Shown here: positions 1 through 64,000 of the stretch, piece after piece | Layout of the letters: every line of letters starts with the position of its first letter | How positions within the stretch are numbered: the stretch's first letter is position 1 | NCBI RefSeq assembly: GCF_000024905.1 | Contig: NC_013522.1 | Span: forward strand, 124,001-188,000 | Direction: 5' to 3' | Length of the DNA: 64,000 nt | From: Thermanaerovibrio acidaminovorans DSM 6589 | Lineage (GTDB): Bacteria > Synergistota > Synergistia > Synergistales > Synergistaceae | Position numbers and translations under genes: made by a program | Notes under the pieces: generated by a model | Seen by the model: the letters and a program-made list of their open reading frames with translations, nothing else | The model's database searches: none | What the model was told of the DNA's origin: nothing

Positions 1-489
1 CGCCAGGAGGCGGTTGGAGTAGGGGGAGGAGCTGGAGAGCTTCTGGGCCCTCTTGAGGGGGCCTAAGGCCTCCTCGGGGCGGCCCAGGCTTAGCAGGATC
101 CGGCCCTTGCCCAGCAGGGGACGCGGGTCCTTGGGGTCCAGTCGGGACTGGAGGTCGAAGCTGTCCATGGCGTCGTTGAGGCGCCCCAGCCTCTCCTGGC
201 AGAGGGCGATCCGGAGCACCACGTCCTTCCTCACGGGCCTCAGCTGGTACACCCGCTGATAGACCGGGAGGGCCTCCGCGTACCGGCCCGCCCGATAGAG
301 GTCCTCCGCCTCCATGAAGAGCCTCTCGGGGAGCACCTTGGTCCTGTAGTGCCACCACCCGCCGCCCAAGAAGGCCATGAGCATCACGAGGCCTATGAGC
401 CCCAGGGTCCCCTTTGAGACGGTCCTGGGCTCCTTTGGGGGGGGGTTCTCCAGTGGGGGCTCCTCCGTCCTTTGCTGGTCCTGTCTCAT
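1..489 (-). CDS. TPR-repeat membrane-anchored protein (3' part beyond window)
   Basis: The 163 codons present have no stop and run off the left edge. The N-terminus is cytoplasmic and rich in Pro, Glu and Lys. One hydrophobic segment follows at residues about 27-47, then repeats with TPR-like spacing: an Ala-Glu-Asp-Leu-Tyr/Gly-Arg-Tyr-Ala-Glu-Ala unit near residue 60 and similar units near 95 and 130. TPR proteins act as protein-interaction scaffolds; the partner is unknown. The ATG at 489 has a good ribosome binding site (CGGAGGGA, about 8 nt upstream). What I see is the anchor plus repeats. Whether it belongs to a secretion, division or polysaccharide machine cannot be judged from this fragment. 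Confidence 0.75.
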   Translation of the reverse strand, partial: MRQDQQRTEEPPLENPPPKEPRTVSKGTLGLIGLVMLMAFLGGGWWHYRTKVLPERLFMEAEDLYRAGRYAEALPVYQRVYQLRPVRKDVVLRIALCQERLGRLNDAMDSFDLQSRLDPKDPRPLLGKGRILLSLGRPEEALGPLKRAQKLSSSSPYSNRLLA

Positions 490-579
490 GGGGCCGATCC
501 CTCCGTTTTGGTTTAAGTATCTTTTCTTCCACAGGGTAGATTTTACCAGACCCCGGCGGGGGGGACATATAAACAAAAC

Positions 580-608
580 AGGGCGGCCCGTTTCTTTGGG
601 GCCGCCCT
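580..608 (-). terminator. intrinsic terminator
   Basis: A perfect 10-bp stem (arms 580-589 and 599-608, 9-nt loop) is followed on the minus strand by a T-rich run (GTTTTGTTT). It lies downstream of the 34-residue gene at 656-760 and closes its transcript before the TPR gene. Confidence 0.75.
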
Positions 609-655
609 GGATGAGAGAGGGGAGTGGAGAAGAGGGGATTTGATCCCCCGGTGGT

Positions 656-760
656 CTACATGGCCACCCTGCGGATCAGATCGTAGATATCGCTCTCAAT
701 CTTAGCATTTCCGGCGAGAACCATTTCCATCTTTATTATGTAGTTGGGATCGAAGATCAT
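656..760 (-). CDS. 34-residue protein, function unknown
   Basis: This short gene reads MIFDPNYIIKMEMVLAGNAK and ends SDIYDLIRRVAM before TAG. The case for a real gene is strong for its size. It has a consensus ribosome binding site (AAGGAGGT, 10 nt before the ATG), a near-consensus promoter 70-100 nt upstream (830-858), and a terminator at 580-608, so it forms its own short transcription unit. The protein is mildly amphipathic, has no clear signal peptide or membrane helix, and contains no Cys. I do not recognise a family. It could be a small regulatory protein or a peptide partner of a larger complex. Confidence 0.6.
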   Translation of the reverse strand: MIFDPNYIIKMEMVLAGNAKIESDIYDLIRRVAM

Positions 761-829
761 TTCTCAATACACCTCCTTGATTTTCTTTCACTGGCCGTGA
801 TCCGGCGGGTCTCTCTTTTTCGTGAACAA

Positions 830-858
830 ATGATACGCCTGGGTTTATTGTCTGTCAA
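830..858 (-). promoter_or_regulatory. sigma-70-type promoter for the 34-residue gene
   Basis: On the minus strand: TTGACA (853-858), 17-nt spacer, TATCAT (830-835). It is one of the closest matches to consensus in the window and points only at the small gene ending at 656. Confidence 0.75.
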
Positions 859-950
859 CACGCTACTTTTACCCCAATGGGGCGTTTCCGGTTGATTTTT
901 GTGGAGTTTCGCCCGGGTTCCGGCGGCGCACCTTGGATTTGTAAGGGGCG

Positions 951-979
951 TTGGCGGAGGGGCGGGGATGTGGGATAAT
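951..979 (+). promoter_or_regulatory. likely promoter for the DUF2156 gene
   Basis: TTGGCG (951-956), 17-nt spacer, GATAAT (974-979) with an upstream TG (971-972). The predicted transcript start is about 986, so the 5' leader would be only about 8-17 nt. Confidence 0.5.
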
Positions 980-993
980 CAACACAAAGGACG

Positions 994-1881
994 GTGTGGG
1001 TCTTGGAATATAATAGGATATCTCTGTCAATGCAGGACGACTACCTGGCCCTGCTGGACCTAACGGGCTCCGTTACCGCGGACCACTGTTTCCCCGTCCT
1101 CTTCGGCTGGGACCAGGCACTGGAGTATAGGCTTATGTTCCACGATGGCCTCTGCTGGATAAGGCAGGAGAGGCCCAGGCCCGTATATCTGGCCCCGGTG
1201 GGGGACTGGCAAGGCCGGGACTGGGAGCGGGAGCTGGCCCTACACCTGCCACTCGGGGCGGAGGTGCTGTCCGTGCCTGAGGAGCTGGCGCTGGAGTGGG
1301 GGCGACAACTCGGTGGGCGGATCCTTCTGGAGGAGGACAGGGATGCCTTCGAGTACCTGCATCTCACCGAGGACCTGGCGCACCTCAAGGGGAACCGCTA
1401 CATGAGGAAGCGAAACCACGTTAACCGGTTCGCCAGGCAGTTCGGCTACCGGTACGTGGAGATGACCTCCGGCGACCTGGAACGCATCATGGACTTCCAG
1501 CGCCGGTGGTGCGCCGCCCGGGACTGCAGTGGGTCCTTCGTGCTGGAGGGGGAGAACCGGGCGATCATGCGAGTCCTGGATAACTACCAGGCCCTGAGGG
1601 GCCTAGTGGGGGGATACGTGGAGGTGGGAGGCTCCGTGGTGGCCTACGCAATCGGGGAGGGCCGGGGTGATACCCTATTCGTTCACTTCGAGAAGGGGGA
1701 CCCCGCTTACGGGAGCGTCTACCAGGTGATAAACCGGGAGTTCGCCCTCCACAACCTGGGCTTCAAGTTCCTGAACCGGGAGGAGGACATGGGTGACCCG
1801 GGTCTCAGGGATGCCAAGATGTCCTACCTGCCCATGGACTTCGTCCGGAAGCACCGGGCGGTGCTCCGTCCAGGGAGCTGA
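994..1881 (+). CDS. DUF2156 / LysX-like acyltransferase-fold protein
   Basis: A protein of about 295 residues of the DUF2156 (COG4866-type) family, whose members have tandem GNAT-like folds related to the C-terminal domain of phosphatidylglycerol lysyltransferase. Family features visible are the central YMRKRNHVNRF segment after an HLKG stretch, and the C-terminal FLNREEDMGDPGLRDAKMSY block. No membrane helices are present, so it is soluble. The aminoacyl or acyl acceptor is not known for this family. The start is uncertain. GTG at 994 sits only 2 nt after AAAGGA (986-991), TTG at 1003 sits 11 nt after it, and ATG at 1030 is also possible. It is probably monocistronic. Confidence 0.75.
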   Translation: MWVLEYNRISLSMQDDYLALLDLTGSVTADHCFPVLFGWDQALEYRLMFHDGLCWIRQERPRPVYLAPVGDWQGRDWERELALHLPLGAEVLSVPEELALEWGRQLGGRILLEEDRDAFEYLHLTEDLAHLKGNRYMRKRNHVNRFARQFGYRYVEMTSGDLERIMDFQRRWCAARDCSGSFVLEGENRAIMRVLDNYQALRGLVGGYVEVGGSVVAYAIGEGRGDTLFVHFEKGDPAYGSVYQVINREFALHNLGFKFLNREEDMGDPGLRDAKMSYLPMDFVRKHRAVLRPGS

Positions 1882-1908
1882 TCGGGACCTTAGAAGGGAG
1901 GAGATGGG

Positions 1909-2427
1909 ATGGACCACAAGAAGGTGATGTTGCTGGTGGAGGACCTCTACGAGGAGATGGAGCTCTGGTACCCCAAGTATCGGCTGGAGGAGGCGGGGTA
2001 CCAGCCAGTGGTGGCGGGCCCCGAGGCCAGGAAGGTCTACTCGGGCAAGCACGGCTACCCCTGTAGGAGCGACGCGTCGGTCTACGACCTCAAGGACCAG
2101 GACTTCATGGGGATCGTCATCCCCGGGGGCTTCGCCCCGGACAAACTCCGCCGGATCCCCAAGGTGCTTGAGCTGGTGAGGAACTTCATGGCCTCCGGCA
2201 AGCTGGTGGCCCACATCTGCCATGGGGGCTGGATCTGCGCCTCCGCCGAGGTGGTATCCGGCTTCCGCCTCACCTCCACCCCGGGCATAAAGGACGACCT
2301 GGTGCACGCCGGGGCCCTCTGGACCGACGAGCCGGTGGTAGTGGACCGGAACATGGTCTCCAGCCGAAGGCCCGACGACCTCCCCCTCTTTATGGCCGAG
2401 TGCCTTAAGTTCCTGGGCACCCGATAG
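1909..2427 (+). CDS. PfpI/DJ-1 family (class I glutamine-amidotransferase-like) protein
   Basis: A complete DJ-1/PfpI domain of 172 residues, the usual length for this superfamily. The nucleophile elbow is AHICHGGW with Cys104 followed by His105; acidic Glu15/Glu16 near the N-terminus fits the conserved Glu that tunes the Cys in this fold. IPGGFAPD (71-78) is the second signature loop. Characterised relatives are intracellular proteases or protein/nucleotide deglycases and glyoxalase III-like enzymes; which activity applies here cannot be told from sequence. It has a strong ribosome binding site (GGGAGGAG) before ATG 1909, 27 nt after the DUF2156 gene, and a terminator directly downstream. 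Confidence 0.85.
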   Translation: MDHKKVMLLVEDLYEEMELWYPKYRLEEAGYQPVVAGPEARKVYSGKHGYPCRSDASVYDLKDQDFMGIVIPGGFAPDKLRRIPKVLELVRNFMASGKLVAHICHGGWICASAEVVSGFRLTSTPGIKDDLVHAGALWTDEPVVVDRNMVSSRRPDDLPLFMAECLKFLGTR

Positions 2428-2442
2428 CCTGACCTCACACCC

Positions 2443-2469
2443 GGGCGGCCTGGCGCCGCCCATTTTTTT
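2443..2469 (+). terminator. intrinsic terminator
   Basis: A 7-bp GGGCGGC/GCCGCCC stem with a 5-nt loop is followed by ATTTTTTTA. It ends the transcript of the PfpI-family gene. Confidence 0.8.
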
Positions 2470-2559
2470 ACCCCTTTACCCCCTAGCGATGGGGGAAGAA
2501 GCCCCTCACCTTTGCTGACTAGGGGCTCGATTAGAAACATTTCAGATATATCAGCCCCC

Positions 2560-2588
2560 TTGACAGGCGGGGGAGTCAAATATATTTT
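2560..2588 (+). promoter_or_regulatory. promoter of the DUF3798 ABC operon
   Basis: TTGACA (2560-2565) is followed by TATATT at 15 nt or TATTTT (2583-2588) at 17 nt. The gene starts at 2635, giving a leader of about 40 nt. A 7-bp inverted repeat (AGCCCCT 2500-2506, AGGGGCT 2521-2527) lies upstream of the -35 box. Confidence 0.6.
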
Positions 2589-2634
2589 AGCCTCGTCAGC
2601 GTCTTAAACGATCATTCAGAAGGGGGTATTGAGG

Positions 2635-3828
2635 TTGAGGAGGCTCGGCTGGCTGGCTCTTTCGGCGCTGTTGGTGCTCTGGGGTGCGTCCTGTGCCCTG
2701 GGGGCTCCCAAGTTTCACATCGGCATCGCCACCCTGACGGTGTCCCAGGCGGAGGACACCCTGAGGGGGGCGGAGCGAATGATCCAGGAGTACGGGGACG
2801 TGGCCAAGGGGGGCATGATAAAGCACATAACTCTCCCGGACAACTTCATGTCCGAGATGGAGACCACCATCTCCCAGATCGCCAGCTTTGCGGACGATCC
2901 CCTCATGAAGGTGGTGGTGGTTGACGATGCCATCCCGGGCACCACCGAGGCGTTCCGCCGCATCAAGGAGAAGCGGCCGGACATCCTCTGCCTGGCGGGA
3001 GAGCCCCAGGAGGACCCGGGGGTGATCTCCTCCGTGGCGGACTTCGCCATCGGGGTGGACAACATAGCCCGGGGGTATCTCATAATCCACACCGCCAAGC
3101 AGCTGGGGGCCAAGACCTTCGTCCACATCTCCTTCCCCCGGCACATGAGCTACGAGCTCCTCTCCCGCCGGAGGGCCATAATGGAGGCGGCCTGCAAGGA
3201 CCTGGGGCTCAAGTTCGCCTTCGAGACCGCCCCGGACCCCACCAGCGACGTGGGGGTGGCGGGGGCCCAGCAGTTCATCCTGGAGAAGGTGCCCGCCTGG
3301 GTCAAGAAGTACGGCAAGGACACCGCCTTCTTCTGCACCAACGACGCCCAGACGGAGCCGCTGCTGAAGCAGGTGGCCGCCTACGGGGCCATCTTCGTGG
3401 AGCCCGACCTGCCCAGCCCCATCATGGGCTACCCCGGTGCCTTCGGCATAGACCTCTCCAAGGAGAAGGGCAACTGGCCCGCCATCCTCAAGAAGGTTGA
3501 GGCGGCGGTCATCAAGGCGGGCGGCAAGGGCCGCATGGGCACCTGGGCCTACAGCTACGGCTGGAGCACCGTCTGCGCCCTGGCGGAGTACGGCAAGCGG
3601 ATCGTGGAGAAGAAGGCAAAGCTGGGCAACCTGGAGGACCTGTGGAAGTGCTACGACCGCTACACCCCGGGCGCCAAGTGGAACGGCCAGCTCTACCGGG
3701 ACGTTAACACCGGCGTCAAGATGAAGAACTTCGTGCTGGTCTACCAGGACACCTACGTCTTCGGCCGGGGCTTCATGAACGTCACCTCCGTGAAGGTGCC
3801 GGAGAAGTACTTCAAGATCAAGAAGTAG
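2635..3828 (+). CDS. DUF3798-family substrate-binding protein, copy A
   Basis: A 397-residue secreted protein. Its signal peptide (Arg-Arg, then a Leu/Ala-rich core ending near SCALGA) is followed by two Rossmann-like lobes typical of periplasmic binding proteins. I assign it to DUF3798, members of which lie beside RbsA-like ABC transporters; the ligand is unknown. The TTG at 2635 is preferred to the TTG at 2629 because the AGGGGG site lies about 8 nt upstream of it. The gene is first in an operon with a second paralog of exactly the same length, then ATPase and permeases. Its central and C-terminal DNA is nearly identical to that paralog, while the N-terminal third has drifted. Confidence 0.7.
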   Translation: MRRLGWLALSALLVLWGASCALGAPKFHIGIATLTVSQAEDTLRGAERMIQEYGDVAKGGMIKHITLPDNFMSEMETTISQIASFADDPLMKVVVVDDAIPGTTEAFRRIKEKRPDILCLAGEPQEDPGVISSVADFAIGVDNIARGYLIIHTAKQLGAKTFVHISFPRHMSYELLSRRRAIMEAACKDLGLKFAFETAPDPTSDVGVAGAQQFILEKVPAWVKKYGKDTAFFCTNDAQTEPLLKQVAAYGAIFVEPDLPSPIMGYPGAFGIDLSKEKGNWPAILKKVEAAVIKAGGKGRMGTWAYSYGWSTVCALAEYGKRIVEKKAKLGNLEDLWKCYDRYTPGAKWNGQLYRDVNTGVKMKNFVLVYQDTYVFGRGFMNVTSVKVPEKYFKIKK

Positions 3829-3950
3829 TGCGAAGATTCCGCGACCTGCATATAGCTTGATCTCAAGCGGGTCCCGGCGGATGGCCTTGTGAACAGGTCA
3901 TTAGTCGGGGCCCGTTGCGGGTTGAATCCTTCAGATCTACGGTGCGGCGG

Positions 3951-3979
3951 TTGACTTGCTGCGTGCATGGTGATAGCTT
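3951..3979 (+). promoter_or_regulatory. possible second promoter before binding protein B
   Basis: TTGACT (3951-3956) is followed at 15-17 nt by GATAGC/TAGCTT. The -10 match is weak. The 194-bp gap between the two paralogs is otherwise unexplained, so copy B may have its own control. Confidence 0.3.
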
Positions 3980-4022
3980 TAGCCCAGGGAGTTAACCATT
4001 TTTGGAAAGGGGAGGTAGTTCA

Positions 4023-5216
4023 ATGCGAAAGCGGCTTCTTGTGGCTCTCGCGGTGGCGGCCCTCGGGGCCCTCTTGGCCCTTCCGGCCTTCGGGGCGGCC
4101 AAGTTCCACATCGGAGTGGTGACCGGCACGGTCTCCCAGTCGGAGGACGACCTGAGGGGTGCCGAGCGGCTCATCAAGGAGTATGGGGACGTGGCCAAGG
4201 GGGGCATGATCAAGCATCTCACCTATCCGGACAACTTCATGTCCGAGATGGAGACCACCATCTCCCAGATAGTCGGCCTGGCAGACGATCCCCTCATGAA
4301 GGTCATCGTGGTCAACCAGGCGATCCCGGGCACCACCGAGGCGTTCCGGCGGGTCAAGGAGAAGCGGCCGGACATCCTCTGCTTCGCCGGTGAGCCCCAT
4401 GAGGATCCGGGGGTCATCGAGTCCGCCGCGGACCTGGCGATCAACGCGGACAACGTGGCCCGGGGCTACCTGATCATCGCCGCCGCCAAGAAGATGGGGG
4501 CCAACGCCTTCGTCCACATCTCCTTCCCCCGGCACATGAGCTACGAGCTCCTCTCCCGGCGCCGCAACATAATGGAGGCGGCCTGCAAGGACCTGGGGCT
4601 CAAGTTCGCCTTCGAGACCGCCCCGGACCCCACCAGCGACGTGGGGGTGGCGGGGGCCCAGCAGTTCATCCTGGAGAAGGTGCCCGCCTGGGTCAAGAAG
4701 TACGGCAAGAACGCCGCCTTCTTCTGCACCAACGACGCCCAGACGGAGCCGCTGCTGAAGCAGGTGGCCGCCTACGGGGGTTACTTCGTTGAGGCGGACC
4801 TGCCCAGTCCCCTCATGGGCTACCCCGGTGCCTTCGGCATAGACCTCTCCAAGGAGAAGGGCAACTGGCCCGCCATCCTCAAGAAGGTTGAGGCGGCGGT
4901 CATCAAGGCGGGCGGCAAGGGCCGCATGGGCACCTGGGCCTACAGCTACGGCTACGCCACCACCGCCGCCCTGGGCGAGTTCGGCAAGCGGATCGTGGAG
5001 AAGAAGGCAAAACTCAGCGACTTCAAGGCCCTCATGGCCTGCTACGCCAAGTACACCCCCGGCGCCCAGTGGAACGGCAGCTACTACGTGGACATGGGCA
5101 CCGGCGTCAAGAAGAAGAACCACGTGCTGGTCTACCAGGACACCTACGTGTTCGGCAAGGGCTACCTGGGGATGACCTCCGTCAAGGTGCCGGAGAAGTA
5201 CTTCAAGATAAAGTAG
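4023..5216 (+). CDS. DUF3798-family substrate-binding protein, copy B
   Basis: A 397-residue paralog of the gene at 2635. The ATG at 4023 follows GGGGAGGT at 6-7 nt; the longer in-frame start would precede the ribosome binding site. The signal peptide (MRKRLLVALAVAALGALLAL) ends near AFGA. The protein matches copy A almost residue for residue from FVHISFPRHMSYELLSRR to the AYSYG segment. It differs around the first lobe (for example VVNQAIPGTTEAF against VVDDAIPGTTEAF) and after AYSYG. The pair may bind related ligands and deliver them to one shared transporter. A strong hairpin after the stop may hold expression of binding protein above that of the membrane components. Confidence 0.7.
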   Translation: MRKRLLVALAVAALGALLALPAFGAAKFHIGVVTGTVSQSEDDLRGAERLIKEYGDVAKGGMIKHLTYPDNFMSEMETTISQIVGLADDPLMKVIVVNQAIPGTTEAFRRVKEKRPDILCFAGEPHEDPGVIESAADLAINADNVARGYLIIAAAKKMGANAFVHISFPRHMSYELLSRRRNIMEAACKDLGLKFAFETAPDPTSDVGVAGAQQFILEKVPAWVKKYGKNAAFFCTNDAQTEPLLKQVAAYGGYFVEADLPSPLMGYPGAFGIDLSKEKGNWPAILKKVEAAVIKAGGKGRMGTWAYSYGYATTAALGEFGKRIVEKKAKLSDFKALMACYAKYTPGAQWNGSYYVDMGTGVKKKNHVLVYQDTYVFGKGYLGMTSVKVPEKYFKIK

Positions 5217-5233
5217 CGGAGCTCACCAGATGC

Positions 5234-5268
5234 AGGAGGGGGGAGGGGGGTCTTGCCTCCCCCCTCCT
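5234..5268 (+). terminator. strong hairpin between binding protein and ATPase (attenuating)
   Basis: A perfect 13-bp inverted repeat (arms 5234-5246 and 5256-5268, 9-nt loop) made of G and A runs. There is no T run, so it is more likely an mRNA-stabilising or partial-termination element inside the operon than a full terminator. Confidence 0.6.
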
Positions 5269-5353
5269 GTCGTGACCCCCCCTTGAGCTTTCTGGGGCAG
5301 AGCTCCCCCTCTGGGGGCCCCTATGCCTAGATCTAGAGAGAGGTGTGAGCGAT

Positions 5354-6973
5354 TTGGCTTCTAACGAGCCCATTCTGAGGCTTGAACACGTGGGGAAGGA
5401 GTACTTCGGCAACCGGGTCCTCTCAGACGTGTCCTTCACCCTAGGGCCCGGGGAGATAATGGGCCTGGTGGGTGAGAACGGGGCGGGAAAGACCACCCTG
5501 ATGAAGATCCTCTTCGGAATGCCGGTGATTCACCAGACCGGGGGCTACGATGGCAAGATCTTCTTTGAGGGCCGGGAGGTAAGCTTCAAGTCCCCCTTCG
5601 AGGCCCTGGACGCGGGGATCGGGATGGTGCACCAGGAGTTCTCCCTGATCCCGGGCTTCACCGCCACGGAGAACATCCTGCTGAACCGGGAGTCCACCCG
5701 GTACAACCTGCTGGTGGAGGTCTTCGACGATCGGCTCAGGACCCTGGACCGACCGGTGATGCGCCAGCGGGCCCAGAGGGCCATCTCCACCCTGGGGGTT
5801 GAGATAGACCCGGACACCCTGTGTTCCGAGATGCCGGTGGGACATAAGCAGTTCACCGAGATAGCCCGGGAGATCGACCGGTCCAACACCAAGTTGCTGG
5901 TGTTGGACGAGCCCACCGCGGTGCTCACCGAGTCGGAGGCGGAGATCCTCATAAAGGCGGTCCGCAACCTGGCCGCCAAGGGCATGTCGGTGATCTTCAT
6001 ATCCCACCGCCTCCAGGAGGTCATAGACCTCTGCGACAAGATAGTGGTCCTCCGGGACGGTCACGTGGTCCAGGAGGCCAAGACCTGCGACGTGACGGTC
6101 CGGCAGATCGCCGGATGGATGGTGGGACGCAAGGTGGAGGAGTCTCACCGGGAGGAGGGGGAGGTCCGCTCCTTCGGGCCCACCATCCTCTCGGTCCGGA
6201 ACCTGTGGGTGGACATGCCCGGGGAGACCGTGAGGGACGTGTCCTTCCAGGTCCGCCAGGGGGAGATCTTCGGCATCGGCGGCCTGGCGGGGCAGGGGAA
6301 GCTGGGCATCGCCAACGGGATAATGGGCCTCTACCCGGCGGGTGGCGCGGTGGAGCTGAACGGCAAGCCCATAAGGCTCAACGACCCGGAGGGCTCCCTC
6401 AGGGCCGGCATGGCCTTCGTGTCCGAGGACCGGCGGGGGGTGGGGCTCCTGTTGGACGAGGGCATCGACTGGAACATGGCCTTCACCGCCATGCAGATCC
6501 AGGAGAAGTTCATCCGCCCCCTGCTGGGGGGTCTGGTGAAGTGGCGGGACGACCGGGCCATAGAGGAGTGCGCCAACGAGTACATAAAGGCCCTGGAGAT
6601 AAAGTGCACGGGCCCCAAGCAGAGGGCGGTGGAGCTATCGGGGGGCAACCAGCAGAAGGTGTGCCTGGCCAAGGCCTTCGTGGTGCGCCCGGAGGTGCTC
6701 TTCGTGTCGGAGCCCACCCGGGGCATCGACGTGGGGGCCAAGAAGCTGGTGCTGGACACCCTGAGGCGGTACAACCGGGAGTACGGCACCACCATAGTGA
6801 TGACCTCCTCTGAGCTGGAGGAGCTGAGGTCCATATGCGATCGGATAGCCATAGTGGACGAGGGGCGCATCGCCGGGGTGCTACCCGCCCAGGCCCCGTC
6901 GGAGGAGTTCGGCCTCCTCATGATGGGGGAGATAAAGGTTTCTACGGAAGAGAAGGTGAAGGCCTGTGAATGA
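5354..6973 (+). CDS. RbsA/MglA-type ABC transporter ATP-binding protein
   Basis: A protein of about 539 residues with two fused ABC domains, as in RbsA/MglA/YufO-type importers; it should energise uptake of the ligand bound by the DUF3798 proteins. Domain 1 has an intact Walker A (GENGAGKTT, about residues 38-46) and Walker B (LLVLDEPTAVLT), but its signature is MPVGHKQ instead of LSGGQ. Domain 2 has a normal signature (LSGGNQQ), a degraded P-loop (GLAGQGKLG) and Ser in place of the Walker B Asp (VLFVSEPTRGID). The TTG at 5354 lies about 9 nt after AGAGAGGT and is preferred to GTG 5345, which overlaps the site. The gene overlaps the next permease by 8 nt. Confidence 0.85.
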   Translation: MASNEPILRLEHVGKEYFGNRVLSDVSFTLGPGEIMGLVGENGAGKTTLMKILFGMPVIHQTGGYDGKIFFEGREVSFKSPFEALDAGIGMVHQEFSLIPGFTATENILLNRESTRYNLLVEVFDDRLRTLDRPVMRQRAQRAISTLGVEIDPDTLCSEMPVGHKQFTEIAREIDRSNTKLLVLDEPTAVLTESEAEILIKAVRNLAAKGMSVIFISHRLQEVIDLCDKIVVLRDGHVVQEAKTCDVTVRQIAGWMVGRKVEESHREEGEVRSFGPTILSVRNLWVDMPGETVRDVSFQVRQGEIFGIGGLAGQGKLGIANGIMGLYPAGGAVELNGKPIRLNDPEGSLRAGMAFVSEDRRGVGLLLDEGIDWNMAFTAMQIQEKFIRPLLGGLVKWRDDRAIEECANEYIKALEIKCTGPKQRAVELSGGNQQKVCLAKAFVVRPEVLFVSEPTRGIDVGAKKLVLDTLRRYNREYGTTIVMTSSELEELRSICDRIAIVDEGRIAGVLPAQAPSEEFGLLMMGEIKVSTEEKVKACE

Positions 6974-8012
6974 CAAGCTCAGATCCTTTATAGAGGCCGC
7001 CGGGTGGCCAAGGGTTATAATAGGCCTCTTCCTCCTCTCCCTGTTCGTGGCCGCCCCGTTCGTGGGTGTCCGGGTGGACACGTCCCTCAGCGACACCCTG
7101 GTGCGGGTGGGGATGAACGGGGTGATGGTGCTGGCCCTGGTGCCTATGGTCCAGTCCGGTTGCGGACTCAACTTCGGCCTGCCGTTGGGCATAATCGCCG
7201 GCCTGGTGGGGGCGGTGACCAGCATCGAGATGGACGTGCGGGGGCTGCCAGGGTTCCTGGTGGCCATGGCCATAGCGATAGCCCTGGCGGTGGTGCTCGG
7301 CTACGCCTACGGCCTCCTGCTCAACCGGGTCAAGGGGGACGAGATGATGATAGCCACCTACGTGGGCTTCTCCTCCGTGGCCCTCATGTGCATGGCCTGG
7401 CTGCTCCTCCCCTACAAGAGCCCCAACATGATCTGGGGCTACGGGGGATCGGGGCTGAGGACCACCATAAGCGTCCAGGGGTACTGGCTCAAGGTGTTGA
7501 GCGACTTCATGAGCTTCAACGTGGGGCCCTACTTCTACTTCCCCACCGGGATGTTCCTCTTCTTCGCCCTCATGTGCTTCCTCATGTGGGCCTTCTTCAA
7601 GACCAAGACCGGAACCGCCATGACGGCGGTGGGGTCCAACCCGGAGTTCGCCCGGGCCTGCGGCATCGACGTGGACCGGATGAGGATCGTGTCGGTGGTG
7701 CTCTCCACCGTGTTCGGCGCCATCGGCATCCTGGTGTACCAGCAGAGCTTCGGGTTCATCCAGCTCTACATGGGGCCCTTCTACATGGCCTTCCCTGCGG
7801 TGGCCGCCATACTTCTGGGGGGCGCCTCGGTCAACAAGGCCTCGCTGCTCAACGTGATCGTGGGGACCTTCCTCTTCCAGGGGATCCTCACCATGACCCC
7901 GTCGGTCATCAACAGCATAATGCAGACCGACATGTCGGAGGTCATAAGGATCATCGTCAGCAACGGCATGATCCTCTACGCTTTGACCAGAAAGGTGCAG
8001 GTTAAGAGATGA
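6966..8012 (+). CDS. ABC transporter permease (BPD_transp_2 family), first
   Basis: A 348-residue inner-membrane protein with about 8-9 hydrophobic segments. It belongs to the branched-chain amino acid/ribose/nucleoside permease superfamily. Visible family traits are GLNFGLPLGIIAGLVGA near the first third, AVGSNPEFARACGIDVDRMR after the large loop (the coupling region that meets the ATPase), and AAILLGGASVNKASLLNVIVG near the end. The GTG start overlaps the ATPase stop by 8 nt, and its own end overlaps the next permease by 4 nt, so translation is probably coupled. The pair forms a heterodimeric pore for an unknown ligand. Confidence 0.85.
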   Translation: MNDKLRSFIEAAGWPRVIIGLFLLSLFVAAPFVGVRVDTSLSDTLVRVGMNGVMVLALVPMVQSGCGLNFGLPLGIIAGLVGAVTSIEMDVRGLPGFLVAMAIAIALAVVLGYAYGLLLNRVKGDEMMIATYVGFSSVALMCMAWLLLPYKSPNMIWGYGGSGLRTTISVQGYWLKVLSDFMSFNVGPYFYFPTGMFLFFALMCFLMWAFFKTKTGTAMTAVGSNPEFARACGIDVDRMRIVSVVLSTVFGAIGILVYQQSFGFIQLYMGPFYMAFPAVAAILLGGASVNKASLLNVIVGTFLFQGILTMTPSVINSIMQTDMSEVIRIIVSNGMILYALTRKVQVKR

Positions 8013-9112
8013 AGGACGCCAACGTGAAGGAAAAGATCCAGCGGCTTCTCATAAGCAACGCGGTGCCCATCATCTTCGTCCTCCTGTCTGCGGTGGCGAT
8101 CCCCCTCTCGGGGTTCACCCCCCAGTACCTGATCCAGGAGATGATGACCCGGGTGGCCAGGAACTCCTTCCTGGTGCTGTCGTTGCTGATCCCCATCCTG
8201 GCGGGCATGGGGCTCAACTTCGGAATGGTCCTGGGGGCCATGGCGGGGCAGATAGGGCTCATCCTCATCTCCGACTGGTCCGTGTCGGGCCTGCCGGGGA
8301 TGCTGCTGGCGGCCCTCATCGCCACCCCCATAGCGGTCTTCTTGGGCTGGATCTGCGGCACGGTGCTCAACCGGGCCAAGGGGCGGGAGATGGTGACCAG
8401 CTACATACTGGGCTTCTTCATCAACGGCCTCTACCAGCTGGCGGTCCTGTACGGCATGGGGAAGCTGATCCCCATCCGGAAGGCCGAACTGGTGCTCTCC
8501 CGGGGCTACGGGATCCGCAACGCCATAAACCTCCAGGGCATAAGGCACTGCCTGGACGACCTGATCCCCCTCAAGATCGGGGACATGAGCGTCCCCCTGG
8601 CCACCTACCTGGTGATCGCCGCCTTCTGCCTCTTCATCCTCTGGTTCCAGAGGACCAAGCTGGGGCAGGACATGCGGGCCATAGGCCAGGACATGGCGGT
8701 GGCGGATTCGGCGGGCATACCGGTGGAGCGGACCAGGATCATCGCCATCATCATCTCCACCGTTCTGGCCTGCTACGGGCAGATAATCTTCCTCCAGAAC
8801 ATCGGAACCATGAACACCTACAACAGCCACGACCAGGCGGGCATGTTCGCCATAGCGGCCCTGCTCATCGGGGGCGCCACGGTGGCCAGGGCCACCATCG
8901 GCAACGTGTTCCTGGGAGTGGTGCTCTTCCACCTGATGTTCGTGGTGTCCCCCATGGCGGGCAAGCAGCTCATAGGCCAGGCCCAGCTGGGAGAGTACTT
9001 CCGGGTCTTCGTCTCCTACGGCATAATCGCCATCTCCCTGGCGCTGCACGCCTGGAAGCGGCAGAAGGATAGGGAGCGGGCTCGGCGGTCCCTGCGGGGC
9101 CAGGCGGCCTGA
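8009..9112 (+). CDS. ABC transporter permease (BPD_transp_2 family), second
   Basis: A 367-residue homologue of the preceding permease, starting in an ATGA overlap. Hydrophobic segments alternate with short loops; GLNFGMVLGAMAGQIGLI and the IGQDMAVADSAGIPVERTR coupling loop align with the matching parts of the first permease. LLIGGATVARATIGNVFLG is the late signature. The cytoplasmic tail is Arg-rich (RQKDRERARRSLRG). Together with the ATPase and the two binding proteins it completes an importer. The ligand cannot be named from sequence; nucleoside-like or sugar-like compounds are typical of this permease class. Confidence 0.85.
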   Translation: MKDANVKEKIQRLLISNAVPIIFVLLSAVAIPLSGFTPQYLIQEMMTRVARNSFLVLSLLIPILAGMGLNFGMVLGAMAGQIGLILISDWSVSGLPGMLLAALIATPIAVFLGWICGTVLNRAKGREMVTSYILGFFINGLYQLAVLYGMGKLIPIRKAELVLSRGYGIRNAINLQGIRHCLDDLIPLKIGDMSVPLATYLVIAAFCLFILWFQRTKLGQDMRAIGQDMAVADSAGIPVERTRIIAIIISTVLACYGQIIFLQNIGTMNTYNSHDQAGMFAIAALLIGGATVARATIGNVFLGVVLFHLMFVVSPMAGKQLIGQAQLGEYFRVFVSYGIIAISLALHAWKRQKDRERARRSLRGQAA

Positions 9113-9126
9113 GGGAGGTGACCAAG

Positions 9127-9513
9127 TTGACCAGGCGAAACGCTGTAAGGCTCGCCCTCCTGGCGGCCCTGGTGGCCCTGGGGGCCCTGCTCTTCCTCCT
9201 GGGCAAGGAGCACCAGCTCTTCATCGACAACCAGAATGTCACCGTCTCCGGCCGGGATCTGGCCCCCATCGAGTCCCTCCGGGTCTCGGTGGCGGGGGGC
9301 GAGCCCATGGAGTTCATGGCGGACGACCGGGACGTGACGGTGGTGAGGGGCCCCAGGGCCTCCATAAGGGTGGAGGTGCTCGACCAGGACGGCAAGGTGC
9401 TCAAGACCGTGGACGCCTCCCTGTCCTTCTCCTTCGAGGACCGGGCCATGATATCCCTTCCCGCCCTGGTGGAGGGGCTACCGTACCGGCTGGAGCCCCC
9501 GGGGGCCCAGTAG
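9127..9513 (+). CDS. small anchored accessory protein of the ABC operon (possibly DUF6672)
   Basis: A protein of about 128 residues: Arg-rich N-terminus, one transmembrane or signal-anchor helix (residues about 8-25, ALLAALVALGALLFLLG), then a beta-rich extracytoplasmic domain with repeated Val-Thr-Val strands and no Cys. I think it is the family called DUF6672, which is seen as the last gene of similar ABC operons, but this assignment is from memory and tentative. TTG 9127 lies 6 nt after GGAGGTG, the pattern common in this window; the GTG at 9118 is part of that ribosome binding site. A role in assembly or ligand capture is inference from position only. Confidence 0.6.
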   Translation: MTRRNAVRLALLAALVALGALLFLLGKEHQLFIDNQNVTVSGRDLAPIESLRVSVAGGEPMEFMADDRDVTVVRGPRASIRVEVLDQDGKVLKTVDASLSFSFEDRAMISLPALVEGLPYRLEPPGAQ

Positions 9514-9541
9514 ATCAACCCCAACCCAGTGTCAAACAGAT

Positions 9542-9568
9542 CGAGCGGGGGGCCGGACCCCCCGCTCG
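9542..9568. terminator. hairpin terminator between convergent genes
   Basis: A perfect 11-bp stem (CGAGCGGGGGG / CCCCCCGCTCG, 5-nt loop) lies between the end of the ABC operon (+) and the end of the chemoreceptor gene (-). There is no T run; it may work in both directions. Confidence 0.6.
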
Positions 9569-9611
9569 GCTTGCCTTCCCTCACCCCTGGCCGATCCTCC
9601 GGCGGCGACGC

Positions 9612-10469
9612 CTACAGCAGCTTCTCCAGCCGCTGCTCCACCTCCTGGGCGGACCTGATCATGCTGGAGAGGGTCTCCACCTTGCCCTTTAGCCCCTCGA
9701 TGGCCTTGACCCTCTTCTCTGCCACCTGGCTGAACTGCTGGATCGGCTCCGCCAGGGTCTTGGCGATGCTGGCGATGTCGGTCAGCACGTCGCCCACCTC
9801 CTGGACCGATGCGGTGGTCTGCTCCGCCAGCTTCCGGACCTCGTCGGCCACCACCGCGAAGCCCTTCCCCAGCTCACCCGCCCGGGCGGCCTCGATGGCG
9901 GCGTTCAACCCCAGCATCTTGGTCTGGCGGGCTATGGCGTGGATGGTCCCCACCAGCTCGTCGGACCGCTGGGTCTGCTGGGACAGCTTGTCCATGCTGT
10001 CCAGCATGGGCCTCATGGTGGCCTCCACGTCCTTGTTGCCCGACGCCAGCCCCTCGAAGGCCTCCTTCAGGGGCTCCAGCACCTCCTCCAGCCGGCGCCT
10101 TAGGGAGGCGATCTCCTCGATCTGCCGGCGGATAACCTTGGAGTTCTCCTCCTCCCGGGCTATGATCTCGTACATGAACCGGGCGTCGCCGGAGCGAAGC
10201 AACCCCGTCCTGGGGGATTTCTTCTCCTCCGCCTCCTTGGCCACCGAGTCCCTGCCGGTAACCTCGATCACCAGGTCCAGGGGCTTGGAGAGCAGGTCCT
10301 CCATCCGCTTGTAGGTGGGTATGTGGTTGGCCCTCGCCTCCCTCATGGCCGGGGCGTCGTCTGACAGGTCCACCACCCCGGCTATCTTGAATCCAAGCCT
10401 CATGAGGTGCCTCATTATCTTGAGCGCCCCGTCGCCGCCTCCGATGAAACCGATCTTCATGTCCGTCAT
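9612..10469 (-). CDS. soluble chemoreceptor with N-terminal Rossmann-like domain
   Basis: A 285-residue protein with no membrane segment. Residues about 4-85 look like a nucleotide-binding Rossmann module: KIGFIGGGDGALKIMRHL, then GVVDLSDDAP with an Asp at the end of strand 2, then LDLVIEVTGRDS. Residues about 120-285 are a chemoreceptor signalling domain with the conserved hairpin tip KMLGLNAAIEAARAGELGKG and the EVRKLAEQT return strand. It should control CheA/CheW in the cytoplasm, perhaps in response to an NAD(P)H-linked or other nucleotide ligand; the ligand is inference. ATG 10469 follows GAGGGGG at 9 nt and is preferred to 10490. No che genes are in the window. Confidence 0.8.
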   Translation of the reverse strand: MTDMKIGFIGGGDGALKIMRHLMRLGFKIAGVVDLSDDAPAMREARANHIPTYKRMEDLLSKPLDLVIEVTGRDSVAKEAEEKKSPRTGLLRSGDARFMYEIIAREEENSKVIRRQIEEIASLRRRLEEVLEPLKEAFEGLASGNKDVEATMRPMLDSMDKLSQQTQRSDELVGTIHAIARQTKMLGLNAAIEAARAGELGKGFAVVADEVRKLAEQTTASVQEVGDVLTDIASIAKTLAEPIQQFSQVAEKRVKAIEGLKGKVETLSSMIRSAQEVEQRLEKLL

Positions 10470-10560
10470 GTGCGCGAACCCCCTCGCCAAAGGTCTCGGG
10501 CCTTCTGGTATCCTTTGAATGAGCCATTAGATTCTATCAGAAATTCGGGGGTGTTTTTAA

Positions 10561-11076
10561 GTGGGCATGGTTCAGGTTTACACCGGTAACGGAAAGGGGA
10601 AGACCACCGCCGCCATAGGCCTGGCGGTGAGGGCGGTGGGGCACCGCATGAGGGTGAAGATGATCCAGTTCCTGAAGGGGTGGGACTTCTACGGGGAGAT
10701 AGAGGGGACCCAGGGCCTTCCGGGCTTCGAGCTGGTCCGGACCGGCACCCCGGACTACGTCCCCAAGGGGGGGGCAAGGCCCATCGATCACCAGGAGGCC
10801 CGGCGGGGGCTGGAGCTGGCCCGGGAGGCGTTGAGCTCCGGAGAGTACCAGCTGGTCATCCTGGACGAGATCAACGTGGCCATGGACTACGGGCTGGTGC
10901 CGGTGGAGGATGTGCTGGAGGCCATCGCCAACCGGCACCCGGACACGGAGGTGGTCCTCACCGGTCGCTATGCGCCGGAGGAGGTGCTGGAGGTGGCGGA
11001 CCTGGTGACCGAGATGAGGGAGGTGAAGCACCCCTACCAGCGGGGGATCAAGGCCCGGCAGGGGGTGGAGTACTGA
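10561..11076 (+). CDS. cobO: corrinoid adenosyltransferase (cob(I)alamin adenosyltransferase)
   Basis: A 171-residue CobA/CobO/BtuR-type enzyme that transfers the adenosyl group of ATP to cob(I)alamin or cobyrinic acid a,c-diamide, making coenzyme B12. The P-loop is GNGKGKTTAA at the N-terminus. IQFLKGW and VILDEINVAMDYGLV are the characteristic following motifs, and TEVVLTGRYAPEEVLEVADLVTEM is near the end. GTG 10561 has a GGGGGTG site 7 nt upstream; ATG 10567 is an alternative. It is alone here, divergent from the chemoreceptor. It supplies cofactor that B12 enzymes such as mutases need; the MetH in this window uses methylcobalamin rather than the adenosyl form. Confidence 0.9.
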   Translation: MGMVQVYTGNGKGKTTAAIGLAVRAVGHRMRVKMIQFLKGWDFYGEIEGTQGLPGFELVRTGTPDYVPKGGARPIDHQEARRGLELAREALSSGEYQLVILDEINVAMDYGLVPVEDVLEAIANRHPDTEVVLTGRYAPEEVLEVADLVTEMREVKHPYQRGIKARQGVEY

Positions 11077-11100
11077 GGGGCCCGGATCCCCGGGCCCCTC
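11075..11100. terminator. bidirectional hairpin at the cobO/DDAH convergence
   Basis: A perfect 11-bp stem (GAGGGGCCCGG / CCGGGCCCCTC, 4-nt loop) begins inside the cobO stop codon and ends 9 nt before the end of the opposing gene. Confidence 0.6.
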
Positions 11101-11108
11101 GGGCACCC

Positions 11109-11879
11109 CTAGAACCTAAGGGACAGGCAGGATAGCCCCCCGTCGATCTTCCGGAACTCCGAGGTGTCCACCAAGATCACCCGGTAGCCCAGGTCCCTGA
11201 CCTGGGCCTCCACGGTGGGGTAGCCCTGGGGGACGATGACCGTGCCGTTCACCCAGATGCAGTTGGCCCCGTAGGCCTCCTCCGGGGGGACCACGATCCG
11301 GTTGAAGGAGGCGAACTCCGGGTGATCCACGAACTCGCCGGAGACCAGGAGGTTGCCCCCCTCCAGGTAGTTGACACCGGTCTTAAGGTGCAGCACCTGG
11401 CTGAGGGGCACGGCCCTGACCTTGAAGCCGTTACGACCCAGGATCCGGGCGAACTGCTCTATCCCCTCCCGGTTGGTCCGGGCGGAGAGGCCCACGTAGA
11501 AGGTGTCCCCCACCATCATCACGTCCCCTCCCTCCAGGGTGCCCGGGTCCCGGATGAACTCCACCCGGTCGGCGGGGTAGAAGGACCGGATCACATCCAC
11601 CATGTGGTCCACCTCCCCCCGGCGGCTCGGTGCCCCCGGGTTGGTGATCACTGCGCACCGGGTGGTGAGCACCGCCGTGTCCTCCACGAAGCAGGAGTCC
11701 GGGTACTCCTCCAGGGGGGGCAGGACCGTTACCTGGACCCCGCAGGACTCCAGGGCCTGGCAGTAGGCCTGATGCTGGCGGAGTGCCAGCTGGTGGTCCG
11801 GCTTGCCCAGCTCGGGAGCAGAGGTGATCCCCTCCGTTATGGACGTGCCGGGGCGCCTTGCGATGACGTTCTTGAACAT
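11109..11879 (-). CDS. dimethylarginine dimethylaminohydrolase (DDAH) family amidinohydrolase
   Basis: A 256-residue pentein-fold enzyme, the typical DDAH size. Family residues visible are PDSCFVEDTAV (substrate-binding region), GTLEGGDVM, the catalytic His in LHLKTG, and the catalytic Cys in GGLSCLSLRF near the C-terminus. DDAH members hydrolyse N-methylated arginine to citrulline; relatives act on arginine or other guanidino compounds, so the exact substrate is open. ATG 11879 follows AAGGAGG at 8 nt. It lies 67 nt downstream of an alanine-type symporter on the same strand, so the two probably form one unit for use of an amino acid, facing an Lrp-type regulator. Confidence 0.85.
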   Translation of the reverse strand: MFKNVIARRPGTSITEGITSAPELGKPDHQLALRQHQAYCQALESCGVQVTVLPPLEEYPDSCFVEDTAVLTTRCAVITNPGAPSRRGEVDHMVDVIRSFYPADRVEFIRDPGTLEGGDVMMVGDTFYVGLSARTNREGIEQFARILGRNGFKVRAVPLSQVLHLKTGVNYLEGGNLLVSGEFVDHPEFASFNRIVVPPEEAYGANCIWVNGTVIVPQGYPTVEAQVRDLGYRVILVDTSEFRKIDGGLSCLSLRF

Positions 11880-11946
11880 GCGATGAACCCTCCTTAAATG
11901 GTTATGGTGATCCTGTCGATCGTCCGAAGCGCAACTGGTCGGGGCC

Positions 11947-13407
11947 TCACGCCTCCTCCCCCTGGCCCCCCTCGAAGAACAGGGGTACCGGGGCCTCCCG
12001 GTGGGTGACCTCCCCCATGTGCCTGGCCCTGTAGTCTTTGAGCAAAGCCAAGAAGCGGTTGGAGAGGAAGAACAGGGCCACCACGTTGGCGAAGATTGGA
12101 AGGGCGGTGGACGCGTCGGAGAAGACCCAGACCAGGGTGCCGGGCAGGCCGTACCGGACCGCTATGTAGACCATCGCCAGGCTGGGCAGTGGGTAGGTCC
12201 ACTTGTAGAGCCAGAGCAGCCGGTCCTTCAATGGGGATTCGTCCAGCAGGTACCTGAGCACCACCTCTATTTGGGCGTAGACCCCCCCTGAGGTGGTGAG
12301 CCCGAAGATGAACACCGCCAGGGCCAGCACGTACCGGCCGTAACTTCCTATGGACATCTCGAAGGCCGACAGGGTGAGGGTGGCCCCGTCCTGACCGCTG
12401 GACCAGGTGCCGGTGGCAACGATCACAAGGCAAGTTATTGTGCATATGACGAAGGTGTCCACGAAGACCTCGAAGATCCCCATGAGGCCCTGCTTCACCG
12501 GGTGGTCCACCCGGGCGGTGGCGTGGATCATCGGGGCGGACCCCCATCCCGCCTCGTTGCTGAACACGGACCTGGAGAAGCCCACCTTCATGGCCTGGGC
12601 CACCGCCGCCCCCGCGAAGCCCCCCACCGCGGCGGTGCCGTTGAATGCGGAGCTCACGATCAGCCCAAGTGCCCCGGGTATGGCGGGCAGGTTCCTTACG
12701 ATGATGAAGACTCCCGCCGCCAGGTAGAAGACGCACATGAAGGGTACCAGCCAGGATGCGATTCGCCCCAGCCCCTTGAGCCCCCCGCTTATCATCCCGT
12801 AGAGAAATACCGTGTAGACCACCCCGACCCAAGTCATGGAGAGGCCGAAGGTGTTGCCCACCGCCTCGGAGACCGTGTAGGTCTGGATGTTTATGAAGTA
12901 GGAGGTGAGGAACCCGAAGGCGAAGATACCGCTTAGGACCTTGAACAGGCCCCTCTTGCCCATCTCTTCCCCTATGCCCCTTCTCATGTAGTAGTTGGGT
13001 CCCCCGTAGGTCTCCCCCCGGTGATCGGTGGAGCGGTAGTGGACCGCCAGGGTTATCTCCGCCATCTTTATCACCATGCCCACCAGCCCCGCCACCCACA
13101 TCCAGAAGACCGCCCCGGGCCCCCCGGTGGCTATGGCGGTGGCAACCCCGCCGATGTTCCCCACCCCTATGGTGGTCCCCAGGGCGGCGCTCATGGCCTC
13201 TGCGGAGCTCAACAGCCCCTTGCCCCGGTCCCCCTCCCGTCCCAGGACGCTCCGAAGGGCGTAGCCCATGGCGGACCTGAAGCCCACCACCTGGAAGAAA
13301 CCGCTTCGGATCGTGAGGTACGCCCCGACGCCAAGGATGGTCAGCACCAGCGGCATCCCCCATAGGTAGTCCCACACGATCACGCTCACCAGATCCACGA
13401 AGCTCAT
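11947..13407 (-). CDS. AGCS-family alanine/glycine:cation symporter
   Basis: A protein of about 486 residues with 10-12 hydrophobic segments; members import alanine or glycine with Na+ or H+. Family signatures are GVGNIGGVATAIATGGPGA in the first third, AVHYR...GGPNYYMRRG, and SNEAGWGSAPMIHATARVDHP in the middle, the conserved AGCS block. ATG 13407 has GGGGGGATTGG immediately upstream and is preferred to GTG 13422. It is divergent from the Lrp-type gene at 13562 with an inverted repeat between them, so control by that regulator is likely. A second AGCS gene lies at 56470-57843. Confidence 0.9.
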   Translation of the reverse strand: MSFVDLVSVIVWDYLWGMPLVLTILGVGAYLTIRSGFFQVVGFRSAMGYALRSVLGREGDRGKGLLSSAEAMSAALGTTIGVGNIGGVATAIATGGPGAVFWMWVAGLVGMVIKMAEITLAVHYRSTDHRGETYGGPNYYMRRGIGEEMGKRGLFKVLSGIFAFGFLTSYFINIQTYTVSEAVGNTFGLSMTWVGVVYTVFLYGMISGGLKGLGRIASWLVPFMCVFYLAAGVFIIVRNLPAIPGALGLIVSSAFNGTAAVGGFAGAAVAQAMKVGFSRSVFSNEAGWGSAPMIHATARVDHPVKQGLMGIFEVFVDTFVICTITCLVIVATGTWSSGQDGATLTLSAFEMSIGSYGRYVLALAVFIFGLTTSGGVYAQIEVVLRYLLDESPLKDRLLWLYKWTYPLPSLAMVYIAVRYGLPGTLVWVFSDASTALPIFANVVALFFLSNRFLALLKDYRARHMGEVTHREAPVPLFFEGGQGEEA

Positions 13408-13485
13408 CCAATCCCCCCTCACGGCCCCAAGGCCTCAAGTTGGGGGGAATCCTACCAAACCGTGGTATATTTTTAAATAACCCCG

Positions 13486-13515
13486 TTAACACAGATGCGG
13501 CGAGCCGCCTAATAA
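13486..13515 (+). promoter_or_regulatory. likely promoter of the Lrp-type gene
   Basis: TTAACA (13486-13491), 18-nt spacer, TAATAA (13510-13515). The -10 box lies inside the inverted repeat at 13505-13525, which fits autoregulation. Confidence 0.45.
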
Positions 13516-13525
13516 AGTTAGGCGG
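13505..13525. promoter_or_regulatory. inverted repeat, candidate Lrp/AsnC operator
   Basis: CCGCCTAA and TTAGGCGG are exact 8-bp arms around a 5-nt centre, lying between the divergent symporter and Lrp-type genes and overlapping the -10 box of the latter. Confidence 0.5.
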
Positions 13526-13561
13526 GTATGCAGGTTAGTTTACCCCGGTGAGGTGATGAGC

Positions 13562-14041
13562 TTGTCTGGCGATTCCGATAGGCTTCTGGACGAAACGGGA
13601 TGGAGGATCCTTGAGGAGCTGCAGGAGAACTGCCGGATCTCCTACAAGGAGCTGGGGCGTAGGGTGGGGCTCTCCACCCCGGCGGTGATAGAGCGGGTGA
13701 GGCGGATGGAGGAGGCGGGGATAATCGAGGGCTACCGGGCGGTGGTTAACCCCCGCAGGGTGGGGTACTCCTTTAGGGTCATGCTGGCCATGTCCTCCAT
13801 ATACAGCAACCCGGACGACCCCATCATGAGGGCCCTGGAGGAGTTGCCGGAGGTGATCCGGTGCTGGAGCGTGACCGGTTCCAACGACTTCTACATGGAG
13901 GCCCTGATCCCCTCCATGGAGTTCCTGGAGGCGCTGCTGACCAGGATGTCCCGGCACGGAAGGATCGTGACGTCCGTGGTGCTGCCAAACCTGGGGGGCA
14001 GCGGGAGCGGCCGGGTCACCAGGCCCCGGGAGGGGCTTTAG
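13562..14041 (+). CDS. Lrp/AsnC family transcriptional regulator
   Basis: A protein of about 159 residues with the standard two-part layout: an N-terminal winged helix (LDETGWRILEELQENCRISY...GLSTPAVIERVRRMEEAGII) and a C-terminal RAM/ActD effector domain (residues about 70-150, with VTGSNDFYMEALIPSMEFLE). These proteins sense amino acids as octamers. Starts at 13553 (GTG), 13556 (ATG) and 13562 (TTG) are all in frame; the TTG lies 6 nt after GAGGTG, the spacing favoured in this window. It faces the AGCS symporter and is its probable regulator. The tail is Gly/Arg/Pro-rich and not conserved. Confidence 0.9.
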   Translation: MSGDSDRLLDETGWRILEELQENCRISYKELGRRVGLSTPAVIERVRRMEEAGIIEGYRAVVNPRRVGYSFRVMLAMSSIYSNPDDPIMRALEELPEVIRCWSVTGSNDFYMEALIPSMEFLEALLTRMSRHGRIVTSVVLPNLGGSGSGRVTRPREGL

Positions 14042-14051
14042 CCCTTGACGA

Positions 14052-14078
14052 GCGGGGAGGGACACCGCCCCTCCCCGC
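14052..14078. terminator. bidirectional hairpin between lrp-type gene and gyrB
   Basis: A perfect 10-bp stem (GCGGGGAGGG / CCCTCCCCGC, 7-nt loop) sits in the 42-bp gap between the two convergent genes. Confidence 0.6.
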
Positions 14079-14083
14079 CGGGT

Positions 14084-15994
14084 CTAGACGTCCAGGTTCC
14101 GGACCTCCTTGGCGTGGGCCTCGATGAACTCCCTCCGGGGCTCCACCGCGTCCCCCATGAGGACGCTGAACAGCTCGTCCGCCAGCACCGCGTCCTCGAT
14201 CTCAACCCGCTTTATGACCCGGTTGGCGGGGTCCATGGTGGTCTCCCACAGCTGCTCCGGGTTCATCTCCCCAAGCCCCTTGTAGCGCTGCACCGAGGCC
14301 TTCCGGCCCGACAGGCGCTGCATGATCTCCTTGAGCTCCCGGTCGGAGTAGCAGTAGTGGACGTTCTTCCCCTCCTGAACCCGGTAGAGGGGGGGTTGGG
14401 CCACGTAGAGGTGGCCGTTCTCTATTATCTGGGGCATGTAGCGGAAGAAGAGGGTTAGGAGCAGGGTCCTTATGTGGGCCCCGTCCACGTCCGCGTCCGC
14501 CATGAGGAAGATCTTGTGGTACCGGAGCTTGGAGTAGTCGAACTCGTCCCCCACGCCGCAGCCCAGGGCCTGGATTATGGTCCTCACCTGGTCGTTGGAG
14601 AGGATCTTGTCCAGCCGGGCCTTCTCCACGTTGAGGATCTTGCCCCTCAGGGGGAGGATGGCCTGGAAGGACCTGTCGCGCCCCATCTTGGCGCTTCCCC
14701 CCGCGGAGTCCCCCTCCACTATGTAGAGCTCGCACTCCTCCGGCCGGCGGTTGGAGCAGTCCGCCAGCTTGCCCGGCAGGTCCATCCCGCTCATGGCGGA
14801 CTTGCGCCTCACCAGGTCCCGGGCCTTCTTGGCCGCCTCCCGGGCCTGCCGGGCCTTCACCGCCTTCTCCACCACGGGCCGGAGTATCTGGGGCTGGTCC
14901 TCCAGGATCACCTTGAGGCCCTCGTAGACCACCGAGTCCACGATGCCCTTCACGTCCCCGTTGCCCAGCTTGGTCTTGGTCTGCCCCTCGAACTGGGGCT
15001 CCAGTAGCTTCACCGATATGACCGCCGTGAGCCCCTCCTTCAGGTCGTCGCCGGTGAAGTTGGGGTCCTTGTCCTTAAGTAGCTTCTCCTTCCGGGCCTG
15101 GTCGTTGATGAGCCGGGTGAGGGCGGTGCGGAAGCCCGACACGTGGGTGCCCCCCTCCACGGTGTTTATCAGGTTGGCGAAGGCGAAGATCCTCTCCAGG
15201 TACGTGTCGTTGTACTGGAGGGCCACCTCCACGATGACCCCGTCCTTCTCCCCCTTGACCACCATGGGGGGGGAGAAGAGCACCTCCTTGCCCCGGTTCA
15301 GGTACTCCACGAAGGACCGGATGCCCCCCTCGAAGTGAAGCTTCCTCTCCATCGGCGGGTCCTGCCGAAGGTCCCGGAAGACGATGGTGACCCCCGGGTT
15401 GAGGAAGGCCAGCTCCCTAAGCCGCCCTATCAGGGTGTCCGCCGAGAACTCCAGGGTGGAGAATATCTCCCCGTCGGGCATGAAGTGGACCTTGGTGCCC
15501 CGGCGGTCCGTGTCCTCCCCGGCGATCAGGTCCGTCACAGGCACCCCCCGGCGGTAGCTCTGCCGGTGTTCCTTCCCGTTCCTCCATATGGTGACCTCCA
15601 GCCACTCCGAGAGGGCATTGACCACCGAGACCCCCACCCCGTGGAGGCCTCCAGAGACCTGATAGGCCTTCTTGTCGAACTTGGCCCCCGCGTGGAGCAC
15701 CGTGAGGACCACCTCCGCCGCGGGGCGCCCCATGGTAGGGTGCATCTCGGTGGGGATACCCCGTCCGTTGTCCTCCACCGATACGCTCCCGTCCGGGTGC
15801 ACCGTCACCTGCACCGTGTCGCAGAACCCCGCCATGGCCTCGTCTATGGCGTTGTCCACCACCTCGTAGACCAGATGGTGCAGGCCCCGCTGCCCCTGGT
15901 CCCCTATGTACATGCCGGGACGCTTCCGTACCGCCGACAGGCCCTCCAGAACCTGGATGTCCTTGGCGGTGTACTGGGAAACCGGTGCGTTCAT
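14084..15994 (-). CDS. gyrB: DNA gyrase subunit B
   Basis: A 636-residue type IIA topoisomerase ATPase subunit, which with GyrA introduces negative supercoils. In order: GHKL ATPase (EGLSAVRKRPGMYIG, VDNAIDEA, EDNGRGIP, GGLHGVG), transducer domain, then TOPRIM with EGDSAGGSAKMGRD and LMADADVDGAHIRTLLL, and the C-terminal RYKGLGEMNPEQLW block. The length fits a GyrB without insertions. The ATG at 15994 overlaps the stop of the upstream remB-like gene (ATGA). The remB-gyrB order resembles the recF-yaaB(remB)-gyrB region of Bacillus, but here recF is missing and an LpxB-like gene lies upstream on the other strand. Confidence 0.97.
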   Translation of the reverse strand: MNAPVSQYTAKDIQVLEGLSAVRKRPGMYIGDQGQRGLHHLVYEVVDNAIDEAMAGFCDTVQVTVHPDGSVSVEDNGRGIPTEMHPTMGRPAAEVVLTVLHAGAKFDKKAYQVSGGLHGVGVSVVNALSEWLEVTIWRNGKEHRQSYRRGVPVTDLIAGEDTDRRGTKVHFMPDGEIFSTLEFSADTLIGRLRELAFLNPGVTIVFRDLRQDPPMERKLHFEGGIRSFVEYLNRGKEVLFSPPMVVKGEKDGVIVEVALQYNDTYLERIFAFANLINTVEGGTHVSGFRTALTRLINDQARKEKLLKDKDPNFTGDDLKEGLTAVISVKLLEPQFEGQTKTKLGNGDVKGIVDSVVYEGLKVILEDQPQILRPVVEKAVKARQAREAAKKARDLVRRKSAMSGMDLPGKLADCSNRRPEECELYIVEGDSAGGSAKMGRDRSFQAILPLRGKILNVEKARLDKILSNDQVRTIIQALGCGVGDEFDYSKLRYHKIFLMADADVDGAHIRTLLLTLFFRYMPQIIENGHLYVAQPPLYRVQEGKNVHYCYSDRELKEIMQRLSGRKASVQRYKGLGEMNPEQLWETTMDPANRVIKRVEIEDAVLADELFSVLMGDAVEPRREFIEAHAKEVRNLDV

Positions 15995-16224
15995 TCCATT
16001 CTCTCCTTCTTTTCCATGTTGGCCTCTTTCGTGGTATCCTTCCCTGACGATGATCCCTCAAGCCCCAGTAGCGCCCGGGACCTGGCGAGGATTGAGGCGG
16101 GCAGGAGGTTAGACGCCAGGGCGGACATGTCGTCCAGGTGGACGTAGGTCCTATTGCCATCCCTGACCATGGCCACCACCCGGCGGGCGGATACCAGCTC
16201 GCCGGAGCCAAGCGAAAGGAACAC
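15991..16224 (-). CDS. remB: RemB-like DUF370 protein
   Basis: A 77-residue protein starting MFLSLGSGELVSARRVVAMV, matching the N-terminal beta strands of the DUF370 family (RemA/RemB; B. subtilis RemB was YaaB). RemA is a DNA-binding activator of biofilm matrix genes in Bacillus. The role of RemB-type members upstream of gyrB is less clear. GTG 16224 follows AAGGGGGT at 7 nt. It is translationally coupled to gyrB by a 4-nt overlap. The C-terminal half, with a Lys/Glu-rich tail, is not conserved in my memory of the family. An extended -10 (TGGTAGAAT) on the minus strand near 16263-16271 may be its promoter. Confidence 0.75.
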   Translation of the reverse strand: MFLSLGSGELVSARRVVAMVRDGNRTYVHLDDMSALASNLLPASILARSRALLGLEGSSSGKDTTKEANMEKKERME

Positions 16225-16288
16225 GCTCTCTACCCCCTTGCCCGATCTGGCGCTGAACCTTCATTCTACCATGAACGGTGGGTGACCG

Positions 16289-17413
16289 TTGAGATACCAA
16301 GTGTACATGGTGGTTAACTCCCCGGGGGAGATGGCCGGCTGGGCCAGGCCGGTGGCCTTGGAGCTCACCCGAAGGGGCTGTTCAGTCTCCCTGGTGATCC
16401 CCCCCTGCCAGTATGCGAGCGGCGGGGAGGAGGACCTGTGCGCCGCCATGGGCTACCGGTCCTATCGCCTCGGGCGGTTCATCCTGGACCGCCCCTGGCT
16501 TGCGGACCCCTCCGTCCCGGCGAGGCTCCTCAGGCTTGGGTGGGACCTCAAGCTGACCGCCCTTTTGGGAAGCGCAGGTGGGCTGGTGACCGATGCCTAC
16601 GTGGGGGCCCCACGAACCGCCCGGGGGGTGAGGACGTACCTCACCCCCGACTGGGCGGGCCGGGATGTGCTGGCATCGAGGGGGGTCAACGCGGTCCGGG
16701 TGGGCTACCCCATCTTCGACCTTCCCCTTAAGACCCGCAGGTTCCACGCCCCGCGGCCCGTGGTCTTCATGGTGGGTAGCCGCCCCTTCGAGGCCCTTCA
16801 CGCCCTGCCCTTCATGGTGGAGGCCGCCTGGACCATGGCCCAGACGGACCCGGGGGTGCTGCCCGTGTTCCCCCTGGCCCGGACCCTGGATCCGGACGTG
16901 ATGGGGCGCCTCTTGGCCTCCCTGGGGGAGGTGGACCGGCCCCAGAGGCCCGGTCTGCTGGCCTACCGAGGGGTCCCAATGGCCATCACCTGGGACGGAT
17001 CCCTGCCGGAGGGGGCCTTTCTCTGGGTGGCCCTGCCGGGGACCAACAACCTGGAGGCGGTGTCCCTGGGGGTGCCCCTGCTGGTGCTGTTGCCCCTTAA
17101 CCGGGCCTGGGAGATCCCCCTGGACGGGATCCTGGGGATGATCCCCGCCCACCTGCCGGGCCTCAGGGGGCTCAAGAAGTGGCTCATCTCCCGGGCGGCC
17201 CTGCGGCTGCCCCACGTGAGCCTGCCCAACCGGATCCTGGGCAGGCGGTTGGTGCCCGAGATGGTGGGTGACCTGGAGCCCCGCCAGGTGGCCCGCCGGG
17301 CCCTGGAGATCATGGGTTCCCCCCTGGGGGAGGAGATGAGGCGGGCCTTCCTCCAGATCCGGCGGGAGAACCTGGGGGCCTCCCGTCGGATCGCTCAGGT
17401 GGTCACCTCCTGA
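16289..17413 (+). CDS. lipid-A-disaccharide synthase-like glycosyltransferase
   Basis: A 374-residue GT-B-type protein related to LpxB. The N-terminus ([20 protein letters not shown]) matches the LpxB-like opening, and [20 protein letters not shown] matches the donor-binding segment near the C-terminus. LpxB proper joins UDP-diacylglucosamine to lipid X; this protein is divergent enough that another glycolipid acceptor is possible. No membrane helix is obvious, but several hydrophobic patches could hold it to the inner membrane. TTG 16289 follows GGTGGGTG. It stands alone, divergent from remB-gyrB, and its last 11 nt overlap the end of the opposing chemoreceptor gene. Confidence 0.7.
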
Positions 17414-19073
17414 CCCGGTTGGCGAAGTACTTGGAGAAGAGCCGGTCCCTCTCCCGGATGACCACCTGGTCTATCAGGGCCTTAAGCGCCGGGGATGTCC
17501 CCTTGGGCATGGTCACCGCGAAGCTCTCCACCGACAGGGATATGCCCAGCTCGGTCCACTCCGGGTGCCGCTCCAGGTGATCCCAGGCCACCGGCCGGTC
17601 CAGCACCATGGCGTCCACCTCCCCGTTTGCCAGGGCGTTGGCCTCCTGGACCCCGGTGGGGAAGGGGACGATCTTCGATTCCTTCAGGTGCCGCCTGGCC
17701 GCCGCCTCGCTGGTGGAGCCCGAGGTGACCGCCACCCGGCGGCCCTTTAGGTCCCCTATGGCCCTGATCCCCGAGGCCCTGGGGACCACCACCGACTGTC
17801 CGCTCTTGAAGTAGCACCGGGAGAAGGTCACGTGCCGGAGCCGCTCCGGCAGCTTGGTCACGGTGGTGCACAGGAAGTGGAACCCGTCGAAGTCCCCCAG
17901 TGTCCAGGTGCCGGTTACGGTGCCCCTTTCGCCGTTGCCCCAGGGTATGGCCACCCATCGGGCAGGAACTGCCAGCTCCCGGGCTATGGCCTCCCCCAGG
18001 TCCACGTCGAGCCCCTTGGGTATTCGCCCCTCCCACCAGTGGAACTTGCCGAAGTCGTCGGCCTCGATCCCCATGAGGACCTCGCCACGCTGGCGGATGG
18101 AGGCCACCGATGGCTCCCCGTGGTCGTCCCCGCACAGGGCCCCCTTGAGGGACTCCAGGTGCCGGGAGGAGTCCAGGATCCGCTGGGGGAGCAGGTCCAT
18201 GACTATCCGGTTCTCCTTCACCTTGCCGTCCACGGTGGTCAGCATGGAGGCCTGCTCGTCGGTCCTCTGGGCCATGGCCTGGGACATCTCCGCCAGCTCC
18301 GAGGCGGACCTGGACTGCTGGGATGCGGTCTTCGCCCCGGACCGGAGGGCCTCCGCCACGGTTAGGATCGACTGGAACATAGTCTCCAGGGCCTCCATGG
18401 TGGCCTGGGTCCTCTCCGAGGCCTGGGTGGACAGGCCCACCGCCTGGGCGATGCTGGAGGAGGCCTCGTCCCCGATGGCCCTGCTGGAGGAGGCCAGCTG
18501 GCTTATCTTAGAGGCCGCCTCGTCGGTCCTCTGGGCCAGCTTCCGGACCTCCGCCGCCACCACCCCGAAGCCCTTGCCGTGCTCCCCCGCCCGTTCCGCC
18601 TCGATGGAGGCGTTCAGCGAGAGCAACTTGGTCTGCTTGGCTATGGCGGTTATGTGCCCCGTTATCTCCGATATGTCCTGGAGGACCTTGGTCATCCGCT
18701 GAATGGAGTCCGCCACCCCCTGGGCGGAGGAGACCATGGCCATGACCGCCCTATTGGTCTCGTCCAGCATGCCCCGGCTGCGCTGGGCGTCCTCCTGGAC
18801 CGCGGTGCCGATCTTGAGGGCCCGCTCCATGACCTCCATGGCCTCCCGGGCGGCGCTGGCGTTCCTCATCAGCTCCTCGGTCATCCGCCGGGCATGGGCG
18901 TTGACCTCCGCCCCCGCCCGGGCCACCGCCGATGCCTCCTCCTCGATGGACCCGATGGACCCCTTGAGGGCCTCCACCGCCCCCTCCAGGTCGTCCAGCC
19001 CCAGCTCCATGTGCTCCAGCGCCTCCGCCGCGGATGCCGCCCCTCCGGGCACTTCCTTGCTGCCTGGGATCAC
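17403..19073 (-). CDS. soluble chemoreceptor with C-terminal SBP_bac_3 domain
   Basis: A protein of about 556 residues with no signal peptide and no membrane helix. Residues 1 to about 320 form a long coiled-coil signalling domain with the tip [20 protein letters not shown] and [13 protein letters not shown]. Residues about 330-550 are a type-3 solute-binding domain: [16 protein letters not shown], then [18 protein letters not shown] and [20 protein letters not shown], as in amino-acid binding proteins. A binding fold that is normally periplasmic thus sits on the cytoplasmic side, after the signalling domain. GTG 19073 lies 6 nt after GGGGAGGTG and is preferred to GTG 19082. It probably senses an intracellular amino acid or related metabolite. 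Confidence 0.85.
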
Positions 19074-19235
19074 CTTAAACACCTCCCCTTAAAGCCATAT
19101 AAAGCACGTCTAATCATAGGAAAATTTGGTTCATTATGCAATTGGCGATAGAGAAAAGATAACAATCGCTTCCTGGCCCCCGCCCCATGGCATATCATTC
19201 AGCTATAAGAGCGTTCAGATGGGAGGCGATCTCTG

Positions 19236-19799
19236 GTGAAGAAGGTAAGGCTTGGAGGGTGGATGGGACTTTTGTGTGCCCTGGCGTTGGTGTTGGCCCT
19301 GTCCACCGGGGCGTTGGCGGCCCCGGTGGCGCTCACGTCGGTGGGACAGAGCCCGGACGCCATGATGGTGAAGGTGCTGCTCAAGAAGGCTGGGTTGGAC
19401 TCCGACTACGAGGCCACCATGAAGGCCTCTCAGCTGTCCAAGGAGCACAAGGTGCTGGTGGCGGTGGTTGGTGGCAGCATGAAGGGACTTGGGGCGGCGG
19501 GGATAAACAAGGAGCAGGAGAGGGACCGGGTCAAGGATCTCCTGGGGGCCGCCAGGTCCAAGGGGGTCAAGGTCTTGGTCATGCACGTGGGGGGCAAGGG
19601 CCGCCGGGGGGAGCTTACCGACTTCCTCATGGGGGTTGCCTTCCCCGCCGCTGACGCCGCCATGGTGGTCAAGGGGGGCAACGACGACGGCCTGGTGGAC
19701 AAGCTGGTCCCAAAGGGGGTAAAGGTCCAGCAGGTAGAGACCATACAGGCGGTGTCGGATCCCCTGAAGGCCAAGCTGGCCGCCTGGGGCGTCAAGTAG
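19236..19799 (+). CDS. secreted protein before TRAP-like permease (possibly DUF6305)
   Basis: A 187-residue protein with a clear signal peptide (LGGWMGLLCALALVLALSTG, cleavage near ALA-APVAL). The mature part has alternating beta strands and helices, a VLVAVVGGSMKGLGAAG segment and VKVLVMHVGGKGRRGELTD, suggestive of a flavodoxin-like or binding-protein-like half lobe. I tentatively recall the family name DUF6305. GTG 19236 follows GGGAGG at about 9 nt. It lies 7 nt before the permease, so it may be the extracytoplasmic ligand receptor of that transporter, taking the place of a DctP-type protein; that is inference from position. Confidence 0.6.
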   Translation: MKKVRLGGWMGLLCALALVLALSTGALAAPVALTSVGQSPDAMMVKVLLKKAGLDSDYEATMKASQLSKEHKVLVAVVGGSMKGLGAAGINKEQERDRVKDLLGAARSKGVKVLVMHVGGKGRRGELTDFLMGVAFPAADAAMVVKGGNDDGLVDKLVPKGVKVQQVETIQAVSDPLKAKLAAWGVK

Positions 19800-19806
19800 G
19801 TCTCAC

Positions 19807-21096
19807 ATGGGCAACTGGTTCTGGCCCGAGGGGGCCCTCACGGTTTTGATGGTGGGGGCCTTCATCCTGGGGGCCTTCAAGCTGAAGCTACCCATATCCC
19901 TGGCGCTGGGGCTCGCCTCGGTGGTGGGGGCGGTAGCGTCCGGTGCGGGGTTGCCGGTCCGGCACCTGGTGGAGGGCATGTTCGGGTACCTGGATACGAT
20001 CCTCATCATCGCTTTTGCCATGATATTCATGAAGTCCGTCCAAGGGTGCGGGCTACTGAACTCCCTGGCCGCCTGGGTCATAAGGCGCTTCGCCCGTCGG
20101 CCGGTGCTCTTGTGCCTGTCCATCACACTGTTGGTGATGTTGCCCGGCATGATCACCGGCTCATCCACCGCCGGGTGTCTCACCACTGGCGCCCTGGTGG
20201 CCCCGGTGCTGGTGCGCCTCGGGGTCCCCAGGGCCAAGGTGGCGGCCGCCATAGCCATGGGGGCTATATACGGAATGATAGCCCCTCCCATCGACATCCC
20301 GGTGATGATCATAGGGGGCGGCATAGATATGCCCTACGTGGGGTTCGGTCTCCCGCTGCTCTTGGCCACGGTGCCCCTGGCGATCCTGTCGTCCCTCTGG
20401 CTCCTGCTACCCCACCTTAAGAGGGTCACCCTGGGGGGGCAGATGGAGGAGGAGCTGCGCCGGATGGAGGAGGTTCCCCTCAAGGGGTCCCTGTTCCTTC
20501 CGTTCCTGGTGCTCCTGGTGCTCATGGGGGCCGAGAGGCTCTTCAAGTCCCCCCTGCTGTCTCTGGGGATGCCCCTTCAGTTCCTGTTGGCCGCCGCCTC
20601 CGCCTTTGCGGTGGGCAAGCCCATGCGGCCCCTGGAGGTGGCCCGGGAGGCCATAAGGGATGCCCTGCCGGTGCTGGGGATCCTCATGGGGGTAGGGATG
20701 TTCATCCAGGTGATGACCTTGACGGGGGTCAGGGGCTTCGTGGTGGTCTCCTGCCTTGCGGTCCCCGCGGCGCTCCTCTACCCGGTCATGGGGATAAGCA
20801 TCCCCCTCTTCGGGGCGGTGTCCGCCTTCGGGGCCGCCTCGGTGCTGGGGGTCCCCTTCGTGCTGGCCCTCCTGGGGAAGGACCAGATAGTGGTGGCCGG
20901 CGCCCTGGCCCTCCTGTCCGGCCTGGGGGACCTGATGCCCCCCACCGCCCTGGCGGGGATCTTCGCCGCCCAGGTTACCGATGAGGAGGACTACTTCAAG
21001 GTCCTGAGGCACTGCGTGGTGCCCGGGGTGGTCACCGCCCTCTGGGGGCTGGGGATGATAGCCTTGGCGAACCCCATAGCATCCCTTCTTAGGTAG
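19807..21096 (+). CDS. TRAP-type large permease-like transporter
   Basis: A 429-residue inner-membrane protein with about 12 hydrophobic segments and two similar halves. GSSTAGCLTTGALVAPVLV followed by AIYGMIAPPIDIPVMII matches the first signature loop of DctM-type TRAP permeases, and LSGLGDLMPPTALAGIFAAQ matches the second. TRAP importers use a membrane potential or Na+ and a periplasmic receptor; no DctP or DctQ gene is next to it, but a secreted protein precedes it and a 47-residue membrane protein follows. The neighbours (deacylase, gamma-glutamyltransferase) suggest an amino acid or acylated amino acid as substrate. An ion transporter of the related IT superfamily is the alternative. Confidence 0.75.
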   Translation: MGNWFWPEGALTVLMVGAFILGAFKLKLPISLALGLASVVGAVASGAGLPVRHLVEGMFGYLDTILIIAFAMIFMKSVQGCGLLNSLAAWVIRRFARRPVLLCLSITLLVMLPGMITGSSTAGCLTTGALVAPVLVRLGVPRAKVAAAIAMGAIYGMIAPPIDIPVMIIGGGIDMPYVGFGLPLLLATVPLAILSSLWLLLPHLKRVTLGGQMEEELRRMEEVPLKGSLFLPFLVLLVLMGAERLFKSPLLSLGMPLQFLLAAASAFAVGKPMRPLEVAREAIRDALPVLGILMGVGMFIQVMTLTGVRGFVVVSCLAVPAALLYPVMGISIPLFGAVSAFGAASVLGVPFVLALLGKDQIVVAGALALLSGLGDLMPPTALAGIFAAQVTDEEDYFKVLRHCVVPGVVTALWGLGMIALANPIASLLR

Positions 21097-21110
21097 GAGG
21101 CGAGGAACCT

Positions 21111-21254
21111 ATGACTTGGATATACATGGGCCTGGTGGCCCTGGTGCTCTTCCTGGTGGTTGACCGGTGTCTCAGGGACAGGGATCCCATGACCCAGGCC
21201 ACGGCGGCCATGGTAGCGATCCCCCTGGTGCTCCGGCTTCTGAGGGTTAAGTAG
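21111..21254 (+). CDS. 47-residue membrane protein of the TRAP-like operon
   Basis: A short gene reading MTWIYMGLVALVLFLVVDRC, then a charged turn (LRDRDPMTQ), a second hydrophobic stretch (ATAAMVAIPLVLRLL) and RVK. It has a GGAGG site before the ATG at 21111, lies 14 nt after the permease, and its TAG is directly followed by the start of the next gene, so it is embedded in the operon. Two membrane-spanning segments are plausible. It may be a reduced small subunit (DctQ-like role) or a stabiliser of the permease. No family is recognised. Confidence 0.65.
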   Translation: MTWIYMGLVALVLFLVVDRCLRDRDPMTQATAAMVAIPLVLRLLRVK

Positions 21255-22394
21255 GTGAAGGGGATGATGGGGAAGGAGCGCAGGTCTGCACTCTTGATGT
21301 TGGCCCTGGCGGCGGCGGTGTGCCTTTGGGCCTCCCGGGACTTCCTGGCCATGAGGGAGAGGGATCGGGTCTTCCCCGCCCCGGGCTTCCGGGTGGAGAT
21401 GCTGTCCAGCTACCTTCCGGACCTCAAGGGGACCGGGATGGACACGGAGGTGTACGTGCAGGAGGGGCCCGAGAAGGGGGGCACCGTCTTCGTCCTGGGG
21501 GGTACCCATCCAAACGAGCCGGCGGGGTACCTGGCGGCGGTTCTGCTGGTGGAGAATGCAAAGGTCCGGCGTGGGCGTCTCATGGTGGTGCCCTTCGGCA
21601 ACGCGTCGGGGTTCACCCACAACCAGCCCCAGGAGGCGTCCCCCAACAGGCTGACCTTCCAGCTGGACGATGGGTCCATGAGGACCTTCCGCTACGGATC
21701 CCGGGACGTGAGCCCCCTGGTGATGTGGCCCGTGCCGGACGTGTACGTCCACAAGCCCTCGGGGCAGAGCCTGTCGGGGAACGAGAGCCGGAACCTGAAC
21801 CGGTCCTACCCGGGTGATCCGGACGGCAGTCCCGCGGAGAGGCTGGGCTTCGCCATCATGGAGCTCCTCCGCCGGGAGGAGGTGTCGGTGGCCTTCGACC
21901 TCCACGAGGCCTCGCCGGAGTACCCGGTGGTGGACGCCATCGTGGCCCACGAGAAGGGCATGGAGGTGGCCGCCGCGGCGGCCATGGATCTGAAGCTGGA
22001 GGGGATAGAGATGAGGCTCGAGCCGTCGCCCAAGAACCTGCGGGGGCTCAGCCACCGGGAGTGGGGGGATGGAACCGGTGCTGTCCCCTTCCTCATAGAG
22101 ACCGCCAACCCGAGCCAGGGGCGGCTCCGGGGGCGCACCGACGAGAGGCTGGTCAAGACCGGGCTGGACAAGGCGTACCTGAAGGCCTCTTCCCTGGGGA
22201 GGCTCTTCGTCCCCTACGACCAGGGGGGGAAGCCTTTGGACGAGCGGGTGGGCCGTCAGCTGGCCACCCTGTCCGCCCTGGTGAGTGCCTTCTCCATGTT
22301 CGACCAGGACAGGGGGGTGGAGATCCGCGGGATACCTTCGTATCAGGATGTCATGTCCAGGGGCATAGGTCACTTTCTGAGGTCGGGGCGGTAG
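21255..22394 (+). CDS. exported succinylglutamate desuccinylase/aspartoacylase-like hydrolase
   Basis: A 379-residue M14-like zinc hydrolase with an N-terminal signal or anchor (LLMLALAAAVCLW). Zinc-site motifs are GGTHPNEPAG (His and Glu ligands, about residues 81-90) and FDLHEAS for the third ligand; RLMVVPFGNASGF follows the first as in aspartoacylases. The family removes acyl groups from N-acyl amino acids or C-terminal residues from peptides. The GTG at 21255 abuts the previous stop; ATG 21264 or 21267 are possible. An extracytoplasmic location, together with the gamma-glutamyltransferase downstream, suggests processing of acyl- or glutamyl-amino acids before uptake. Confidence 0.75.
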   Translation: MKGMMGKERRSALLMLALAAAVCLWASRDFLAMRERDRVFPAPGFRVEMLSSYLPDLKGTGMDTEVYVQEGPEKGGTVFVLGGTHPNEPAGYLAAVLLVENAKVRRGRLMVVPFGNASGFTHNQPQEASPNRLTFQLDDGSMRTFRYGSRDVSPLVMWPVPDVYVHKPSGQSLSGNESRNLNRSYPGDPDGSPAERLGFAIMELLRREEVSVAFDLHEASPEYPVVDAIVAHEKGMEVAAAAAMDLKLEGIEMRLEPSPKNLRGLSHREWGDGTGAVPFLIETANPSQGRLRGRTDERLVKTGLDKAYLKASSLGRLFVPYDQGGKPLDERVGRQLATLSALVSAFSMFDQDRGVEIRGIPSYQDVMSRGIGHFLRSGR

Positions 22395-22427
22395 CCCCGG
22401 GGGAGACGGAGAAGGAGGGAGAAGTGG

Positions 22428-24140
22428 ATGAAGTTCAAGTCCGGATTTTTAGCCTTGGTGATGGTATTGGTCCTCGGGGTTGGGACCTTGTGGGCTGGCC
22501 AGGGGGACGTGTACGCCCGGAACGGCATGGTGTCCAGCGCCCATGAGCTGGCCTCCAGGGCGGGGGTTGAGATCCTCAAGCGGGGTGGCAACGCGGTGGA
22601 CGCGGCGGTGGCGGTGGCCCTGGCACTCAACGTGGTGGAGCCCAACGCCTCTGGCATGGGCGGCGGCGGCTTCATGACCATAAGGACTGCGGACGGCAAG
22701 ACCGTGGTGGTGGACTACCGGGAGACCGCTCCCCTCTCCTCCACCAAGGACATGTTCGCCTCCGAGGAGGCCAAGAAGGGCAAGTGGTCCATCCGGGGGG
22801 GCAAGTCGGTGGCGGTCCCAGGCTTCGTGGCTGGGATGTTTCACGTGCTGGAGAGGTACGGTACCATGAGCTTCGCCCAGGTTGCCCAGCCCGCCATCGA
22901 TCTGGCGGAGAAGGGGTTCAAGCTGCACCCCATGCAGAACCAGATAATAACCGACGAGTACGAGAAGCTGGCCACCTACAACGACCCCGCCAAGGTGCCC
23001 TTCTTCAAGGACGGGATGCCCATGCCCGCCGGAGAGGTGCTCACCCAGCCGGACCTGGCGAAGACCCTCAGGATCCTCTCCAAGGAGGGGAAGGGGGCCT
23101 TCTACGGGGGGCCCATCGGGGAGGCGCTGGTCAGGGCGGTGAACGCCTCGGGGGGCAAGATGTCCATGGAGGACCTGAAGGCCTACCGGGTGGTGGAGCG
23201 GAAGCCCGTGTTCGGCACCTACCGGGGCTACCGGATCTACTCCACCCCTCCCGCCTCCAGCGGCGGCACCCACGTGGCGGAGCTCCTCAACATCCTGGAG
23301 AACTTCCCCATGCGGGACCTGAAGCACAACTCCGCCTCGTACCTGCACGTGATGGCGGAGGCCATGAAGCTGATCTACGCGGATAGGGCCAAGTACATGG
23401 CGGACACCGCCTTCGTCAAGGTGCCCATCCAGGGGCTCACCAGCAAGGCCTACGCGGCCAAGCAGGCCCAGCGGATAGACTTCAAGAAGGTGGCCAAGGA
23501 GGTGGTCCCCGGGGATCCCTGGCCCTTTGACCGGGGCATGGCCAGCTATCGGGCGGACGGCATTGACGAGCGGATAAGCACCAGCAGCTTCTCCGTGGCG
23601 GACAAGATGGGCAACATAGTGGCGGCCACAAACACCATAAACTACTTCTTCGGTTCCGGGGTGATGGTGCCCGGTTACGGGATAGTTCTCAACGACGAGA
23701 TGGACGACTTCTCGTGGGATCCCAAGAGCGTCAACGCACCGGAGCCGGGGAAGAGGCCCCTGTCGTCCATGTCCCCCACGGTGGTGCTGACCCCGGAGGG
23801 CAAGCCCTTCATGTCCGTAGGGGCCGCGGGGGCCACCCGGATAATCACCGCGGTCTCCCAGATCATCATGAACGTGGTGGACTTCGGCATGTCCATGGAT
23901 GACGCCATCGAGCAGGCCAGGATCTACAACCTTGTCTCGGGAAGCAAGGCGGGGAACCTCTTCGCCGAGGAGGGCATCGATCCCATGGCGCTGGAGGTGC
24001 TTGGGATCAAGGGGCACACGGTGGAGCTGAAGCCCAAGGCGGGGGCCTTCGGAACCGCCCAGGGCATCCTGTTCGATCCCGTCAAGGGACTGAACGGCGG
24101 CGCGGATTCCCGGCGGCTTGGGGTGCCGGTGGGGTTCTAG
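22428..24140 (+). CDS. ggt: gamma-glutamyltransferase
   Basis: A 570-residue secreted Ntn-hydrolase precursor that cleaves glutathione and other gamma-glutamyl compounds. The signal peptide ends near LWAGQ. GNAVDAAVAVALALNVVEP and the substrate-binding Arg in DYRETAP are conserved. The self-processing site and new N-terminal nucleophile is the Thr in STSSFSVADKMGN (about residue 386), where many enzymes have TTHFSVVD; here Ser replaces the following Thr and His. The small-subunit motif NDEMDDFSWDP and PLSSMSPTVVL follow. ATG 22428 has GGAGGG AGAAG upstream. It ends the transporter/deacylase operon. Confidence 0.93.
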   Translation: MKFKSGFLALVMVLVLGVGTLWAGQGDVYARNGMVSSAHELASRAGVEILKRGGNAVDAAVAVALALNVVEPNASGMGGGGFMTIRTADGKTVVVDYRETAPLSSTKDMFASEEAKKGKWSIRGGKSVAVPGFVAGMFHVLERYGTMSFAQVAQPAIDLAEKGFKLHPMQNQIITDEYEKLATYNDPAKVPFFKDGMPMPAGEVLTQPDLAKTLRILSKEGKGAFYGGPIGEALVRAVNASGGKMSMEDLKAYRVVERKPVFGTYRGYRIYSTPPASSGGTHVAELLNILENFPMRDLKHNSASYLHVMAEAMKLIYADRAKYMADTAFVKVPIQGLTSKAYAAKQAQRIDFKKVAKEVVPGDPWPFDRGMASYRADGIDERISTSSFSVADKMGNIVAATNTINYFFGSGVMVPGYGIVLNDEMDDFSWDPKSVNAPEPGKRPLSSMSPTVVLTPEGKPFMSVGAAGATRIITAVSQIIMNVVDFGMSMDDAIEQARIYNLVSGSKAGNLFAEEGIDPMALEVLGIKGHTVELKPKAGAFGTAQGILFDPVKGLNGGADSRRLGVPVGF

Positions 24141-24150
24141 TCTAGAGATC

Positions 24151-24175
24151 GGGGGGCCTTCTTGTAAGGTCCCCC
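24151..24175 (+). terminator. hairpin terminator after ggt
   Basis: A 10-bp stem with one G-T pair (arms 24151-24160 and 24166-24175, 5-nt loop) is followed by TCTGATTT. It also overlaps the -35 region of the histidine kinase gene. Confidence 0.55.
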
Positions 24176-24188
24176 TCTGATTTAGAAT
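24159..24188 (+). promoter_or_regulatory. promoter of the kinase gene, giving a leaderless mRNA
   Basis: TTCTTG (24159-24164), 18-nt spacer, TAGAAT (24183-24188). The expected transcript start falls at about 24195, next to the ATG at 24196. Confidence 0.45.
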
Positions 24189-24195
24189 CCCTTCC

Positions 24196-25530
24196 ATGGC
24201 AGATATCCCGATACGGATCCGCCGCCCCATCTCCCTCTGGGTGGGGATGGGGCTGATACTGTTCTGGGCCCTCAGTCTTCGAATGGGGGCCTCCTGGATC
24301 CTGGAGGCGCTGGATCGGGCCTCCAGGGGCCTGTCGGTGGGGGACCTGGCCCTTGGGGCCCTCCGGCTGGTGGCCATCAACTCCGGCAGGGCCCTGATGC
24401 TCTACGGGGGCTGGTTCGCCCTGGGGCTGTCCCTCAAGGGGGGCATAAGATCCCTGTGGGGGTTTGTGGTCATCCTGCTGGGGGTCCCCCTGTCCTACGG
24501 GGTATCCTGGGGCCTGATGGGAGGTCCGGGGCTCCACTTCGGCACCAGCGCCCTTGCCTCCCTAGTGGCGGTGCTGGTCCTCCGGTGGCTCACCCAGGGT
24601 CTCAAGGGTTGGCTGGATCGGCTCATAGTGATGGCCCTGCTGGTGCTGGCCATCCAGTGGCTGGACATCTGCCCCTCCCTGACCCCCTATGGCTTCGGCG
24701 GTGGGGAGCTGTCCATGGGTCTGAAGGCCATGGCGTCCGTGATGGGCGAGGGGGTCCTCTTCGACTGGATCGGCTTCCTGGGCTTCGCCCTCTCGCTGGT
24801 GGGGGCCGTGGGGTCCGCCTCCATAACCATGGGGAAGGTGTTGCAGGAGAGGCAGTTCAGGCTCATAAGGAGCCAGGAGAGGCGGATGGCCCAGCTTCGG
24901 GAGGAGGGGCGCAGGGCCCGGGTCTTCCGGGAGCTGCAGGGGCTGGTGCACGACCTGAGGCGGCCGCTGACGGTGATAATGGGCCTGGGGGACGTGCTCA
25001 TGGCGGAGCGTCCCGGGGACGAGCGTCTGGTCAGGATGATGGCTTCTGCGGAGGGTATGGATCGAATGATCCGCGAGATCCTGAGCGGTGATGCGGCTGG
25101 GGAGGTGCGCCTTAGGGATCTTTACGATCTGGTGTTATCCCAGGTGAGCCCCATGCCATACCGGGGGAGGATATTCGAGGCGGGGGACGAGGCAGTGGGG
25201 GGACTGGTGATCCGGGCCAATTTGATGAGGCTGGCCAGGGCCTTGACGAACCTGTTGGACAACGCCGCCAACGCCTACGACGGGCCGGTGGAGTTCGGGG
25301 GGCGACGGGTGGACCGGGGGGTGGAGCTGTTCGTCCTTGATCGGGGGCCCGGCTTCGGTGTCCAGGGCCAGGAGGTCCGGTTCGGCACCGGGCTCACCTT
25401 CGTGGAGCAGGTGGCCCGGGATCACGGGGGCAGCTTCCAGGTCCGGACCCCGGAGGGGGGCGGCTGCGAGGCGGTGATATTCCTGCCATTGGTGGAGGTG
25501 GATGGGGATGCTGCGGATAGGGGCCCTTGA
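24196..25530 (+). CDS. membrane sensor histidine kinase
   Basis: A 444-residue protein. The N-terminal 200 residues hold about six hydrophobic segments with short loops, so the sensor is probably the membrane domain itself. A coiled segment (QERQFRLIRSQERRMAQLRE) leads to the H-box LVHDLRRPLTVIMG. The ATPase part has the N-box LLDNAANAYD, the G1-box VLDRGPGFGV and GTGLTFVEQV. There is no ribosome binding site before ATG 24196 (AATCCCTTCC), which fits a leaderless mRNA. It overlaps the response regulator gene and lies just downstream of the TRAP/ggt operon, so it may regulate that uptake system. Confidence 0.85.
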   Translation: MADIPIRIRRPISLWVGMGLILFWALSLRMGASWILEALDRASRGLSVGDLALGALRLVAINSGRALMLYGGWFALGLSLKGGIRSLWGFVVILLGVPLSYGVSWGLMGGPGLHFGTSALASLVAVLVLRWLTQGLKGWLDRLIVMALLVLAIQWLDICPSLTPYGFGGGELSMGLKAMASVMGEGVLFDWIGFLGFALSLVGAVGSASITMGKVLQERQFRLIRSQERRMAQLREEGRRARVFRELQGLVHDLRRPLTVIMGLGDVLMAERPGDERLVRMMASAEGMDRMIREILSGDAAGEVRLRDLYDLVLSQVSPMPYRGRIFEAGDEAVGGLVIRANLMRLARALTNLLDNAANAYDGPVEFGGRRVDRGVELFVLDRGPGFGVQGQEVRFGTGLTFVEQVARDHGGSFQVRTPEGGGCEAVIFLPLVEVDGDAADRGP

Positions 25531-26137
25531 CGACGACGAGAACATCCTCTTCACCCTGAGCTCCATGGCGGAGAGCCAGGGTTGGGAGATGGAGACCACC
25601 ACCTCCTGCGACCGGTTCCTCCGGTGGGTTCGGGATGGGGCCAAGGACATATACCTGCTGGACTACCACCTGCCAAGGATGTCCGGATTGGAGGTGTTGA
25701 GGCAGGCCAAGGCCCTTCGACCCAACGCGGTGGTGGCCATGCTCACCATCGAGCAGGACCCGGTCACCGCCAGGACCCTCATCTCCGCCGGGGCGGACGA
25801 CTTCATAGCCAAGCCCATAAGGCTGGCGGACTTCTGCGCCCGGGTGAACCTGCTCCGGCGGGTGGGCCTCTCTGCCGGCTCCTCCTGGAGGGAGAGGAAG
25901 GGCCTGTCGGAGGGCCGGATCCGCCGGGCCATGGAGATCCTGGAGGGGGCTGGCGGGCGGTGGGTTACGGTGGAGGAGATGGCGTCCCTCATGGGGTTGG
26001 CCTATGCCACCGCCCACCGGTACATGGAGCACCTGGCCATGAAGGGGCTGGTGGAGCGGGAGGAGGCCTTGAGCGACGGCCGGCCGGGGCGCCCCCGGGT
26101 GCTGTACCGCATCCCCTCCGGTCCCCAGGGACGTTGA
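25508..26137 (+). CDS. response regulator with C-terminal winged helix (CitB/DcuR type)
   Basis: A protein of about 209 residues. The receiver domain has the acidic pocket DDDEN, phosphoacceptor Asp52 in LLDYHLP, and the conserved Lys in FIAKPIRL. Residues about 135-200 form a helix-turn-helix (VTVEEMASLMGLAYATAHRY then MKGLVEREE), the output layout of CitB/DcuR regulators of carboxylate metabolism. ATG 25508 lies 7 nt after GGAGGTG; 25502 is too close. It overlaps the kinase gene by 23 nt, so the two are a cognate pair. Targets are unknown; the adjacent transporter operon is the natural candidate. Confidence 0.9.
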   Translation: MLRIGALDDDENILFTLSSMAESQGWEMETTTSCDRFLRWVRDGAKDIYLLDYHLPRMSGLEVLRQAKALRPNAVVAMLTIEQDPVTARTLISAGADDFIAKPIRLADFCARVNLLRRVGLSAGSSWRERKGLSEGRIRRAMEILEGAGGRWVTVEEMASLMGLAYATAHRYMEHLAMKGLVEREEALSDGRPGRPRVLYRIPSGPQGR

Positions 26138-26142
26138 TCCAG

Positions 26143-26168
26143 GGCCCCCTTGAAGCGAGGGGGCCTTT
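26143..26168 (+). terminator. intrinsic terminator after response regulator
   Basis: GGCCCCCT / AGGGGGCC (8 bp, 7-nt loop) followed by TTT. The stem overlaps a possible weak -35 box (TTGAAG 26150-26155) of the metH gene, with TATAGT at 26171-26176. Confidence 0.55.
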
Positions 26169-26229
26169 GCTATAGTATGCCTCTTTAAAACCGTCCCGGT
26201 GGACGGTGGAGTCGTGTAGGAAGGAAGTG

Positions 26230-28680
26230 GTGCTGTTGGATCGTGGGCGAGTGAGGAGTCTCCTTGGGGAAGTCCGATCCCCGTTGGTGATGGACGGGGG
26301 CATGGGTACCCAGCTGGCGGAGCGGGGTTGGCATCCCCCCATGTTGCCCGAGGAGATGTGCCTTCACATGCCCCAGGCGGTCCGGGAGGTCCACGAGAGC
26401 TACGTGGAGTCCGGGGCCGCGGTGCTGGAGACCAACAGCTTCGGCGGGTCGGTCCGCAAGCTGTCCATGAGGGGGCTCGGTCACCTGGCGGAGGAGCTGG
26501 CCCTCCGGTCCGCCCAGATAGCCCGGCAGGCGGCGGGGGACGCCCTGGTGGCCGGGTCCGTGGGGCCCACGGGGGAGATGCTGGCCCCCCTGGGGGAGAT
26601 GTCCTTCGAGGAGGCGGTGAAGTCCTTCGAGCCCCAGGTTAGGGGCCTCATCCGGGGCGGGGCGGACCTGATCCTCATCGAGACCATGTTGGACCTGAAG
26701 GAGGCCGCCGCGGCGGTGGAGGCGGTCAAGCGGGTGGATCCCCTCTTCCCCTTCGTGGTGAGCTTCACCTTCGACCGGGACGGGCGGACCGTCACGGGCA
26801 CCACCCCGGAGGCGGCGGCGTGCTGGGCCCAGGCGGTGGGGGCCCTGGGGGTGGGGGCCAACTGCGGGCTGGGTCCCCGGGGCTACGTGCCGGTGGTCCG
26901 TCGCCTGGCTGAGGCGTCCCCCCTGCCCGTGTGGGTGTACCCCAACGCGGGGGTCCCCTCGGCAGGGGACTATCTGGGGCCGGACGAGTTTGTCGGTGAG
27001 TGCGAGGAGTTGCTGAAGGCGGGTGCCTCGGTGATCGGGGGTTGCTGCGGCACCACTCCGGACCACGTGAGGGCCCTGGCGGCGCTGGCTCGGGGCCGCC
27101 GGGTGACCAGGCTTCACTGTGACCTTGGGGGGGTCAGGCTCTCCAGCAGGTCCCGGGTGATCTCCGCCGGGGCGGGTTTGCCGCTGGCCATGATCGGGGA
27201 GAGGATCAACGTCTCCCGCAAGTCCCCCCTGAGGGAGCAGGTGGGGGAGTACCGCTACGGGGAGGTCAAGCGGGAGGCCAAGGCCCAGACCGTCGCCGGG
27301 GCAGCGGTGATAGACGTGAACGTGGGTCTCCCCCAGATCGACCAGGTGAGGGCCATCAGGGAGGCCATTTGGGCGGTGGAGTCGGTGACCCACCTGCCCA
27401 TATCGATAGACAGCGACGCCCCGGCGGTGTTGGAGGCGGGGCTCGCCGAGGCGGTTGGGGTGCCGCTCATGAACTCCGTCACCGCCAAGGAGGAGTCCCT
27501 GGAGCTGGGGATCCGGCTTGCCTTGAGGTATGGGGCGGTGTTGGCGGTGTTGCTCATAGATCAGCGGGGGATACTGGAGGACGGGCTGGAGAGGGCCCGG
27601 ATCGCCCAGCGGGTCCTGGATGTGGCCTCCTCCCGGGGGCTTGGTCCCAACAGGATCGTCTTCGACCCCCTGACGCTCACGCTGGGGGCAAGCCAGTCCA
27701 ATGGGTTGGAGACCCTGAGGGCGGTGGAGGCGGTTAGCCGCATGGGGGGGCACACAATGCTGGGGATAAGCAACGTGTCCCACGGCCTCCCCGCCCGGGG
27801 GCTCTTGAACCGCACGTTCCTGGCCATGGCCATGGAGCGGGGGCTGGACATGGTGATATGCAACCCGCTGGATCGGGAGCTTCTTGGGGTGGTGAGGGCG
27901 GCGGATGCCCTTCGAGGCCGGGACCGGGGGCTTGGGGCCTTCATGGCCTTCGGCCCCTCCTGGAGGGAGCCGGAGAGGGGGGCCGTACAGGCTGCGGAGG
28001 CGTCGGCGGGTGAGGTCTGCTCTGGGCTTTCGGAGCTGTCCCGCCGGGTCATGGAGGGGGATCGGGATGGGGCCTTGGCGGAGGCCTTGACTGTTATGGC
28101 CCAGGAGGGGCCCATGGAGGTCATATCCGGACACTTGATACCCGCCCTGGATGAGGTGGGGCGCCGCTACGAGACCGGGGAGTTCTTCCTGCCCCAGCTG
28201 ATGGAGGCGGCGGAGGCGGCGTCGGCGGTCTGCCGGTTGGCGGAGGAGGAACTATTGAGGCTGGGGCGATCCGCCAATAGGGGCACGGTGGTGCTGGCCA
28301 CCGTGGAGGGGGACCTGCATGACCTGGGCAAGAACTTGGTGGGCACGGTGCTCAAGAGCCACGGCTACCGGGTGGTGGACCTGGGGAAGGACGTGAAGGC
28401 GGAGGTAATCCTGGAGGCCGCCCAGAGGGAGGGGGCCCAGGTGGTGGGCCTGTCGGCCCTGATGACCAGCACGGTGCCCCGGATGAGGGAGTTCATAGAG
28501 GAGGCCCGGCGCCGGGGGGCGGGTTTCAAGGTGATAGTGGGCGGTGCGGCGGTGAGCCCCGCCTACGCCAGGTCCATAGGGGCGGATGGCATGTCCTACG
28601 ACGCGGTGGGGGCCGCCAGGCTGGTGGAGCGGCTCCTCTCCGGTCTTCCTTGCGACTGGGAGGGATTGGGATGTTCATAA
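26230..28680 (+). CDS. metH: cobalamin-dependent methionine synthase, short form
   Basis: A protein of about 816 residues with three of the four MetH modules. These are a homocysteine-binding barrel with zinc ligands in GANCGL and GGCCGTTP (about residues 211 and 270-271), a pterin-binding domain (MIGERINVSRKSPL, IDVNVGLPQID), and a B12 cap plus B12-binding domain with DLHDLGKN (His near 697) and GLSALMTST. The C-terminal activation domain for S-adenosylmethionine is absent, as in MetH of some thermophiles, so reactivation needs a separate protein. AGGAAGGA precedes GTG 26230; upstream codons back to 26206 are unlikely. It overlaps metF by 10 nt and so forms a methionine/one-carbon pair. Confidence 0.9.
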   Translation: MLLDRGRVRSLLGEVRSPLVMDGGMGTQLAERGWHPPMLPEEMCLHMPQAVREVHESYVESGAAVLETNSFGGSVRKLSMRGLGHLAEELALRSAQIARQAAGDALVAGSVGPTGEMLAPLGEMSFEEAVKSFEPQVRGLIRGGADLILIETMLDLKEAAAAVEAVKRVDPLFPFVVSFTFDRDGRTVTGTTPEAAACWAQAVGALGVGANCGLGPRGYVPVVRRLAEASPLPVWVYPNAGVPSAGDYLGPDEFVGECEELLKAGASVIGGCCGTTPDHVRALAALARGRRVTRLHCDLGGVRLSSRSRVISAGAGLPLAMIGERINVSRKSPLREQVGEYRYGEVKREAKAQTVAGAAVIDVNVGLPQIDQVRAIREAIWAVESVTHLPISIDSDAPAVLEAGLAEAVGVPLMNSVTAKEESLELGIRLALRYGAVLAVLLIDQRGILEDGLERARIAQRVLDVASSRGLGPNRIVFDPLTLTLGASQSNGLETLRAVEAVSRMGGHTMLGISNVSHGLPARGLLNRTFLAMAMERGLDMVICNPLDRELLGVVRAADALRGRDRGLGAFMAFGPSWREPERGAVQAAEASAGEVCSGLSELSRRVMEGDRDGALAEALTVMAQEGPMEVISGHLIPALDEVGRRYETGEFFLPQLMEAAEAASAVCRLAEEELLRLGRSANRGTVVLATVEGDLHDLGKNLVGTVLKSHGYRVVDLGKDVKAEVILEAAQREGAQVVGLSALMTSTVPRMREFIEEARRRGAGFKVIVGGAAVSPAYARSIGADGMSYDAVGAARLVERLLSGLPCDWEGLGCS

Positions 28681-29567
28681 GGGAGCTCTTCGGGCGAGGA
28701 AGGCCCGTCATATCCTTCGAGATATTCCCCCCCAGGGGGGGAGTTCCGGTTGAGGAGGTCTACAGGACCCTGGGGGCCATAAAGGACCTAGCGCCGGACT
28801 TCGTGAGCGTCACCTACGGAGCGGGGGGAAGCACCCGGGATGCCACGCTGGAGATAGCCTCCACGGTCAAGAACCGGTTCGGCCTTGAGGTGATGGCCCA
28901 CTGCACGGGCCTGTGCCACACCCCTCCGGAGGTTCACGAGATGGTGGAGGACCTGATGTACGAGGGGGTCCACAACCTCCTGGCAATGCGTGGGGATCCC
29001 CCCAGGGACCGCCATGTGCCGGAGGGTCCCAGTTTCCCCCATGGGTCGGATCTCATCGGGTACCTGAGGCGAGCGTTTGGGGATGAGGTGTGCATCGCCG
29101 CCGCCGCCTACCCGGAGGGTCACGTGGAGGCCCGGGATATGGAGGAGGATCTAGCTTTCCTTAAGCTCAAGGTGGACATGGGGGCGGAGCTCCTCATAAC
29201 CCAGCTATTCTTCGACAACGAGATCTTCTACCGCTTCCTGGAGAGCATAGGGCGCCTGGGGATCAGGGTTCCGGTGTGTGCCGGGATCTTCCCGGTGCTG
29301 AACGCCCGGCAAGTGGAGAGGATAGTGTCCCTCTGCGGGGTCTCGTTCCCTCCGAAGTTCACCCGGATGGTGGCCCGGTATGCGGACGATCCCGCCTCCC
29401 TGGCGGAGGCGGGGGTGGCTTACGCCACGGAGCAGATAGTGGACCTCCTGGCCTTTGGTGTTGATGGTATCCACATATACACCATGAACCGGCCGGACAC
29501 CACCAGGAGGATAATGAACAACATAGGTCTGGTGAGCCGCCGGGCTGTTGCGGGCTCCGGCGACTGA
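28671..29567 (+). CDS. metF: 5,10-methylenetetrahydrofolate reductase
   Basis: A 298-residue FAD-dependent TIM-barrel enzyme that makes 5-methyl-tetrahydrofolate for MetH. Conserved blocks are SFEIFPPRG with the catalytic Glu near the N-terminus, FVSVTYGAGGSTRDATLEIA, NLLAMRGDPPRD, and ELLITQLFFDNEIFYRFLE, and the CAGIFPVLNARQVERI segment. ATG 28671 follows GGGAGG and lies inside the end of metH (10-nt overlap), so translation is coupled. No MTHFR C-terminal partner (MetV) is seen. It is normal in length and composition. Confidence 0.95.
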   Translation: MFIRELFGRGRPVISFEIFPPRGGVPVEEVYRTLGAIKDLAPDFVSVTYGAGGSTRDATLEIASTVKNRFGLEVMAHCTGLCHTPPEVHEMVEDLMYEGVHNLLAMRGDPPRDRHVPEGPSFPHGSDLIGYLRRAFGDEVCIAAAAYPEGHVEARDMEEDLAFLKLKVDMGAELLITQLFFDNEIFYRFLESIGRLGIRVPVCAGIFPVLNARQVERIVSLCGVSFPPKFTRMVARYADDPASLAEAGVAYATEQIVDLLAFGVDGIHIYTMNRPDTTRRIMNNIGLVSRRAVAGSGD

Positions 29568-29576
29568 GTGTATGAT
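29548..29576 (+). promoter_or_regulatory. promoter of the hydrogenase-maturation leader / small RNA
   Basis: TTGCGG (29548-29553), 17-nt spacer, TATGAT (29571-29576), partly inside the end of metF. The predicted start is about 29582. Confidence 0.55.
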
Positions 29577-29581
29577 AATCC

Positions 29582-29727
29582 GGTAACGACCCGGAGGTTC
29601 TTCCGACGGGGAGTTGAGATTGTCTTAGGCCGACCGCGAGGGGTGAGCCCGAGGGGGAGGGGTCAAAGGGGACTTGTGGGTCCCGGAGCGTGTTGTGCGC
29701 CCTCCGATCCTTCGGGGGGCGCTTTTT
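29582..29727 (+). ncRNA. candidate structured leader or small RNA with terminator
   Basis: Between metF and the regulator gene lies a stretch of about 145 nt with its own promoter and a strong terminator at the end. It contains several local hairpins, for example GGGAC/GTCCC around 29669-29684 and GGA/TCC near 29593. I tested it by eye against 6S, SRP, TPP, FMN, cobalamin and SAM elements and saw no match. It may be a riboswitch-like attenuator for the hydrogenase maturation genes or an independent small RNA. Confidence 0.4.
29697..29727 (+). terminator. intrinsic terminator upstream of the TM1266-type gene
   Basis: A 10-bp stem with one G-T pair (arms 29697-29706 and 29713-29722, 6-nt loop) followed by TTTTT. 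It ends 28 nt before the start of the regulator gene, so read-through must occur if that gene uses the upstream promoter. Confidence 0.8.
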
Positions 29728-29755
29728 AATTTTGAATCCGTCGGGGGGATCGGTT

Positions 29756-30037
29756 TTGACGGTTTCCGGTGGGAGCAGGCTCGGGGTGGTGGCCATAGTG
29801 GTGGAGGACCTGGAGATGGTCCACCGGGTGAACTCGGTGCTCCACGAGCATGCTCAGATAGTGGTGGGCAGGATGGGCATCCCCTATCGGGATCGGGGGG
29901 TGTCGGTCATATCCCTCATAGTGGATGGCAGCAACGAGGAGATAAGTGCCATGACCGGCAAGCTGGGGCGAATATCGGGCGTGTCGGTGAAGGCCGCATA
30001 CGCGAAGCTGAGGGACGCTGGGGAGGGGATCGGTTGA
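29756..30037 (+). CDS. TM1266-family ACT-like protein, putative [FeFe]-hydrogenase system regulator
   Basis: A 93-residue single-domain protein with the ferredoxin-like pattern of ACT/NikR-C domains: LGVVAIVVEDLEMVHRVNSV, then the HEHAQIVVGRMGIPYRDRGV segment, then VSVISLIVDGSNEEISAM and the C-terminal GVSVKAAYAK. This matches the short family found beside hydE/G/F and named a putative iron-only hydrogenase system regulator. It has no DNA-binding domain. TTG 29756 lies 7 nt after a GGGGGG site. The stop overlaps the hydE start. A role in sensing a maturation intermediate or metabolite is unproven. Confidence 0.8.
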   Translation: MTVSGGSRLGVVAIVVEDLEMVHRVNSVLHEHAQIVVGRMGIPYRDRGVSVISLIVDGSNEEISAMTGKLGRISGVSVKAAYAKLRDAGEGIG

Positions 30038-31092
30038 GCTTGGTCAGGGATGAGGTGGAAATCAGGGAGCTGGTCTCGTCGATGGTTGGGGGGTATCTGC
30101 CGACCATGGATGAGATGGAGTTTTTGCTCTCCCTGGACTGGGAGGGGGCCCAGGTGCTCCTTGAGGGGGCCCGGAAGGTCAAGGAGGAGCTCTTTGGCCC
30201 GGAGGTTCACATAAGGGGGATCATAGAGTTCTCCAGCCACTGCTCCGGCCGGTGCCTGTATTGCGGCCTCAGGGCTGATAACCGGGACCTTGCCCGGTAC
30301 CGGATGGAGGAGGAGGAGATAGTCCGGTGCGCGGAGGAGGCCATAGGGGCGGGGTACATGAGCCTGGTGCTCCAGTCTGGGGAGGACGGCTGGTACGATC
30401 GCTGGACGTTGGGGAGGGTCATAGAGAGGATCAAGGGGATAAAGGACGTGGCCATCACCCTGAGCATAGGGGAGAGGTCCTACGAGGACTACAGGTACCT
30501 CAGGCAGGCGGGGGCGGACCGGTTCCTAATGAAGCACGAGACCGCCGACCAGGGTCTCTACGACCGGCTGCACCCCCATTCGTCGTTCCGCAGGAGGCTG
30601 GAGTGCCTGACGCAGCTCAAGGAGCTGGGCTACCAGGTGGGGAGCGGTTTCATGGTGGGCCTGCCGGGGCAGACCTTGAGGTCCATAGCGCGGGACGTGC
30701 TGCTGCTCAAGAAGCTGGACGTGGACATGGCGGGGATAGGTCCCTTCGTTCCCCATCCACGTACCCCCTTGGGGGATCAGCCGGCGGGGGATCCCTTCCT
30801 GGTGCTTAAGACCGTTGCCTTGGCCAGGTTGCTCCTGCGGCGTCCCCACCTTCCGGCCACCACCGCGCTTGGGGTGTTGGACCGGCGGATGAGGGACTGG
30901 GCCTTCCATGGGGGGGCCAATGTGGTTATGCAGAAGCTGGAGCCCCACCGGTACCGGCGGCTCTACGACATATATCCCAAGGGGGTAGGGGAGGAGAGGT
31001 CCATAGCGGAGGAGAGAGAGGAGTTGGAGAGGGCACTGGAGTCCATGGGGCTTCGGGTGGCCAGGGACAGGGGAGATGCGGTGAGGGTTTAG
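30034..31092 (+). CDS. hydE: [FeFe] hydrogenase maturase HydE (radical SAM)
   Basis: A 352-residue radical SAM enzyme needed for the dithiolate bridge/di-iron precursor of the H-cluster. The CX3CX2C motif is CSGRCLYC (about residues 70-77), preceded by IIEFSSHCSG. LQSGEDGWYDRWTLGRVIE and FMVGLPGQTLRSIARDVLLL are typical HydE blocks, as is IGPFVPHPRTPLG. TTG 30034 has GGGGAGGGG 6 nt upstream and overlaps the stop of the TM1266-type gene; a much longer in-frame extension upstream has no support. It is followed by hydG and hydF. Confidence 0.93.
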   Translation: MSLVRDEVEIRELVSSMVGGYLPTMDEMEFLLSLDWEGAQVLLEGARKVKEELFGPEVHIRGIIEFSSHCSGRCLYCGLRADNRDLARYRMEEEEIVRCAEEAIGAGYMSLVLQSGEDGWYDRWTLGRVIERIKGIKDVAITLSIGERSYEDYRYLRQAGADRFLMKHETADQGLYDRLHPHSSFRRRLECLTQLKELGYQVGSGFMVGLPGQTLRSIARDVLLLKKLDVDMAGIGPFVPHPRTPLGDQPAGDPFLVLKTVALARLLLRRPHLPATTALGVLDRRMRDWAFHGGANVVMQKLEPHRYRRLYDIYPKGVGEERSIAEEREELERALESMGLRVARDRGDAVRV

Positions 31093-31140
31093 GGGCCCGC
31101 CGCTTGTTTTTGAAGCCATATTGCATGGGGGCGATCTGAT

Positions 31141-32568
31141 ATGGGGGTTTTGAGCGCTAGGGCATTGGATACGGCGGACTTCATAGACCATGGCAGGATA
31201 ACGGAGGTTCTGGAGGCGGCCCGTTCCCGGGCCGGGGATGTGGGGTACCTGAGGGAAGTTTTGGCCAAGGCCCGTCAGGCCAAGGGGCTGGACCCCCAGG
31301 AGGCGGCGGCACTCCTGTCGGTTCAGGATCCCGCAATGGAGGATGAGATGTTCTCCCTGGCTAGGGAGGTAAAGGAGCGGATATACGGGCGCCGCATAGT
31401 GCTCTTCGCCCCCCTCTACGTGAGCAACCACTGTGTGAACGACTGTTCCTACTGCGGGTACAAATGCTCCAATCGGGGATTCGAGCGGCGGCGGCTGACC
31501 ATGGAGGAACTGGCGGAGGAGGTCCGGATCCTGGAGGGCCTGGGGCACAAGAGGCTGGCGTTGGAGGCGGGGGAGGACCCGGTGAACTGCCCCTTGGACT
31601 ACATCCTGGATTGCATAGGGACCATATACTCTCTCAAGTTCGACAACGGCAGCATAAGGAGGGTTAACGTCAACATAGCGGCCACCACGGTGGAGGAGTA
31701 CCGGCGCCTCAAGGAGGCCGGCATAGGTACTTACGTTCTGTTCCAGGAGACCTACCATCGACCCACCTACCGGGCGCTTCACCCTAGGGGGCCCAAGTCG
31801 TCGTACGACTATCACACCACCGCCATGGACCGGGCCATGGAAGCCGGGATAGACGATGTGGGGCTTGGGGTCCTCTACGGCCTGTACGACCACGTGTACG
31901 ACACGGTGGCCATGCTGTTCCACGCCCGGCACCTGGAGGAGCGTTTCGGGGTGGGGCCCCACACCATATCGGTGCCAAGGCTCAGGAGGGCCCACGGGGT
32001 GGACGTTTCCGCGTTCCAACTGGTGGACGACGAGGCCTTCAAACGCTTGGTGGCGGTCATAAGGCTTGCGGTGCCCTACACGGGGATGATCCTGTCCACC
32101 CGGGAGGACGCGGAGTTCCGGGACCAGGTGATCTCCCTGGGGATATCCCAGATAAGCGCCGGTTCCTGCACCGGGGTTGGGGGTTACGCGGACCACTACG
32201 GCCGTCGGGCGGAGGACGAGAAGCCCCAATTCGAGGTGGGGGATCACCGATCCCCCATGGAGATCATAAAGAGCCTCATGAGGGGGGGGTACATACCCAG
32301 CTACTGCACCGCCTGCTACCGGGAGGGGCGCACCGGGGACCGGTTCATGAGCCTGGCCAAGTCGGGGCAGATAGGCAACGTGTGCCAGCCCAACGCCCTG
32401 CTTACCTTGAAGGAGTTCCTCCTGGACTACGGTGATGAGGAGGCCAGGGAGATCGGAGAGCGGCTCATCGAGAGGGAGGTCAATGAGATCCCCCATCCCA
32501 GGGCTCGTGAGGCTGCGCTGGAGATGCTTCGCCGGGTGGAGTCCGGCGATCGGGATCTCCGGTTCTAG
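31141..32568 (+). CDS. hydG: [FeFe] hydrogenase maturase HydG (tyrosine lyase)
   Basis: A 475-residue radical SAM enzyme that splits tyrosine to give the CO and CN- ligands of the H-cluster. The SAM-cluster motif is CVNDCSYC with Cys98, Cys102 and Cys105. A second, C-terminal cluster motif is intact: Cys389, Cys392 and Cys415 (YCTACYREGRTGD ... NVCQPN), the CX2CX22C pattern that separates HydG from ThiH. ISAGSCTGVGGY and SYCTACYREGRTGDRFMSLA are standard. The length is normal. It sits 48 nt after hydE and 12 nt before hydF. Confidence 0.95.
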   Translation: MGVLSARALDTADFIDHGRITEVLEAARSRAGDVGYLREVLAKARQAKGLDPQEAAALLSVQDPAMEDEMFSLAREVKERIYGRRIVLFAPLYVSNHCVNDCSYCGYKCSNRGFERRRLTMEELAEEVRILEGLGHKRLALEAGEDPVNCPLDYILDCIGTIYSLKFDNGSIRRVNVNIAATTVEEYRRLKEAGIGTYVLFQETYHRPTYRALHPRGPKSSYDYHTTAMDRAMEAGIDDVGLGVLYGLYDHVYDTVAMLFHARHLEERFGVGPHTISVPRLRRAHGVDVSAFQLVDDEAFKRLVAVIRLAVPYTGMILSTREDAEFRDQVISLGISQISAGSCTGVGGYADHYGRRAEDEKPQFEVGDHRSPMEIIKSLMRGGYIPSYCTACYREGRTGDRFMSLAKSGQIGNVCQPNALLTLKEFLLDYGDEEAREIGERLIEREVNEIPHPRAREAALEMLRRVESGDRDLRF

Positions 32569-32580
32569 GGGGTAGCTGCG

Positions 32581-33780
32581 GTGTTGGACACACCCAAGGC
32601 CAACAGGCTTCATATAGCCATATTCGGCCGTCGCAACGCGGGTAAGTCGAGCCTCATAAACGCCCTGACCGGCCAGGATGCGGCTCTGGTCTCCAGCGAG
32701 CCGGGGACCACCACCGATCCGGTGATGAAGGCCATGGAGCTGTTGCCCATAGGTCCCGTGGTGTTCATCGACACCGCGGGGATAGACGACCAGGGGGAGC
32801 TGGGGCAGCTCCGGGTGGAGCGGACCCGCCGGGTGCTGGACCGGACGGACCTGGCTCTGCTGGTGGTGTCCCCCCCGGTCACGGACCTGTCCATGGAGGA
32901 GGGGTGGCTGGCGGAGCTTAGGGGGCGGGGGATCCCGGTGGTTGGGGTCTTCAACAAGAGCGACCAGGGGGAGCTCCCGGTCCAGTGGGTGAGCGGTCGC
33001 CTTGGGTTGCGGTTGACGCCGGTCAGCGCCCTTACTGGGGATGGGATACAGGAGCTTAAGGCGGCCATCCAGGAAGCGGTCCCGGAGGGCTGGGAGATGC
33101 GGACCATACTGGGGGACCTGATGGAGGCGGAGGACCTGGTGCTTCTGGTGGCCCCCCAGGACGTGCAGGCCCCAAAGGGCCGGCTGATCCTTCCCCAGGT
33201 TCAGGTCATGCGGGACGTGTTGGACCACGATGGGGTGGCCATGATGGTGAAGACCGGGGAGCTTCGGGGGGCTATGGAGCTCCTGGAGGCGGCGGGGAGG
33301 CGGCCGGATTTGGTGGTGACCGACTCTCAGGTGTTCCACCTGGTGAAGGACCTGGTGGGGCCCGATGTGCGGCTAACGTCCTTCTCCATCCTCATGGCCC
33401 GCTACAAGGGGGACCTCAGGACCCTGGTGGAGGGGGCCCGGGCGGTGGACCGGCTGGTTGATGGGGACGTGGTGTTGATCGCCGAGGCCTGTACCCATCA
33501 TCCCCTTGAGGGTGATATAGGCAGGGAGAAGCTGCCCGCCCTCATATCGGAGATGAGCAGGGCCCGGCTGGAGTTCAGGGTGGTGGCGGGCAACGACTTC
33601 CCCCGGGATTTGAAGGGGTTCTCGCTGGTGGTGCACTGCGGGGGCTGCATGCTGAACCGGAAGCACATGATGAGCCGGATCATGGCTGCCAGGTCCCAGG
33701 GGGTACCCATTACCAACTACGGGGTCCTGTTCGCCAAGCGGAGCGGGATCCTGGATAGGGCGGTTGTGGGGCTGATCTAG
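32581..33780 (+). CDS. hydF: [FeFe] hydrogenase maturation GTPase HydF
   Basis: A 399-residue scaffold protein that carries the di-iron subcluster to HydA. It has an N-terminal Era-like GTPase domain (P-loop GRRNAGKSS about residues 16-24, DTAGIDD, NKSD), a dimerisation domain, and C-terminal cluster ligands Cys304, His306, His352, Cys353 and Cys356 (ACTHHP and VHCGGC). These fit the CxH...HCxxC pattern. GTG 32581 is accepted; TTG 32584 is adjacent. It is the last gene of the maturation operon and is followed by a terminator. Confidence 0.95.
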   Translation: MLDTPKANRLHIAIFGRRNAGKSSLINALTGQDAALVSSEPGTTTDPVMKAMELLPIGPVVFIDTAGIDDQGELGQLRVERTRRVLDRTDLALLVVSPPVTDLSMEEGWLAELRGRGIPVVGVFNKSDQGELPVQWVSGRLGLRLTPVSALTGDGIQELKAAIQEAVPEGWEMRTILGDLMEAEDLVLLVAPQDVQAPKGRLILPQVQVMRDVLDHDGVAMMVKTGELRGAMELLEAAGRRPDLVVTDSQVFHLVKDLVGPDVRLTSFSILMARYKGDLRTLVEGARAVDRLVDGDVVLIAEACTHHPLEGDIGREKLPALISEMSRARLEFRVVAGNDFPRDLKGFSLVVHCGGCMLNRKHMMSRIMAARSQGVPITNYGVLFAKRSGILDRAVVGLI

Positions 33781-33819
33781 CTGATCGGGAGCTGGGATAT
33801 GGCGTAGCGTTGAAGGAAG

Positions 33820-33852
33820 GGCGGGGAGCTGTGTTGCGGCCTCCGCCTTTTT
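33820..33852 (+). terminator. intrinsic terminator after hydF
   Basis: GGCGG (33820-33824) pairs with CCGCC (33843-33847), extended by GG/CC across one bulge, and is followed by TTTTT (33848-33852). The T run merges into the palindrome at 33853. Confidence 0.65.
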
Positions 33853-33884
33853 ATAAATTTTTATTGCCCGCAATAAAAATTTAT
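33853..33884. promoter_or_regulatory. 32-bp AT-rich palindrome, candidate operator of the hydrogenase operon
   Basis: ATAAATTTTTATTGC and GCAATAAAAATTTAT are exact 15-bp arms separated by CC. It lies between the hydF terminator and the hydC promoter, centred about 80 bp before the predicted transcript start. The core TTATTGCCCGCAATAA looks like a dimeric repressor or activator site. Confidence 0.65.
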
Positions 33885-33913
33885 CCGGGTTGCGAATTTG
33901 GGGCCTTGCTAAA

Positions 33914-33942
33914 TTGCCCTTTCCAGTAGTAGAAATTATAAT
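33914..33942 (+). promoter_or_regulatory. promoter of the hydCDBA operon
   Basis: TTGCCC (33914-33919), 17-nt spacer, TATAAT (33937-33942). A leader of about 56 nt precedes hydC. Confidence 0.65.
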
Positions 33943-34004
33943 GTCTACGAGCTTGTGCTCGTTTGCGCGAAAGCATGCGGCATCGAAGGAGGCGAGGGCG
34001 GAAG

Positions 34005-34529
34005 ATGAGTTGCTGTTGCTGTGGCAAGGAGAATGGGCAGCAGTTCCGGGAGCTGGAGGAGTTCATAGACAAGCTCCCGAACAAGAAGGGGGAGCTAATA
34101 ACGGTGCTCCACAAGGCCCAGGAGATCTTCGGTTACCTTCCCGAGGAGGTCCAGGCCTTCGTGGCCAGGAAGCTGGAGATTCCCCTGGCCAAGGTCTACG
34201 GGGTTGTAACCTTCTATTCTTTCTTCACCATGGAGCCCAAGGGCAAGGTGGCGGTATCGGTCTGCATGGGGACTGCCTGCTATGTCCGTGGGGCGGAGGA
34301 CGTTCTTCATGAGCTGGAGAAGGCCATGGGGGTCAAGGCCGGCAAGGTCTCGGAGGACGGCTACTTCTCATTGGACACCCTCCGCTGCGTTGGCGCCTGC
34401 GGGCTGGCGCCGGTGGTCATAGTGAACGGCCGGGTCTTTGGCCGGGTCACCCCGGCGGATGTGCCGGGCATAGTGGATCAGTACAGGCCCAAGGTGGCCG
34501 GCTCGGAGGTGAACACTTGCAATGTCTAA
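34005..34529 (+). CDS. hydC: hydrogenase NuoE-like [2Fe-2S] subunit (HydC)
   Basis: A 174-residue thioredoxin-like ferredoxin of the NuoE family. [2Fe-2S] ligands are Cys87, Cys92, Cys128 and Cys132 (CMGTAC and CVGAC). GYLPEEVQAFVARKLEIPLA and YGVVTFYSFF are standard NuoE segments. With HydB and HydA it forms an NAD-linked, possibly electron-bifurcating, [FeFe] hydrogenase. It starts with MSCCCCGK, four Cys in a row that lie outside the family fold. ATG 34005 is in the AGGCGAGGGCGGAAG context; the upstream in-frame codons lack support. It overlaps the next gene by 8 nt. Confidence 0.92.
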   Translation: MSCCCCGKENGQQFRELEEFIDKLPNKKGELITVLHKAQEIFGYLPEEVQAFVARKLEIPLAKVYGVVTFYSFFTMEPKGKVAVSVCMGTACYVRGAEDVLHELEKAMGVKAGKVSEDGYFSLDTLRCVGACGLAPVVIVNGRVFGRVTPADVPGIVDQYRPKVAGSEVNTCNV

Positions 34530-34926
34530 CAAGATAAAGTCCCTTGATGAACTGAGGAAGATAAAGCAGAGCGTCAAAGAGGGCACGGAGCTCCGGGAGA
34601 AGGGGCAGGACATCGACAAGATGATAGAGGTCAAGGTCAGCATGGCCACCTGCGGCATCGCCTCCGGGGCCCGGGAGGTCATGGCGGAGATGATCGAGGA
34701 GGCCAAGCGCCGGGGCCTTAGCAACGTGGTTTTCACCCAGAGCGGCTGCATGGGCTTCTGCCACAGCGAGCCCACCATAATGATCGTGCGCCCTGGTGAG
34801 GAGCCGGTGCTCTACGGGAACGTGAAGGGCACCGAGAGGATCAAGGAGATCTTCGACCACGTGATCGAGAAGGGTGAGATGGTGGACGGAATGATCCCCA
34901 CCAGCTACAGAACCTCTCACGAGTAA
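34522..34926 (+). CDS. (2Fe-2S) ferredoxin-like hydrogenase subunit (HydD-like)
   Basis: A 134-residue thioredoxin-fold protein often seen between HydC and HydB. The N-terminal 30 residues are a charged helix (SLDELRKIKQSVKEG). The cluster region has Cys44 (MATCGIASGA), Cys76 and Cys80 (SGCMGFCHSEP). Only three Cys are present, so a cluster would need another ligand, with His81 as a candidate. That is unusual against a four-Cys [2Fe-2S] site. It may serve as structural or electron-transfer subunit. It starts within the end of hydC and ends 15 nt before hydB. Confidence 0.75.
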   Translation: MSNKIKSLDELRKIKQSVKEGTELREKGQDIDKMIEVKVSMATCGIASGAREVMAEMIEEAKRRGLSNVVFTQSGCMGFCHSEPTIMIVRPGEEPVLYGNVKGTERIKEIFDHVIEKGEMVDGMIPTSYRTSHE

Positions 34927-34941
34927 GGGGGCCTTGAAGTC

Positions 34942-36732
34942 ATGGCTGTTAAGATGCACATCCTGGTGTGCGGCGGAACCGGCTGCATATCTTCCCAGAG
35001 CGACCGCCTGGCGGAGGCCCTGAAGGAGGCCCTGGCCAAGAGGGGGTTGGCGGAGGAGGTTAAGGTGGTCCTATCCGGGTGCTTTGGCTTCTGCGAGCAG
35101 GGGCCAATAGTCAAGGTGGCCCCGGATAACACCTTCTACGTCAAGGTGACCCCCGAGGATGCGGACGAGATAGTGGCGGAGCACATCCTGAAGGGCCGCA
35201 AGGTGACTCGGCTCCTCTACAAGGATCCCAAGACCGCCCACGAGGTGTCCGACTCCAAGCACATGGACTTCTACAAGAAGCAGATGCGGATCGCCCTGAG
35301 GAACTGCGGGTTCATAGATCCGGAGAACGTGAACGAGTATATAGCTCGGGACGGCTACGAGGCGCTGGGCAAGGTTCTCACCTCCATGAAGCCCCAGGAC
35401 GTGATAGCGGAGGTCAAGAAGTCGGGGCTTCGGGGCCGGGGCGGCGGTGGGTTCCCCACGGGGCTTAAGTGGGAGATCGCCAGCCGTTTCAGCGCGGACC
35501 AGAAGTACGTGATCTGCAACGCCGACGAGGGTGACCCGGGGGCCTTCATGGATCGTTCGATTCTGGAGGGGGATCCCCACTCGGTCATCGAGGCCATGGC
35601 CATCTGCGGCTACGCCATCGGGGCCACCAAGGGGATGGTCTACATCCGGGCCGAGTATCCCCTGGCGGTTAAGCGTCTCCAGAAGGCCATAGAGGATGCC
35701 CGAGAGGTGGGGCTGCTGGGCAAGGACATCTTGGGCAGCGGCTTCGACTTCGACGTGGAGCTCCGCTACGGCGCGGGAGCCTTCGTGTGCGGTGAGGAGA
35801 CCGCCCTGATTCAGTCCCTGGAGGGGAACCGGGGAGAGCCGGTCAGCAAGCCACCCTTCCCGGCGGAGAGGGGTTTCTACGGCAAGCCCTCCAACGTCAA
35901 CAACGTGGAGACCTTCGCCTGCGTTCCCCCCATCATCCTTAAGGGGGCGGACTGGTTCGCCTCCATAGGGACCGAGAAGTCCAAGGGAACCAAGGTCTTC
36001 GCCCTGGCGGGCAAGGTCAACAACGTGGGCCTGGTGGAGGTCCCCATGGGCATAACCCTGAGGGAGGTCATCTACGACATCGGGGGCGGCATAAGGGACG
36101 GCCGCAAGTTCAAGGCGGTACAGACCGGTGGCCCCTCCGGCGGGTGTCTCACCGAGAAGCATCTGGACACCCCCATTGACTTTGACACCCTGCTCGAGGC
36201 GGGGTCCATGATGGGCTCCGGCGGCATGATCGTCATGGACGAGGACAACTGCATGGTGTCCGTGGCCAAGTTCTACCTGGAGTTCACCGTGGAGGAGTCC
36301 TGCGGCAAGTGTACCCCCTGCCGGGTGGGGAACCGGCGGATGCTGGAGATGCTGGACAAGATATGCCAGGGGAAGGCCACCCGGGATGACCTCAACAGGC
36401 TCAGGGAGCTGGCGCTGATAATCAAGGACACCTCCCTCTGCGGCCTTGGACAGACGGCGCCCAACCCGGTGCTTTCCACGCTGGACAACTTCTTCGACGA
36501 GTACCTGGCTCACGTGGAGGAGAAGCGTTGCCCCGCCGGTAAGTGCAAGGACCTGGTCCGCTATGTCATAGACCCGGAGAAGTGCAAGGGCTGCACCCTC
36601 TGCGCCAAGGTCTGCCCCGCGGACGCCATCTCCGGCAAGGTCCGGGAGCCCCATGTGATAGACCAGGACAAGTGCGTCAAGTGCGGCGCCTGCTACACCG
36701 CCTGCAAGTTCGGCGCCATCTCGCGTAGCTAG
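34942..36732 (+). CDS. hydB: hydrogenase NuoF-like flavoprotein subunit (HydB)
   Basis: A 596-residue protein that carries the NAD(H) and FMN sites. In order: an N-terminal thioredoxin-like [2Fe-2S] domain (LVCGGTGC and LSGCFGFC), the NuoF core with GRGGGGFPTGLKWE (about residues 162-176) for FMN and the NADEGDPG block, a SLBB-like part, the ESCGKCTPCRVG [4Fe-4S] motif (about residue 453), and a C-terminal two-cluster ferredoxin (CKGCTLCAKVCPAD and CVKCGACYTACKFG). This is the standard layout for HydB of trimeric or tetrameric bifurcating hydrogenases. Confidence 0.95.
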   Translation: MAVKMHILVCGGTGCISSQSDRLAEALKEALAKRGLAEEVKVVLSGCFGFCEQGPIVKVAPDNTFYVKVTPEDADEIVAEHILKGRKVTRLLYKDPKTAHEVSDSKHMDFYKKQMRIALRNCGFIDPENVNEYIARDGYEALGKVLTSMKPQDVIAEVKKSGLRGRGGGGFPTGLKWEIASRFSADQKYVICNADEGDPGAFMDRSILEGDPHSVIEAMAICGYAIGATKGMVYIRAEYPLAVKRLQKAIEDAREVGLLGKDILGSGFDFDVELRYGAGAFVCGEETALIQSLEGNRGEPVSKPPFPAERGFYGKPSNVNNVETFACVPPIILKGADWFASIGTEKSKGTKVFALAGKVNNVGLVEVPMGITLREVIYDIGGGIRDGRKFKAVQTGGPSGGCLTEKHLDTPIDFDTLLEAGSMMGSGGMIVMDEDNCMVSVAKFYLEFTVEESCGKCTPCRVGNRRMLEMLDKICQGKATRDDLNRLRELALIIKDTSLCGLGQTAPNPVLSTLDNFFDEYLAHVEEKRCPAGKCKDLVRYVIDPEKCKGCTLCAKVCPADAISGKVREPHVIDQDKCVKCGACYTACKFGAISRS

Positions 36733-36749
36733 AGCACGGGAGGATAGCC

Positions 36750-38507
36750 ATGATAAACCTGAACATAGACGGAAAGTACGTTAAGGTTCCGGAGGGGTCC
36801 ACCATCCTCGAGGCGGCAAGGCAGCTGGGGATCGACATCCCCACCCTCTGTCACCTCAAGCTGGATGACAACGTGGGCATGGTTAACAAGAGCGCCTCCT
36901 GCCGGGTCTGCGTTGTGGAGGTTAAGGGCCGCCGCAACCTGGCCCCTGCCTGCGCCACCCCGGTGGCGGAGGGGATGGAGGTGAGGACCAACACCATCCG
37001 GGTCTTGAACGCCCGGAAGACCGTGTTGGAGCTCTTGCTCTCAGATCATCCCAAGGAGTGTCTCACCTGTGCCAAGAGCGGCAACTGTGAGCTCCAGGAT
37101 CTGGCGGAGAGGTTCTGCATCCGGGAGGTACGCTACCAGGGAGTCCAGTCCACCTACAAGAAGGACCACTCCCCTGCCCTGGAGAGGGACATGGACAAGT
37201 GTGTCATGTGTCGTCGGTGCGAGACCATGTGCAACGAGGTCCAGACCGTTGGTGTGCTCTCCGGGGTAAACCGGGGTTTCAACGCGGTTGTAGCCCCCGC
37301 TTTTGAGAAACCCCTTGTCGACACGGTCTGCACCTTCTGCGGCCAGTGCGCCGCCGTGTGCCCCACCGGGGCCCTGGTGGAGAGGGACTATTCTTGGAGG
37401 GTCATAGAGGCTCTGGCGGATCCGGACAAGGTGGTGGTGGTCCAGACCGCCCCAGCCGTGAGGGCTGCCCTGGGGGAGGAGTTCGGCCTCGAGCCCGGTA
37501 CTTTGGTGACCGGCAAGATGGTTTCCGCCTTGAGGCAGATGGGATTCGACTACGTGTTCGACACGGACTTTGCCGCGGACCTCACCATAATGGAGGAGGC
37601 GTCGGAGTTCCTGGACAGGTTGAATCGGTATCTTAAGGGTGACAAGGCCGTTAGGATGCCGATCCTTACCTCCTGCTGCCCCGCTTGGGTCAAGTTCTTC
37701 GAGCACCAGTTCCCGGAGCTGCTGGACGTGCCCTCCACCGCCAAGTCCCCCCAGCAGATGTTCGGCGCAGTGGCCAAGAACTTCTTCGCCAAGAAGCTGG
37801 GTATCCCCAGGGAGAAGATGGTGGTGGTGTCGGTGATGCCCTGCCTGGCCAAGAAGTACGAGGCTTCCAGGCCGGAGTTCGCCGTGGATGGGAACCCGGA
37901 CGTGGACATATCCATCTCCACCCGGGAGCTTGCCCATCTGATCAAGCGCTGCAACATAGACTTCCTGTCCCTGCCAGACGAGGACTTCGATCGTCCGCTG
38001 GGCGAGTCGACCGGCGCGGGGGTGATCTTCGGCACCACCGGTGGGGTCATAGAGGCGGCGGTCCGCACGGCGGTGGAGTGGGCCACCGGCAAGCCGCTTG
38101 AAAAGGTGGACTTCACCGAGCTCCGGGGCATGCAGGGATGCCGGGAGGCCTGGGTGAACGTGGGGGACCTCAAGCTTCACATAGGCATAGCCCACGGTCT
38201 TGGCAACGCCAGGCGGCTTCTGGAGGCCGTCCGGGACGGCAAGGGGGAGATGTTCCATGCCATTGAGATCATGGCCTGTCCCGGCGGATGCGTTGGAGGC
38301 GGCGGCCAGCCTTACCACCACGGCAACTTCGAGATAGTGAAGAAGAGGGCCGAGGCCATATATCGGGAGGACCAGGGCAAGCCGATCCGGAAGTCCCACG
38401 AGAACCCGGAGATAGTGAAGCTCTACGAGGAGTTCCTGGGCAAGCCCCTGGGTGAGACGGCTCATCACCTGCTTCACACCCACTACTTCAAGCGGTCCGA
38501 CGTCTAG
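36750..38507 (+). CDS. hydA: [FeFe] hydrogenase catalytic subunit (HydA)
   Basis: A 585-residue enzyme for H2 production or uptake. The N-terminal [2Fe-2S] domain (Cys near 35, 46, 49 and 63) is followed by the His-Cys3 cluster (DHPKECLTCAKSGNCELQ), then two [4Fe-4S] clusters (CVMCRRCETMCNE and CTFCGQCAAVCPTG). The H-cluster motifs L1-L3 are all intact: TSCCPAW (about 307-313), MPCLAKKYEA (about 363) and MACPGGCVGGGGQP (about 507-520). The C-terminus (HLLHTHYFKR) is normal. It is the last gene of the hydCDBA operon; a hairpin follows at 38530. Confidence 0.97.
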   Translation: MINLNIDGKYVKVPEGSTILEAARQLGIDIPTLCHLKLDDNVGMVNKSASCRVCVVEVKGRRNLAPACATPVAEGMEVRTNTIRVLNARKTVLELLLSDHPKECLTCAKSGNCELQDLAERFCIREVRYQGVQSTYKKDHSPALERDMDKCVMCRRCETMCNEVQTVGVLSGVNRGFNAVVAPAFEKPLVDTVCTFCGQCAAVCPTGALVERDYSWRVIEALADPDKVVVVQTAPAVRAALGEEFGLEPGTLVTGKMVSALRQMGFDYVFDTDFAADLTIMEEASEFLDRLNRYLKGDKAVRMPILTSCCPAWVKFFEHQFPELLDVPSTAKSPQQMFGAVAKNFFAKKLGIPREKMVVVSVMPCLAKKYEASRPEFAVDGNPDVDISISTRELAHLIKRCNIDFLSLPDEDFDRPLGESTGAGVIFGTTGGVIEAAVRTAVEWATGKPLEKVDFTELRGMQGCREAWVNVGDLKLHIGIAHGLGNARRLLEAVRDGKGEMFHAIEIMACPGGCVGGGGQPYHHGNFEIVKKRAEAIYREDQGKPIRKSHENPEIVKLYEEFLGKPLGETAHHLLHTHYFKRSDV

Positions 38508-38529
38508 TTAGGGATCCGGGAGATCCGGT

Positions 38530-38559
38530 AAGGGGGGGAGGGAGAACCCTCCCCCCCTT
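38530..38559 (+). terminator. hairpin after hydA
   Basis: A perfect 13-bp stem (AAGGGGGGGAGGG / CCCTCCCCCCCTT) closed by an AGAA tetraloop. There is no T run; it likely ends or weakens hydrogenase transcription before the formate channel gene. Confidence 0.65.
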
Positions 38560-38588
38560 CGCGCGTAGGCTAGATTGGAGGGAGCCAA

Positions 38589-39431
38589 GTGGGATATAAG
38601 ACACCGGCAGAGCTGGTGCAATCCTGTGCCAGGATGGCGGAGAAGAAAGGGGCCTGGGCTCCGGTTCAGATGCTGGTCCTGGGTTTCATGGCCGGGGCCT
38701 ACATAGCGATGGCGGGTTTCCTGTACACGGTGGTAACTCAGGATGCGGCCCGGTACGTGGGAACCGGCATAGCCAAGCTATTGGGTGGGACGGTGTTCCC
38801 ATTGGGGCTTATTTTGGTGGTGATAGCGGGCGGCGAGCTGTTCACCGGAAACTGTCTTATGCCCATGGGGATCCTGGTGGGATGTGTCCCCCTTGGGCGG
38901 GTGATAAAAAACTGGGCCTGGGTCTTCCTGTCCAACATGGCAGGGGCGGTGGCGGTGGCGTTCCTAGTCCACTGGTCCGGGTTGGCCGAGGGGGAGGTGG
39001 GGGCAAACGCCCTTAAGATCGCGGCGGTTAAGATGAGTTTGCCTTTCGGGCAGGCCATGGTGAGGGGTGTCCTCTGCAACTGGTTGGTGGCCCTGGCGGT
39101 ATGGATGTCCATGGCGGCGGATGATGTGGCGGGAAAGATATCCGCCATATTCTTCCCCATAATGGGTTTCGTGGCATCCGGCTTTGAGCACAACGTGGCC
39201 AACATGTACTACATGGCGCTGGGGATCCTGGTTCGCCGCGAGGGATCCACGCTGACCGCGTCTAGCCTGCCGGCGGACAAGCTGTCCCACGTGAACCTGG
39301 CAGGCTACGTGGGCAACCTGTTGCCCGTCACGCTGGGCAATGTCCTTGGGGCCATACTGTTCGTGGTGGTTACCTACTTCGTGGTCTTCAAGGACCAAGT
39401 GGCCGGAGGAACCGAGGACCGGGGGGGCTGA
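38589..39431 (+). CDS. formate/nitrite transporter (FNT) family channel
   Basis: A 280-residue membrane protein with six helices and the FNT signatures GGELFTGNCLMPMGILVG (first half) and AMVRGVLCNWLVALAVWM (second half), plus GFEHNVANMYYM near the end. FNT pentamers move formate, nitrite or other small anions; formate is most likely in a fermenter with hydrogenase. GTG 38589 follows GGAGGGA. It lies downstream of hydA and may share read-through transcription. It converges on the aldolase gene. Confidence 0.9.
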   Translation: MGYKTPAELVQSCARMAEKKGAWAPVQMLVLGFMAGAYIAMAGFLYTVVTQDAARYVGTGIAKLLGGTVFPLGLILVVIAGGELFTGNCLMPMGILVGCVPLGRVIKNWAWVFLSNMAGAVAVAFLVHWSGLAEGEVGANALKIAAVKMSLPFGQAMVRGVLCNWLVALAVWMSMAADDVAGKISAIFFPIMGFVASGFEHNVANMYYMALGILVRREGSTLTASSLPADKLSHVNLAGYVGNLLPVTLGNVLGAILFVVVTYFVVFKDQVAGGTEDRGG

Positions 39432-39472
39432 ATGCATGAGTGTCATCCCGCCTCCCCGGTTTTTGAACGGCT

Positions 39473-40528
39473 TCAGGCGGGCACGATCTCGTCGCAGAGG
39501 TACACGTCCTGCACCGCCTTGATCAGCTTAACCCCCTCCTCGAAGGGCTTCTGGAACGCCTTCCTGCCCAGGATTAGCCCCATTCCGCCGCCTCTCTTGT
39601 TGATCACCGCGGTGCGCACCGCGTCCTTCAGGTCGTTCTTCCCCGACGGGCCCCCGGAGTTGATCAGCCCCACCCGGCCCATGTAGCCGTTGGCCACCTG
39701 CCAGCGGACGTACTCTATGGGATGGTTGGGCACCAGCTCCTCGTAGACCCTGGGATGGGTCTTGCCGAACCCTATGGCCCTGAAGCCCCCGTTGTTCTCC
39801 GGCAGCTTCTGCTTGACGATGTCCGCCTCGATGGTGGCCCCCAGGTGGTCCGCCTGGCCGGTAAGGTCCGCCGAGAGGTGGTAGTCCACCTCCTTCTCGA
39901 ACACCGGGTTCCTCAGGTAGCACCATAGGATGGTGGCCATCCCCAGCTGATGGGCCCTCCTGAAGGCCTTGGAGACCTCGATTATCTGCCTCCGGCACTC
40001 GGGGGATCCGAAGTAGACCGTGGCCCCTACCGCCACCGCCCCCATGTCCCAGGCCTGCTCCACCGTGGCGAAAAGGGTCTGGTCGTGGACGTTGGGGTAC
40101 GACAGGAGCTCGTTGTGGTTTATCTTGAGAACGAAGGGGATCCGGTGGGCGTACCTCCGAGCCACCATCCCCAGCACGCCCAGGGTGCTGGCCACCGCGC
40201 TGCAGCCCCCCTCAATGGCCAGACGAACTATATTCTCCGGATCCATGTACATGGGGTTGGGGGCGAAGCTGGCGGCGGCGGAGTGCTCTATCCCCTGGTC
40301 CACCGGGAGGATCGACAGATAGCCGGTGTTGCCAAGCCTGCCGTGGGAGAAGAGCTGCTGAAGGGACCTCAAGACCTGGGGATTCCGATCCGACTGGGCG
40401 AAGACCCGGTCCACGAAGTCAGGACCCGGAAGGTGAAGGTCCTCCTTAGGGATACCCTTGCAGGTGTAATTCAGCAAGTCCTCCGCCTCGTCGCCCAGTA
40501 TGTTCTCTATTTCGCTGACAGACAGCAT
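39473..40528 (-). CDS. fbaB: class I fructose-bisphosphate aldolase (FbaB/DhnA type)
   Basis: A 351-residue Schiff-base aldolase of the archaeal/FbaB family, which splits fructose 1,6-bisphosphate or works in gluconeogenesis. Markers are [11 protein letters not shown] near residue 75, FVLKINHNE with a conserved Lys, [14 protein letters not shown], the [12 protein letters not shown] segment with the catalytic-site Lys, and the phosphate-binding NSGGPSG and [14 protein letters not shown] loops. ATG 40528 follows GAGGGGGG at about 8-9 nt. It is transcribed on its own, divergent from the flavoprotein gene at 40678. Confidence 0.9.
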
Positions 40529-40607
40529 GCGGCACAACCCCCCTCTTCACTTGAAGATCTTTACACCATTTTAATAGCAAGTCGCCGCTTTTCAAGCCCC
40601 CGGACCC

Positions 40608-40636
40608 TTGACACATACCCTGGTGGGGTATATAAG
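40608..40636 (+). promoter_or_regulatory. near-consensus promoter of the CoA-disulfide-reductase-like gene
   Basis: TTGACA (40608-40613), 17-nt spacer, TATAAG (40631-40636). An inverted repeat fills the spacer, as expected for a repressor-controlled promoter. Confidence 0.8.
40615..40631. promoter_or_regulatory. candidate CsoR/CstR-type operator
   Basis: ATACCC-N5-GGGTAT, exact arms, placed between the -35 and -10 boxes. As I recall it, this is the layout of Cu(I)-sensing CsoR and persulfide-sensing CstR operators in Gram-positive bacteria. No such regulator is encoded in the window. Confidence 0.55.
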
Positions 40637-40677
40637 TTGGGTGTGATGGCAAGATTTCAATTTCGGAGGTGTTGACC

Positions 40678-42102
40678 TTGGATCGGACGGTGGAGGTTCT
40701 CATAGCGGGAGGCGGTCCTGGCGGGAGGGTGTCCTACATGGCCCTCTGGAACATGGGGGTCCGATCCATCGCCATGGTGGCGGACGAGCCCCCGACGGTG
40801 ATCTGTAGCCTGCCCTATTCGGTGGGGCGTCGGCTGATCCCCAACGGCCCCTGCGCGGTGGCGGTTGACCTGGAGAACAGCCACCGGCTGCCGAAGGAGA
40901 TAGCCCAGGACGTGATCTGGGGTTCCGTGAGGTCCGTGGATCACGCCTTGAGGACCGCCCGGGTGGAGACCCGGGATGGGGAGGTAACCGTCCGGTACCG
41001 TAAGCTGATCCTGGCCCAGGGGGCGGCCCCCTGGATCCCGGACGTGCCCGGCGTCCTGGCGGGGGAGGGTTCTTCGGGACCCACCGTGATGGTGGGGGAC
41101 CGGCTACTCCCCAGGGACGCCTTGGCCCCCAACGTGAAGGTCCTCAGAGGCCTTCAGGACGCCAAGGACCTGGACCAGATGGCCAAGTCCGCCAAGAGGG
41201 CCGTGGTGGTCGGTAGCGGCGCCATCGGGCTCGAGGTGGCGGAGGCGTTGCACCAGCGGGGGCTGTCGGTCACCGTGGTGGAGGTGCTCCCCCATGCGGT
41301 GGCGGCCCTTGACGAGGACATGGCGGCGGTGCTGGAGAATAAGCTCCTCCAGAATGGAATTGACCTCAAGGTTGGCCTCACGGTATCGGAGGTCCTCCGG
41401 GATGGAATCCTCCTGTCTGATGGCTCCAAGCTGGAGGCGGAGCTTGTGGTCTTCGCCTCCGGGGTGCGGCCCCGGCTCGACCTGGCCCGCTCCCTGGGGC
41501 TGAAGGTGGACCGTGGGGTGGTGGTGGATGGCCGGATGATGACCTCCCTGGAGGACGTGTACGCGGTGGGGGACATGGCCCAGCTAACCGATGCCGCCAC
41601 CGGTCTGCCCCTCCTCCCCCTCATCGGCACCCTGGCCATGAGACAGGCCATGGTGGCCGCCATGAACGTGGCGGGCATGCCCGCCCAGCTACCGCCGGTC
41701 ACCACCTGGGGGGTGAGCCAGGTCTTCGATCTCCACTGGGGCTCCGTGGGCTGGACCGTGGAGGCCGCCCGTAGGTGCGGCGTGGAGGCGGTGGGGGTCC
41801 GGATCCCGGTCCGCTCCCGGGATCCCTTCATGGAGGGCCGGGACGGGGCTTGGAAGATCACCGTGGCCATGGGGGGCCCTGGGGTGACCCCAGGGCAGAT
41901 CATAGGCTTCCAGGTGCTCACCGAGGGGGACAACCCGGTCCACCTGGCGGAGCGGTTCATCGACGTGGTGGCCTCCAGGTCCACCGTTCAGGACCTGTTC
42001 GCCCGCTACTTCATCCACTCCCCGTCCCACAACTCGGTGGACGATCCCTACCTGGGACTCATGATGGAGGCCCGGCGCCTTATGGAGCAACCCAGGGGCT
42101 GA
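40678..42102 (+). CDS. FAD-dependent disulfide/persulfide oxidoreductase, CoA-disulfide reductase-like
   Basis: A 474-residue two-dinucleotide-domain flavoprotein. The FAD motif is AGGGPGGR, the NAD(P)H motif VVGSGAIGLEVAEAL, and VYAVGDMAQ closes the second FAD-binding site. ICSLPYS places a Cys at residue 43 when TTG 40678 is taken as start; this is the position and context of the single active-site Cys of CoA-disulfide reductases, persulfide reductases and Cys-type NADH oxidases. The C-terminal dimerisation domain is complete. TTG 40678 lies 7 nt after CGGAGGT. The operator type suggests induction by sulfane sulfur or copper. An NADH oxidase role for oxygen removal is the alternative. Confidence 0.85.
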   Translation: MDRTVEVLIAGGGPGGRVSYMALWNMGVRSIAMVADEPPTVICSLPYSVGRRLIPNGPCAVAVDLENSHRLPKEIAQDVIWGSVRSVDHALRTARVETRDGEVTVRYRKLILAQGAAPWIPDVPGVLAGEGSSGPTVMVGDRLLPRDALAPNVKVLRGLQDAKDLDQMAKSAKRAVVVGSGAIGLEVAEALHQRGLSVTVVEVLPHAVAALDEDMAAVLENKLLQNGIDLKVGLTVSEVLRDGILLSDGSKLEAELVVFASGVRPRLDLARSLGLKVDRGVVVDGRMMTSLEDVYAVGDMAQLTDAATGLPLLPLIGTLAMRQAMVAAMNVAGMPAQLPPVTTWGVSQVFDLHWGSVGWTVEAARRCGVEAVGVRIPVRSRDPFMEGRDGAWKITVAMGGPGVTPGQIIGFQVLTEGDNPVHLAERFIDVVASRSTVQDLFARYFIHSPSHNSVDDPYLGLMMEARRLMEQPRG

Positions 42103-42110
42103 CGAAACGG

Positions 42111-42133
42111 AAGGGGGGCCAAGGGCCCCCCTT
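42111..42133. terminator. bidirectional hairpin between flavoprotein and rsmG
   Basis: A perfect 10-bp stem (AAGGGGGGCC / GGCCCCCCTT) with a 3-nt loop lies in the 45-bp gap between convergent genes. Confidence 0.6.
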
Positions 42134-42147
42134 CAACTTATTACCGG

Positions 42148-42840
42148 TTACCGGTACCAGGGCCTCTTCTCCGCCATGCCGGGTCTCCGGGGGTACCTGT
42201 CGGGACACGGGGAGATCTTGCGCCATATCACCAGCTTCCTGTGTCGGTCCCCCAGGTCGTAGTCCAACACCTCCGGGTCCGACAGGCCCAGCTCACCCCA
42301 CCGGCCCTCCCCGGGGGCCAGCTCCTCCTCGCATCTGGGTCCCTTCATGGCCCACACCATTCCCCCCACCGCCACCAGGGGGGACAGGAGCTCCGCCAGA
42401 ACCGGCGCCTCGCTCAGCGCCCTGGCGCAGGCCACGTCGTATACCTCGCGGTTAAGTCTTGCGAACTCCTCGGACCTGGAGCAGACCACCTGGACCCGGT
42501 GGGGTTCCAGCCCCATCATCCGGGCCATCTCCTCCACGGCGGCGCACTTCTTGCCCACGCTGTCCAGGAGTGTTACCCCCACGTCGGACCTGCACAGGGC
42601 CCACACCATTCCCGGGAGCCCACCGCCGGTCCCCACGTCGATAACCCTGGCCCCCCGGGGCAACAGGGACACCAGGGCCCCGCAGTCCACTATGTGCTGC
42701 TCCCATAGGTCCTCCTCGCCTGCGGTCCCCGTGAGACGGACCTTGGAGTTCCCCGAGGCCAGCAACGCCCCGTAGCGCCTCAAGTTGCCCTCGTTCTCCT
42801 TCACAAGGTGAAACGACATCGCCAGGTCCAAGTCCAACAC
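42148..42840 (-). CDS. rsmG: 16S rRNA (guanine527-N7) methyltransferase
   Basis: A protein of about 230 residues of the GidB/RsmG family, which methylates G527 of 16S rRNA; loss gives low-level streptomycin resistance in other bacteria. The SAM-binding loop is VIDVGTGGGLPGMVWAL, preceded by LWEQHIVDCGALV and followed by LLDSVGKKCAAVEE. The RPG-containing tail (RYPRRPGMAEKRP) is the family end. GTG 42840 or TTG 42837 lie 4-7 nt after GGGGAGGT; the longer form starting at 42870 would include the ribosome binding site. ATTATAAT (42873-42880) is a symmetric -10-like site. Confidence 0.9.
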   Translation of the reverse strand: MLDLDLAMSFHLVKENEGNLRRYGALLASGNSKVRLTGTAGEEDLWEQHIVDCGALVSLLPRGARVIDVGTGGGLPGMVWALCRSDVGVTLLDSVGKKCAAVEEMARMMGLEPHRVQVVCSRSEEFARLNREVYDVACARALSEAPVLAELLSPLVAVGGMVWAMKGPRCEEELAPGEGRWGELGLSDPEVLDYDLGDRHRKLVIWRKISPCPDRYPRRPGMAEKRPWYR

Positions 42841-42908
42841 ATATACCTCCCCTAGTTCCGCCTGAGACAAACATTATAATCCACCGTTGGCACCCCGGGC
42901 GGGGGGTT

Positions 42909-42929
42909 GTAAAATAAAACAAATTTTAC
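42909..42929. promoter_or_regulatory. AT-rich inverted repeat upstream of the phosphoesterase gene
   Basis: GTAAAAT and ATTTTAC are exact 7-bp arms around a 7-nt centre, 18 nt before the gene start. It could be an operator or an mRNA hairpin near the ribosome binding site. Confidence 0.35.
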
Positions 42930-42946
42930 CGCAGGGGGTGTCCCGC

Positions 42947-43783
42947 TTGACTCCGCTTTCAAGGCCCTTCAGGGGCCTGGCATGGTTCCCGCTCCTTCTC
43001 CTCCTTCTCCTCCTTATCCCCCAGGGGGCCAATGGGGCGGTCAGGGGGCTTAACCACATCAACCTGGACTCCATCCTGTCCACCCCGGTGGAGGGGGAGC
43101 TCAGGTTCCTGGTGGTGGGGGACACCAGGGGGCCCGGCAGCCGTTTCCGGTTCCTGGTGCCCCAGATGAGGGAGGACCAGGGGCTCTTCGTGATCCACCT
43201 GGGGGACCTGACCAACCGGGGCACCCAGGGGGAGTACCGGGAGGCGCTGGAGCTCCTCCGGTCCATCCGCAAGCCCTTCCTGGTGGTGATTGGCAACCAT
43301 GAGCTGGTGGACCGGGGGCGGGGGCGCTTCGAGGACATCTTCGGGTCCTGGCGGGACCGGGCCTTCGTTCTGGGGGGTGCCCTCCTGGTCCTGCTGGACA
43401 ACGCGGATGGAAGGCCCCTGTCGGAGGAGCGCCTTCGGTGGCTGGACCGGGAGCTGGCTTCCCACCCGGGGCCCAAGATGGTTTTCATGCACCAGCCCCT
43501 CTTCGATCCCAGGCCAGGCAAGAGCCACGCCATGGATGAGCGGGGGGCCAGGGAGATGTTGGAGGTCCTGAAGCGCCACCGGGTGGACCGGGTCTTCGCC
43601 AGCCACGTGCACGCCTTCTTCCAGGGGGACTGGGATGGGGTCCCCTACACCATCTCCGGCGGCGGGGGGGCTAGCCTCTACAGCCGGGACCCGGAGAGCG
43701 GCTTCCACCACTACCACCGGGTTACGGTGGGCCCGGGGGGCGTTAGGGTCGAGACCGTGCCCCTTGGGGGGTACGTCAGGTGA
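42947..43783 (+). CDS. exported metallophosphoesterase
   Basis: A 278-residue calcineurin-like phosphoesterase with an N-terminal signal peptide (a run of nine Leu, ending near GANG). Metal-binding motifs are VVGDTRG (the usual GDxH has Arg here), HLGDLTNRG, IGNHEL, MHQPLF and SHVHAFFQG. It should act outside the cytoplasmic membrane on phosphoesters or nucleotides; the substrate is unknown. TTG 42947 lies 8 nt after GGGGGTG, and the first 20 codons of the longer frame have no supporting start. It is followed by the HDOD gene, probably in one transcript. Confidence 0.85.
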   Translation: MTPLSRPFRGLAWFPLLLLLLLLIPQGANGAVRGLNHINLDSILSTPVEGELRFLVVGDTRGPGSRFRFLVPQMREDQGLFVIHLGDLTNRGTQGEYREALELLRSIRKPFLVVIGNHELVDRGRGRFEDIFGSWRDRAFVLGGALLVLLDNADGRPLSEERLRWLDRELASHPGPKMVFMHQPLFDPRPGKSHAMDERGAREMLEVLKRHRVDRVFASHVHAFFQGDWDGVPYTISGGGGASLYSRDPESGFHHYHRVTVGPGGVRVETVPLGGYVR

Positions 43784-43813
43784 AACGTCGGGATTCCCGG
43801 GGGTGATCGGGCG

Positions 43814-45052
43814 GTGGGACTGGTCTCCATCGAGAACGTAAGGCCCGGCATGGTGCTGGCCTCGGAGCTAAGGGCCCCGGACGGCAGGGTCATGTTGGGC
43901 AAGGGGGTCACCATAGAGGATCGGCACATACGGATGCTTCGCCTGTGGGGGATCCCCGTCGCAGACGTGGAGGGCTACGAGGACCGGGCCATTGCCGAGG
44001 AGGAAGGGGTCAGGGAAGAGGCTTTGAGGAAGGCCAGGGCCCTGGTCTCCCGATGGATGAATCCCGGAACGGCCTTTGAGGAGGAGATCTTTGCCCAGGC
44101 GGTTAGGGAGGTGGGGCAGCGGATCGCCAAGGAGGGATCGGTCCCATCCGCCTGGATACCCTATCCCCCCGCGGAGGTGCCAAAGGTGACCCTGGGTGAC
44201 ATGGGGGTGGGTGTGCCCGCCATGCGGCACCTGGTGAGACAGCACGTGCGGCTGTCTTCCTTCCCCGCCATATACTTCAAGCTCCGGGAGGTGATCGAGT
44301 CCCCGGTGAGCTCCGCCTCCAAGATAGCCGAGGTGGTGAGCAAGGACCCGGCCCTCACGGTGCGGTTGCTGCGGCTGGTGAACAGCTCCTACTACGGCTT
44401 CCCCAAGAGGATCGACTCCATCCAGCGGGCGGTGGCCATAGTGGGAACCAATCAGCTCACCGCCCTGGCCATGGCGGTGAGCGCCGTTGGGGCCTTCAAG
44501 GGGATCCCATCCTCCAGGATCGACGTGGAGTCCTTCTGGGAGCACTCCATATCCTGTGCGGTGATCTGCCGGGTCATAGCCTTCACGTTGAGGATGCCCA
44601 ACGAGGAGCAGTTCTTCCTCTCCGGGCTGCTTCACGATGTGGGGCGCCTGGTGCTCTTCGCCAAGGTGCCCTGGGTCATGAAGTCCCTGATGGACCTGGC
44701 GCTGTACGAGGGTGTCCCCATGCACCGGGTGGAGGAGCGGCACCTGGGGTTCCACCACGGCTCTATGGGGGAGGCGCTACTCAAGGAGTGGAACATACCG
44801 GACTTCATCCGGACCATGGTGGGTGGACACCACTCCCCGGACGAGTCGGACCTTCCCAGGGAGTCAGCGGTGGTGCATCTGGCGGACGCCATGGCCCTGG
44901 CCCTCCGGTGGGGCAACTCCGGATCCCACCTGGTGCCCACCCTGTCCCAGCGGGGGCTGGACATGCTGGAGATCCCGCCGGAGGCGCTACCCGCCATGGT
45001 CTCCCAGGCCAGGCGTCAGATAGCGGAGATCCGCAGGATCTTCCTGATCTAA
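43814..45052 (+). CDS. HDOD-domain signalling protein
   Basis: A 412-residue protein. Residues 1-50 resemble the short domain seen before HD-GYP and HDOD proteins (VRPGMVLASEL...GKGVTIEDRHIRMLRLWGI). Residues about 155-350 are the HDOD domain: SSASKIAEVVSKDPALTVRL, NSSYYGFPKRIDSIQRAV, and a LLHDVGRLVLF segment that keeps the HD pair. HDOD domains regulate signalling without a clear catalytic role. It lies 11 nt before the large hybrid kinase/cyclase gene and so probably acts in the same pathway. GTG 43814 follows GGGGGTGATCGGGCG. Confidence 0.85.
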   Translation: MGLVSIENVRPGMVLASELRAPDGRVMLGKGVTIEDRHIRMLRLWGIPVADVEGYEDRAIAEEEGVREEALRKARALVSRWMNPGTAFEEEIFAQAVREVGQRIAKEGSVPSAWIPYPPAEVPKVTLGDMGVGVPAMRHLVRQHVRLSSFPAIYFKLREVIESPVSSASKIAEVVSKDPALTVRLLRLVNSSYYGFPKRIDSIQRAVAIVGTNQLTALAMAVSAVGAFKGIPSSRIDVESFWEHSISCAVICRVIAFTLRMPNEEQFFLSGLLHDVGRLVLFAKVPWVMKSLMDLALYEGVPMHRVEERHLGFHHGSMGEALLKEWNIPDFIRTMVGGHHSPDESDLPRESAVVHLADAMALALRWGNSGSHLVPTLSQRGLDMLEIPPEALPAMVSQARRQIAEIRRIFLI

Positions 45053-45063
45053 GGAGGAGCGGG

Positions 45064-47817
45064 ATGAACACCTCGAGGTTGTCGGAGCTGGAGCGCCGCT
45101 TCCGGATGCTGGAGGCGGAGAGGGAGAGGATAAACCGGATCCTGGCGGTGGCGGTCGGGCTGGTGCCCTCCGCGGTGGAGGAGGATGGGCACCTGGACCG
45201 GATCCTGGTGAGGGCCGCCGACCGGGCCAGGTCGCTGATAAAGATAGGGGCTTGGACCTGCCTGCTCTTCTCCGAGGACGGCATGGACCTATCCCGGGTG
45301 GCTGGGCAGGAGGGGGAGGTGGACTTCGACGCCGCCCTGGCGGAGATGTCCTCCGACGGCACCCTGGCCTGGGCGCTCACCCACCCGAACCCCATGTTCA
45401 TGTCCCTCCCCCAGGGTAGCTTCCTGGTCTCCGCCCTGAGCACCCCGTCGAAGATCCTGGGGGTCTTCATGGCATCCCTGGAGGAGAGGCCCGAGGAGAT
45501 CCCGGAGATAGGGGTTGCCTTCTTCCGGACCCTGATGTCCTACACCGCCATATCCATAGAGAACCAGATGCGGCTCGAGGAGGTCCGGTCCCTCAACGGG
45601 CAGCTGAAGGAGAACGTGGAGAGGTTGGAGGAGACCAAGAGGGCCCTGGAGGAGGCCAACCGCCTCAAGGACGCCTTCCTGGCCCACATAGGGCACGAGA
45701 TCCGAAACCCCCTGGGGGGGATGATGGGGCTCCTCAGGACCACCCTGGGGGCGGAGCTGCCCCCGCCGGTGGCCCACCGGATGGAGGTGCTGCTTCGGGA
45801 GTGCGAGACGTTGAACAGCCTCCTGGACGACCTGCTGGACTACTCCAAGCTGGAGGCGGGGCGGCTCGACATCACCGCCATCCCCTTCTCCCCCCAGGCG
45901 CTTTTGGAGGAGCTGGCCAGCACCTTCTCGGTCCGGGCCCAGGACCGGGGGCTGGAGTTCCGGTTCTTCACCGACGCCCTGCCGGACCGGATCATGGGGG
46001 ATCCCAGGCGGCTCCGTCAGATCCTGGTGAACCTGCTGTCCAACTCCCTTAAGTTCACCCGCAAGGGGCACGTGTCCCTCTCCGGCTGGGGAGGGGAGGG
46101 CAGGGTCTACTTCGCGGTGGAGGACAGCGGCCTGGGCATGGGGGACCAGGAGATGGGGCGCCTCTTCGTGCCCTTCTCGGGGAGCTCCTCCGGCGCCGGG
46201 CTGGGGCTGTACCTGTCCAAGGAGCTGGCCAACCGGATGGGGGGGGACATAACGGTCCGTTCCAGGCCCGGGTACGGGACGGTCTTCACCCTTGACCTGC
46301 CGGTCCGCCAGGAGGAGGGGACCGGGTGCCCCCTGGACGGGCTAAGGGCCCTGGTGCTGGACGACAACAACACCAGCCTCTCCGCCGCCTGCGGGGTGCT
46401 CAGGGAGTGTGGGGTTCAGGCGGTGGGGGCCCAGTCCGTCCAGGAGGCCCTGGAGGAGGCGGAGGATGGTAAGTTCGACTTCGTGCTGATGGACCTTAAC
46501 CTCCCCGGTGGGGATGGGCTCTCGGCCATGCACCGGCTTCATGAGGCCCTGGGGTGTCGGGTGGTGGGCCTCACCGCCGGGGTATCCCCCGACGTGGAGG
46601 AGGCGTTCCTCCGGGAGGGGATGCTCAAGGTCTTGAGGAAGCCCCTGGACGTGATGGAGCTGGCCTGGGCGCTGAAGCATCGGGAGGCGCCCCAGCGGAA
46701 CCTGCAGACGGACCTGCTGGAGACCTTCCGGGCGGACATGGCCCGCCTGGAGGACGTGATGCTCAAGGCCTTCCGGGAGGGGGATCAGGACCTGTTCCTC
46801 AAGTCCCTTCACGAGTTCAAGGGGGCGGCTCTCTCCTTCGGCCAGTGGCGCGGATCCGGCGGGGCCTCCTTTAGGGTCCCCATGGGGGTCGGCGGCCGCT
46901 TCGGCGGTGTGGAGTTCCCCCAGGGCATGAGGCTGCTGGTAGCGGACGACAACCCATCCACCCGGGAGGGGATCCTGCGGATCTTCTCCAACCGGGGCAT
47001 AAGGGTGCTCACCGCCTCCACCGGGGAGGAGGCCCTGGAGGTGCTCCTAAAGGGTGAGGTGGATGTGGCCCTCGTGGACTACATGATGCCCCACATCGGC
47101 GGGGTGGAGGTCATAAGGCGCCTTCGGGAGGAGGAGCAGTGCAGCGAGAGGTACACGTACGTGATCATGATCACCGTTAAGGACACCAAGGAGGACCTGG
47201 TGCTCGCCATGGCCTCCGGGGCGGACGACTACGTGGTGAAGCCCTTCGATCCCGATGACCTGACCCTTCGGGTCCTCTCGGGCACCCGGGTGATGGAGGT
47301 GCAGCGGAAGCTGAGGTTCATGGCCCGGCACGACCAGCTGACCGGGCTGCTCAACCGCCGGGCGGTGATAGAGATGGAGGAGCGGGAGATGGCCCGGTCC
47401 GTCCGGGAGGGGGGCAGCCTGTCGGTGGCCATGATGGACATAGACCGGTTCAAGGCCATAAACGACACCTACGGGCACCTGGCGGGGGACCAGGTCCTCC
47501 GGGAGGTGGCCCGCCGGGTCGGCTCAAAGCTTAGGGTCTACGACGTGGTGGGCCGCTACGGGGGGGAGGAGTTCCTCCTGATCCTGCCCGGTGCCTCCCT
47601 GGGGGACGCCAAGCGGCTCTGCGAGAGGATGAGGAGCGCCATAGGATCCGAGCCGGTGCTGTACGACGGGCTCCAGATACCGGTCACCGCCAGCTTCGGC
47701 GTGGCGGAGTTCGTGCCGCAGCTGACGGTGGACCAGCTCAACAACCTGGCGGACCAGGCGCTCTACCTGGCCAAGGCGTCCGGGAGGGACGCGGTGAGGG
47801 CCCTGGGGGCCGATTAG
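45064..47817 (+). CDS. hybrid histidine kinase fused to a response regulator-diguanylate cyclase
   Basis: One uninterrupted 917-residue frame. Order: N-terminal coil, GAF-like domain (about 40-180), HisKA with HIGHEIRNPLGG (about 210), ATPase (NLLSNSLKF; GLGMG; SGAGLGLYL), receiver 1 with Asp near 476 in LMDLNLPG, a short HPt remnant with the HEFKGAALSFG motif (about 582), receiver 2 with Asp near 670 in LVDYMMP, and a GGDEF domain with GRYGGEEF (about 832) and an RVYD I-site. The cyclase signature is intact, so it should make c-di-GMP. The HPt domain breaks off about 20 residues after its His and runs straight into receiver 2. ATG 45064 has AAGGAGG upstream. Confidence 0.88.
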   Translation: MNTSRLSELERRFRMLEAERERINRILAVAVGLVPSAVEEDGHLDRILVRAADRARSLIKIGAWTCLLFSEDGMDLSRVAGQEGEVDFDAALAEMSSDGTLAWALTHPNPMFMSLPQGSFLVSALSTPSKILGVFMASLEERPEEIPEIGVAFFRTLMSYTAISIENQMRLEEVRSLNGQLKENVERLEETKRALEEANRLKDAFLAHIGHEIRNPLGGMMGLLRTTLGAELPPPVAHRMEVLLRECETLNSLLDDLLDYSKLEAGRLDITAIPFSPQALLEELASTFSVRAQDRGLEFRFFTDALPDRIMGDPRRLRQILVNLLSNSLKFTRKGHVSLSGWGGEGRVYFAVEDSGLGMGDQEMGRLFVPFSGSSSGAGLGLYLSKELANRMGGDITVRSRPGYGTVFTLDLPVRQEEGTGCPLDGLRALVLDDNNTSLSAACGVLRECGVQAVGAQSVQEALEEAEDGKFDFVLMDLNLPGGDGLSAMHRLHEALGCRVVGLTAGVSPDVEEAFLREGMLKVLRKPLDVMELAWALKHREAPQRNLQTDLLETFRADMARLEDVMLKAFREGDQDLFLKSLHEFKGAALSFGQWRGSGGASFRVPMGVGGRFGGVEFPQGMRLLVADDNPSTREGILRIFSNRGIRVLTASTGEEALEVLLKGEVDVALVDYMMPHIGGVEVIRRLREEEQCSERYTYVIMITVKDTKEDLVLAMASGADDYVVKPFDPDDLTLRVLSGTRVMEVQRKLRFMARHDQLTGLLNRRAVIEMEEREMARSVREGGSLSVAMMDIDRFKAINDTYGHLAGDQVLREVARRVGSKLRVYDVVGRYGGEEFLLILPGASLGDAKRLCERMRSAIGSEPVLYDGLQIPVTASFGVAEFVPQLTVDQLNNLADQALYLAKASGRDAVRALGAD

Positions 47818-49049
47818 CTCCGTTTGAAGGACCTGACGGTGAGGATCGGCAGGGTGCAGGCCAGGAGGAAGAGGGCCATGATGCCGTAGGCCTTGAGGAA
47901 CGCCCCGTGGCTCTGCCCCCCGAAGGCCTCGATCATGAGCCCCGAGCCCCACTGGCAGAGGATCACCAGGGCGAAGACCATCATGTTGGCCGCCCCCAGG
48001 AGGGCCCCGATCCTCTCCCGGTCCACCAGGTCGTTTATGGCGGAGTTGGCGGCCACCACCGCCCCGCCGGTGGTGATCCCCATGAGGGCCCCGGCCCATC
48101 CGGAGGCCCAGATGGGGGCCCGCAGGGCCATCAGGGCCAGGAAGAGCCCCCAGGAGGCCGCCACGGACCCGCCTATGGCGGCGAAGGAGGATCGCCGGCC
48201 CCGGGCCATGGAGGCCAACGGCCCCCCAAGGAGGGTGCCCGCCATCATCCCTATGCCTATCATGGTGGCCCAGTTCCTGGCGGCGGAGGGGCCGCACCGG
48301 TATGCCTCCTCGAACCACGCCACCCCCCATAGGCCCTGGAGGGAGAGCTGCACCCCCACCGCGGAGGCCCAGAGCAGCGCCGCCACCTTTATTCCCCGGT
48401 GCCCGGAGACCAGGATCCTCATCCCCTCCTTGAGCCCCTTAAGCATGGGCCCCTTGCCCCCGGAGGAGGTCACCGGATCGTGCCCCTTGAGGACCCAGAG
48501 GACCAGGGCGATCCCGGCGCTCACGATCCCCAGGAGGAGGAAGGTGTTGAACCGGCCCATGGAGTCCAGCGCAAGCCCCAGGGGCACCACGGAGACCACC
48601 GCCCCCAGGTTGCCCAGGGCGATGGTGAGCCCCGTCAGCATGGGGTACCTCTCCTTGGGGAACCCGTGGGCCTGGTGCACCAGGACCCCGGAGAAGATGG
48701 GGCCAAGCCCCAGGCCGGTGAGCATCCGGGCCACCCCAAGGCTTGCGGGACTGTCCGCGAAGGAGAACATGAAGGTGCCCACCGCGCAGATGAGCATCCC
48801 CAAGGCGCCGATCCTCATGGGGCCGTACCGGTCGTTTAGGGAGCCGCAAAGGGGCTGCACCCCCCCGTAGGCGTAGAAGAAAAGGCTCGATATGAAGCCC
48901 GTAACCCCTGCGGTCATCCCCATCTCCCTGGCCAGCCGGGGCAGGAGCACCGCCGGGGATACCCTGAAGAAGTTGGACATGAAGTAGGCGGCCACCAGCA
49001 CCACGTAGAGCACCACCGGCCAGCCGCCCCGGTCCTTCCGCTCAGTCAA
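47814..49049 (-). CDS. major facilitator superfamily transporter
   Basis: A 411-residue membrane protein with 12 hydrophobic segments. The loop between helices 2 and 3 carries CGSLNDRYGPMRIGALGM, the MFS A-motif variant, and a similar loop in the second half reads ASMARGRRSSFAAIG. The substrate is unknown; resemblance to nitrate/oxalate-type permeases is only general. The TTG at 49049 is a weak start with AGAGGGATGATGGCGA upstream. Its last 4 nt overlap the end of the opposing cyclase gene. It stands alone, divergent from the molybdopterin enzyme gene with 229 bp between them. Confidence 0.8.
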   Translation of the reverse strand: MTERKDRGGWPVVLYVVLVAAYFMSNFFRVSPAVLLPRLAREMGMTAGVTGFISSLFFYAYGGVQPLCGSLNDRYGPMRIGALGMLICAVGTFMFSFADSPASLGVARMLTGLGLGPIFSGVLVHQAHGFPKERYPMLTGLTIALGNLGAVVSVVPLGLALDSMGRFNTFLLLGIVSAGIALVLWVLKGHDPVTSSGGKGPMLKGLKEGMRILVSGHRGIKVAALLWASAVGVQLSLQGLWGVAWFEEAYRCGPSAARNWATMIGIGMMAGTLLGGPLASMARGRRSSFAAIGGSVAASWGLFLALMALRAPIWASGWAGALMGITTGGAVVAANSAINDLVDRERIGALLGAANMMVFALVILCQWGSGLMIEAFGGQSHGAFLKAYGIMALFLLACTLPILTVRSFKRS

Positions 49050-49278
49050 TCGCCATCATCCCTCTCCTCTCCCCAGCGGGGAGTTTCTTGAGTTCCGGAG
49101 AAGATTCTATAGCCCCCCACGTCCCAGGTCCAGGCTTCTTCCCCGCTGAACCCTTGGTCCTGCGATGGGTCACCTTAAAGGGCGGAGCCGGCGATGGTTT
49201 GATCCGCCGCTGGAGGGTGTTAACATGGATCGCAGAGAGGGGCACATCCTCCATCCAGCCCCTAGGGAGGTGTCAACG

Positions 49279-51105
49279 TTGAAGATCCTTTCCGCCTGCG
49301 CCTTCGATTGTCCCGACGCCTGCGGTTTCGAGGCCCAGTGGGGTTCCAGCCAGGTCAGGGGCAGGGATGACCACCCCTACACCCGGGGGTTCGTGTGCAG
49401 GAAGCTGACGAAGCTACTGGATGCCCTGGAGGGCCCCAGGCCCACCCAGCCCATGCTCCGGGAGGGAGGGGTTTTGAACCCCATCTCCTGGGATCGGGCC
49501 CTGTCCATCCTGGCGGGGCGCATCGAATCGGCGGTGAAGCGGGATCCCCGGCGGATCCTGTGGGGGACCGGGTCCGGCAACCTGCTTATGACCAACTGTC
49601 TGCTGGACCTCTTCTCCCAGCGCCTCGGGGGCTTCACCGGCCTTGCGGGGTCCCTTTGCGGCGGCGAGGGGGGACACGGCCTGTCCCTCTCCTACCCGGT
49701 CAGGCGGCACGTGCCCCCCGAGGAGGTGCTGGAGAGCCGCCGGATCCTCCTCTGGGGCCGCAACGTGGCGGAGACCAACGTCCACTTTGTTCCCCTCATA
49801 GCCCGGGCCAGGGCCATGGGGGCCAAGGTGGGATACCTGGACGTGAGGCCCACCAGGACTCATGGGCTGGCGGACGTGGCGTGGACATTGAGGCCCGGCT
49901 CGGACCTGGCCCTGGGGGCCTTCCTGTGCGGGGAGGTCTTGAGGGGCGGGGGAGGTCCCGTGGGGGAGTTCCGGGGTCTGGAGGAGTTCGAGGGGTCCAT
50001 CCGGTGGGCCACCCGGCAGGAGGTCGGCCGTCTCACCGGTCTTTCGTCCCAAGAACTGGACGAGATCCTCCAGTTCGTCACCTCCGACGGGCCCCTCAGC
50101 CTCTGGGCCGGCTGGGCCATGCAGCGCCGCCAGGGGGGGGACTTGCTCATGCGGGTCTTGGATTCGCTGGTCTTCCTCCTGGGCTCCCAGGGGGTTCCCG
50201 GAGGAGGGATGGTGTTCAGCGCCGACGACGGGGCCCCTTTCCCCCCGGGCTTCGCCGAAGGCTGCTTCTCCCGCCTGGCGCCGCGGCCCGTCGTGGGGCC
50301 CTGGCTAAAGGGGGCCCAGGATCCGCCGGTTGAGCTGGTGATCTTCTCCCGCTGCAACCCGGTTACCCAGACCCAGGGGGTGGAGGACCTGTTGGAGCTG
50401 ATGGACCGGGAAGACCCCTTCTTCGTATGCCTGGACTGGCGGCTCTCCGCCACCGCATCGAGGTCCCACCTCTTCATCCCCGTGGCCCCCTTCCCGGAGC
50501 AACCGGATGGGCTGGTGTTCAGCTACTGGCACGATCTGCTCCAGGTCACCCGGCCCGTCAGGAGGTCCCCATGCCCATCCGAGGCGGATCTGCTGGATTC
50601 CATCCTCCGGATGCTGGGCTTTGACCCCTGCGTCCGGGGCTCCTTCGAGCCCTTCGTCAGGCAAGTGCTCTCCAACCCGGGGCTGGTCCCCGTGGCGGAG
50701 GGCATATGGCGCTTCCCCCACCCGGACAGGAACCGGGGAGCCTTCTCCTTCCCTCTGGTCCCCCCAGTCGGCCCAGCCGGGGATAGTCTCACACTGGTGA
50801 CACCCCACCGGTTCGACGCGGTGAACGGCGGCGGCTGCGAGTCCTGGGCGGAGGGGGATGGGCTGGTCTTCCGCCTGTCTCCCCGGGAGGCCTCGAGGCT
50901 GGGCCTACGGGACCGGCAGCGGGTGGCGGTCCGCTCCCCCTGGGGGGAGGTGCGGGGGGTGCTTAGGGTGGAGGAGGGGGTGGCCCCCGGAACCTGCTGG
51001 ACCCACTCGGGGCAGCGGGGGGTCAACCTCCTCGTGGGGCCCCAGCTGACGGACCGCTGGAACTGCTGCCTGAGCCAGGTGGAGGTGGAGCTGAGGCCCC
51101 TCTAG
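49279..51105 (+). CDS. molybdopterin (bis-MGD) oxidoreductase, lone catalytic subunit
   Basis: A protein of about 608 residues of the DMSO reductase superfamily. The N-terminal [4Fe-4S] ligands are Cys7, Cys11, Cys15 and Cys40 (CAFDCPDAC ... GFVCRK). The cofactor-binding core follows (GTGSGNLLMTN, LLWGRNVAETN, YLDVRPTRT), and a C-terminal MGD-binding barrel starts near LTLVTPHRFDAVN. The Mo/W ligand is probably the Cys in SLCGGEGG. No electron-transfer or membrane subunit and no moco gene is adjacent. TTG 49279 lies 6 nt after GGGAGGTG, and the longer frame back to 49165 precedes that site. The substrate is unknown. Confidence 0.82.
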   Translation: MKILSACAFDCPDACGFEAQWGSSQVRGRDDHPYTRGFVCRKLTKLLDALEGPRPTQPMLREGGVLNPISWDRALSILAGRIESAVKRDPRRILWGTGSGNLLMTNCLLDLFSQRLGGFTGLAGSLCGGEGGHGLSLSYPVRRHVPPEEVLESRRILLWGRNVAETNVHFVPLIARARAMGAKVGYLDVRPTRTHGLADVAWTLRPGSDLALGAFLCGEVLRGGGGPVGEFRGLEEFEGSIRWATRQEVGRLTGLSSQELDEILQFVTSDGPLSLWAGWAMQRRQGGDLLMRVLDSLVFLLGSQGVPGGGMVFSADDGAPFPPGFAEGCFSRLAPRPVVGPWLKGAQDPPVELVIFSRCNPVTQTQGVEDLLELMDREDPFFVCLDWRLSATASRSHLFIPVAPFPEQPDGLVFSYWHDLLQVTRPVRRSPCPSEADLLDSILRMLGFDPCVRGSFEPFVRQVLSNPGLVPVAEGIWRFPHPDRNRGAFSFPLVPPVGPAGDSLTLVTPHRFDAVNGGGCESWAEGDGLVFRLSPREASRLGLRDRQRVAVRSPWGEVRGVLRVEEGVAPGTCWTHSGQRGVNLLVGPQLTDRWNCCLSQVEVELRPL

Positions 51106-52298
51106 CCGTGGGTGGTGGGGGATTCGAAGGCCCGGCGGATCCGCTCCCGGAGCTGGGGGTTGAAGATCACATCAAGGCCCATCCAGGCCAGGGCCTTTGC
51201 CCCCTGGATCAGGGCCCGGTGTCCCCCCTCCGACTTGGTGGCCAGGGCGAACTCCCGGGAGTGGAGGGGGATCTCCCGGTCGGATATGGACAGCTCCGGC
51301 TGAAGGGCCGGGCACCGGCGGCTCACGTTGCCCACGTCGCTGGATCCGCTGGGGCCCGGGCCCTTCCGGAGGCGGAAGCCCAGCTCCGTCAGGATCCGCT
51401 CCATGGCCTCCTCCGCCGGGGGGTTAGGCCTCATGTGATCGAAGCTGGCCTCGTTGTAGCGGTAGGAAACCTCCGTCTCGGTGGCGGCGGCGCAACCGTG
51501 GGCTATGGCCTTCACCCGCTCCACCAGCTGGTCCAGCTCCTCCCGGGTGGGGGCCCGGAAGTACCAGTGGGCCCGGGCCTCGTGGGGAACGATGTTGGGG
51601 GCCGCGCCCCCGTGGGTGATGATCCCGTGCATCCTGACGTGGGGTCTTACGTGCTGCCTCAGCATGTCCAGGGCGTGGAAGAGCAGGATAACCCCGTTCA
51701 ACCCGTTCCGCCCCTCCCAGGGGGCCGCCGCCGCGTGGGCGGTGCGTCCCGAGAAGGTGAACTCCAGGGAGTCAATGGCCATTGATCTGTAGTCCACGTA
51801 GCTCCCGCCGGAGCAGCAGTGGAACATGAGCGCCAGGTCCATCTCGTCGAAGAGCCCCGCCCGGGCCATCTCCACCTTTGAGCCATTGGTCTCCTCCGCC
51901 GGAGTGCCGAACACGTGGATCGTGGCGTCCTCCTCCCTCAGGGCCTCCTTGAGCGCCAGGGCGGCGAAGACCGAGGCGGTGCCGTGCAGGTTGTGGCCGC
52001 ACCCGTGGCCTATCTCCGGCAGGGCGTCCATCTCCGCCAGGAGTGCCACGTTGACCGGCCCCCTCCCCCAGGTGGCGTGAAAGGCGGTGGGGAGGTCCAG
52101 TATCCCCGTCTTCACCCGGAAGCCCCCCTCCCGGAGCGCCCGGGCGAACTCGCCGGAGGTCCGCACCTCCTCCCCCCCCAGCTCCGGATGGTCGCATATC
52201 CGGTCCGACATGCGGACCGCCTCCTCCCGGTTTCGATCCAGGAAGTCCAAGACCCTGGCCAGCAACTGGTCGTGATGGTTCAATTCGATCACCCCCAT
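51102..52298 (-). CDS. M20-family amidohydrolase (AbgB-like)
   Basis: A 398-residue metallo-amidase. The first metal motif is IGHGCGHNLHGTA (Cys and His ligands), the second GTPAEETNGSK, and HCCSGG and SGRTAHAAAAPWEG follow, with a dimerisation (lid) domain between. This arrangement fits p-aminobenzoyl-glutamate hydrolase or N-acyl-amino-acid/indole-acyl hydrolases more than dipeptidases. The start at 52298 is an ATG; a GTG lies just after it. It is convergent with, and overlaps by 4 nt, the molybdopterin enzyme gene, and is divergent from the NCS2 permease. It probably releases amino acids from acylated forms. Confidence 0.87.
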   Translation of the reverse strand: MGVIELNHHDQLLARVLDFLDRNREEAVRMSDRICDHPELGGEEVRTSGEFARALREGGFRVKTGILDLPTAFHATWGRGPVNVALLAEMDALPEIGHGCGHNLHGTASVFAALALKEALREEDATIHVFGTPAEETNGSKVEMARAGLFDEMDLALMFHCCSGGSYVDYRSMAIDSLEFTFSGRTAHAAAAPWEGRNGLNGVILLFHALDMLRQHVRPHVRMHGIITHGGAAPNIVPHEARAHWYFRAPTREELDQLVERVKAIAHGCAAATETEVSYRYNEASFDHMRPNPPAEEAMERILTELGFRLRKGPGPSGSSDVGNVSRRCPALQPELSISDREIPLHSREFALATKSEGGHRALIQGAKALAWMGLDVIFNPQLRERIRRAFESPTTHG

Positions 52299-52349
52299 GC
52301 CAGTCTACACCAATGATACCCGTTGCGTCGGACCTGTCACACCCGAACA

Positions 52350-52377
52350 TTGTCTGATATTTCTCAAGGGTTATATT
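52350..52377 (+). promoter_or_regulatory. likely promoter of the NCS2 permease gene
   Basis: TTGTCT (52350-52355), 16-nt spacer, TATATT (52372-52377). A second -10-like TATAGT lies just downstream. Confidence 0.45.
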
Positions 52378-52436
52378 GTATAGTGGTGGTGGCCCCGGTG
52401 GGGTGGCCTTATTACCTTTCAAGGAGGGGAAGGAGC

Positions 52437-53792
52437 ATGGAGACTAGGGGAGCTAGGGGGTACGGGGACGGGATCCTGTACAAGGTGGACGATCGTCCGC
52501 CCCTAAACCTATCGGTGGTTTTGGCGATCCAGCACATCATGGCCGCCTTCGGCGGGATAGTGGCGGTACCCCTGATAGTGGGGGGGGCGTTGAAGCTTCC
52601 GGTCCACGACCTGGGGTTCCTGGTGAGCGCCGCCCTGTTGGCGGCGGGGATAGCCACCTACATCCAGGCCAAGGGGATAGGCCCCGTGGGGGCCAAGCTA
52701 CCCTGCGTGATGGGCACCGACTTCACCTTCGTTGGCCCCTCCATAGCGGTGGGGGCCCAGATGGGGTTGCCGGGTATATTTGGGGCCACCATAGCGGGCT
52801 CCTTCATAGAGATCGCCCTAAGCCGGTTCATAAAGCCCCTGAGACGGTTCTTCCCCCCGGTGGTGACCGGCACGGTGGTGATGCTCATAGGGCTCACCCT
52901 GTTGCCGGTGGCCATCGACTGGGCCGCCGGGGGCTACGGGGCGCCGGACTACGGCAGTGTGAGGAACGTGTCCATAGCCCTGTCGGTCATGACGGTGATC
53001 ATGCTGCTCAACCGCTACGCCAAGGGGTTCCTCTCCTCCGCGGCGGTCATAATAGGCCTCATCTTCGGCTACCTGATCTGCATCCCCTTCGGGATGCTGG
53101 ACATGTCCCCCATAGCGAAGGCGGGATGGTTCGAGGTTCCGACCATCTTCAAGTATGGAGTCAAGTTCTCCATGGGGGGGTTCTTCGCCTTCTTCACCGC
53201 ATATCTGGTGACCACCGTGGAGACCGTGGGGTGTCTCTTCGCCATCGGCGAGGCGTCCGGCAAGGAGCTGGACTCGGAGGACATATCCAAGGGTATCCTG
53301 GCGGATGGGGTTGGGTCTCTCATCGCCGGATTCGTCAACGCGGGACCCAACACCTCCTTCTCTCAGAACGTGGGGCTGATCCCGTTGAGCAAGGTGGCCA
53401 GCCGCTATGTGGTCCAGGTGGCGGGTATAATCTTGATCCTCATGGGGTTATTCCCCAAGCTGGGGGCCCTGGTGGCCATAATGCCTAACCCGGTTCTGGG
53501 TGGGGCGGGGATCATCATGTTCGGCATGGTCATGGCGGCGGGGATCAAGACCCTCAAGGGGGTGGAGCTCAACAACCGCAACATGCTGATCCTGGCCATA
53601 TCCCTTGGGATCGGTATCGGCGTCACCGTGAGGCCGGACTTCATCTCCAGCATGCCCAGGGCGGTGAGGAGCTTCTTCTCCTCCGGCATAAGCGCCGGCA
53701 CTGTGGCGGCCCTGTTGCTTAACGTGGTCCTCAAGGACGATGCGGAAGGGGATCTGGAGGAGGATCTGGAGGTGAGGCCCGAGGAGGCCTGA
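52437..53792 (+). CDS. NCS2-family xanthine/uracil permease
   Basis: A 451-residue nucleobase:cation symporter with about 14 hydrophobic segments. Conserved blocks are LAIQHIMAAFGGIVAVPLIV near the N-terminus, GTDFTFVGPSIAVG, PVVTGTVVMLIGLTLLPVAI, and the late NAGPNTSFSQNVGLI motif of the xanthine/urate branch, where Asn and Gln are substrate contacts in known members. A short acidic tail (DDAEGDLEEDLEV) follows. ATG 52437 has AGGAGGGGAAGGAGC upstream; earlier in-frame codons cross the promoter. It stands alone with a hairpin after the stop. Confidence 0.92.
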   Translation: METRGARGYGDGILYKVDDRPPLNLSVVLAIQHIMAAFGGIVAVPLIVGGALKLPVHDLGFLVSAALLAAGIATYIQAKGIGPVGAKLPCVMGTDFTFVGPSIAVGAQMGLPGIFGATIAGSFIEIALSRFIKPLRRFFPPVVTGTVVMLIGLTLLPVAIDWAAGGYGAPDYGSVRNVSIALSVMTVIMLLNRYAKGFLSSAAVIIGLIFGYLICIPFGMLDMSPIAKAGWFEVPTIFKYGVKFSMGGFFAFFTAYLVTTVETVGCLFAIGEASGKELDSEDISKGILADGVGSLIAGFVNAGPNTSFSQNVGLIPLSKVASRYVVQVAGIILILMGLFPKLGALVAIMPNPVLGGAGIIMFGMVMAAGIKTLKGVELNNRNMLILAISLGIGIGVTVRPDFISSMPRAVRSFFSSGISAGTVAALLLNVVLKDDAEGDLEEDLEVRPEEA

Positions 53793-53800
53793 CCACCTGC

Positions 53801-53824
53801 GGGGCCCCGGGGTGCCGGGGCCCC
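53801..53824. terminator. bidirectional hairpin after the NCS2 gene
   Basis: A perfect 10-bp stem (GGGGCCCCGG / CCGGGGCCCC) with a GGTG loop, then TTCGGTTT. It separates two convergent genes. Confidence 0.65.
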
Positions 53825-53844
53825 TTCGGTTTCCAAGGGGCCGG

Positions 53845-56358
53845 TCAGTTCCCCAAGGAGGATACGAAGGCCTCCACCACCTGGGGGTCGAAGATGATTC
53901 CCTTGAGGGAGGCTATCTCCTCCAGCGCCTCCCGATGGCTCAGGGGCCTCCGGTAGGGTCTGCCGCTGGTCATGGCCTCGTAGGCGTCCGCCAGGGCGAA
54001 GATCCGGCACTGGATGGGGATCTGATCCCCCTTGAGTCCCCGGGGGTATCCGGAGCCGTCGTATCGCTCGTGGTGCAACAGGATCAAGTCTGCTACGGAT
54101 ACTATCTCCTTCACGTTCTGGGCTATCATGTAGCCCACCTCGGGGTGTCGTCGGATGTCCTCCATCTGGTTCTCCGTCAGTGGGCCTTCGGCCCTCAGAA
54201 CCTCCGGAGGTATTCCTATCATCCCTATGTCATGGTAGTAGGTCAGCAGGGAGAGATCCTCCATCTCCCTGGGGCTCAGATTCATGGCGGATCCCACCGC
54301 AAGGCAGATTTTCTTGAGGCGGTTCCTGTGGTCTTCGTCCTCGTGGCATCGGGAGCTCAGGGCGGACAGTATCCGGTCCAGCAGCATCTGCCGCTGGTCC
54401 CTCCCGTCGATGAGCTTGTGTCGGTACATCATCTCCTCCGCCTCCTTCATGGCGGGGAGGATGCCCTGGCCTGGATTGGACCTGGTACCCCAACCTAGGG
54501 CGATGCTCATGGGTATGTCACCCAGGGGGGAATCCCGGACCATCTCCCGGATTCGCTGGGCGGCCATCTCTGCCCCCCGCTCGGTGGCTCCCACCAGGAG
54601 GATCAGGAACTCATCTCCCCCCCATCGGCCAACCACATCCCCCCGTCGGCATGCGGCCTTGAGGACCTTGGCGGCGTTGATAAGGAGGGCGTCTCCCCTC
54701 TCGTGGCCGAAGGCGTCGTTGGTCATCTTGAGGGCGTTAACGTCCGCCATGATGACCGATACGGGCATCACCTGCTCCTCCTCCAGCCGAGAGATCTCCT
54801 CCTCCAGGAACCGGCGGTTCGGCAGTTTGGTGAGCGGGTCGTGATAGCTCATATACAGCATCTTATCCCGCCACTGCTTCTCCTGTCCCACGTCTCGGAG
54901 GACAGCCACCGCCCCGGTGACCTCTCCCAGGGAATTCCTTACGGGAGAAGCGCTGCCGGAGATGTGGATCTTACCCCCTGGGGTGTTGGCCACCGCATCG
55001 GATATGGGGATTATCCTTCCGGAACGGATGGCGGCTCCCAGGGGATCCCCCTCGTTCAGGGTCTTGGACTCAATTATGGAGAAGACATGGGAGAAGGGCC
55101 TGCCAAGGGCGTCCTGCTCTTTGATCCCCGCCATCTTGAGGGCCGATGGGTTGATGGACGTGATGGTGCCGCCCGCATCTGTGGCCACCACCCCGTCAGC
55201 GATGCTCATAAGGGTGGTGTTGAGGGTCTCCTTCTCCTGGTGGAGTCTCCTCTTCGCCTCCTCCCGCTCGGTTACGTCAAAGATGATCGAGAAGAGGGCG
55301 GTGCTTTCGCCGATGTTTACCGGAGCGGTGAAAACGTCCACCAGCCTCACCGCGCCGCTCCGGAGCCGGTGGGGGAACAGGAAGTAGCGTTGCTTCCCAT
55401 GGGCGGCCAGGAGGCTACGCCTTCTCACCTCCTCCTCGGGGAGCTGGTTGATGTCCTGAATGGTCATCCGGGTGATCTCCTCGTGCCGGTAGCCGTAGAA
55501 GTTCAGCGCCGATGGGTTCGCGTCCAGGATCTGCCCCGACTCGGGATCAATGAGGAGCATCACCGCCGGGTGCTCCCGGAACATGGCCTCGTAGCGCCTG
55601 AGCGCCGCGTCCCTCTCTTCCTGGGCCCTTCTCTCGTCGGTCACGTCCTTTATGAACCCCACTATGTGGGACGGGGCATGGTCAAGGAAGGAGGGCACCA
55701 GGGAGGTTTGCAGCAACCGCACCTGGTCGTTGGGGAGGAGGAAACGCTCGGCCACCGTTATGGGGGAGCGGGAATTGATGCAGTCCCGGTAGTTGGCCTC
55801 CACCATGGCCCCCATGCGATCGCCGAGCAGCTCCCGGGCGGTGAGCCCCCGGACGTCCCGAGAGCCTATCATGAACATGTCCCGGTAGAGGCGGTTCACC
55901 AGCACATAGCGGAATGACCCGTCCGGGTGGGCCCTCACCAGGAAGGCCCCCTCCTGGATCCCCTCGAACACGTCCTCGAACTCCAGGGAGATCTTCGAAA
56001 CCCTCTCCCCCTCCACCTCCAGCAGGTCTATCCGCCTCATCTCCTGGGACACGTCCTGGAAGATGAGGAGGCTGACCCCCTCCGCCGGGGCGGTGCGCTG
56101 GATGTTGAACGTCCTGTCCTTCGCCTTGAGGTAGCCACGCTCACCCGCCGGTAGCCCGGCCAGGTCCGAAAGGTCGCAACCCCCCAAATGGGGCAGGTCC
56201 GACAGGATGGCCCCCTCCAGGTCCTCCCGGTCGAGAAGCCCGGCGAACGCGGGGTTGTGGTAGATGACCCTTGGAGGGGGGCCATCCTCCAGCAGGAGCA
56301 GGGGGTAGGGCCATGACTCGAACGCCCGGGGAAGGATTTCCCGGTACCTGGTGTCCAT
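53845..56358 (-). CDS. multi-PAS protein with GGDEF and HD-GYP domains
   Basis: An 837-residue soluble c-di-GMP enzyme. Three to four PAS domains (about 10-110, 130-250, 265-370 and 385-500) are followed by GGDEF (GRWGGDEFLILL near 577, with RRGD I-site) and HD-GYP (HDIGMIGIP near 707 and HHERYDGSGYPRGLKG near 765). Both catalytic signatures are nearly complete, so it could both make and break c-di-GMP; the HD-GYP Lys in HDIGK is replaced by Met. PAS domains suggest a redox or small-molecule cue. ATG 56358 follows AAGGGGGG. A TATAAT on the minus strand (56410-56415) may be its -10 box. Confidence 0.9.
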   Translation of the reverse strand: MDTRYREILPRAFESWPYPLLLLEDGPPPRVIYHNPAFAGLLDREDLEGAILSDLPHLGGCDLSDLAGLPAGERGYLKAKDRTFNIQRTAPAEGVSLLIFQDVSQEMRRIDLLEVEGERVSKISLEFEDVFEGIQEGAFLVRAHPDGSFRYVLVNRLYRDMFMIGSRDVRGLTARELLGDRMGAMVEANYRDCINSRSPITVAERFLLPNDQVRLLQTSLVPSFLDHAPSHIVGFIKDVTDERRAQEERDAALRRYEAMFREHPAVMLLIDPESGQILDANPSALNFYGYRHEEITRMTIQDINQLPEEEVRRRSLLAAHGKQRYFLFPHRLRSGAVRLVDVFTAPVNIGESTALFSIIFDVTEREEAKRRLHQEKETLNTTLMSIADGVVATDAGGTITSINPSALKMAGIKEQDALGRPFSHVFSIIESKTLNEGDPLGAAIRSGRIIPISDAVANTPGGKIHISGSASPVRNSLGEVTGAVAVLRDVGQEKQWRDKMLYMSYHDPLTKLPNRRFLEEEISRLEEEQVMPVSVIMADVNALKMTNDAFGHERGDALLINAAKVLKAACRRGDVVGRWGGDEFLILLVGATERGAEMAAQRIREMVRDSPLGDIPMSIALGWGTRSNPGQGILPAMKEAEEMMYRHKLIDGRDQRQMLLDRILSALSSRCHEDEDHRNRLKKICLAVGSAMNLSPREMEDLSLLTYYHDIGMIGIPPEVLRAEGPLTENQMEDIRRHPEVGYMIAQNVKEIVSVADLILLHHERYDGSGYPRGLKGDQIPIQCRIFALADAYEAMTSGRPYRRPLSHREALEEIASLKGIIFDPQVVEAFVSSLGN

Positions 56359-56429
56359 GGTGATCCCCCCCTTCGAGCTGGGTGTCGATTTAGATAGTTA
56401 TACCACACTATTATACATCGCCGAAGGAG

Positions 56430-56466
56430 AAAGGCCAGGCCCCGGCGGGGCCGGGGCCTGGCCTTT
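56430..56466. terminator. 16-bp perfect hairpin between AGCS and PAS-GGDEF genes
   Basis: AAAGGCCAGGCCCCGG and its exact complement around a 5-nt loop. It follows the AGCS stop (minus strand), with TTTCTCCTTC after the stem, and ends that transcript just before the PAS-GGDEF promoter. Confidence 0.7.
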
Positions 56467-56469
56467 CGG

Positions 56470-57843
56470 TCAGTTTCCGTCGTAGGAGGGGTCTGGATCG
56501 GATTTCAGCTTCGACTCGTAGTCGTTCATGGCTCTGACCGCCAAATTTGACAGGAGTATTATGCCGACCAAGTTTAGGAGGGCCATTATGCCGTTGAAGA
56601 AGTCCGCCAGCTCCCAGACCAGGGGCACCGACGAGGTGGCGCCGAAGAGGAGCATCCCCAGCACGATGACCCGGTACGCGCCGAGCCCCAAGGTCCCGCA
56701 GTTGGGGAACAGGTACTTCAGGTTGCTCTCCCCGTAGTAGTAGTTGCCCAGGATGGAGGTCCAGGAGAAGAAGAGCAGGGCGGCGGCTATGAAGTAGGGG
56801 CCCCAGCTTCCAACCGCGGACCGGATGGCCAGCTGGGTAAGCTCGATGCCGGTGGCGCCGCTGCCCAGTTGCCCTGATACCAGGATTATGGTGGCGGTGG
56901 CGGAGCAGACCAGCAAGGTGTCCACGAAGACCCCCATCATGGCCACGAAGCCCTGCCGGGCCGGATGGCGAACCTCCGCGGTGGCGTGGGCGTTGGGGGT
57001 GGAGCCCATGCCCGCCTCGTTGGAGAAGAGCCCCCGGGCCACCCCGTAGCGGAACGCCTGGGCCACCGTGTGCCCCAGGACGCCCCCCGCCACCTGCTTG
57101 GCCCCGAAGGCCCCCTGGAAGATCATGGATATGATGGAGGGCAGGAGCGATATGTGGGTCAGGGTTATGTAGAGGGAGATGGCTATGTAGGCGATGGCCA
57201 TGACGGGCACCACCACCTCCGCCACGTGGGCGATCCGCTTGAGGCCCCCGAAGATGACCACCGCGGTGACCGCCATGAGAACCGCCGCCACCGGTAGCTC
57301 CCTCATGCCGAAGGCGCCCCGCAGACCCGCCGCTATGGAGTTGCTCTGCACCGCGTTGAAGATGAAGCCCATGGCAACGATGATGGACACCGCGAAGAGC
57401 ATCCCCATCCAGCGCTGGCCCAGCCCCTTCTCCAGGTAGTAGGCGGGGCCGCCCCTATAGGTACCGTCCTGGTCCTTCACCCGGAACAACTGGGCTAGGA
57501 TGGCCTCACCGCATATGGTGGCCATGCCGAGAACCGCGGTTAGCCACATCCAAAATATGGCCCCTGGGCCTCCAGACACCAGCGCGGTGGCAACCCCCGC
57601 CAGGTTGCCGGTCCCCACCTGGGCCGCCAGGCCGGTGCAGAGGGCCTGAAAGGAGCTTATGCCCCCCTCCTGAGACTTGCGTCCCCCGAGGGTCACCTTG
57701 AACATGTGGCCGAAGTGCCTCACCTGGGGGAACCGAAGCCTGAGGGTGTAAAAGACCCCGGTGCCCAACAGGAGCCACACCATCACCTTGCCCCACAGCA
57801 CCCCGTTGGCGCTGGAGACCAGATCCATGAGAAAGCCTTCCAT
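56470..57843 (-). CDS. AGCS-family alanine/glycine:cation symporter, second copy
   Basis: A 457-residue membrane protein with 10-11 hydrophobic segments. The AGCS signatures are QVGTGNLAGVATALVSGGPGA and SNEAGMGSTPNAHATAEVRHP. It is not a recent duplicate of the gene at 11947; only the family motifs are shared. ATG 57843 lies in the context GGGAGGCGGTAGG. Its promoter region holds a 16-base G/C run (57882-57897) that could make expression unstable. A hairpin ends the gene. Confidence 0.9.
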   Translation of the reverse strand: MEGFLMDLVSSANGVLWGKVMVWLLLGTGVFYTLRLRFPQVRHFGHMFKVTLGGRKSQEGGISSFQALCTGLAAQVGTGNLAGVATALVSGGPGAIFWMWLTAVLGMATICGEAILAQLFRVKDQDGTYRGGPAYYLEKGLGQRWMGMLFAVSIIVAMGFIFNAVQSNSIAAGLRGAFGMRELPVAAVLMAVTAVVIFGGLKRIAHVAEVVVPVMAIAYIAISLYITLTHISLLPSIISMIFQGAFGAKQVAGGVLGHTVAQAFRYGVARGLFSNEAGMGSTPNAHATAEVRHPARQGFVAMMGVFVDTLLVCSATATIILVSGQLGSGATGIELTQLAIRSAVGSWGPYFIAAALLFFSWTSILGNYYYGESNLKYLFPNCGTLGLGAYRVIVLGMLLFGATSSVPLVWELADFFNGIMALLNLVGIILLSNLAVRAMNDYESKLKSDPDPSYDGN

Positions 57844-57881
57844 CCTACCGCCTCCCGCATGATAAAATTAAACAGACCCCC

Positions 57882-57897
57882 GGGGGGGGGGGGGGGG
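57882..57897. repeat. G16 homopolymer run in a divergent promoter region
   Basis: Five C are followed by sixteen G between the AGCS gene (-) and the polysaccharide-export operon (+). Runs of this length slip during replication and can switch promoters on and off. It is also a place where assemblies err. Confidence 0.8.
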
Positions 57898-57912
57898 ACA
57901 ATAAATGCTATT

Positions 57913-57968
57913 TTGTCTTTGCGGCCTAGTCAATATAACGTAAATAGTTAAAATATTCGCCTTATAAT
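57913..57968 (+). promoter_or_regulatory. AT-rich promoter region of the export operon
   Basis: Two -10 candidates are visible: TATAAC (57934-57939), 15 nt after TTGTCT (57913-57918), and TATAAT (57963-57968), with no good -35 box. The latter would give a short leader of about 18 nt to GTG 57993. Confidence 0.4.
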
Positions 57969-57992
57969 TCGCGAGAATGGAGGGGTTCCTCG

Positions 57993-60143
57993 GTGACTTC
58001 CCGTCCGGTTCGGTCGTTCCTCCTGGCCCTGTCCCTGGCTATCCTGTGCCAGCTATCCCCCCAGCCCTCCATGGGGGCCACCCTGCCGGAGCTGGAGGAG
58101 ATGGTGTCCTCCTCGCCGGAGGTGCTCCGGGCGGTGTACGACCTCCTGGCGTTGCAGGCTCGGGAGGAGGCGCTTGTGGCCTCCTCGGGGCTCAAGTTCT
58201 TCGCCGAGGCCTCCGTGACCGGATCCAACCGGCCGGAGTCCAGGTCCGACGACGCCAGGCTGGAGGGCTACTCCACCCTGTCCGGCCGGGTGGGGCTGGC
58301 GTTGCCGGTGTTGGGGTCCTGGCATCGAGAGCGGGTCTCCCAGATCCGGGCCCGGATCGACTCCCTCAAGGGGGCCCAACGGGAGATGGAGGCCCGGCGG
58401 GCCAACCTGACCGCCCTTCGGAAGGCCTACGTGCTTCTCTGGACCTCCCAGCGACGGGAGCTCCTCTCCCGCTGGTTCCTCCGGCTGGAGGGGCAGGCCA
58501 TGCCCCCCATGCGCCGCAGGACCGAGGAGGGCTACCTCCTCAAGGCGGACCTGCTGGAGATGGAGAGCTGGTTCCACCTGGCCCGGCGCCAGCTTGAGGG
58601 GGCCCTGGCGGACCAGGAGATGGCCATGGGGATCATCCGCAAGGCCACCGGCCGGCCGTACCAGGAGATCCTTAAGGCCGAGACCCCCTCCCTGCGGCCG
58701 GTCCGCTACTCCAAGGGGGCCCTGGGCAGGTACGTCAACCAGGATGACCCGGAGCTCGGGATCCTTCAGCAGGTGACGGAGCAGATGGAGCTGGCGGCCC
58801 ATCACCAGGGCCGGGGAGGGTACGAAGCGGAGGTGAGGGCCGGGGTCTCCTACAGCCTGGAGGACCCGGGCAGGGGCGGCCACGACGCTTTCGTCTCCTT
58901 CGGCCTGACAGCCCCGGTGGGGCTCTCCAAGGCCTCCCGGCTCTCCAGGGAGGCGGCCCTCTTCGAGGCCCAGGCGGCGGCGGAGGAGGAGGCGATCCAC
59001 CGGATGGACCGGCTCTCATCCATTCTGCACGGGGTCTCCCGCTGCCGCCACGCCCTAAGTCAGCTGGAGTTCTCCTCCGCCAGGCTCGAGTCCGCCCTGG
59101 AGGCCCTCCGGGTGGCCGACCTGAGGGCCTCCTCCATTCCGGGAGACGTGCTGGAGCGGCGCCTTAGGGCCCAGATGGACCTCTTCTCCGCCGCCATGGA
59201 CGTGGTGGAGGCGGAGGGACTGGCCATGCAGTACCACGCGGAGCTGCTGGAGCTGATCCCCCAAGACGGCCCCCAGGAGGACCCCGTGGTGATCTCCTCC
59301 CCCCCTCCGGGCACATCCCAGCGGTGGGCCCTGGTGATGACCGCCCTGGGGGGCACCCCATCGCCCAGGGGGCAATCCACCGGTGCCCTACAGCTTGGGG
59401 CCTACCTCTGGAACGGGGACCGGGTGCTCAATGGGGAGGGGGACCGGTTGCTGGAGCTGATCGGACGGTCCCCCTTCCGGCGGATCCTTATCTCCTTCAC
59501 CTCCCGGGGGATCCGGTCCATCCTGGACGGGGGCCCGGCCTCCCGGCGCCTCCACGATTTCTTGAGGTCCGCCAGATCATCGGGGGTGTGGGTGGAGCTC
59601 CTGCTGGGGGACCCGGACTTCATCCTGGATCCTAAGGGCATGGTGGACCTGATATCCCGCCTCAAGGGCCTGCCCTTCGACGGGCTCCACCTGGACCTGG
59701 AGGTGGACCAGATTCCCGGCGCCTCCCAAAGGCGGCAGGAGCTGAACCGGCGCTTCCTCCAGGCGGTGGAAGCGGCGGCCAAGGCCTCCCCCTGGGGGGT
59801 CTCGGTGTCCATCCACCCCCGCTACCTGGAGGAGCCCTTCCGGCAGGAGACCCTCGAGGGGCTCCATCGCTCCCGGGTCCGGGGCGTGGCGGTGATGATC
59901 TACACCTCCTCGACGGACAGGGCGGTGGAGCGGTTCCTGTCCGTCGCCCGGGGCGTGGGGGACATCAGGATGTGGCTTGCGGTGTCGGTGGAGGGGAACG
60001 TCTCACCGGAGGAGAGCCTTCGAGGGCTTGGGCCAGCGGGTTTCTCGGACGCCCTGGACCGGATGGGCAGGGCGGGAGTTAGGTCCGTGCTGGTCCAGTC
60101 CTTCGAGGACCACCTGTCCATGACTGGAGGTGGAGGCAGATGA
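57993..60143 (+). CDS. TolC-like outer-membrane factor fused to a C-terminal TIM-barrel domain
   Basis: A 716-residue exported protein. The signal peptide spans residues about 7-29 (LLALSLAILC core). Residues about 30-428 have the helical heptad pattern and duplicated layout of TolC-type outer-membrane factors (LPELEEMVSSSPEVLRAVYD, then REALVASSGLKFFAEASVTG; a second copy of the pattern at about 255-425). After a Pro-rich linker (about 430-442), residues 443-716 resemble a glycoside-hydrolase-like TIM barrel: RRILISFTSRGIRS, FDGLHLDLEVDQ (about 560-571), WGVSVSIHPRYLEE, WLAVSVEGN. The Asp/Glu of HLDLE is a candidate active site. GTG 57993 follows GGAGGGG. It overlaps the adaptor gene by 4 nt. 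Confidence 0.75.
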   Translation: MTSRPVRSFLLALSLAILCQLSPQPSMGATLPELEEMVSSSPEVLRAVYDLLALQAREEALVASSGLKFFAEASVTGSNRPESRSDDARLEGYSTLSGRVGLALPVLGSWHRERVSQIRARIDSLKGAQREMEARRANLTALRKAYVLLWTSQRRELLSRWFLRLEGQAMPPMRRRTEEGYLLKADLLEMESWFHLARRQLEGALADQEMAMGIIRKATGRPYQEILKAETPSLRPVRYSKGALGRYVNQDDPELGILQQVTEQMELAAHHQGRGGYEAEVRAGVSYSLEDPGRGGHDAFVSFGLTAPVGLSKASRLSREAALFEAQAAAEEEAIHRMDRLSSILHGVSRCRHALSQLEFSSARLESALEALRVADLRASSIPGDVLERRLRAQMDLFSAAMDVVEAEGLAMQYHAELLELIPQDGPQEDPVVISSPPPGTSQRWALVMTALGGTPSPRGQSTGALQLGAYLWNGDRVLNGEGDRLLELIGRSPFRRILISFTSRGIRSILDGGPASRRLHDFLRSARSSGVWVELLLGDPDFILDPKGMVDLISRLKGLPFDGLHLDLEVDQIPGASQRRQELNRRFLQAVEAAAKASPWGVSVSIHPRYLEEPFRQETLEGLHRSRVRGVAVMIYTSSTDRAVERFLSVARGVGDIRMWLAVSVEGNVSPEESLRGLGPAGFSDALDRMGRAGVRSVLVQSFEDHLSMTGGGGR

Positions 60144-61240
60144 GGATCCGTTTCAGCCGTAAGGAGTCCCCCAACGTGGACCCCGGGGGGTTAAAGGTGG
60201 ACTACGGCCCCGCCAGGAGGGCAGCCCTGAAGTGGCGGTGGTACCTGTTGCTGTTGCTCCTGTTCTCCCCCCTGGCCTTCTTGCTGTGGAAGGTGGCCAG
60301 CTACGCGATCCTGGTCTCCGCCCCCGGGGTGGTCAGGCTGGAGACGGTCACCGTGTCCTCCCCCATCCAGGGGGTGGTGTCCCTGCCCCTCAGGCCCGGG
60401 CAGCTGGTGAGGCGCGGGGACCAACTCTTCTCCGTCCGGGACCCGTCGGTGGAGGCCCGCCTTGCGGTGCTCAACGCGGAGCTGGGGGCCCTCAAGTCCT
60501 CCCCCTACCGCCCACCATCACTTAATCGGGTGGACCTCTCCCCCCTGGCGTCCCAGGTTCAGGTTCAGCGCAGGTCCGTGGCATATCAGCGGGAGGTCCG
60601 GGACCGGATCCGGGACCTGTTCTCCCGCGGCGCCGCCACCCGGGCGGAGCTTGACCAGGCAGAGGACCGGCTCCGGCAGGCGGAGGCGGCCCTGGCCCAG
60701 GCGGAGGCGGCCCTTTCGACCCTCAAGCCCTCCGCCCAGCCGGCATCCCAGTTCAGCGAGTACGAGGCCATGCGGCTCAACCGGATGGCCCAGATCCAGG
60801 CGGAGGCGGAGCAGCTAGGCTCCGTGCGCCACAAGGTGGTAACCAGCCCGGTGGACGGGGTGGTGCTGGAGCTACTGGTTAACGATCGAGGGTCGGTCCC
60901 CATGGGGGGAGGGGTGGTCACCCTGGGGGACCGCTCCAGGGTCCGGATATGGGGCTACCTGGACCCCAGGTTCATGCCCTACGGGGAGGTGGGCTCCCCG
61001 GTCCGGGTCCGCACGCCCGACGGGATGACGGTGCAGGGACGGGTGGAGGCGACCCCGACCCTGAGCACCCAGATCCCGCCGGACCTGTCGGGGCCGTTGA
61101 ACGAGCGGGGCAGGGCGGTCCTCATCAGCGTCACCTGCCCGGAGCTACCCGCCGCCTACCACGTGGACGGCATAAAGGTGGACCTGCGCTTCCCCTTCTC
61201 CTGGAGGAACGCCATGAGGTCCCTGGGGATCCGGATCTAG
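60140..61240 (+). CDS. HlyD-like membrane-fusion (periplasmic adaptor) protein
   Basis: A 366-residue protein with a cytoplasmic basic N-terminus, one membrane helix (about 35-58, YLLLLLLFSPLAFLLWKVA), a split lipoyl/biotinyl-like domain (PIQGVVSLPLRPGQLVRRGD and TSPVDGVVLELLVNDRG), a coiled-coil hairpin rich in Ala/Gln/Arg (about 165-200, EDRLRQAEAALAQAEAAL) and a C-terminal beta barrel. Such adaptors join inner-membrane pumps to TolC; Alg44-type relatives serve alginate export. ATG 60140 overlaps the upstream stop. No ABC or RND pump is next to it, so the glycosyltransferase is the likely partner. Confidence 0.85.
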   Translation: MRIRFSRKESPNVDPGGLKVDYGPARRAALKWRWYLLLLLLFSPLAFLLWKVASYAILVSAPGVVRLETVTVSSPIQGVVSLPLRPGQLVRRGDQLFSVRDPSVEARLAVLNAELGALKSSPYRPPSLNRVDLSPLASQVQVQRRSVAYQREVRDRIRDLFSRGAATRAELDQAEDRLRQAEAALAQAEAALSTLKPSAQPASQFSEYEAMRLNRMAQIQAEAEQLGSVRHKVVTSPVDGVVLELLVNDRGSVPMGGGVVTLGDRSRVRIWGYLDPRFMPYGEVGSPVRVRTPDGMTVQGRVEATPTLSTQIPPDLSGPLNERGRAVLISVTCPELPAAYHVDGIKVDLRFPFSWRNAMRSLGIRI

Positions 61241-61253
61241 GGGGGTGAGTCGG

Positions 61254-62600
61254 TTGATCGGAGAGGCGCATGGGGGTCATGGGATCCTCCGGGTGGGCTC
61301 GGTTCTGGCCCTGAGGGAGGCGCTGGAGGGGGCCACCAGGGGGATCCTGGTGCCCCGGGGGGCCGAGACGCTCGAGGTGCTGATGGAGCTCCGGTCCCAC
61401 CGGGATCGGGGGCTCATCCCCGCCTTCGTGGAGGGGGAGACGGACCGGTTCCTGGCGGAGCTGTGCGACGGGGTGGACCTGACCGAGGCCCAGATGTCCT
61501 CCCGGGCGGAGGAGATATGGGACCGGCTACAGGGGATCCAATGGGATCTCCTGGGCTCCAGCCTGGATTACCGGCTAATCGCCTTCCTGTACTCTAGACC
61601 CCACAGGGGCCTTTCGCCGGTGCTCAGGCCCTTGACCGGCCGGGTCTACCTCTGGCCCCTGATGGAGGCCTTAGGGGGAGGCAAGGTGGATCCCCAGGGC
61701 TGGATAGCCCGGCTGGCGGACGGGGGATACCTGGAGGAGGGGGAGCTGGTGGAGCGGGTCCGCTTCTGCCCCTTCTGCGACGGGGGGCACCTGAACTACG
61801 TGGACCTGTGCCCCTCCTGCGGGAGCATGGACATAGAGAACGTCCAGTTCATCCACTGCTTCACCTGCGGCCGGGTGGGCCCCAAGGAGGACTTCCTGGT
61901 CACCGGGGAGATGATATGCCCCTTCTGCGCCGCCAGGCTGAGGCACATAGGGTCCGACTACGACATCCCCATGGAGAACCAGCGATGCCGGGACTGCGGG
62001 GCCGCCTTCTCGGAGCCCAGGGTCTCCTGCCACTGCCTCCTATGCGGCCAGTGGAGCGACCCGGCGGACCTGATCCCCCGGAACTTCCGGGTCTGGAGGC
62101 TCACCGATAAGGGGGTCCTGGCGGCCCAGACGGGGGAGATGCAGAGCCGGTACGAGGTGATGGACACCCTAAACTACATGAAGCCCGAGCCCTTCCGGCA
62201 CATCCTGCAGTGGATGCTGAACCTCTCCAGGAGGCCACCGGTGGAGCCCTTCTGCCTGCTTTCCATATCCTTCGGGGACCTGGACGCCTTCGTGGCCCGG
62301 GTTGGGCTCCGGCGGGCCATGGAGACCCTTCGCTCCATCATGGGAAGGATAAAGGAGATGATCCGAACCACCGACGTGAGCACCCGGTCCGAGCATGAGG
62401 AGATCCTGCTTCTGTTGCCCAAGACCCCCCTGGAGGGGGGGCTGGTGGTGGCCCGCCGCATAGGACAGATTCGGTCTGCCCTGCCCCAGGAGGTGGCCTC
62501 CACCTTGCCCCTGGAGGTGAAGATCGCCTCGGTGCCCGAGGACCTGGAGGACTCGGCGGACGTGGACCTGTTCCTTGCGAAGCTGCGAGAGGTGAGGTGA
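61254..62600 (+). CDS. zinc-ribbon (TackOD1-like) protein with degenerate GGDEF-like domain
   Basis: A protein of about 448 residues. Residues about 165-290 contain five Cys pairs (CPFC, CPSC, CFTC, CPFC, CRDC, then CHCLLC), most easily read as several zinc ribbons. I think this is the TackOD1 domain family, recalled not searched. Residues about 315-448 look like a GGDEF/cyclase fold (PFCLLSISFGDLDAFVARVG...RRAMETLRSIMGRIKEMIRTTD), but the GGDEF signature is replaced by SEHEEILLLLP, so it should not synthesise c-di-GMP and may bind a nucleotide. TTG 61254 follows GGGGGGTG at 6 nt. It lies between adaptor and glycosyltransferase, so a regulatory role in polymer synthesis is likely. Confidence 0.75.
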   Translation: MIGEAHGGHGILRVGSVLALREALEGATRGILVPRGAETLEVLMELRSHRDRGLIPAFVEGETDRFLAELCDGVDLTEAQMSSRAEEIWDRLQGIQWDLLGSSLDYRLIAFLYSRPHRGLSPVLRPLTGRVYLWPLMEALGGGKVDPQGWIARLADGGYLEEGELVERVRFCPFCDGGHLNYVDLCPSCGSMDIENVQFIHCFTCGRVGPKEDFLVTGEMICPFCAARLRHIGSDYDIPMENQRCRDCGAAFSEPRVSCHCLLCGQWSDPADLIPRNFRVWRLTDKGVLAAQTGEMQSRYEVMDTLNYMKPEPFRHILQWMLNLSRRPPVEPFCLLSISFGDLDAFVARVGLRRAMETLRSIMGRIKEMIRTTDVSTRSEHEEILLLLPKTPLEGGLVVARRIGQIRSALPQEVASTLPLEVKIASVPEDLEDSADVDLFLAKLREVR

Positions 62601-62601
62601 C

Positions 62602-63954
62602 TTGGGACCCTTCCTCGTTACCGATGTCCTGCGGATGGCGGCGGCGGCGATCCGGGGGCTACTGGAGGATCCCCTGTCGTCCCAGGTGTGGGTGGTGATC
62701 TTCAAGTTCGTCCCCATGGTGGTCTTCCTGGAGCTACCCTACTACGCCTTCGTCCTGGCTGGGGTGCTCAAGTACGCCATGGAGAGGGCCCTGCTGCCCT
62801 GGGAGGAGGTGCAGTACCACCCGAGCGTGTCCTGCATAATCACCTGCTACTCCGAGGGGGAGGACGTGAAGCTCACCATAAGGACCCTGGCGCACCAGAT
62901 CTACCCCGGCAGGATCCAGATAATACCGGTCATAGACGGGGCCCTGGTGAACTCCCACACCCACCGGGCGGCGCTGGAGATGATGGACCAGGTGATGAGG
63001 GCTCCCAACCGGGAGCTGCTGGTGTTGCCCAAGTGGCAGCGGGGGGGGCGGGTCTCGTCGCTCAACGCGGGGCTGTCGGTGGCCCGGGGGGAGGTGGTGA
63101 TGGCCCTGGACGGGGACACCTCCTTCGACAACGACATGGTCTCCAAGGCGGTGCGCCACTTCAGGGATCCGAACGTGGCGGCGGTGGCCGGGTGCCTCCG
63201 GGTGCGGAACTGGAGGTCCTCCCTGGCGGCAGCGCTGCAGGGGCTGGAGTACATGCTGGCCATAGGGGTCAGCAAGACGGGCCTTAGCCAGTTCAACGCG
63301 GTGAACAACATATCCGGCGCCTTCGGCATATTCCGGCGGGAGGTGCTGAACCTGATCATGGGCTGGGACGCGGGGAGCGCCGAGGATCTGGACATCACCA
63401 TGAGGATAAAGAACTACTTCGGCCGATACCGGTCGGTGAGGATCCTCTTCGACCCGGAGGTGATAGGGCACACCGACGCGCCCCCCACGTTCCGGGGCTT
63501 CTTCAAGCAGCGCCTCCGCTGGGACGGGGACCTGTTCTACATATACGTCCGCAAGCACCTGAAGTCCTTCTCGCCATCCATGATGGGCTGGAGGAACTTC
63601 ATCACCGTAACCCTGGGAGGGCTCTACTTCCAGATCGTGGTGCCCCTGATCCTGTTGGTCTACACCGCCTTCAGCTTCATCACCTTGCCGCTGGGGACGG
63701 TATTTAGGATCCTCTTGCTGGTATACTTGTTCTACCTGGGGGTCACCTTGGTGTTCTACCTGCTGGGGCTCGCCTTCGTGTCCGAGCGGCCCAGGGATGA
63801 CCTGATCTTGGGCGTCCTGCTGCCCCTCTTCCCGGTCTTCACCTTCGCGTCCCGCCTATGGTCCGCCGCGGCGGTCATCTGGGAGATGGTGGCCCGGGGG
63901 CACCTGGACTCCTCCATGGCTCCCTGGTGGGTCCTCAGGAAGGGAAGGTTCTGA
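62602..63954 (+). CDS. processive family-2 glycosyltransferase, polysaccharide synthase-like
   Basis: A 450-residue inner-membrane enzyme. One or two N-terminal helices (about 24-50) precede a GT2 domain with SCIITCYSEGEDV, the metal-binding ALDGDTSF, the catalytic-base AEDLDI segment and the QRLRW motif of processive synthases such as BcsA, HasA and PgaC. Four or five C-terminal helices (about 330-430) would form the polymer channel. There is no PilZ domain, so c-di-GMP control, if any, would work through the neighbouring GGDEF-like protein. TTG 62602 has GAGGTGAGGTG upstream and is 1 nt after the previous stop. The polymer sugar is unknown. Confidence 0.85.
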   Translation: MGPFLVTDVLRMAAAAIRGLLEDPLSSQVWVVIFKFVPMVVFLELPYYAFVLAGVLKYAMERALLPWEEVQYHPSVSCIITCYSEGEDVKLTIRTLAHQIYPGRIQIIPVIDGALVNSHTHRAALEMMDQVMRAPNRELLVLPKWQRGGRVSSLNAGLSVARGEVVMALDGDTSFDNDMVSKAVRHFRDPNVAAVAGCLRVRNWRSSLAAALQGLEYMLAIGVSKTGLSQFNAVNNISGAFGIFRREVLNLIMGWDAGSAEDLDITMRIKNYFGRYRSVRILFDPEVIGHTDAPPTFRGFFKQRLRWDGDLFYIYVRKHLKSFSPSMMGWRNFITVTLGGLYFQIVVPLILLVYTAFSFITLPLGTVFRILLLVYLFYLGVTLVFYLLGLAFVSERPRDDLILGVLLPLFPVFTFASRLWSAAAVIWEMVARGHLDSSMAPWWVLRKGRF

Positions 63955-63986
63955 TATGTCAATGTGGCGTCTTGGAGGTGATGGGC

Positions 63987-64000
63987 TTGCCGAAGGTTAG
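63987..64000 (+). CDS. start of a further gene, cut by the right edge
   Basis: GGAGGTG (63974-63980) is followed 6 nt later by TTG and Pro-Lys-Val codons, the same start pattern as the neighbours. An in-frame ATG lies at 63981. Only four codons are inside the window, so nothing can be said of the product beyond its likely membership of the export operon. Confidence 0.4.

Follow-up and report, generated by a model that had tools for sequence, protein, structure and literature searches.

The element in front of the iron-only hydrogenase maturation genes of Thermanaerovibrio acidaminovorans DSM 6589 is probably the 5' leader of the TM1266-hydE-hydG-hydF operon, acting as a transcription attenuator. 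Its anatomy can be read in the DNA and is conserved together with the operon. Other genera have a hairpin that covaries and is confined to hydrogenase maturation and associated genes. The comparative result outside the window (the whole 64-kb stretch of DNA that was analyzed) is the stronger one; judged from sequence comparison, it identifies candidate RNA leaders of new classes that precede hydF-operon and hydG genes of Synergistaceae. To our knowledge, how cells adjust assembly of the H-cluster, the metal center of iron-only ([FeFe]) hydrogenase that is built by the hydE, hydG, and hydF products, has been little described.

Anatomy of the leader

The window genome is a single contig of 1,848,474 bases. 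A profile search gave the gene order around the leader as a metH-like gene, metF, a TM1266-family gene, hydE, hydG, and hydF. The TM1266-family gene (29756..30037, plus strand), the first of the operon, encodes a putative iron-only hydrogenase system regulator; it matches TIGR03959 at 114.6 bits and also PF21699, and is a sequence relative of PDB 2NZC. Its start codon, TTG 29756, follows a directly read ribosome-binding site, GGGGGGAT, and spacer (29743..29755, +). The downstream genes hydE (30070-31092, start picked by eye), hydG (31141-32568), and hydF (32581-33780), all on the plus strand, scored above the cut-offs of TIGR03956, TIGR03955, and TIGR03918, respectively, and the whole block (30070..33780, +) is presumably controlled by the leader.

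A promoter-like site at 29548..29576 (+), read directly, consists of TTGCGG (29548-29553), a 17-nt spacer, and TATGAT (29571-29576), and overlaps the metF stop codon TGA (29565-29567, +, read directly). TTGCGG matches TTGACA at 3 of 6 positions, and a consensus promoter scan did not list the site at 29548..29576. Support for the pair is thus comparative, as similar pairs with a 17-nt spacer are present in both congeneric genomes: TTGCCC/TATCAT in G002 and TTGTAC/TATCAT in G001. The transcript would start near 29583.

At its other end the leader runs into an intrinsic terminator (29697..29727, +; -24.3 kcal/mol in the scan) with an 11-bp stem, a 4-nt loop, and five U residues, the stem occupying 29697-29722 and TTTTT 29723-29727. 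With a strict rule (stem of at least 8, dG of at most -15 kcal/mol, then TTTTT), this terminator was the sole match on both strands of the 64-kb window, and none was found in 20 plus-strand shuffles. A looser scan over 2.5 kb gave 2 sites against 1.6 expected, so that only the strict scan is telling. The preliminary description of this DNA, a promoter, a leader, and a strong terminator ahead of the hydrogenase maturation genes, is confirmed by direct reading, by the strict scan, and by the congeners. Its placing of the terminator 28 nt before the regulator gene is equally correct, with the U-tract ending at 29727 and the TTG at 29756.

Between the promoter-like pair and the terminator lies a foldable leader of about 110 nt. 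The minimum-energy fold has a 5' hairpin (29584..29616, +) that found no comparative support within the genus in the alignment of the trio. It is followed by a core hairpin (29624..29668, +), identified in the trio alignment A5 and similar in topology in three folds, in which GCCGACC (29629-29635) and GGGGAGGGGT (29654-29663) are invariant across the three genomes of the genus. A second small hairpin, GGGGAC...GGUCC (29669..29684, +), was seen in the fold; in the folds of G002 and G001 a hairpin of different sequence occupies about the same place. When the 3' arm of the terminator was left out of the fold, a further hairpin using the 5' arm appeared at 29685..29705 (+). This candidate antiterminator may be mutually exclusive with the terminator stem, a possibility that we infer from the fold model.

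The whole 168-nt region, terminator included, folds better than shuffled sequence (z of -2.6); once the terminator is removed, the leader folds no better than shuffles (z of -0.7 and -0.55). The term "structured RNA" in the preliminary description is therefore borne mainly by the terminator and by conservation, and the structure of the leader itself must be judged by comparison. The statement that the unit has no coding potential needs correction as well, since a 53-codon frame, whose start lies upstream of the predicted transcript start, is open through the whole leader, from GTG 29568, which abuts the metF stop, to TAA 29729, at the end of the terminator U-tract. This frame (29568-29729) is probably due to chance in GC-rich DNA.

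Conservation within the genus

The comparison within the genus comprised three genomes, that of the window, G001, and G002. Both congeners have the order TM1266-hydE-hydG. metF lies upstream of the TM1266 gene in G001; in G002 (locus L087), no metH or metF match was found in the 3.5 kb upstream of the TM1266 gene. By eye, the gene in that place in G002 looks like one for an AbgT-like transporter.

The promoter-like pair, GCCGACC, GGGGAGGGGT, and the terminator GCGCCC...GGGCGC are kept in all three genomes, and the leaders of G001 and G002 are longer than that of the window. The intergenic comparison that had been suggested as a check thus finds promoter, core, and terminator retained within the genus, with the upstream metF absent in G002. 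As the unit stays with the hyd operon even where the upstream gene differs, it belongs to the hydrogenase maturation operon and not to metF. An identical stretch of 16 nt, CCCGAGGGGGAGGGGT, occurs in the window and in G002, a length not reached in any of 200 shuffles, and G001 and G002 share 14 nt (2 of 200 shuffles); the 10 nt common to the window and G001 are not significant (46 of 200 shuffles). When the 190-nt region was used as a DNA query against 60 relatives, the matches other than the window itself were mainly short and scattered, the sole useful one being the G002 locus.

Terminators upstream of TM1266 genes in relatives

In several Synergistaceae genera, the DNA upstream of TM1266 homologs has a terminator immediately ahead of the gene. 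Terminators were counted with one rule in the 160 nt preceding the TM1266 domain at 62 of 65 loci, leaving out L050 (weak match), L058 (wrongly centered), and L085 (contig edge), with locus groups that were set after the sequences had been read. They were present at 3/3 loci of the own genus, 14/17 loci of the hairpin class and 10/11 loci of the second class (genera g16 and g18), both described below, and 2/2 loci of genus g6. Elsewhere the counts were 0/8 for copies in frame with an ABC ATPase, 0/1 for g10, 1/16 for family f3, and 0/4 for f4 and f6 together. Shuffled controls had a terminator in 12/60 cases for the own genus, a high rate in this GC-rich group, in 16/340 for the hairpin class, and in 10/220 for the second class. 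The g6 loci (L044 and L045) have another leader, with a repeated GAGGCUGAA and a terminator before TM1266, and match neither of the models R2 and R3 introduced below.

A hairpin class on hydrogenase maturation genes

Eight other genera of Synergistaceae have a hairpin that covaries and contains two G.G mismatches; it lies ahead of TM1266-hydF, of hydG, or of the gene for a solute-binding protein. Alignment A1 of 16 TM1266 leaders from seven genera, that is, 16 of the 17 hairpin-class TM1266 loci (L075 was omitted, its core being identical to that of L071), defines a 12-bp hairpin with two 1x1 mismatches, mostly G.G, laid out as UCCG, 6 bp, GGGGA, loop, UCCG, 6 bp, and GGGGAAAG. In A1, 95.3% of the cells are paired and 8 of the 12 pairs are altered on both sides; the covariation score exceeded those of all 500 shuffles and of every slid register.

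The model R1, built from the A1 leaders, picked up copies absent from its training set immediately ahead of hydG in these genomes, the strongest at an E value of 1.9e-6 and the rest at 0.004-0.06, among unrelated weak matches. With these hydG copies added, alignment A4 holds 24 sequences (L062 and L034 were omitted as near duplicates, and the first copy only was taken from tandem leaders), and its pairing of 89.6% is again above all 500 shuffles. A search of 52 Synergistaceae genomes with the model R2, at E values up to 0.005, gave 30 places in 18 genomes. All 30 precede TM1266 (17 places), hydG (12 places), or the gene for an SsuA/NMT1-family solute-binding protein (1 place). Three of them are new and not close to the training set, two before hydG (L283 and L285) and one before the binding-protein gene (L284). 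We propose the hairpins of the relatives as a novel candidate riboswitch of the genes for H-cluster maturation.

Most hairpins of the class are followed by a terminator; this applies to the TM1266 leaders and, among the hydG leaders, to L104, L122, L144, and L242. In five other hydG leaders (L119, L120, L121, L124, and L142) the 3' strand enters the ribosome-binding region, and no terminator was seen by eye. Inspected in the same way, the hydG leaders L145, L146, and L244 have two class hairpins in a row ahead of a single terminator, an arrangement that recalls tandem aptamers.

An extension of the class to other phyla was considered and rejected. Applied to 80 HydG loci, R1 matched 5 of the 7 from Synergistaceae at an E value below 1 and gave nothing better than 0.89 at the 73 others; R2 gave one match, at 0.04, in seven Firmicutes genomes. 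Weak R1 and R2 matches away from hyd genes were rejected as well; they appear to lie inside or beside ordinary genes (8, 14, and 10 stretches were inspected, some of which were hyd leaders).

A second leader class

In genera g16 and g18, a second conserved leader precedes TM1266-hydG, with ACAGGUCCUUG, a hairpin, CGAGGCGACAUGUCAUA, and a terminator. These leaders (L046-L049 and L078-L084) lie about 60-200 nt ahead of the TM1266 gene; 10 of the 11 were aligned at first, and all 11 in alignment A6. In L049 and L083, a pairing between GCGACAUGU and ACAUGUCGC at the terminator would be possible. The corresponding model, R3, matches 13 of the 52 genomes, at one place each, and none of these is among the 18 genomes with R2 matches. 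The possibility that the second class is a form of the hairpin class was rejected on these disjoint sets of 18 and 13 genomes.

The window leader, known RNA families, and the new classes

The preliminary description had matched the RNA to no known class, and this is borne out by a covariance-model search against Rfam 15, which gave no match in the window at the gathering threshold. At the gathering score there was none in 18 homologous loci either, where two chance matches had E values below 1, and neither the hairpin class nor the R3 class has an Rfam match. Two weak matches to the window, PyrG_leader (20.4 of the 65 bits needed) and sau-6072 (18.8 of the 50 bits needed), involve mainly the terminator hairpin and U-tract, and were rejected as terminator resemblance only.

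The window leader is not a recognized member of the new classes. R1 scored 5.6 bits at 29617-29668, the best intergenic place but below 78 other places in the window; R2 had no match up to an E value of 3 at 29568-29755 and none in the window genome at 0.005, and R3 had no match in the window. The leader resembles the hairpin class in its position before TM1266, in the terminator behind it, in a similar hairpin topology, in a possible antiterminator, and in a G-rich 3' strand, GGGGAGGGGU in the window and GGGGAAAGG in the class. It precedes TM1266-hydEGF, as all 30 members precede TM1266, hydG, or the binding-protein gene. In the folds it differs in the apical part and in having a GA/G internal loop where the class has a G.G mismatch. 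The points of resemblance are compatible with a diverged relative of the hairpin class, a kinship that is putative. With the R3 leaders of A6 it shares the terminator, which in R3 stands directly before TM1266-hydG, but it differs from the conserved R3 sequence ACAGGUCCUUG...CGAGGCGACAUGUCAUA.

Riboswitches and attenuators that use an intrinsic terminator as expression platform are a known general kind of regulatory element. The elements described here are like them in that the leader lies upstream of the putatively regulated gene with the terminator directly before that gene, and in that the relatives have a conserved hairpin, a 3' strand able to pair with the terminator arm, and tandem copies in some hydG leaders. 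They are unlike them in that the present candidate has no Rfam match and that the window leader has diverged too far for the hairpin class to be recognizable in it.

Pairing with the terminator and proposed mechanism

Among 11 representatives of the hairpin class, the 3' strand of the hairpin pairs with the 5' arm of the terminator better than do shuffled arms or strands (Fisher p of 2e-6 and 6e-8, not corrected for kinship). Shuffles served as the control because the arms of other genera are uninformative, most cores being G-rich and most arms C-rich. The same pairing was not significant in the genus trio (Fisher p of 0.10 and 0.16) or in the window alone (p of 0.30 and 0.51). When folding stopped short of the terminator's 3' arm, an antiterminator appeared in G002, G001, L033, and L040, and no clear antiterminator using the conserved strand in L077 and L074; besides the window, 4 of the 6 loci folded thus have an alternative fold, as does the window itself.

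Transcript start, switching, and signal are the parts of the mechanism that we infer from these features. Transcription would start near 29583 and by default stop at 29727, and polymerase would read through into the operon when an alternative pairing sequesters the terminator's 5' arm. The partner in this pairing would be the small hairpin at 29685-29705 in the window, the conserved GGGGAGGGGU(GCUG) strand in the two congeners, and the GGGGAAAGG strand of the conserved hairpin in other genera. A small molecule, a metal, or a protein might tip the balance. As a formed class hairpin would hide the G-rich 3' strand, the hairpin would correspond to the OFF state, in which the terminator is free or the ribosome-binding site masked.

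Alternative explanations

The switch could be a protein, possibly TM1266 itself, that binds the leader and controls its own operon. We regard this as unlikely. TM1266 does follow the leader in all leader groups, and its NikR_C-like domain, fused to an ABC ATPase in three tested proteins, would suit a sensor. However, TM1266 genes of family f3 are without leaders (1 of 16 with a terminator), and the leader groups have no common sequence obviously readable by a single protein, whose binding here is putative.

It is quite unlikely that the terminator merely ends the metH-metF transcript, with the promoter of the hyd operon hidden in or behind it. The terminator lies 130 nt downstream of metF on the same strand, TTTAAT (29725-29730) overlaps the U-tract, and a promoter within the 28 nt past the terminator is conceivable. 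Against this, TTTAAT is not kept in the congeners and, by eye, has no -35 partner. Moreover, the hyd operon of G002 keeps the promoter-like pair, the core, and the terminator behind a different gene, and many other genera have terminators at the same place before TM1266.

The preliminary description had left open whether the element is a small RNA or an attenuator. Promoter-like pair, leader, and terminator do form a complete unit, as would be expected of an independent small RNA of about 145 nt acting in trans, yet we consider this very unlikely. The unit stays before the same gene across genera, and with TM1266 in all three genomes of the genus despite the changed upstream gene. In addition, the hairpin of the relatives enters the ribosome-binding region of hydG at five loci, which points to action in cis, and the 28 nt from the U-tract to the start codon leave the operon little room for a promoter of its own. 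The place of the unit before TM1266-hyd in 3/3 congeneric genomes, and comparable units of leader and terminator ahead of that gene in other Synergistaceae, favor the attenuator over a free small RNA.

Control of the terminator by translation of the 53-codon frame (29568-29729) is most improbable, for although the frame is open from GTG to TAA and its start abuts the metF stop (TGAGTG), that start lies upstream of the predicted transcript start with no evident ribosome-binding site, metF is not there in G002, and the frame has no obvious regulatory codon run.

H-cluster assembly, TM1266, and candidate signals

Under the preferred reading, a cis-acting attenuator, a broader and tentative idea is that Synergistaceae control assembly of the [FeFe]-hydrogenase H-cluster by at least two unrelated classes of RNA switch, R1/R2 and R3, with the Thermanaerovibrio leader a diverged member or a third class, and that all of them read a signal tied to H-cluster assembly. 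The R1/R2 hairpin would act sometimes in tandem and through either a terminator or a ribosome-binding site. Candidate signals would be a precursor, iron, a redox cue, or whatever substrate the linked SsuA-like protein binds.

In the literature, supplements excluded, we found no report of an RNA leader on hydE, hydF, hydG, or TM1266 genes, and none of these leaders was seen in passages of PMC8632094, PMC6429828, and PMC7736828. PMC6429828 examined the genome of Thermovirga lienii (Synergistetes) and lists a single riboswitch candidate, SLH; its main text does not use the word "hydrogenase".

A leader class that occurs at all 30 of its places on the hydF operon, hydG, or one linked binding-protein gene offers a direct handle on this control, and finding the signal sensed by the RNA would show what the cell monitors while it builds the hydrogenase. 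The class also links this control to TM1266, a family without an assigned function. According to Pfam, the TM1266 domain resembles NikR_C. At L021-L023, L025-L027, L030, and L031, a second copy of TM1266 shares an open frame with an ABC ATPase that precedes it, and Pfam confirmed the fusion in three proteins (L022, L023, and L027). Two of the fused ATPases, scanned against NCBIfam, are nearest to corrinoid, heme, and iron transporters. Given the NikR_C-like domain and the fusion to a transporter ATPase, one may reasonably guess, without going further, that the cue is a metal or a cofactor.

A further hint at the signal may come from the substrate of the solute-binding protein. In g7, g8, g14, and g15 a solute-binding-protein gene lies between TM1266 and hydF (for example, L028, 1854-2777). 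In G011, a gene for an SsuA/NMT1-family solute-binding protein (L243, from position 382) stands alone behind a class leader, and beside it (L243, 1375-2484, minus strand) is a gene that, by eye, looks like one for a nitrogenase component-1-like oxidoreductase.

Follow-up and report, generated by a model that had tools for sequence, protein, structure and literature searches.

Synthase-dependent exopolysaccharide systems are described as having a TPR domain coupled to the outer-membrane pore (PMC7112194), and neither TolC nor HlyD is mentioned anywhere in that survey. A different route was proposed for Thermosynechococcus cellulose (Maeda 2018), in which the GT2 synthase XcsA, the HlyD-like adaptor XcsB and a TolC-like channel act as one route. 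According to a review (PMC12430437), this XcsAB-TolC route is unvalidated, its genes lie dispersed over the T. vulcanus genome, and a TolC-type polysaccharide route is left open for clusters organized as operons. BgsA and BgsB of Sinorhizobium meliloti, which make a mixed-linkage beta-glucan and are activated by c-di-GMP, combine a GT2 with a membrane fusion protein, and in the alginate system the partner of the GT2 Alg8 is Alg44, which sits in the inner membrane and has a membrane-fusion domain in the periplasm. Pel operons include PelD, which binds c-di-GMP through an RxxD-type motif (the I-site) in a degenerate GGDEF domain and needs a third Arg, while in cellulose operons of Zymomonas the outer-membrane pore is fused to a periplasmic hydrolase (BcsZC).

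We analyzed an operon of Thermanaerovibrio acidaminovorans DSM 6589, the genome of which is a single contig of 1,848,474 bases; the window is the whole stretch of 64,000 nucleotides analyzed here, and all positions refer to it. The locus differs from XcsAB-TolC in being a single operon with a PgaC/NodC-like GT2, a fused hydrolase-like domain and a TackOD1-GGDEF protein, whereas XcsA carries a PilZ domain. BgsA is described as cellulose-synthase-like, and the described BgsAB pair comes without a channel or hydrolase gene. In the alginate system c-di-GMP is bound by a PilZ domain fused to Alg44, and the pore is AlgE with AlgK. PelD has four TM helices and a GAF domain but no TackOD1 domain, and the Pel glycosyltransferase is the GT4 enzyme PelF; PelF, PelE and PelG were not found in the module studied here, where the GT2 is the sole glycosyltransferase. 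The pore of BcsZC is of the BcsC type, unlike the TolC fold seen here, and a Pfam search of the four proteins with a limit of E <= 1 gave no TPR family.

When read from the sequence alone, the layout did not match any known described system; this needs correcting, since the proposed XcsAB-TolC route, BgsA/BgsB and Alg44 are partial precedents. No description of this operon was found in the open-access papers searched, and subscription journals may contain one, as may work that uses the name of a Pseudomonas locus. The dedicated operon with its TolC-TIM fusion and TackOD1 pseudo-cyclase appears to be undescribed. For the Pseudomonas version of the module, the P. putida Peb cluster was considered as a possible name; the published descriptions that we found include no HlyD or outer-membrane efflux gene, and we claim no identity. 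The genes of the operon and the signals around it are as follows.

57927..57954, + strand: weak sigma-70-like promoter match (9/12) upstream of the operon, a candidate at chance level (2 found, 1.1 expected)
57993..60143, + strand: outer-membrane factor (OMF) fused to a TIM barrel; ORF of 716 aa with a GTG start, a signal-peptide-like N-terminus and a GGAGG ribosome site
60140..61240, + strand: HlyD/EmrA-like periplasmic adaptor (HLY); ORF of 366 aa
61245..62600, + strand: TackOD1-GGDEF protein (TACK); ORF of 451 aa without a TM segment
62602..63954, + strand: processive GT2 synthase; ORF of 450 aa
63984..64000, + strand: start of a downstream HDOD gene, 29 nt after the GT2 gene, running beyond the window and outside the conserved module

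The four genes are co-directional, with a 4-nt overlap between OMF and HLY followed by gaps of 4 nt and 1 nt, which agrees with the tight spacing of at most 13 nt given in the sequence-only reading. A purine-rich ribosome site precedes each gene, and a motif scan of the operon found no sigma-70-like promoter match on its + strand. The same reading had the operon continue beyond the window. The HDOD gene is indeed followed by genes for PAS-GGDEF-HD, YbaK-like and SpoIIE-type proteins, but neither the HDOD nor the PAS-GGDEF-HD gene belongs to the conserved module, and HDOD is not among the neighbors conserved across loci. Proteins with intact GGDEF and HD domains are encoded on both flanks of the operon and are kept within the genus.

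TackOD1 was detected above cut-off in 26 of 121 Synergistota genomes. The GT2 and the TIM domain were found in exactly the same 26 genomes, the latter with one weak fragment besides. Gene order, determined from ORF calls supplemented by tblastn, was OMF-HLY-TACK-GT2 in each of the other 25 Synergistota genomes that have a TackOD1 gene, usually with the 4-nt OMF/HLY overlap and with variable flanks, so the order that had been proposed for checking in relatives is conserved. The operon recognized from the sequence is therefore real, while its breadth across phyla had been overlooked: the module also occurs in Pseudomonas, Stutzerimonas, Marinobacter, Nitrosomonas, Desulfobacterota and Acidobacteriota, mostly in the permuted order TACK-GT2-OMF-HLY. 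Of 205 relatives of the regulator detected in the genome collection, 80 loci were retained, some of them Synergistota loci already counted above. All five domains were present in 59 loci (45 of these as TACK-GT2-OMF-HLY), a stand-alone TIM protein without a TolC domain in 15, and TACK-GT2-HLY only in 2, while 4 were interrupted by contig ends.

The loci without a TolC domain, which weigh against the export model given below, suggest that loss of the channel or its supply from elsewhere can occur, and the channel may be replaceable. The TolC-less Pseudomonas are nested among those that carry the complete fusion, which makes a loss of the channel domain probable in them. Over 90 loci the pairwise distances of the four proteins show correlations of 0.93-0.96, as common descent alone would also produce. 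A GalE-like epimerase gene lies 3' of the adaptor gene in several Pseudomonas loci, which fits a supply of sugar nucleotides.

Pfam matches of the four proteins were OEP (3.9e-9), HlyD_3 (2.4e-10), TackOD1 (1.1e-68) with GGDEF (6.4e-7), and GT2 families (7e-19). Domains and motifs were located as follows.

58074..59264, + strand: TolC-fold domain of the OMF, residues 28-424 (Pfam OEP; Foldseek TolC 6e-15; VIA-align)
59388..60128, + strand: hydrolase-like TIM barrel of the OMF, residues 466-712 (VIA-align on the AlphaFold2 model)
59694-59702, + strand: D568 and E570 within F-x-G-x-H-x-D-x-E of the TIM barrel (alignment)
61551..62102, + strand: TackOD1 domain, residues 103-286 (Pfam PF18551, 1.1e-68)
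62244..62513, + strand: degenerate GGDEF domain (Pfam GGDEF, 6.4e-7)
62364-62375, + strand: RxxD I-site R374-D377 (alignment to PleD); the secondary R405 lies further along the domain
63109-63117, + strand: DGD motif of the GT2, residues 170-172; D112 and ED 261-262 are also present
63508-63522, + strand: QRLRW motif of the GT2, residues 303-307

An AlphaFold2 model of the OMF was built from 24 orthologues (mean pLDDT 87.9). In VIA-align the modeled TolC-fold domain resembles the Pseudomonas aeruginosa OMF 5azs (Z 25.1) and TolC 1ek9 (Z 23.0), and the modeled barrel resembles the GH18 chitinase 6k7z (Z 17.6), Cwp19 (17.1) and the C-terminal domain of PgaB, 4p7o (16.7), which is a near tie. Together with the OEP match, this predicted structure bears out the TolC-like factor with an attached, hydrolase-like TIM barrel that had been read from the sequence. 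Eight barrel residues (D568, E570, H608, R610, M635, S665, E667 and Q702) are invariant in 97 of 97 sequences, all of which keep a GH18-like DxE. We take F-x-G-x-H-x-D-x-E to be the counterpart of the GH18 strand-4 motif DxxDxDxE; the barrel does not match the complete GH18 motif, having xxxHxDxE instead, and deviates at two GH18 active-site positions, H566 and the S/T after M-x-Y. The barrel exceeds no Pfam cut-off: only 3 of 24 OMFs match Pfam GH18 at all, the best (E 0.0039) without reaching the cut-off. Searching the TIM-domain profile against the PDB gave only a weak match to a 'putative GH97' (E 0.005).

The adaptor has a conserved cytosolic N-terminus followed by one TM helix at about residues 36-54, and Y22, R27, W34 and P44 in this region are near-invariant among 99 sequences. 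Its hairpin tip carries the motif L160...GAAT-x-x-E170, of which the L(x)6[TS] part is kept. In known pumps the tip motif that contains L(x)6[TS] is the element that docks on TolC. When a profile of 24 adaptors was compared with solved structures, EmrA was the best match (4e-12), with ZneB and MacA also near.

In the TACK protein an N-terminal alpha/beta domain is followed by zinc ribbons and a degenerate GGDEF domain. This confirms the zinc-ribbon/degenerate GGDEF protein of the sequence-only reading, which had overlooked both the TackOD1 family (PF18551; 231 bits vs a gathering score of 32) and the conserved I-site. In earlier work TackOD1 was introduced as an output domain of zinc-ribbon type with an obscure function; twelve Cys are near-invariant here (102-103 of 103 sequences) and one His is invariant. 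None of the 103 sequences has the GGDEF signature. R374 and D377, which fall on the RxxD I-site in an alignment with PleD, are conserved in 103/103, and the secondary position 405 has R in 95 sequences and K in a further 7 (102/103). In PleD the secondary Arg has a role at the I-site. The Asp of RxxD is frequent in active GGDEF domains as well, so only the Arg residues discriminate.

By its catalytic motifs and hydrophobic segments, the GT2 is predicted to be an inner-membrane processive glycosyltransferase. The catalytic set of D112, D170, D172, E261, D262, Q303, R304, R306 and W307 is present in 97 of 97 sequences, and the N- and C-terminal segments are hydrophobic. The nearest NCBIfam model is PgaC_IcaA (1.4e-39) followed by NodC (2e-22), although its 136 bits fall short of the PgaC equivalog cut-off of 422. 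In the PDB the GT2 profile matches hyaluronan synthase and cellulose synthase (the latter 9e-7), among others, and PgaC/NodC and hyaluronan synthase outscore BcsA.

We consider it likely that this operon encodes a c-di-GMP-gated synthase-dependent exopolysaccharide system, apparently for a biofilm polysaccharide and probably for an amino-sugar polymer, with export via TolC/HlyD. From the observed gene content, motifs, predicted folds, conservation and co-occurrence we infer the biochemical steps, the polymer and the protein contacts. The GT2 would polymerize a nucleotide sugar at the inner membrane, with UDP-GlcNAc, UDP-GalNAc or another hexosamine as the probable substrate, and extrude the chain through a membrane channel of its own. 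The adaptor, with its one TM anchor, would take the place of a co-polymerase and dock on the channel with the TolC fold, and together they would form a tunnel through the periplasm to the outside. In TolC the C-terminus lies on the periplasmic side; the TIM barrel could trim or bind the chain at this end of the channel during export, by analogy with the hydrolase domains of PgaB and PelA. By analogy with PelD, the TackOD1-GGDEF protein would be an inactive cyclase in which c-di-GMP bound at the I-site switches the synthase on. The hexosamine substrate is a guess and the weakest part of this model, suggested because of the PgaC/NodC likeness of the GT2 and the predicted GH18/PgaB-like barrel.

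It is very unlikely that TolC and HlyD belong to an efflux pump or a type I secretion system energized from elsewhere, with the GT2 and TackOD1 genes as accidental neighbors. The nearest solved relatives of the adaptor are indeed pump adaptors, an RND-adjacent OMF is present elsewhere in the genome, and a divergent MFS-LysR-like pair lies beside some Pseudomonas loci. However, the operon contains no ABC, RND or MFS gene, none is a conserved neighbor of the module across loci, and the position directly downstream, where a pump had been suggested as a refutation, is taken by the HDOD and PAS-GGDEF-HD genes. Roughly 100 loci keep the order of the module in one of two permutations, its presence is all-or-none (26/121 genomes), and the conserved cytosolic N-terminus of the adaptor is family-specific. 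As to individual candidates, the sole widespread ABC cluster grouped assorted ATPases that differ in position and orientation, one of them ABC-F-like, and in the Pseudomonas loci read the MFS gene sits past a divergent LysR-type gene. The conserved order, the co-occurrence and the absent pump argue for the coupling of the GT2 to TolC/HlyD in polysaccharide export that was put forward from the sequence. Nor do we favor a short oligosaccharide or glycolipid product exported by the channel with no long polymer, as the NodC match could indicate; the QxxRW motif and TM layout suit processive synthases, and a tripartite channel with a hydrolase domain would better suit polymer export, which makes this highly improbable.

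Two readings concern the identity of the polymer. In a divergent Pga system for PNAG, the GT2 would be the PgaC orthologue with TolC/HlyD in place of PgaA/PgaD, as could be expected from the PgaC_IcaA match, which is similarly strong in Pseudomonas (5.8e-40), and from the modeled likeness of the barrel to PgaB. This is unlikely given the GT2 score far under the equivalog cut-off; moreover, PgaA with its beta-barrel and TPR domain, the PgaB deacetylase and a PgaD-like protein are absent from the four proteins and from the neighbors conserved across loci, and within error the barrel fits GH18 chitinases just as well. A system for cellulose or mixed-linkage glucan, like XcsAB-TolC or BgsAB, would follow the same logic of GT2, HlyD-like protein and TolC, or GT2 and membrane fusion protein, and cellulose synthase is among the PDB matches of the GT2. 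We find it distinctly unlikely, since no PilZ domain was found in any of the four proteins (Pfam), BcsA scores below PgaC/NodC and hyaluronan synthase, and the GH18/PgaB-like barrel points towards an amino-sugar polymer.

TolC-type channels have drugs, metals and proteins as their known cargo, and their use for a polysaccharide from a processive synthase has existed only as a model for cyanobacterial cellulose. The operon studied here gathers the components into a single transcription-unit-like block, in which the channel bears a fused hydrolase-like domain and a candidate c-di-GMP receptor is included. There is about an even chance that it represents a further general class of synthase-dependent exopolysaccharide systems that is widespread in Gram-negative phyla, in which a PgaC/NodC-like GT2 delivers to a dedicated HlyD-type adaptor and a TolC-type channel with a built-in glycan hydrolase, while the c-di-GMP switch is a pseudo-diguanylate-cyclase with zinc ribbons. 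Since the module is also found in tractable Pseudomonas and Stutzerimonas, the question of polysaccharide export through TolC becomes directly testable, and TackOD1 gains a concrete bacterial setting.

The TIM barrel, which is fused to the TolC fold in the outer-membrane factor of the operon, is a stand-alone protein in a series of Pseudomonas loci from which the TolC domain is gone (database loci L087, L094, L104, L107, L110, L114, L117, L119, L122, L127 and L129-L132). In L119, the single one of these loci inspected for the start of this protein, the N-terminus is signal-peptide-like. The last base of the HlyD-like adaptor gene in L119 is also the start of the following gene, and a gene of this kind lies downstream in several further Pseudomonas loci:

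L119:14353-15303, GalE-like NAD-dependent epimerase gene

A minimal form, consisting only of the TackOD1 protein, the GT2 synthase and the adaptor, was detected in one Legionellales MAG and one Gammaproteobacteria MAG (L090 and L126), and both modules sit on long branches.

A TolC-less module in a Synechococcus lacustris MAG (L085:10013-14556) clusters with those of Pseudomonadaceae and Marinobacter, reflecting either transfer or misbinning. A contig labelled as the archaeon Methanomethylovorans (L078) carries a module closely resembling those of Synergistota and is probably misbinned. In the close relative G077, the TackOD1 gene is broken into two frames (L044:7473-8876), which is either an assembly error or a real frameshift.

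PAS-GGDEF-HD proteins flank the operon on both sides, an arrangement retained within the genus:

Window 53845-56358, minus strand, PAS-GGDEF-HD protein on one side
L001:11226-13271, PAS-GGDEF-HD protein on the other side

It is possible that these proteins provide local supply and removal of c-di-GMP.

Follow-up and report, generated by a model that had tools for sequence, protein, structure and literature searches.

Known export systems and the operon

By gene content, as far as published descriptions go, the cluster that the locus studied here most resembles is mxdABCD of Shewanella oneidensis. MxdA has a degenerate GGDEF domain (PMC3409153) and has been described as an effector that binds c-di-GMP and belongs to a putative exopolysaccharide machine (PMC7666153, PMC3691769). 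MxdB is a membrane GT2, MxdC is an efflux-type protein, and mxdABCD is needed for the three-dimensional biofilm (PMC3691769, PMC3409153, PMC7666153); mxd mutants form flat biofilms (PMC7666153). MxdD is a conserved hypothetical protein without known homology, and its role is open (PMC3691769). The nearest idea of export by a GT2, an HlyD adaptor and TolC is the XcsAB-TolC route for cyanobacterial cellulose, which has been proposed and whose model is unvalidated according to a 2025 review (PMC12430437). XcsA carries a PilZ domain, and the accessory hydrolase, XcsC, is an endoglucanase. The channel and the hydrolase are separate genes, and the channel lies elsewhere in the genome (PMC12430437).

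We analyzed a window of 64,000 nucleotides from Thermanaerovibrio acidaminovorans DSM 6589 (NC_013522.1, positions 124,001 to 188,000), and all coordinates are positions of this window. Four genes form the operon:

57993..60143, + strand: P0001, a TolC–barrel fusion of 716 aa (open reading frame, Pfam, AlphaFold model, structure matches)
60140..61240, + strand: P0002, an HlyD-like periplasmic adaptor (HlyD_3, E 2.4e-10), with a 4-bp overlap with the stop of the fusion gene
61245..62600, + strand: P0003, a TackOD1 zinc ribbon plus a degenerate GGDEF domain with an RxxD I-site (TackOD1, E 1.1e-68; GGDEF, E 6e-7)
62602..63954, + strand: P0004, a membrane GT2 synthase with DGD, AEDLD and QRLRW (PF13641, 69 bits)

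The degenerate GGDEF/I-site protein, the adjoining GT2 and the HlyD-type protein of mxdABCD thus have equivalents in the window, by published description, and the gene order is not the same. XcsAB-TolC differs in having a cellulose synthase and a hydrolase of another type than the one found here (PMC12430437). The earlier note had set the locus against the Bcs, Pel and Pga systems. This comparison was incomplete, since mxdABCD is nearer by gene content and XcsAB-TolC is nearer as an idea (PMC12430437). BcsB and BcsC are absent from the operon, where the mates of P0004 include the HlyD protein and an outer-membrane factor. Membership of the operon in the Bcs and Pel systems was ruled out by the missing parts.

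P0003 has the sequence RTTD, followed by EHEEI where GG(D/E)EF is expected. Across its family, the RxxD I-site is present in 73 of 76 proteins, and GG[DE]EF in none of the 76. Because the cyclase motif is absent and the I-site is present, a receptor role is likelier for P0003 than cyclase activity, and we regard the protein as a candidate MxdA-like c-di-GMP receptor. On the same sequence grounds, the "diguanylate cyclase" labels carried by genes of this cluster are probably wrong, and the proteins are likely receptors. TackOD1 is a zinc-ribbon domain whose role is open (PMC5847659).

The motifs of a processive GT2 (DGD, ED and QxxRW) are intact in P0004, and QxxRW is found in 78 of 79 homologues. 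Among the NCBIfam models PgaC_IcaA comes nearest, with 136 bits where 422 are required, and NodC is also near. Because this score falls far below the cut-off, a polymer of GlcNAc is only hinted at. The Pfam scan of P0004 gave no PilZ domain. There is no deacetylase gene in the operon, and the four-gene unit has no gene for an ABC, MFS or RND pump. Directly 3′ of the GT2 gene and beyond the window (locus L005, 1981-5270) lie genes that seem to encode an HDOD-type and a PAS-GGDEF-HD-GYP-like protein, which are perhaps cotranscribed and may provide further c-di-GMP signalling.

Overall structure of the fusion protein

The P0001 gene starts with GTG and runs as a single unbroken frame. Its parts are:

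57993..58079, + strand: residues 1–29, probable Sec signal peptide (...PQPSMGA/T; read by eye, with a model helix at 4–20)
58074..59267, + strand: residues 28–425, outer-membrane-factor (TolC/OprM-type) domain (Pfam OEP; Z 21–25 against OMF structures)
59268..59381, + strand: residues 426–463, equatorial strand/helix and linker (AlphaFold model, alignment of relatives)
59382..60131, + strand: residues 464–713, (β/α)8 GH18/PgaB-like barrel (model, structure and profile matches, conservation)
59688..59702, + strand: HLDLE motif on β4 with H566, D568 and E570, candidate catalytic residues (conservation)

The Pfam scan of P0001 matched OEP (PF02321) alone, in two stretches of the N-terminal half, and gave no match in the C-terminal half. 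Residues 36–213 score 37 bits for OEP, whose cut-off is 22. The NCBIfam model type_I_sec_TolC matched weakly, with 11.9 bits against a cut-off of 225. A single-sequence AlphaFold model reached a pLDDT of 47 overall and about 80 in the barrel; its VIA-align matches were topped by GH1 and ene-reductase barrels. It was replaced by an AlphaFold2 model built from an alignment of 67 sequences, solely the window and locus proteins, with a mean pLDDT of 92.9 and a pTM of 0.68, and the match list of this better model superseded the first.

The channel half of the model has two 71-residue helices (108–178 and 311–381), return helices at 184–219 and 386–421, and four outer-membrane strands (68–80, 91–106, 278–291 and 294–306). 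This is the layout of outer-membrane factors (OMFs), with two long helical hairpins and four membrane strands per protomer. Residues 28–423 superpose on the OMF 5azs with a Z of 25.4 (rmsd 3.7 Å, 388 aligned; VIA-align), and the channel half matches TolC (1ek9) with a Z of 23.1. P0001 thus shares domain and fold with the TolC/OprM family, whereas its sequence match is weak and it adds a C-terminal glycoside-hydrolase-like barrel. The segment between the two halves, residues 426–463, has a low-confidence core (455–463), and its length differs between relatives.

The eight β/α units of the barrel have strands at 467–472, 497–500, 533–538, 564–567, 603–607, 631–635, 659–665 and 698–702. The structure prediction proposed in the earlier note found TolC-like helices as well as a barrel, so that its division of the protein, about 428 TolC-type residues followed by a TIM barrel of about 270, stands. 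The OEP score of 37 bits, the OMF layout and the Z of 25.4 bear out the first part, and the complete (β/α)8 unit at 464–713 bears out the second. The same note had placed a trimming enzyme at the exit duct, and here OMF topology points elsewhere. OMF chains have their C-terminus at the equatorial domain, in the periplasm. Because the chain after helix 386–421 ends at this domain, the barrel should lie in the periplasm around the channel, near its equator, rather than at the extracellular exit. It would form a periplasmic collar instead.

Structural relatives of the barrel

The best structural match of the barrel (residues 466–712) is the GH18 chitinase 6k7z, with a Z of 17.8, an rmsd of 3.7 Å and 228 aligned residues (VIA-align). 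The other top matches are Cwp19 (Z 17.5) and the C-terminal hydrolase domain of PgaB (Z 16.9); VIA-align Z values less than 1 apart are ties, and a common fold does not equal a common function. Concanavalin B is also a neighbor (Z 15.8), and GH1 enzymes match at about 15.5, below GH18, Cwp19 and PgaB. PelA/GH166 is not among the listed matches, and such an absence carries no weight against likeness.

When searched as a single sequence against the sequences in the PDB, P0001 gave no match. A profile of 54 barrels gave as its best match 10yv (E 1.4e-4), with most of the domain aligned. 10yv_A, a Cellulomonas fimi protein deposited as a putative GH97, has LD-E and IxxQ motifs that match those of the barrel. 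The matches that follow are mostly GH18 chitinases, from an E of 0.018 upward (chitinase A, 4mnj, 0.018), with one unrelated row (MAD2B, E 0.7). The Pfam GH18 model (PF00704) matches 4 of the 54 barrels weakly (best E 1.2e-4; the L096 barrel scores 20.4 bits against a cut-off of 29.6), and P0001 does not reach its cut-off.

The barrel has in common with GH18 chitinases the fold, a D-x-E on β4, an M-x-Y on β6 and the profile matches. It differs from them in its fusion to a channel and in the second Asp of DxxDxDxE, which is His in 67 of 67 barrels. As DxxDxDxE is not satisfied, with His in place of the second Asp, the barrel is GH18/PgaB-like and not a strict member of GH18. The PNAG system PgaABCD is related to the locus at two points, with PgaC as the nearest NCBIfam of P0004 and the PgaB hydrolase domain as a structural neighbor of the barrel. 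PgaA is a porin of 16 strands that also has TPRs, and in PgaB the hydrolase is joined to an N-terminal deacetylase. P0001 has an OMF in its N-terminal part instead.

Candidate active site

The β4 motif of the barrels is FxGxHLDxE, in which the last Asp and the Glu of the GH18 motif are retained and the second Asp has become His. In the profile alignment, E570 falls on the Glu of the chitinase A sequence LDYEYP, a residue replaced by Gln in the mutant entries 4mnl and 3wij. The suggestion that HLDLE is a candidate catalytic site is strengthened by this, with E570 placed on the GH18 catalytic Glu. D568 and E570 are invariant in the set of 67 barrels, which was partly selected on an HLDLE-type motif. 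The locus scan pattern demanded FxGxHLDxE or one other motif, and the invariance of F562, G564, H566, L567, D568 and E570 is therefore inflated. Both residues are also invariant in the 11 sequences of a search set that was not picked by motif, and HLD[IV]E is retained in a divergent clade reached through TackOD1, likewise chosen without the scan motif. On this conservation, D568 and E570 are the candidate catalytic pair.

In a TIM barrel, the active site lies on the face formed by the C-terminal ends of the strands. The residues kept in at least 90% of the 67 barrels lie at these ends in 18 of 27 cases, against 4.4 expected (p = 2e-10). When only polar and aromatic residues were counted and β4 was left out, the figure was 9 of 12, against 1.8 expected (p = 2e-6). 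The conserved strand-end residues are Y471, W473, H608, R610, Y637, S665, E667, Q702 and W704, in addition to H566, D568 and E570. Chance conservation of the barrel was ruled out by this clustering, with or without β4. The window barrel itself sits on a long branch of the barrel tree and departs from the family at W543 (Phe), W704 (Phe), Q506 (Gly) and Q664 (Val). Since two conserved Trp residues are Phe there, its specificity may differ.

The altered GH18 motif (H566) and the conserved aromatics lost from the window member would also suit a barrel that binds or guides the polymer in the manner of chitinase-like lectins, or that modifies sugars in another way. Concanavalin B, a chitinase-like protein that is not an enzyme, is after all among the structural neighbors. 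Lectin-like relatives of GH18 usually lose the catalytic Glu. The presence of both D568 and E570 in 11 of 11 motif-independent sequences, together with HLD[IV]E in a very divergent clade, makes a non-hydrolytic barrel fairly unlikely.

Distribution and gene context

A scan of genome contigs with the single sequence gave no match, and an alignment-based query was needed. With the latter, a scan of 84,980 species genomes yielded 80 loci. Genes for the fusion or the barrel, the HlyD-like protein, the TackOD1/degenerate GGDEF protein and the GT2 occur together in 75 of these, and the remaining five are incomplete through contig ends. Two gene orders were found. The window type, fusion–HlyD–TackOD1/GGDEF–GT2, occurs in Synergistota and relatives, and TackOD1/GGDEF–GT2–fusion–HlyD occurs in Pseudomonadota and others. 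By record title, the loci come from Pseudomonadota, Synergistota, Cyanobacteriota, Thermodesulfobacteriota, Myxococcota, Planctomycetota, Aquificota, Bacteroidota and Bacillota, a list that includes several MAGs, some of whose bins are surely mixed. One Synergistaceae-like copy (L073) lies on a contig binned as the archaeon Methanomethylovorans and is almost certainly mis-binned. Fusions of the same type are present in 13 of 52 Synergistota-family genomes searched, counting that of the window and one with only the barrel end on its contig. In an even sample of gammaproteobacteria, 5 of 369 genomes carry the canonical family. Rather than a one-off, the fusion represents a conserved family whose four-gene context stays the same.

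Two rival explanations bear on these counts. In a few relatives (L066, L074 and L154) the frame is split, as might be expected if a sequencing or assembly error had joined two genes; such an artefact is already refuted by dozens of independent genomes in which, as in the window, the gene is one unbroken frame. The cargo might also be a drug, a peptide or a lipid, with the GT2 gene an incidental neighbor, and OEP and HlyD domains are indeed common to efflux pumps and type I secretion. With the GT2 as the sole inner-membrane motor in a unit without ABC, MFS or RND genes, and with its gene kept alongside the others in 75 of 80 loci from several phyla, we consider this very improbable.

On Aeromonas caviae plasmids, the fusion gene lies between genes for a "diguanylate cyclase" and a glycosyltransferase on one side and the HlyD gene on the other. 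The whole cluster is carried by mobilizable 29-kb plasmids of this species (L025 and L026), and it can therefore move horizontally.

Split, divergent and fusion-free clusters

Four Synechococcus-type loci encode the barrel as an open reading frame of its own, 277–359 aa long, in the slot of the fusion, between GT2 and HlyD. One of them (L084) starts with a lipobox-like LLLSGC. In the barrel tree, these stand-alone barrels are nested among fused Pseudomonadota versions (17 rows, SH-aLRT 100), and fission after fusion is therefore the simpler reading. Other TolC proteins are present in both of the stand-alone-barrel genomes searched.

These loci also bear on whether the barrel cuts peptidoglycan, making room for the channel as dedicated lytic enzymes do in other secretion systems. 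The predicted position near the channel equator would bring the barrel close to the wall, and Cwp19, a wall-lytic protein of C. difficile, is a structural neighbor (Z 17.5). Some GH18 enzymes act on peptidoglycan. Against this, Synechococcus has retained the barrel, but not its channel, in the polysaccharide operon, and GT2 and HlyD genes accompany the barrel in every complete locus. One would also expect to meet a wall opener on other TolC pumps, but the searches were run with queries for the whole family. We regard a peptidoglycan substrate as quite unlikely.

A barrel-independent search, run with TackOD1, turned up five gammaproteobacterial clusters (L153, L155, L157, L158 and L163) with a divergent protein of about 670–700 aa upstream of HlyD. 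The C-terminus of these proteins has HLD[IV]EPH and the β6 M-x-Y. Pfam OEP was not recognized in the two that were tested, so that their channel half is presumed rather than detected. Clusters of TackOD1/GGDEF, GT2 and HlyD without a fusion also exist, Plesiomonas and Photobacterium among them, and the barrel is thus not required by all relatives of the system. In one fusion-free cluster (L152, 7471-8379), a gene of the GH16 family follows HlyD, as if another hydrolase filled the slot.

The upstream region

Two elements precede the fusion gene:

57882..57897, + strand: tract of 16 G that lies 95 bp ahead of the fusion start codon
57923..57957, + strand: conserved block TAGTCAATATAA...TAAA...TT, kept in two other genomes of the genus; probable regulatory or promoter region

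The G16 tract lies about 25 bp upstream of the conserved block. No other G or C run in the whole genome (1,848,474 bases, one contig) is as long as 12, and all A or T runs stay below 11. Two congeners lack G16 at this place, and each has one G12 elsewhere. It is reasonable to guess from the sequence that the tract may act as a phase-variation switch of the operon. Rfam gave no RNA in 56300-64000.

Proposed machine

Our preferred reading, to which we give a probability of about 0.62, is a c-di-GMP-regulated machine for polysaccharide export across the envelope, in which the barrel borne by the channel would be a periplasmic hydrolase of the GH18/PgaB type acting through D568 and E570. It builds on the domains, the fold, the conserved active-site face, the gene linkage, the intact synthase motifs and the degenerate cyclase motif with its I-site. 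P0004 would make the chain, presumably an exopolysaccharide, and extrude it across the inner membrane; P0002 would span the periplasm, and the TolC-type half of P0001 would form a trimeric outer-membrane channel. Binding of c-di-GMP at the I-site of P0003 would switch on the synthase, as is thought for MxdA in Shewanella. Each channel would carry three barrels, placed in the periplasm near the equator by OMF topology, and these might cut stray periplasmic polymer or set chain length, a role likened to those of BcsZ, PelA and PgaB in other systems. Their substrate would perhaps be a polymer of GlcNAc.

Several observations count against this export machine. The second Asp of the GH18 motif is His in all barrels, and the window barrel is without some of the conserved residues. 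Related TackOD1/GGDEF–GT2–HlyD clusters lack any fusion. A sealed conduit from the inner membrane through HlyD to TolC would also shield the chain from a periplasmic enzyme.

A broader proposal is that these loci, which occur in several phyla, represent a class of synthase-dependent export of their own. The channel would itself carry a periplasmic hydrolase of an undescribed GH family, so that channel assembly and polymer trimming would be physically coupled, and G16 would switch the window operon. We hold this only tentatively, at somewhat less than even odds. Synthase-dependent export, OMFs and GH18-like hydrolases are already known. A literature search of partial coverage turned up no TolC–hydrolase fusion kept together with one operon across several phyla, which is weak evidence of absence.

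Significance

How single-synthase polysaccharides pass the outer membrane by way of HlyD/TolC-type parts is an open question in the field (PMC12430437). Here, one conserved operon holds a channel, an adaptor, a synthase, a probable c-di-GMP receptor and a hydrolase-like domain fixed to the channel. The labels "TolC family protein" and "diguanylate cyclase" given to the Aeromonas proteins may mask the roles of an enzyme and a receptor. In so compact a system, export, trimming and control would be testable together.
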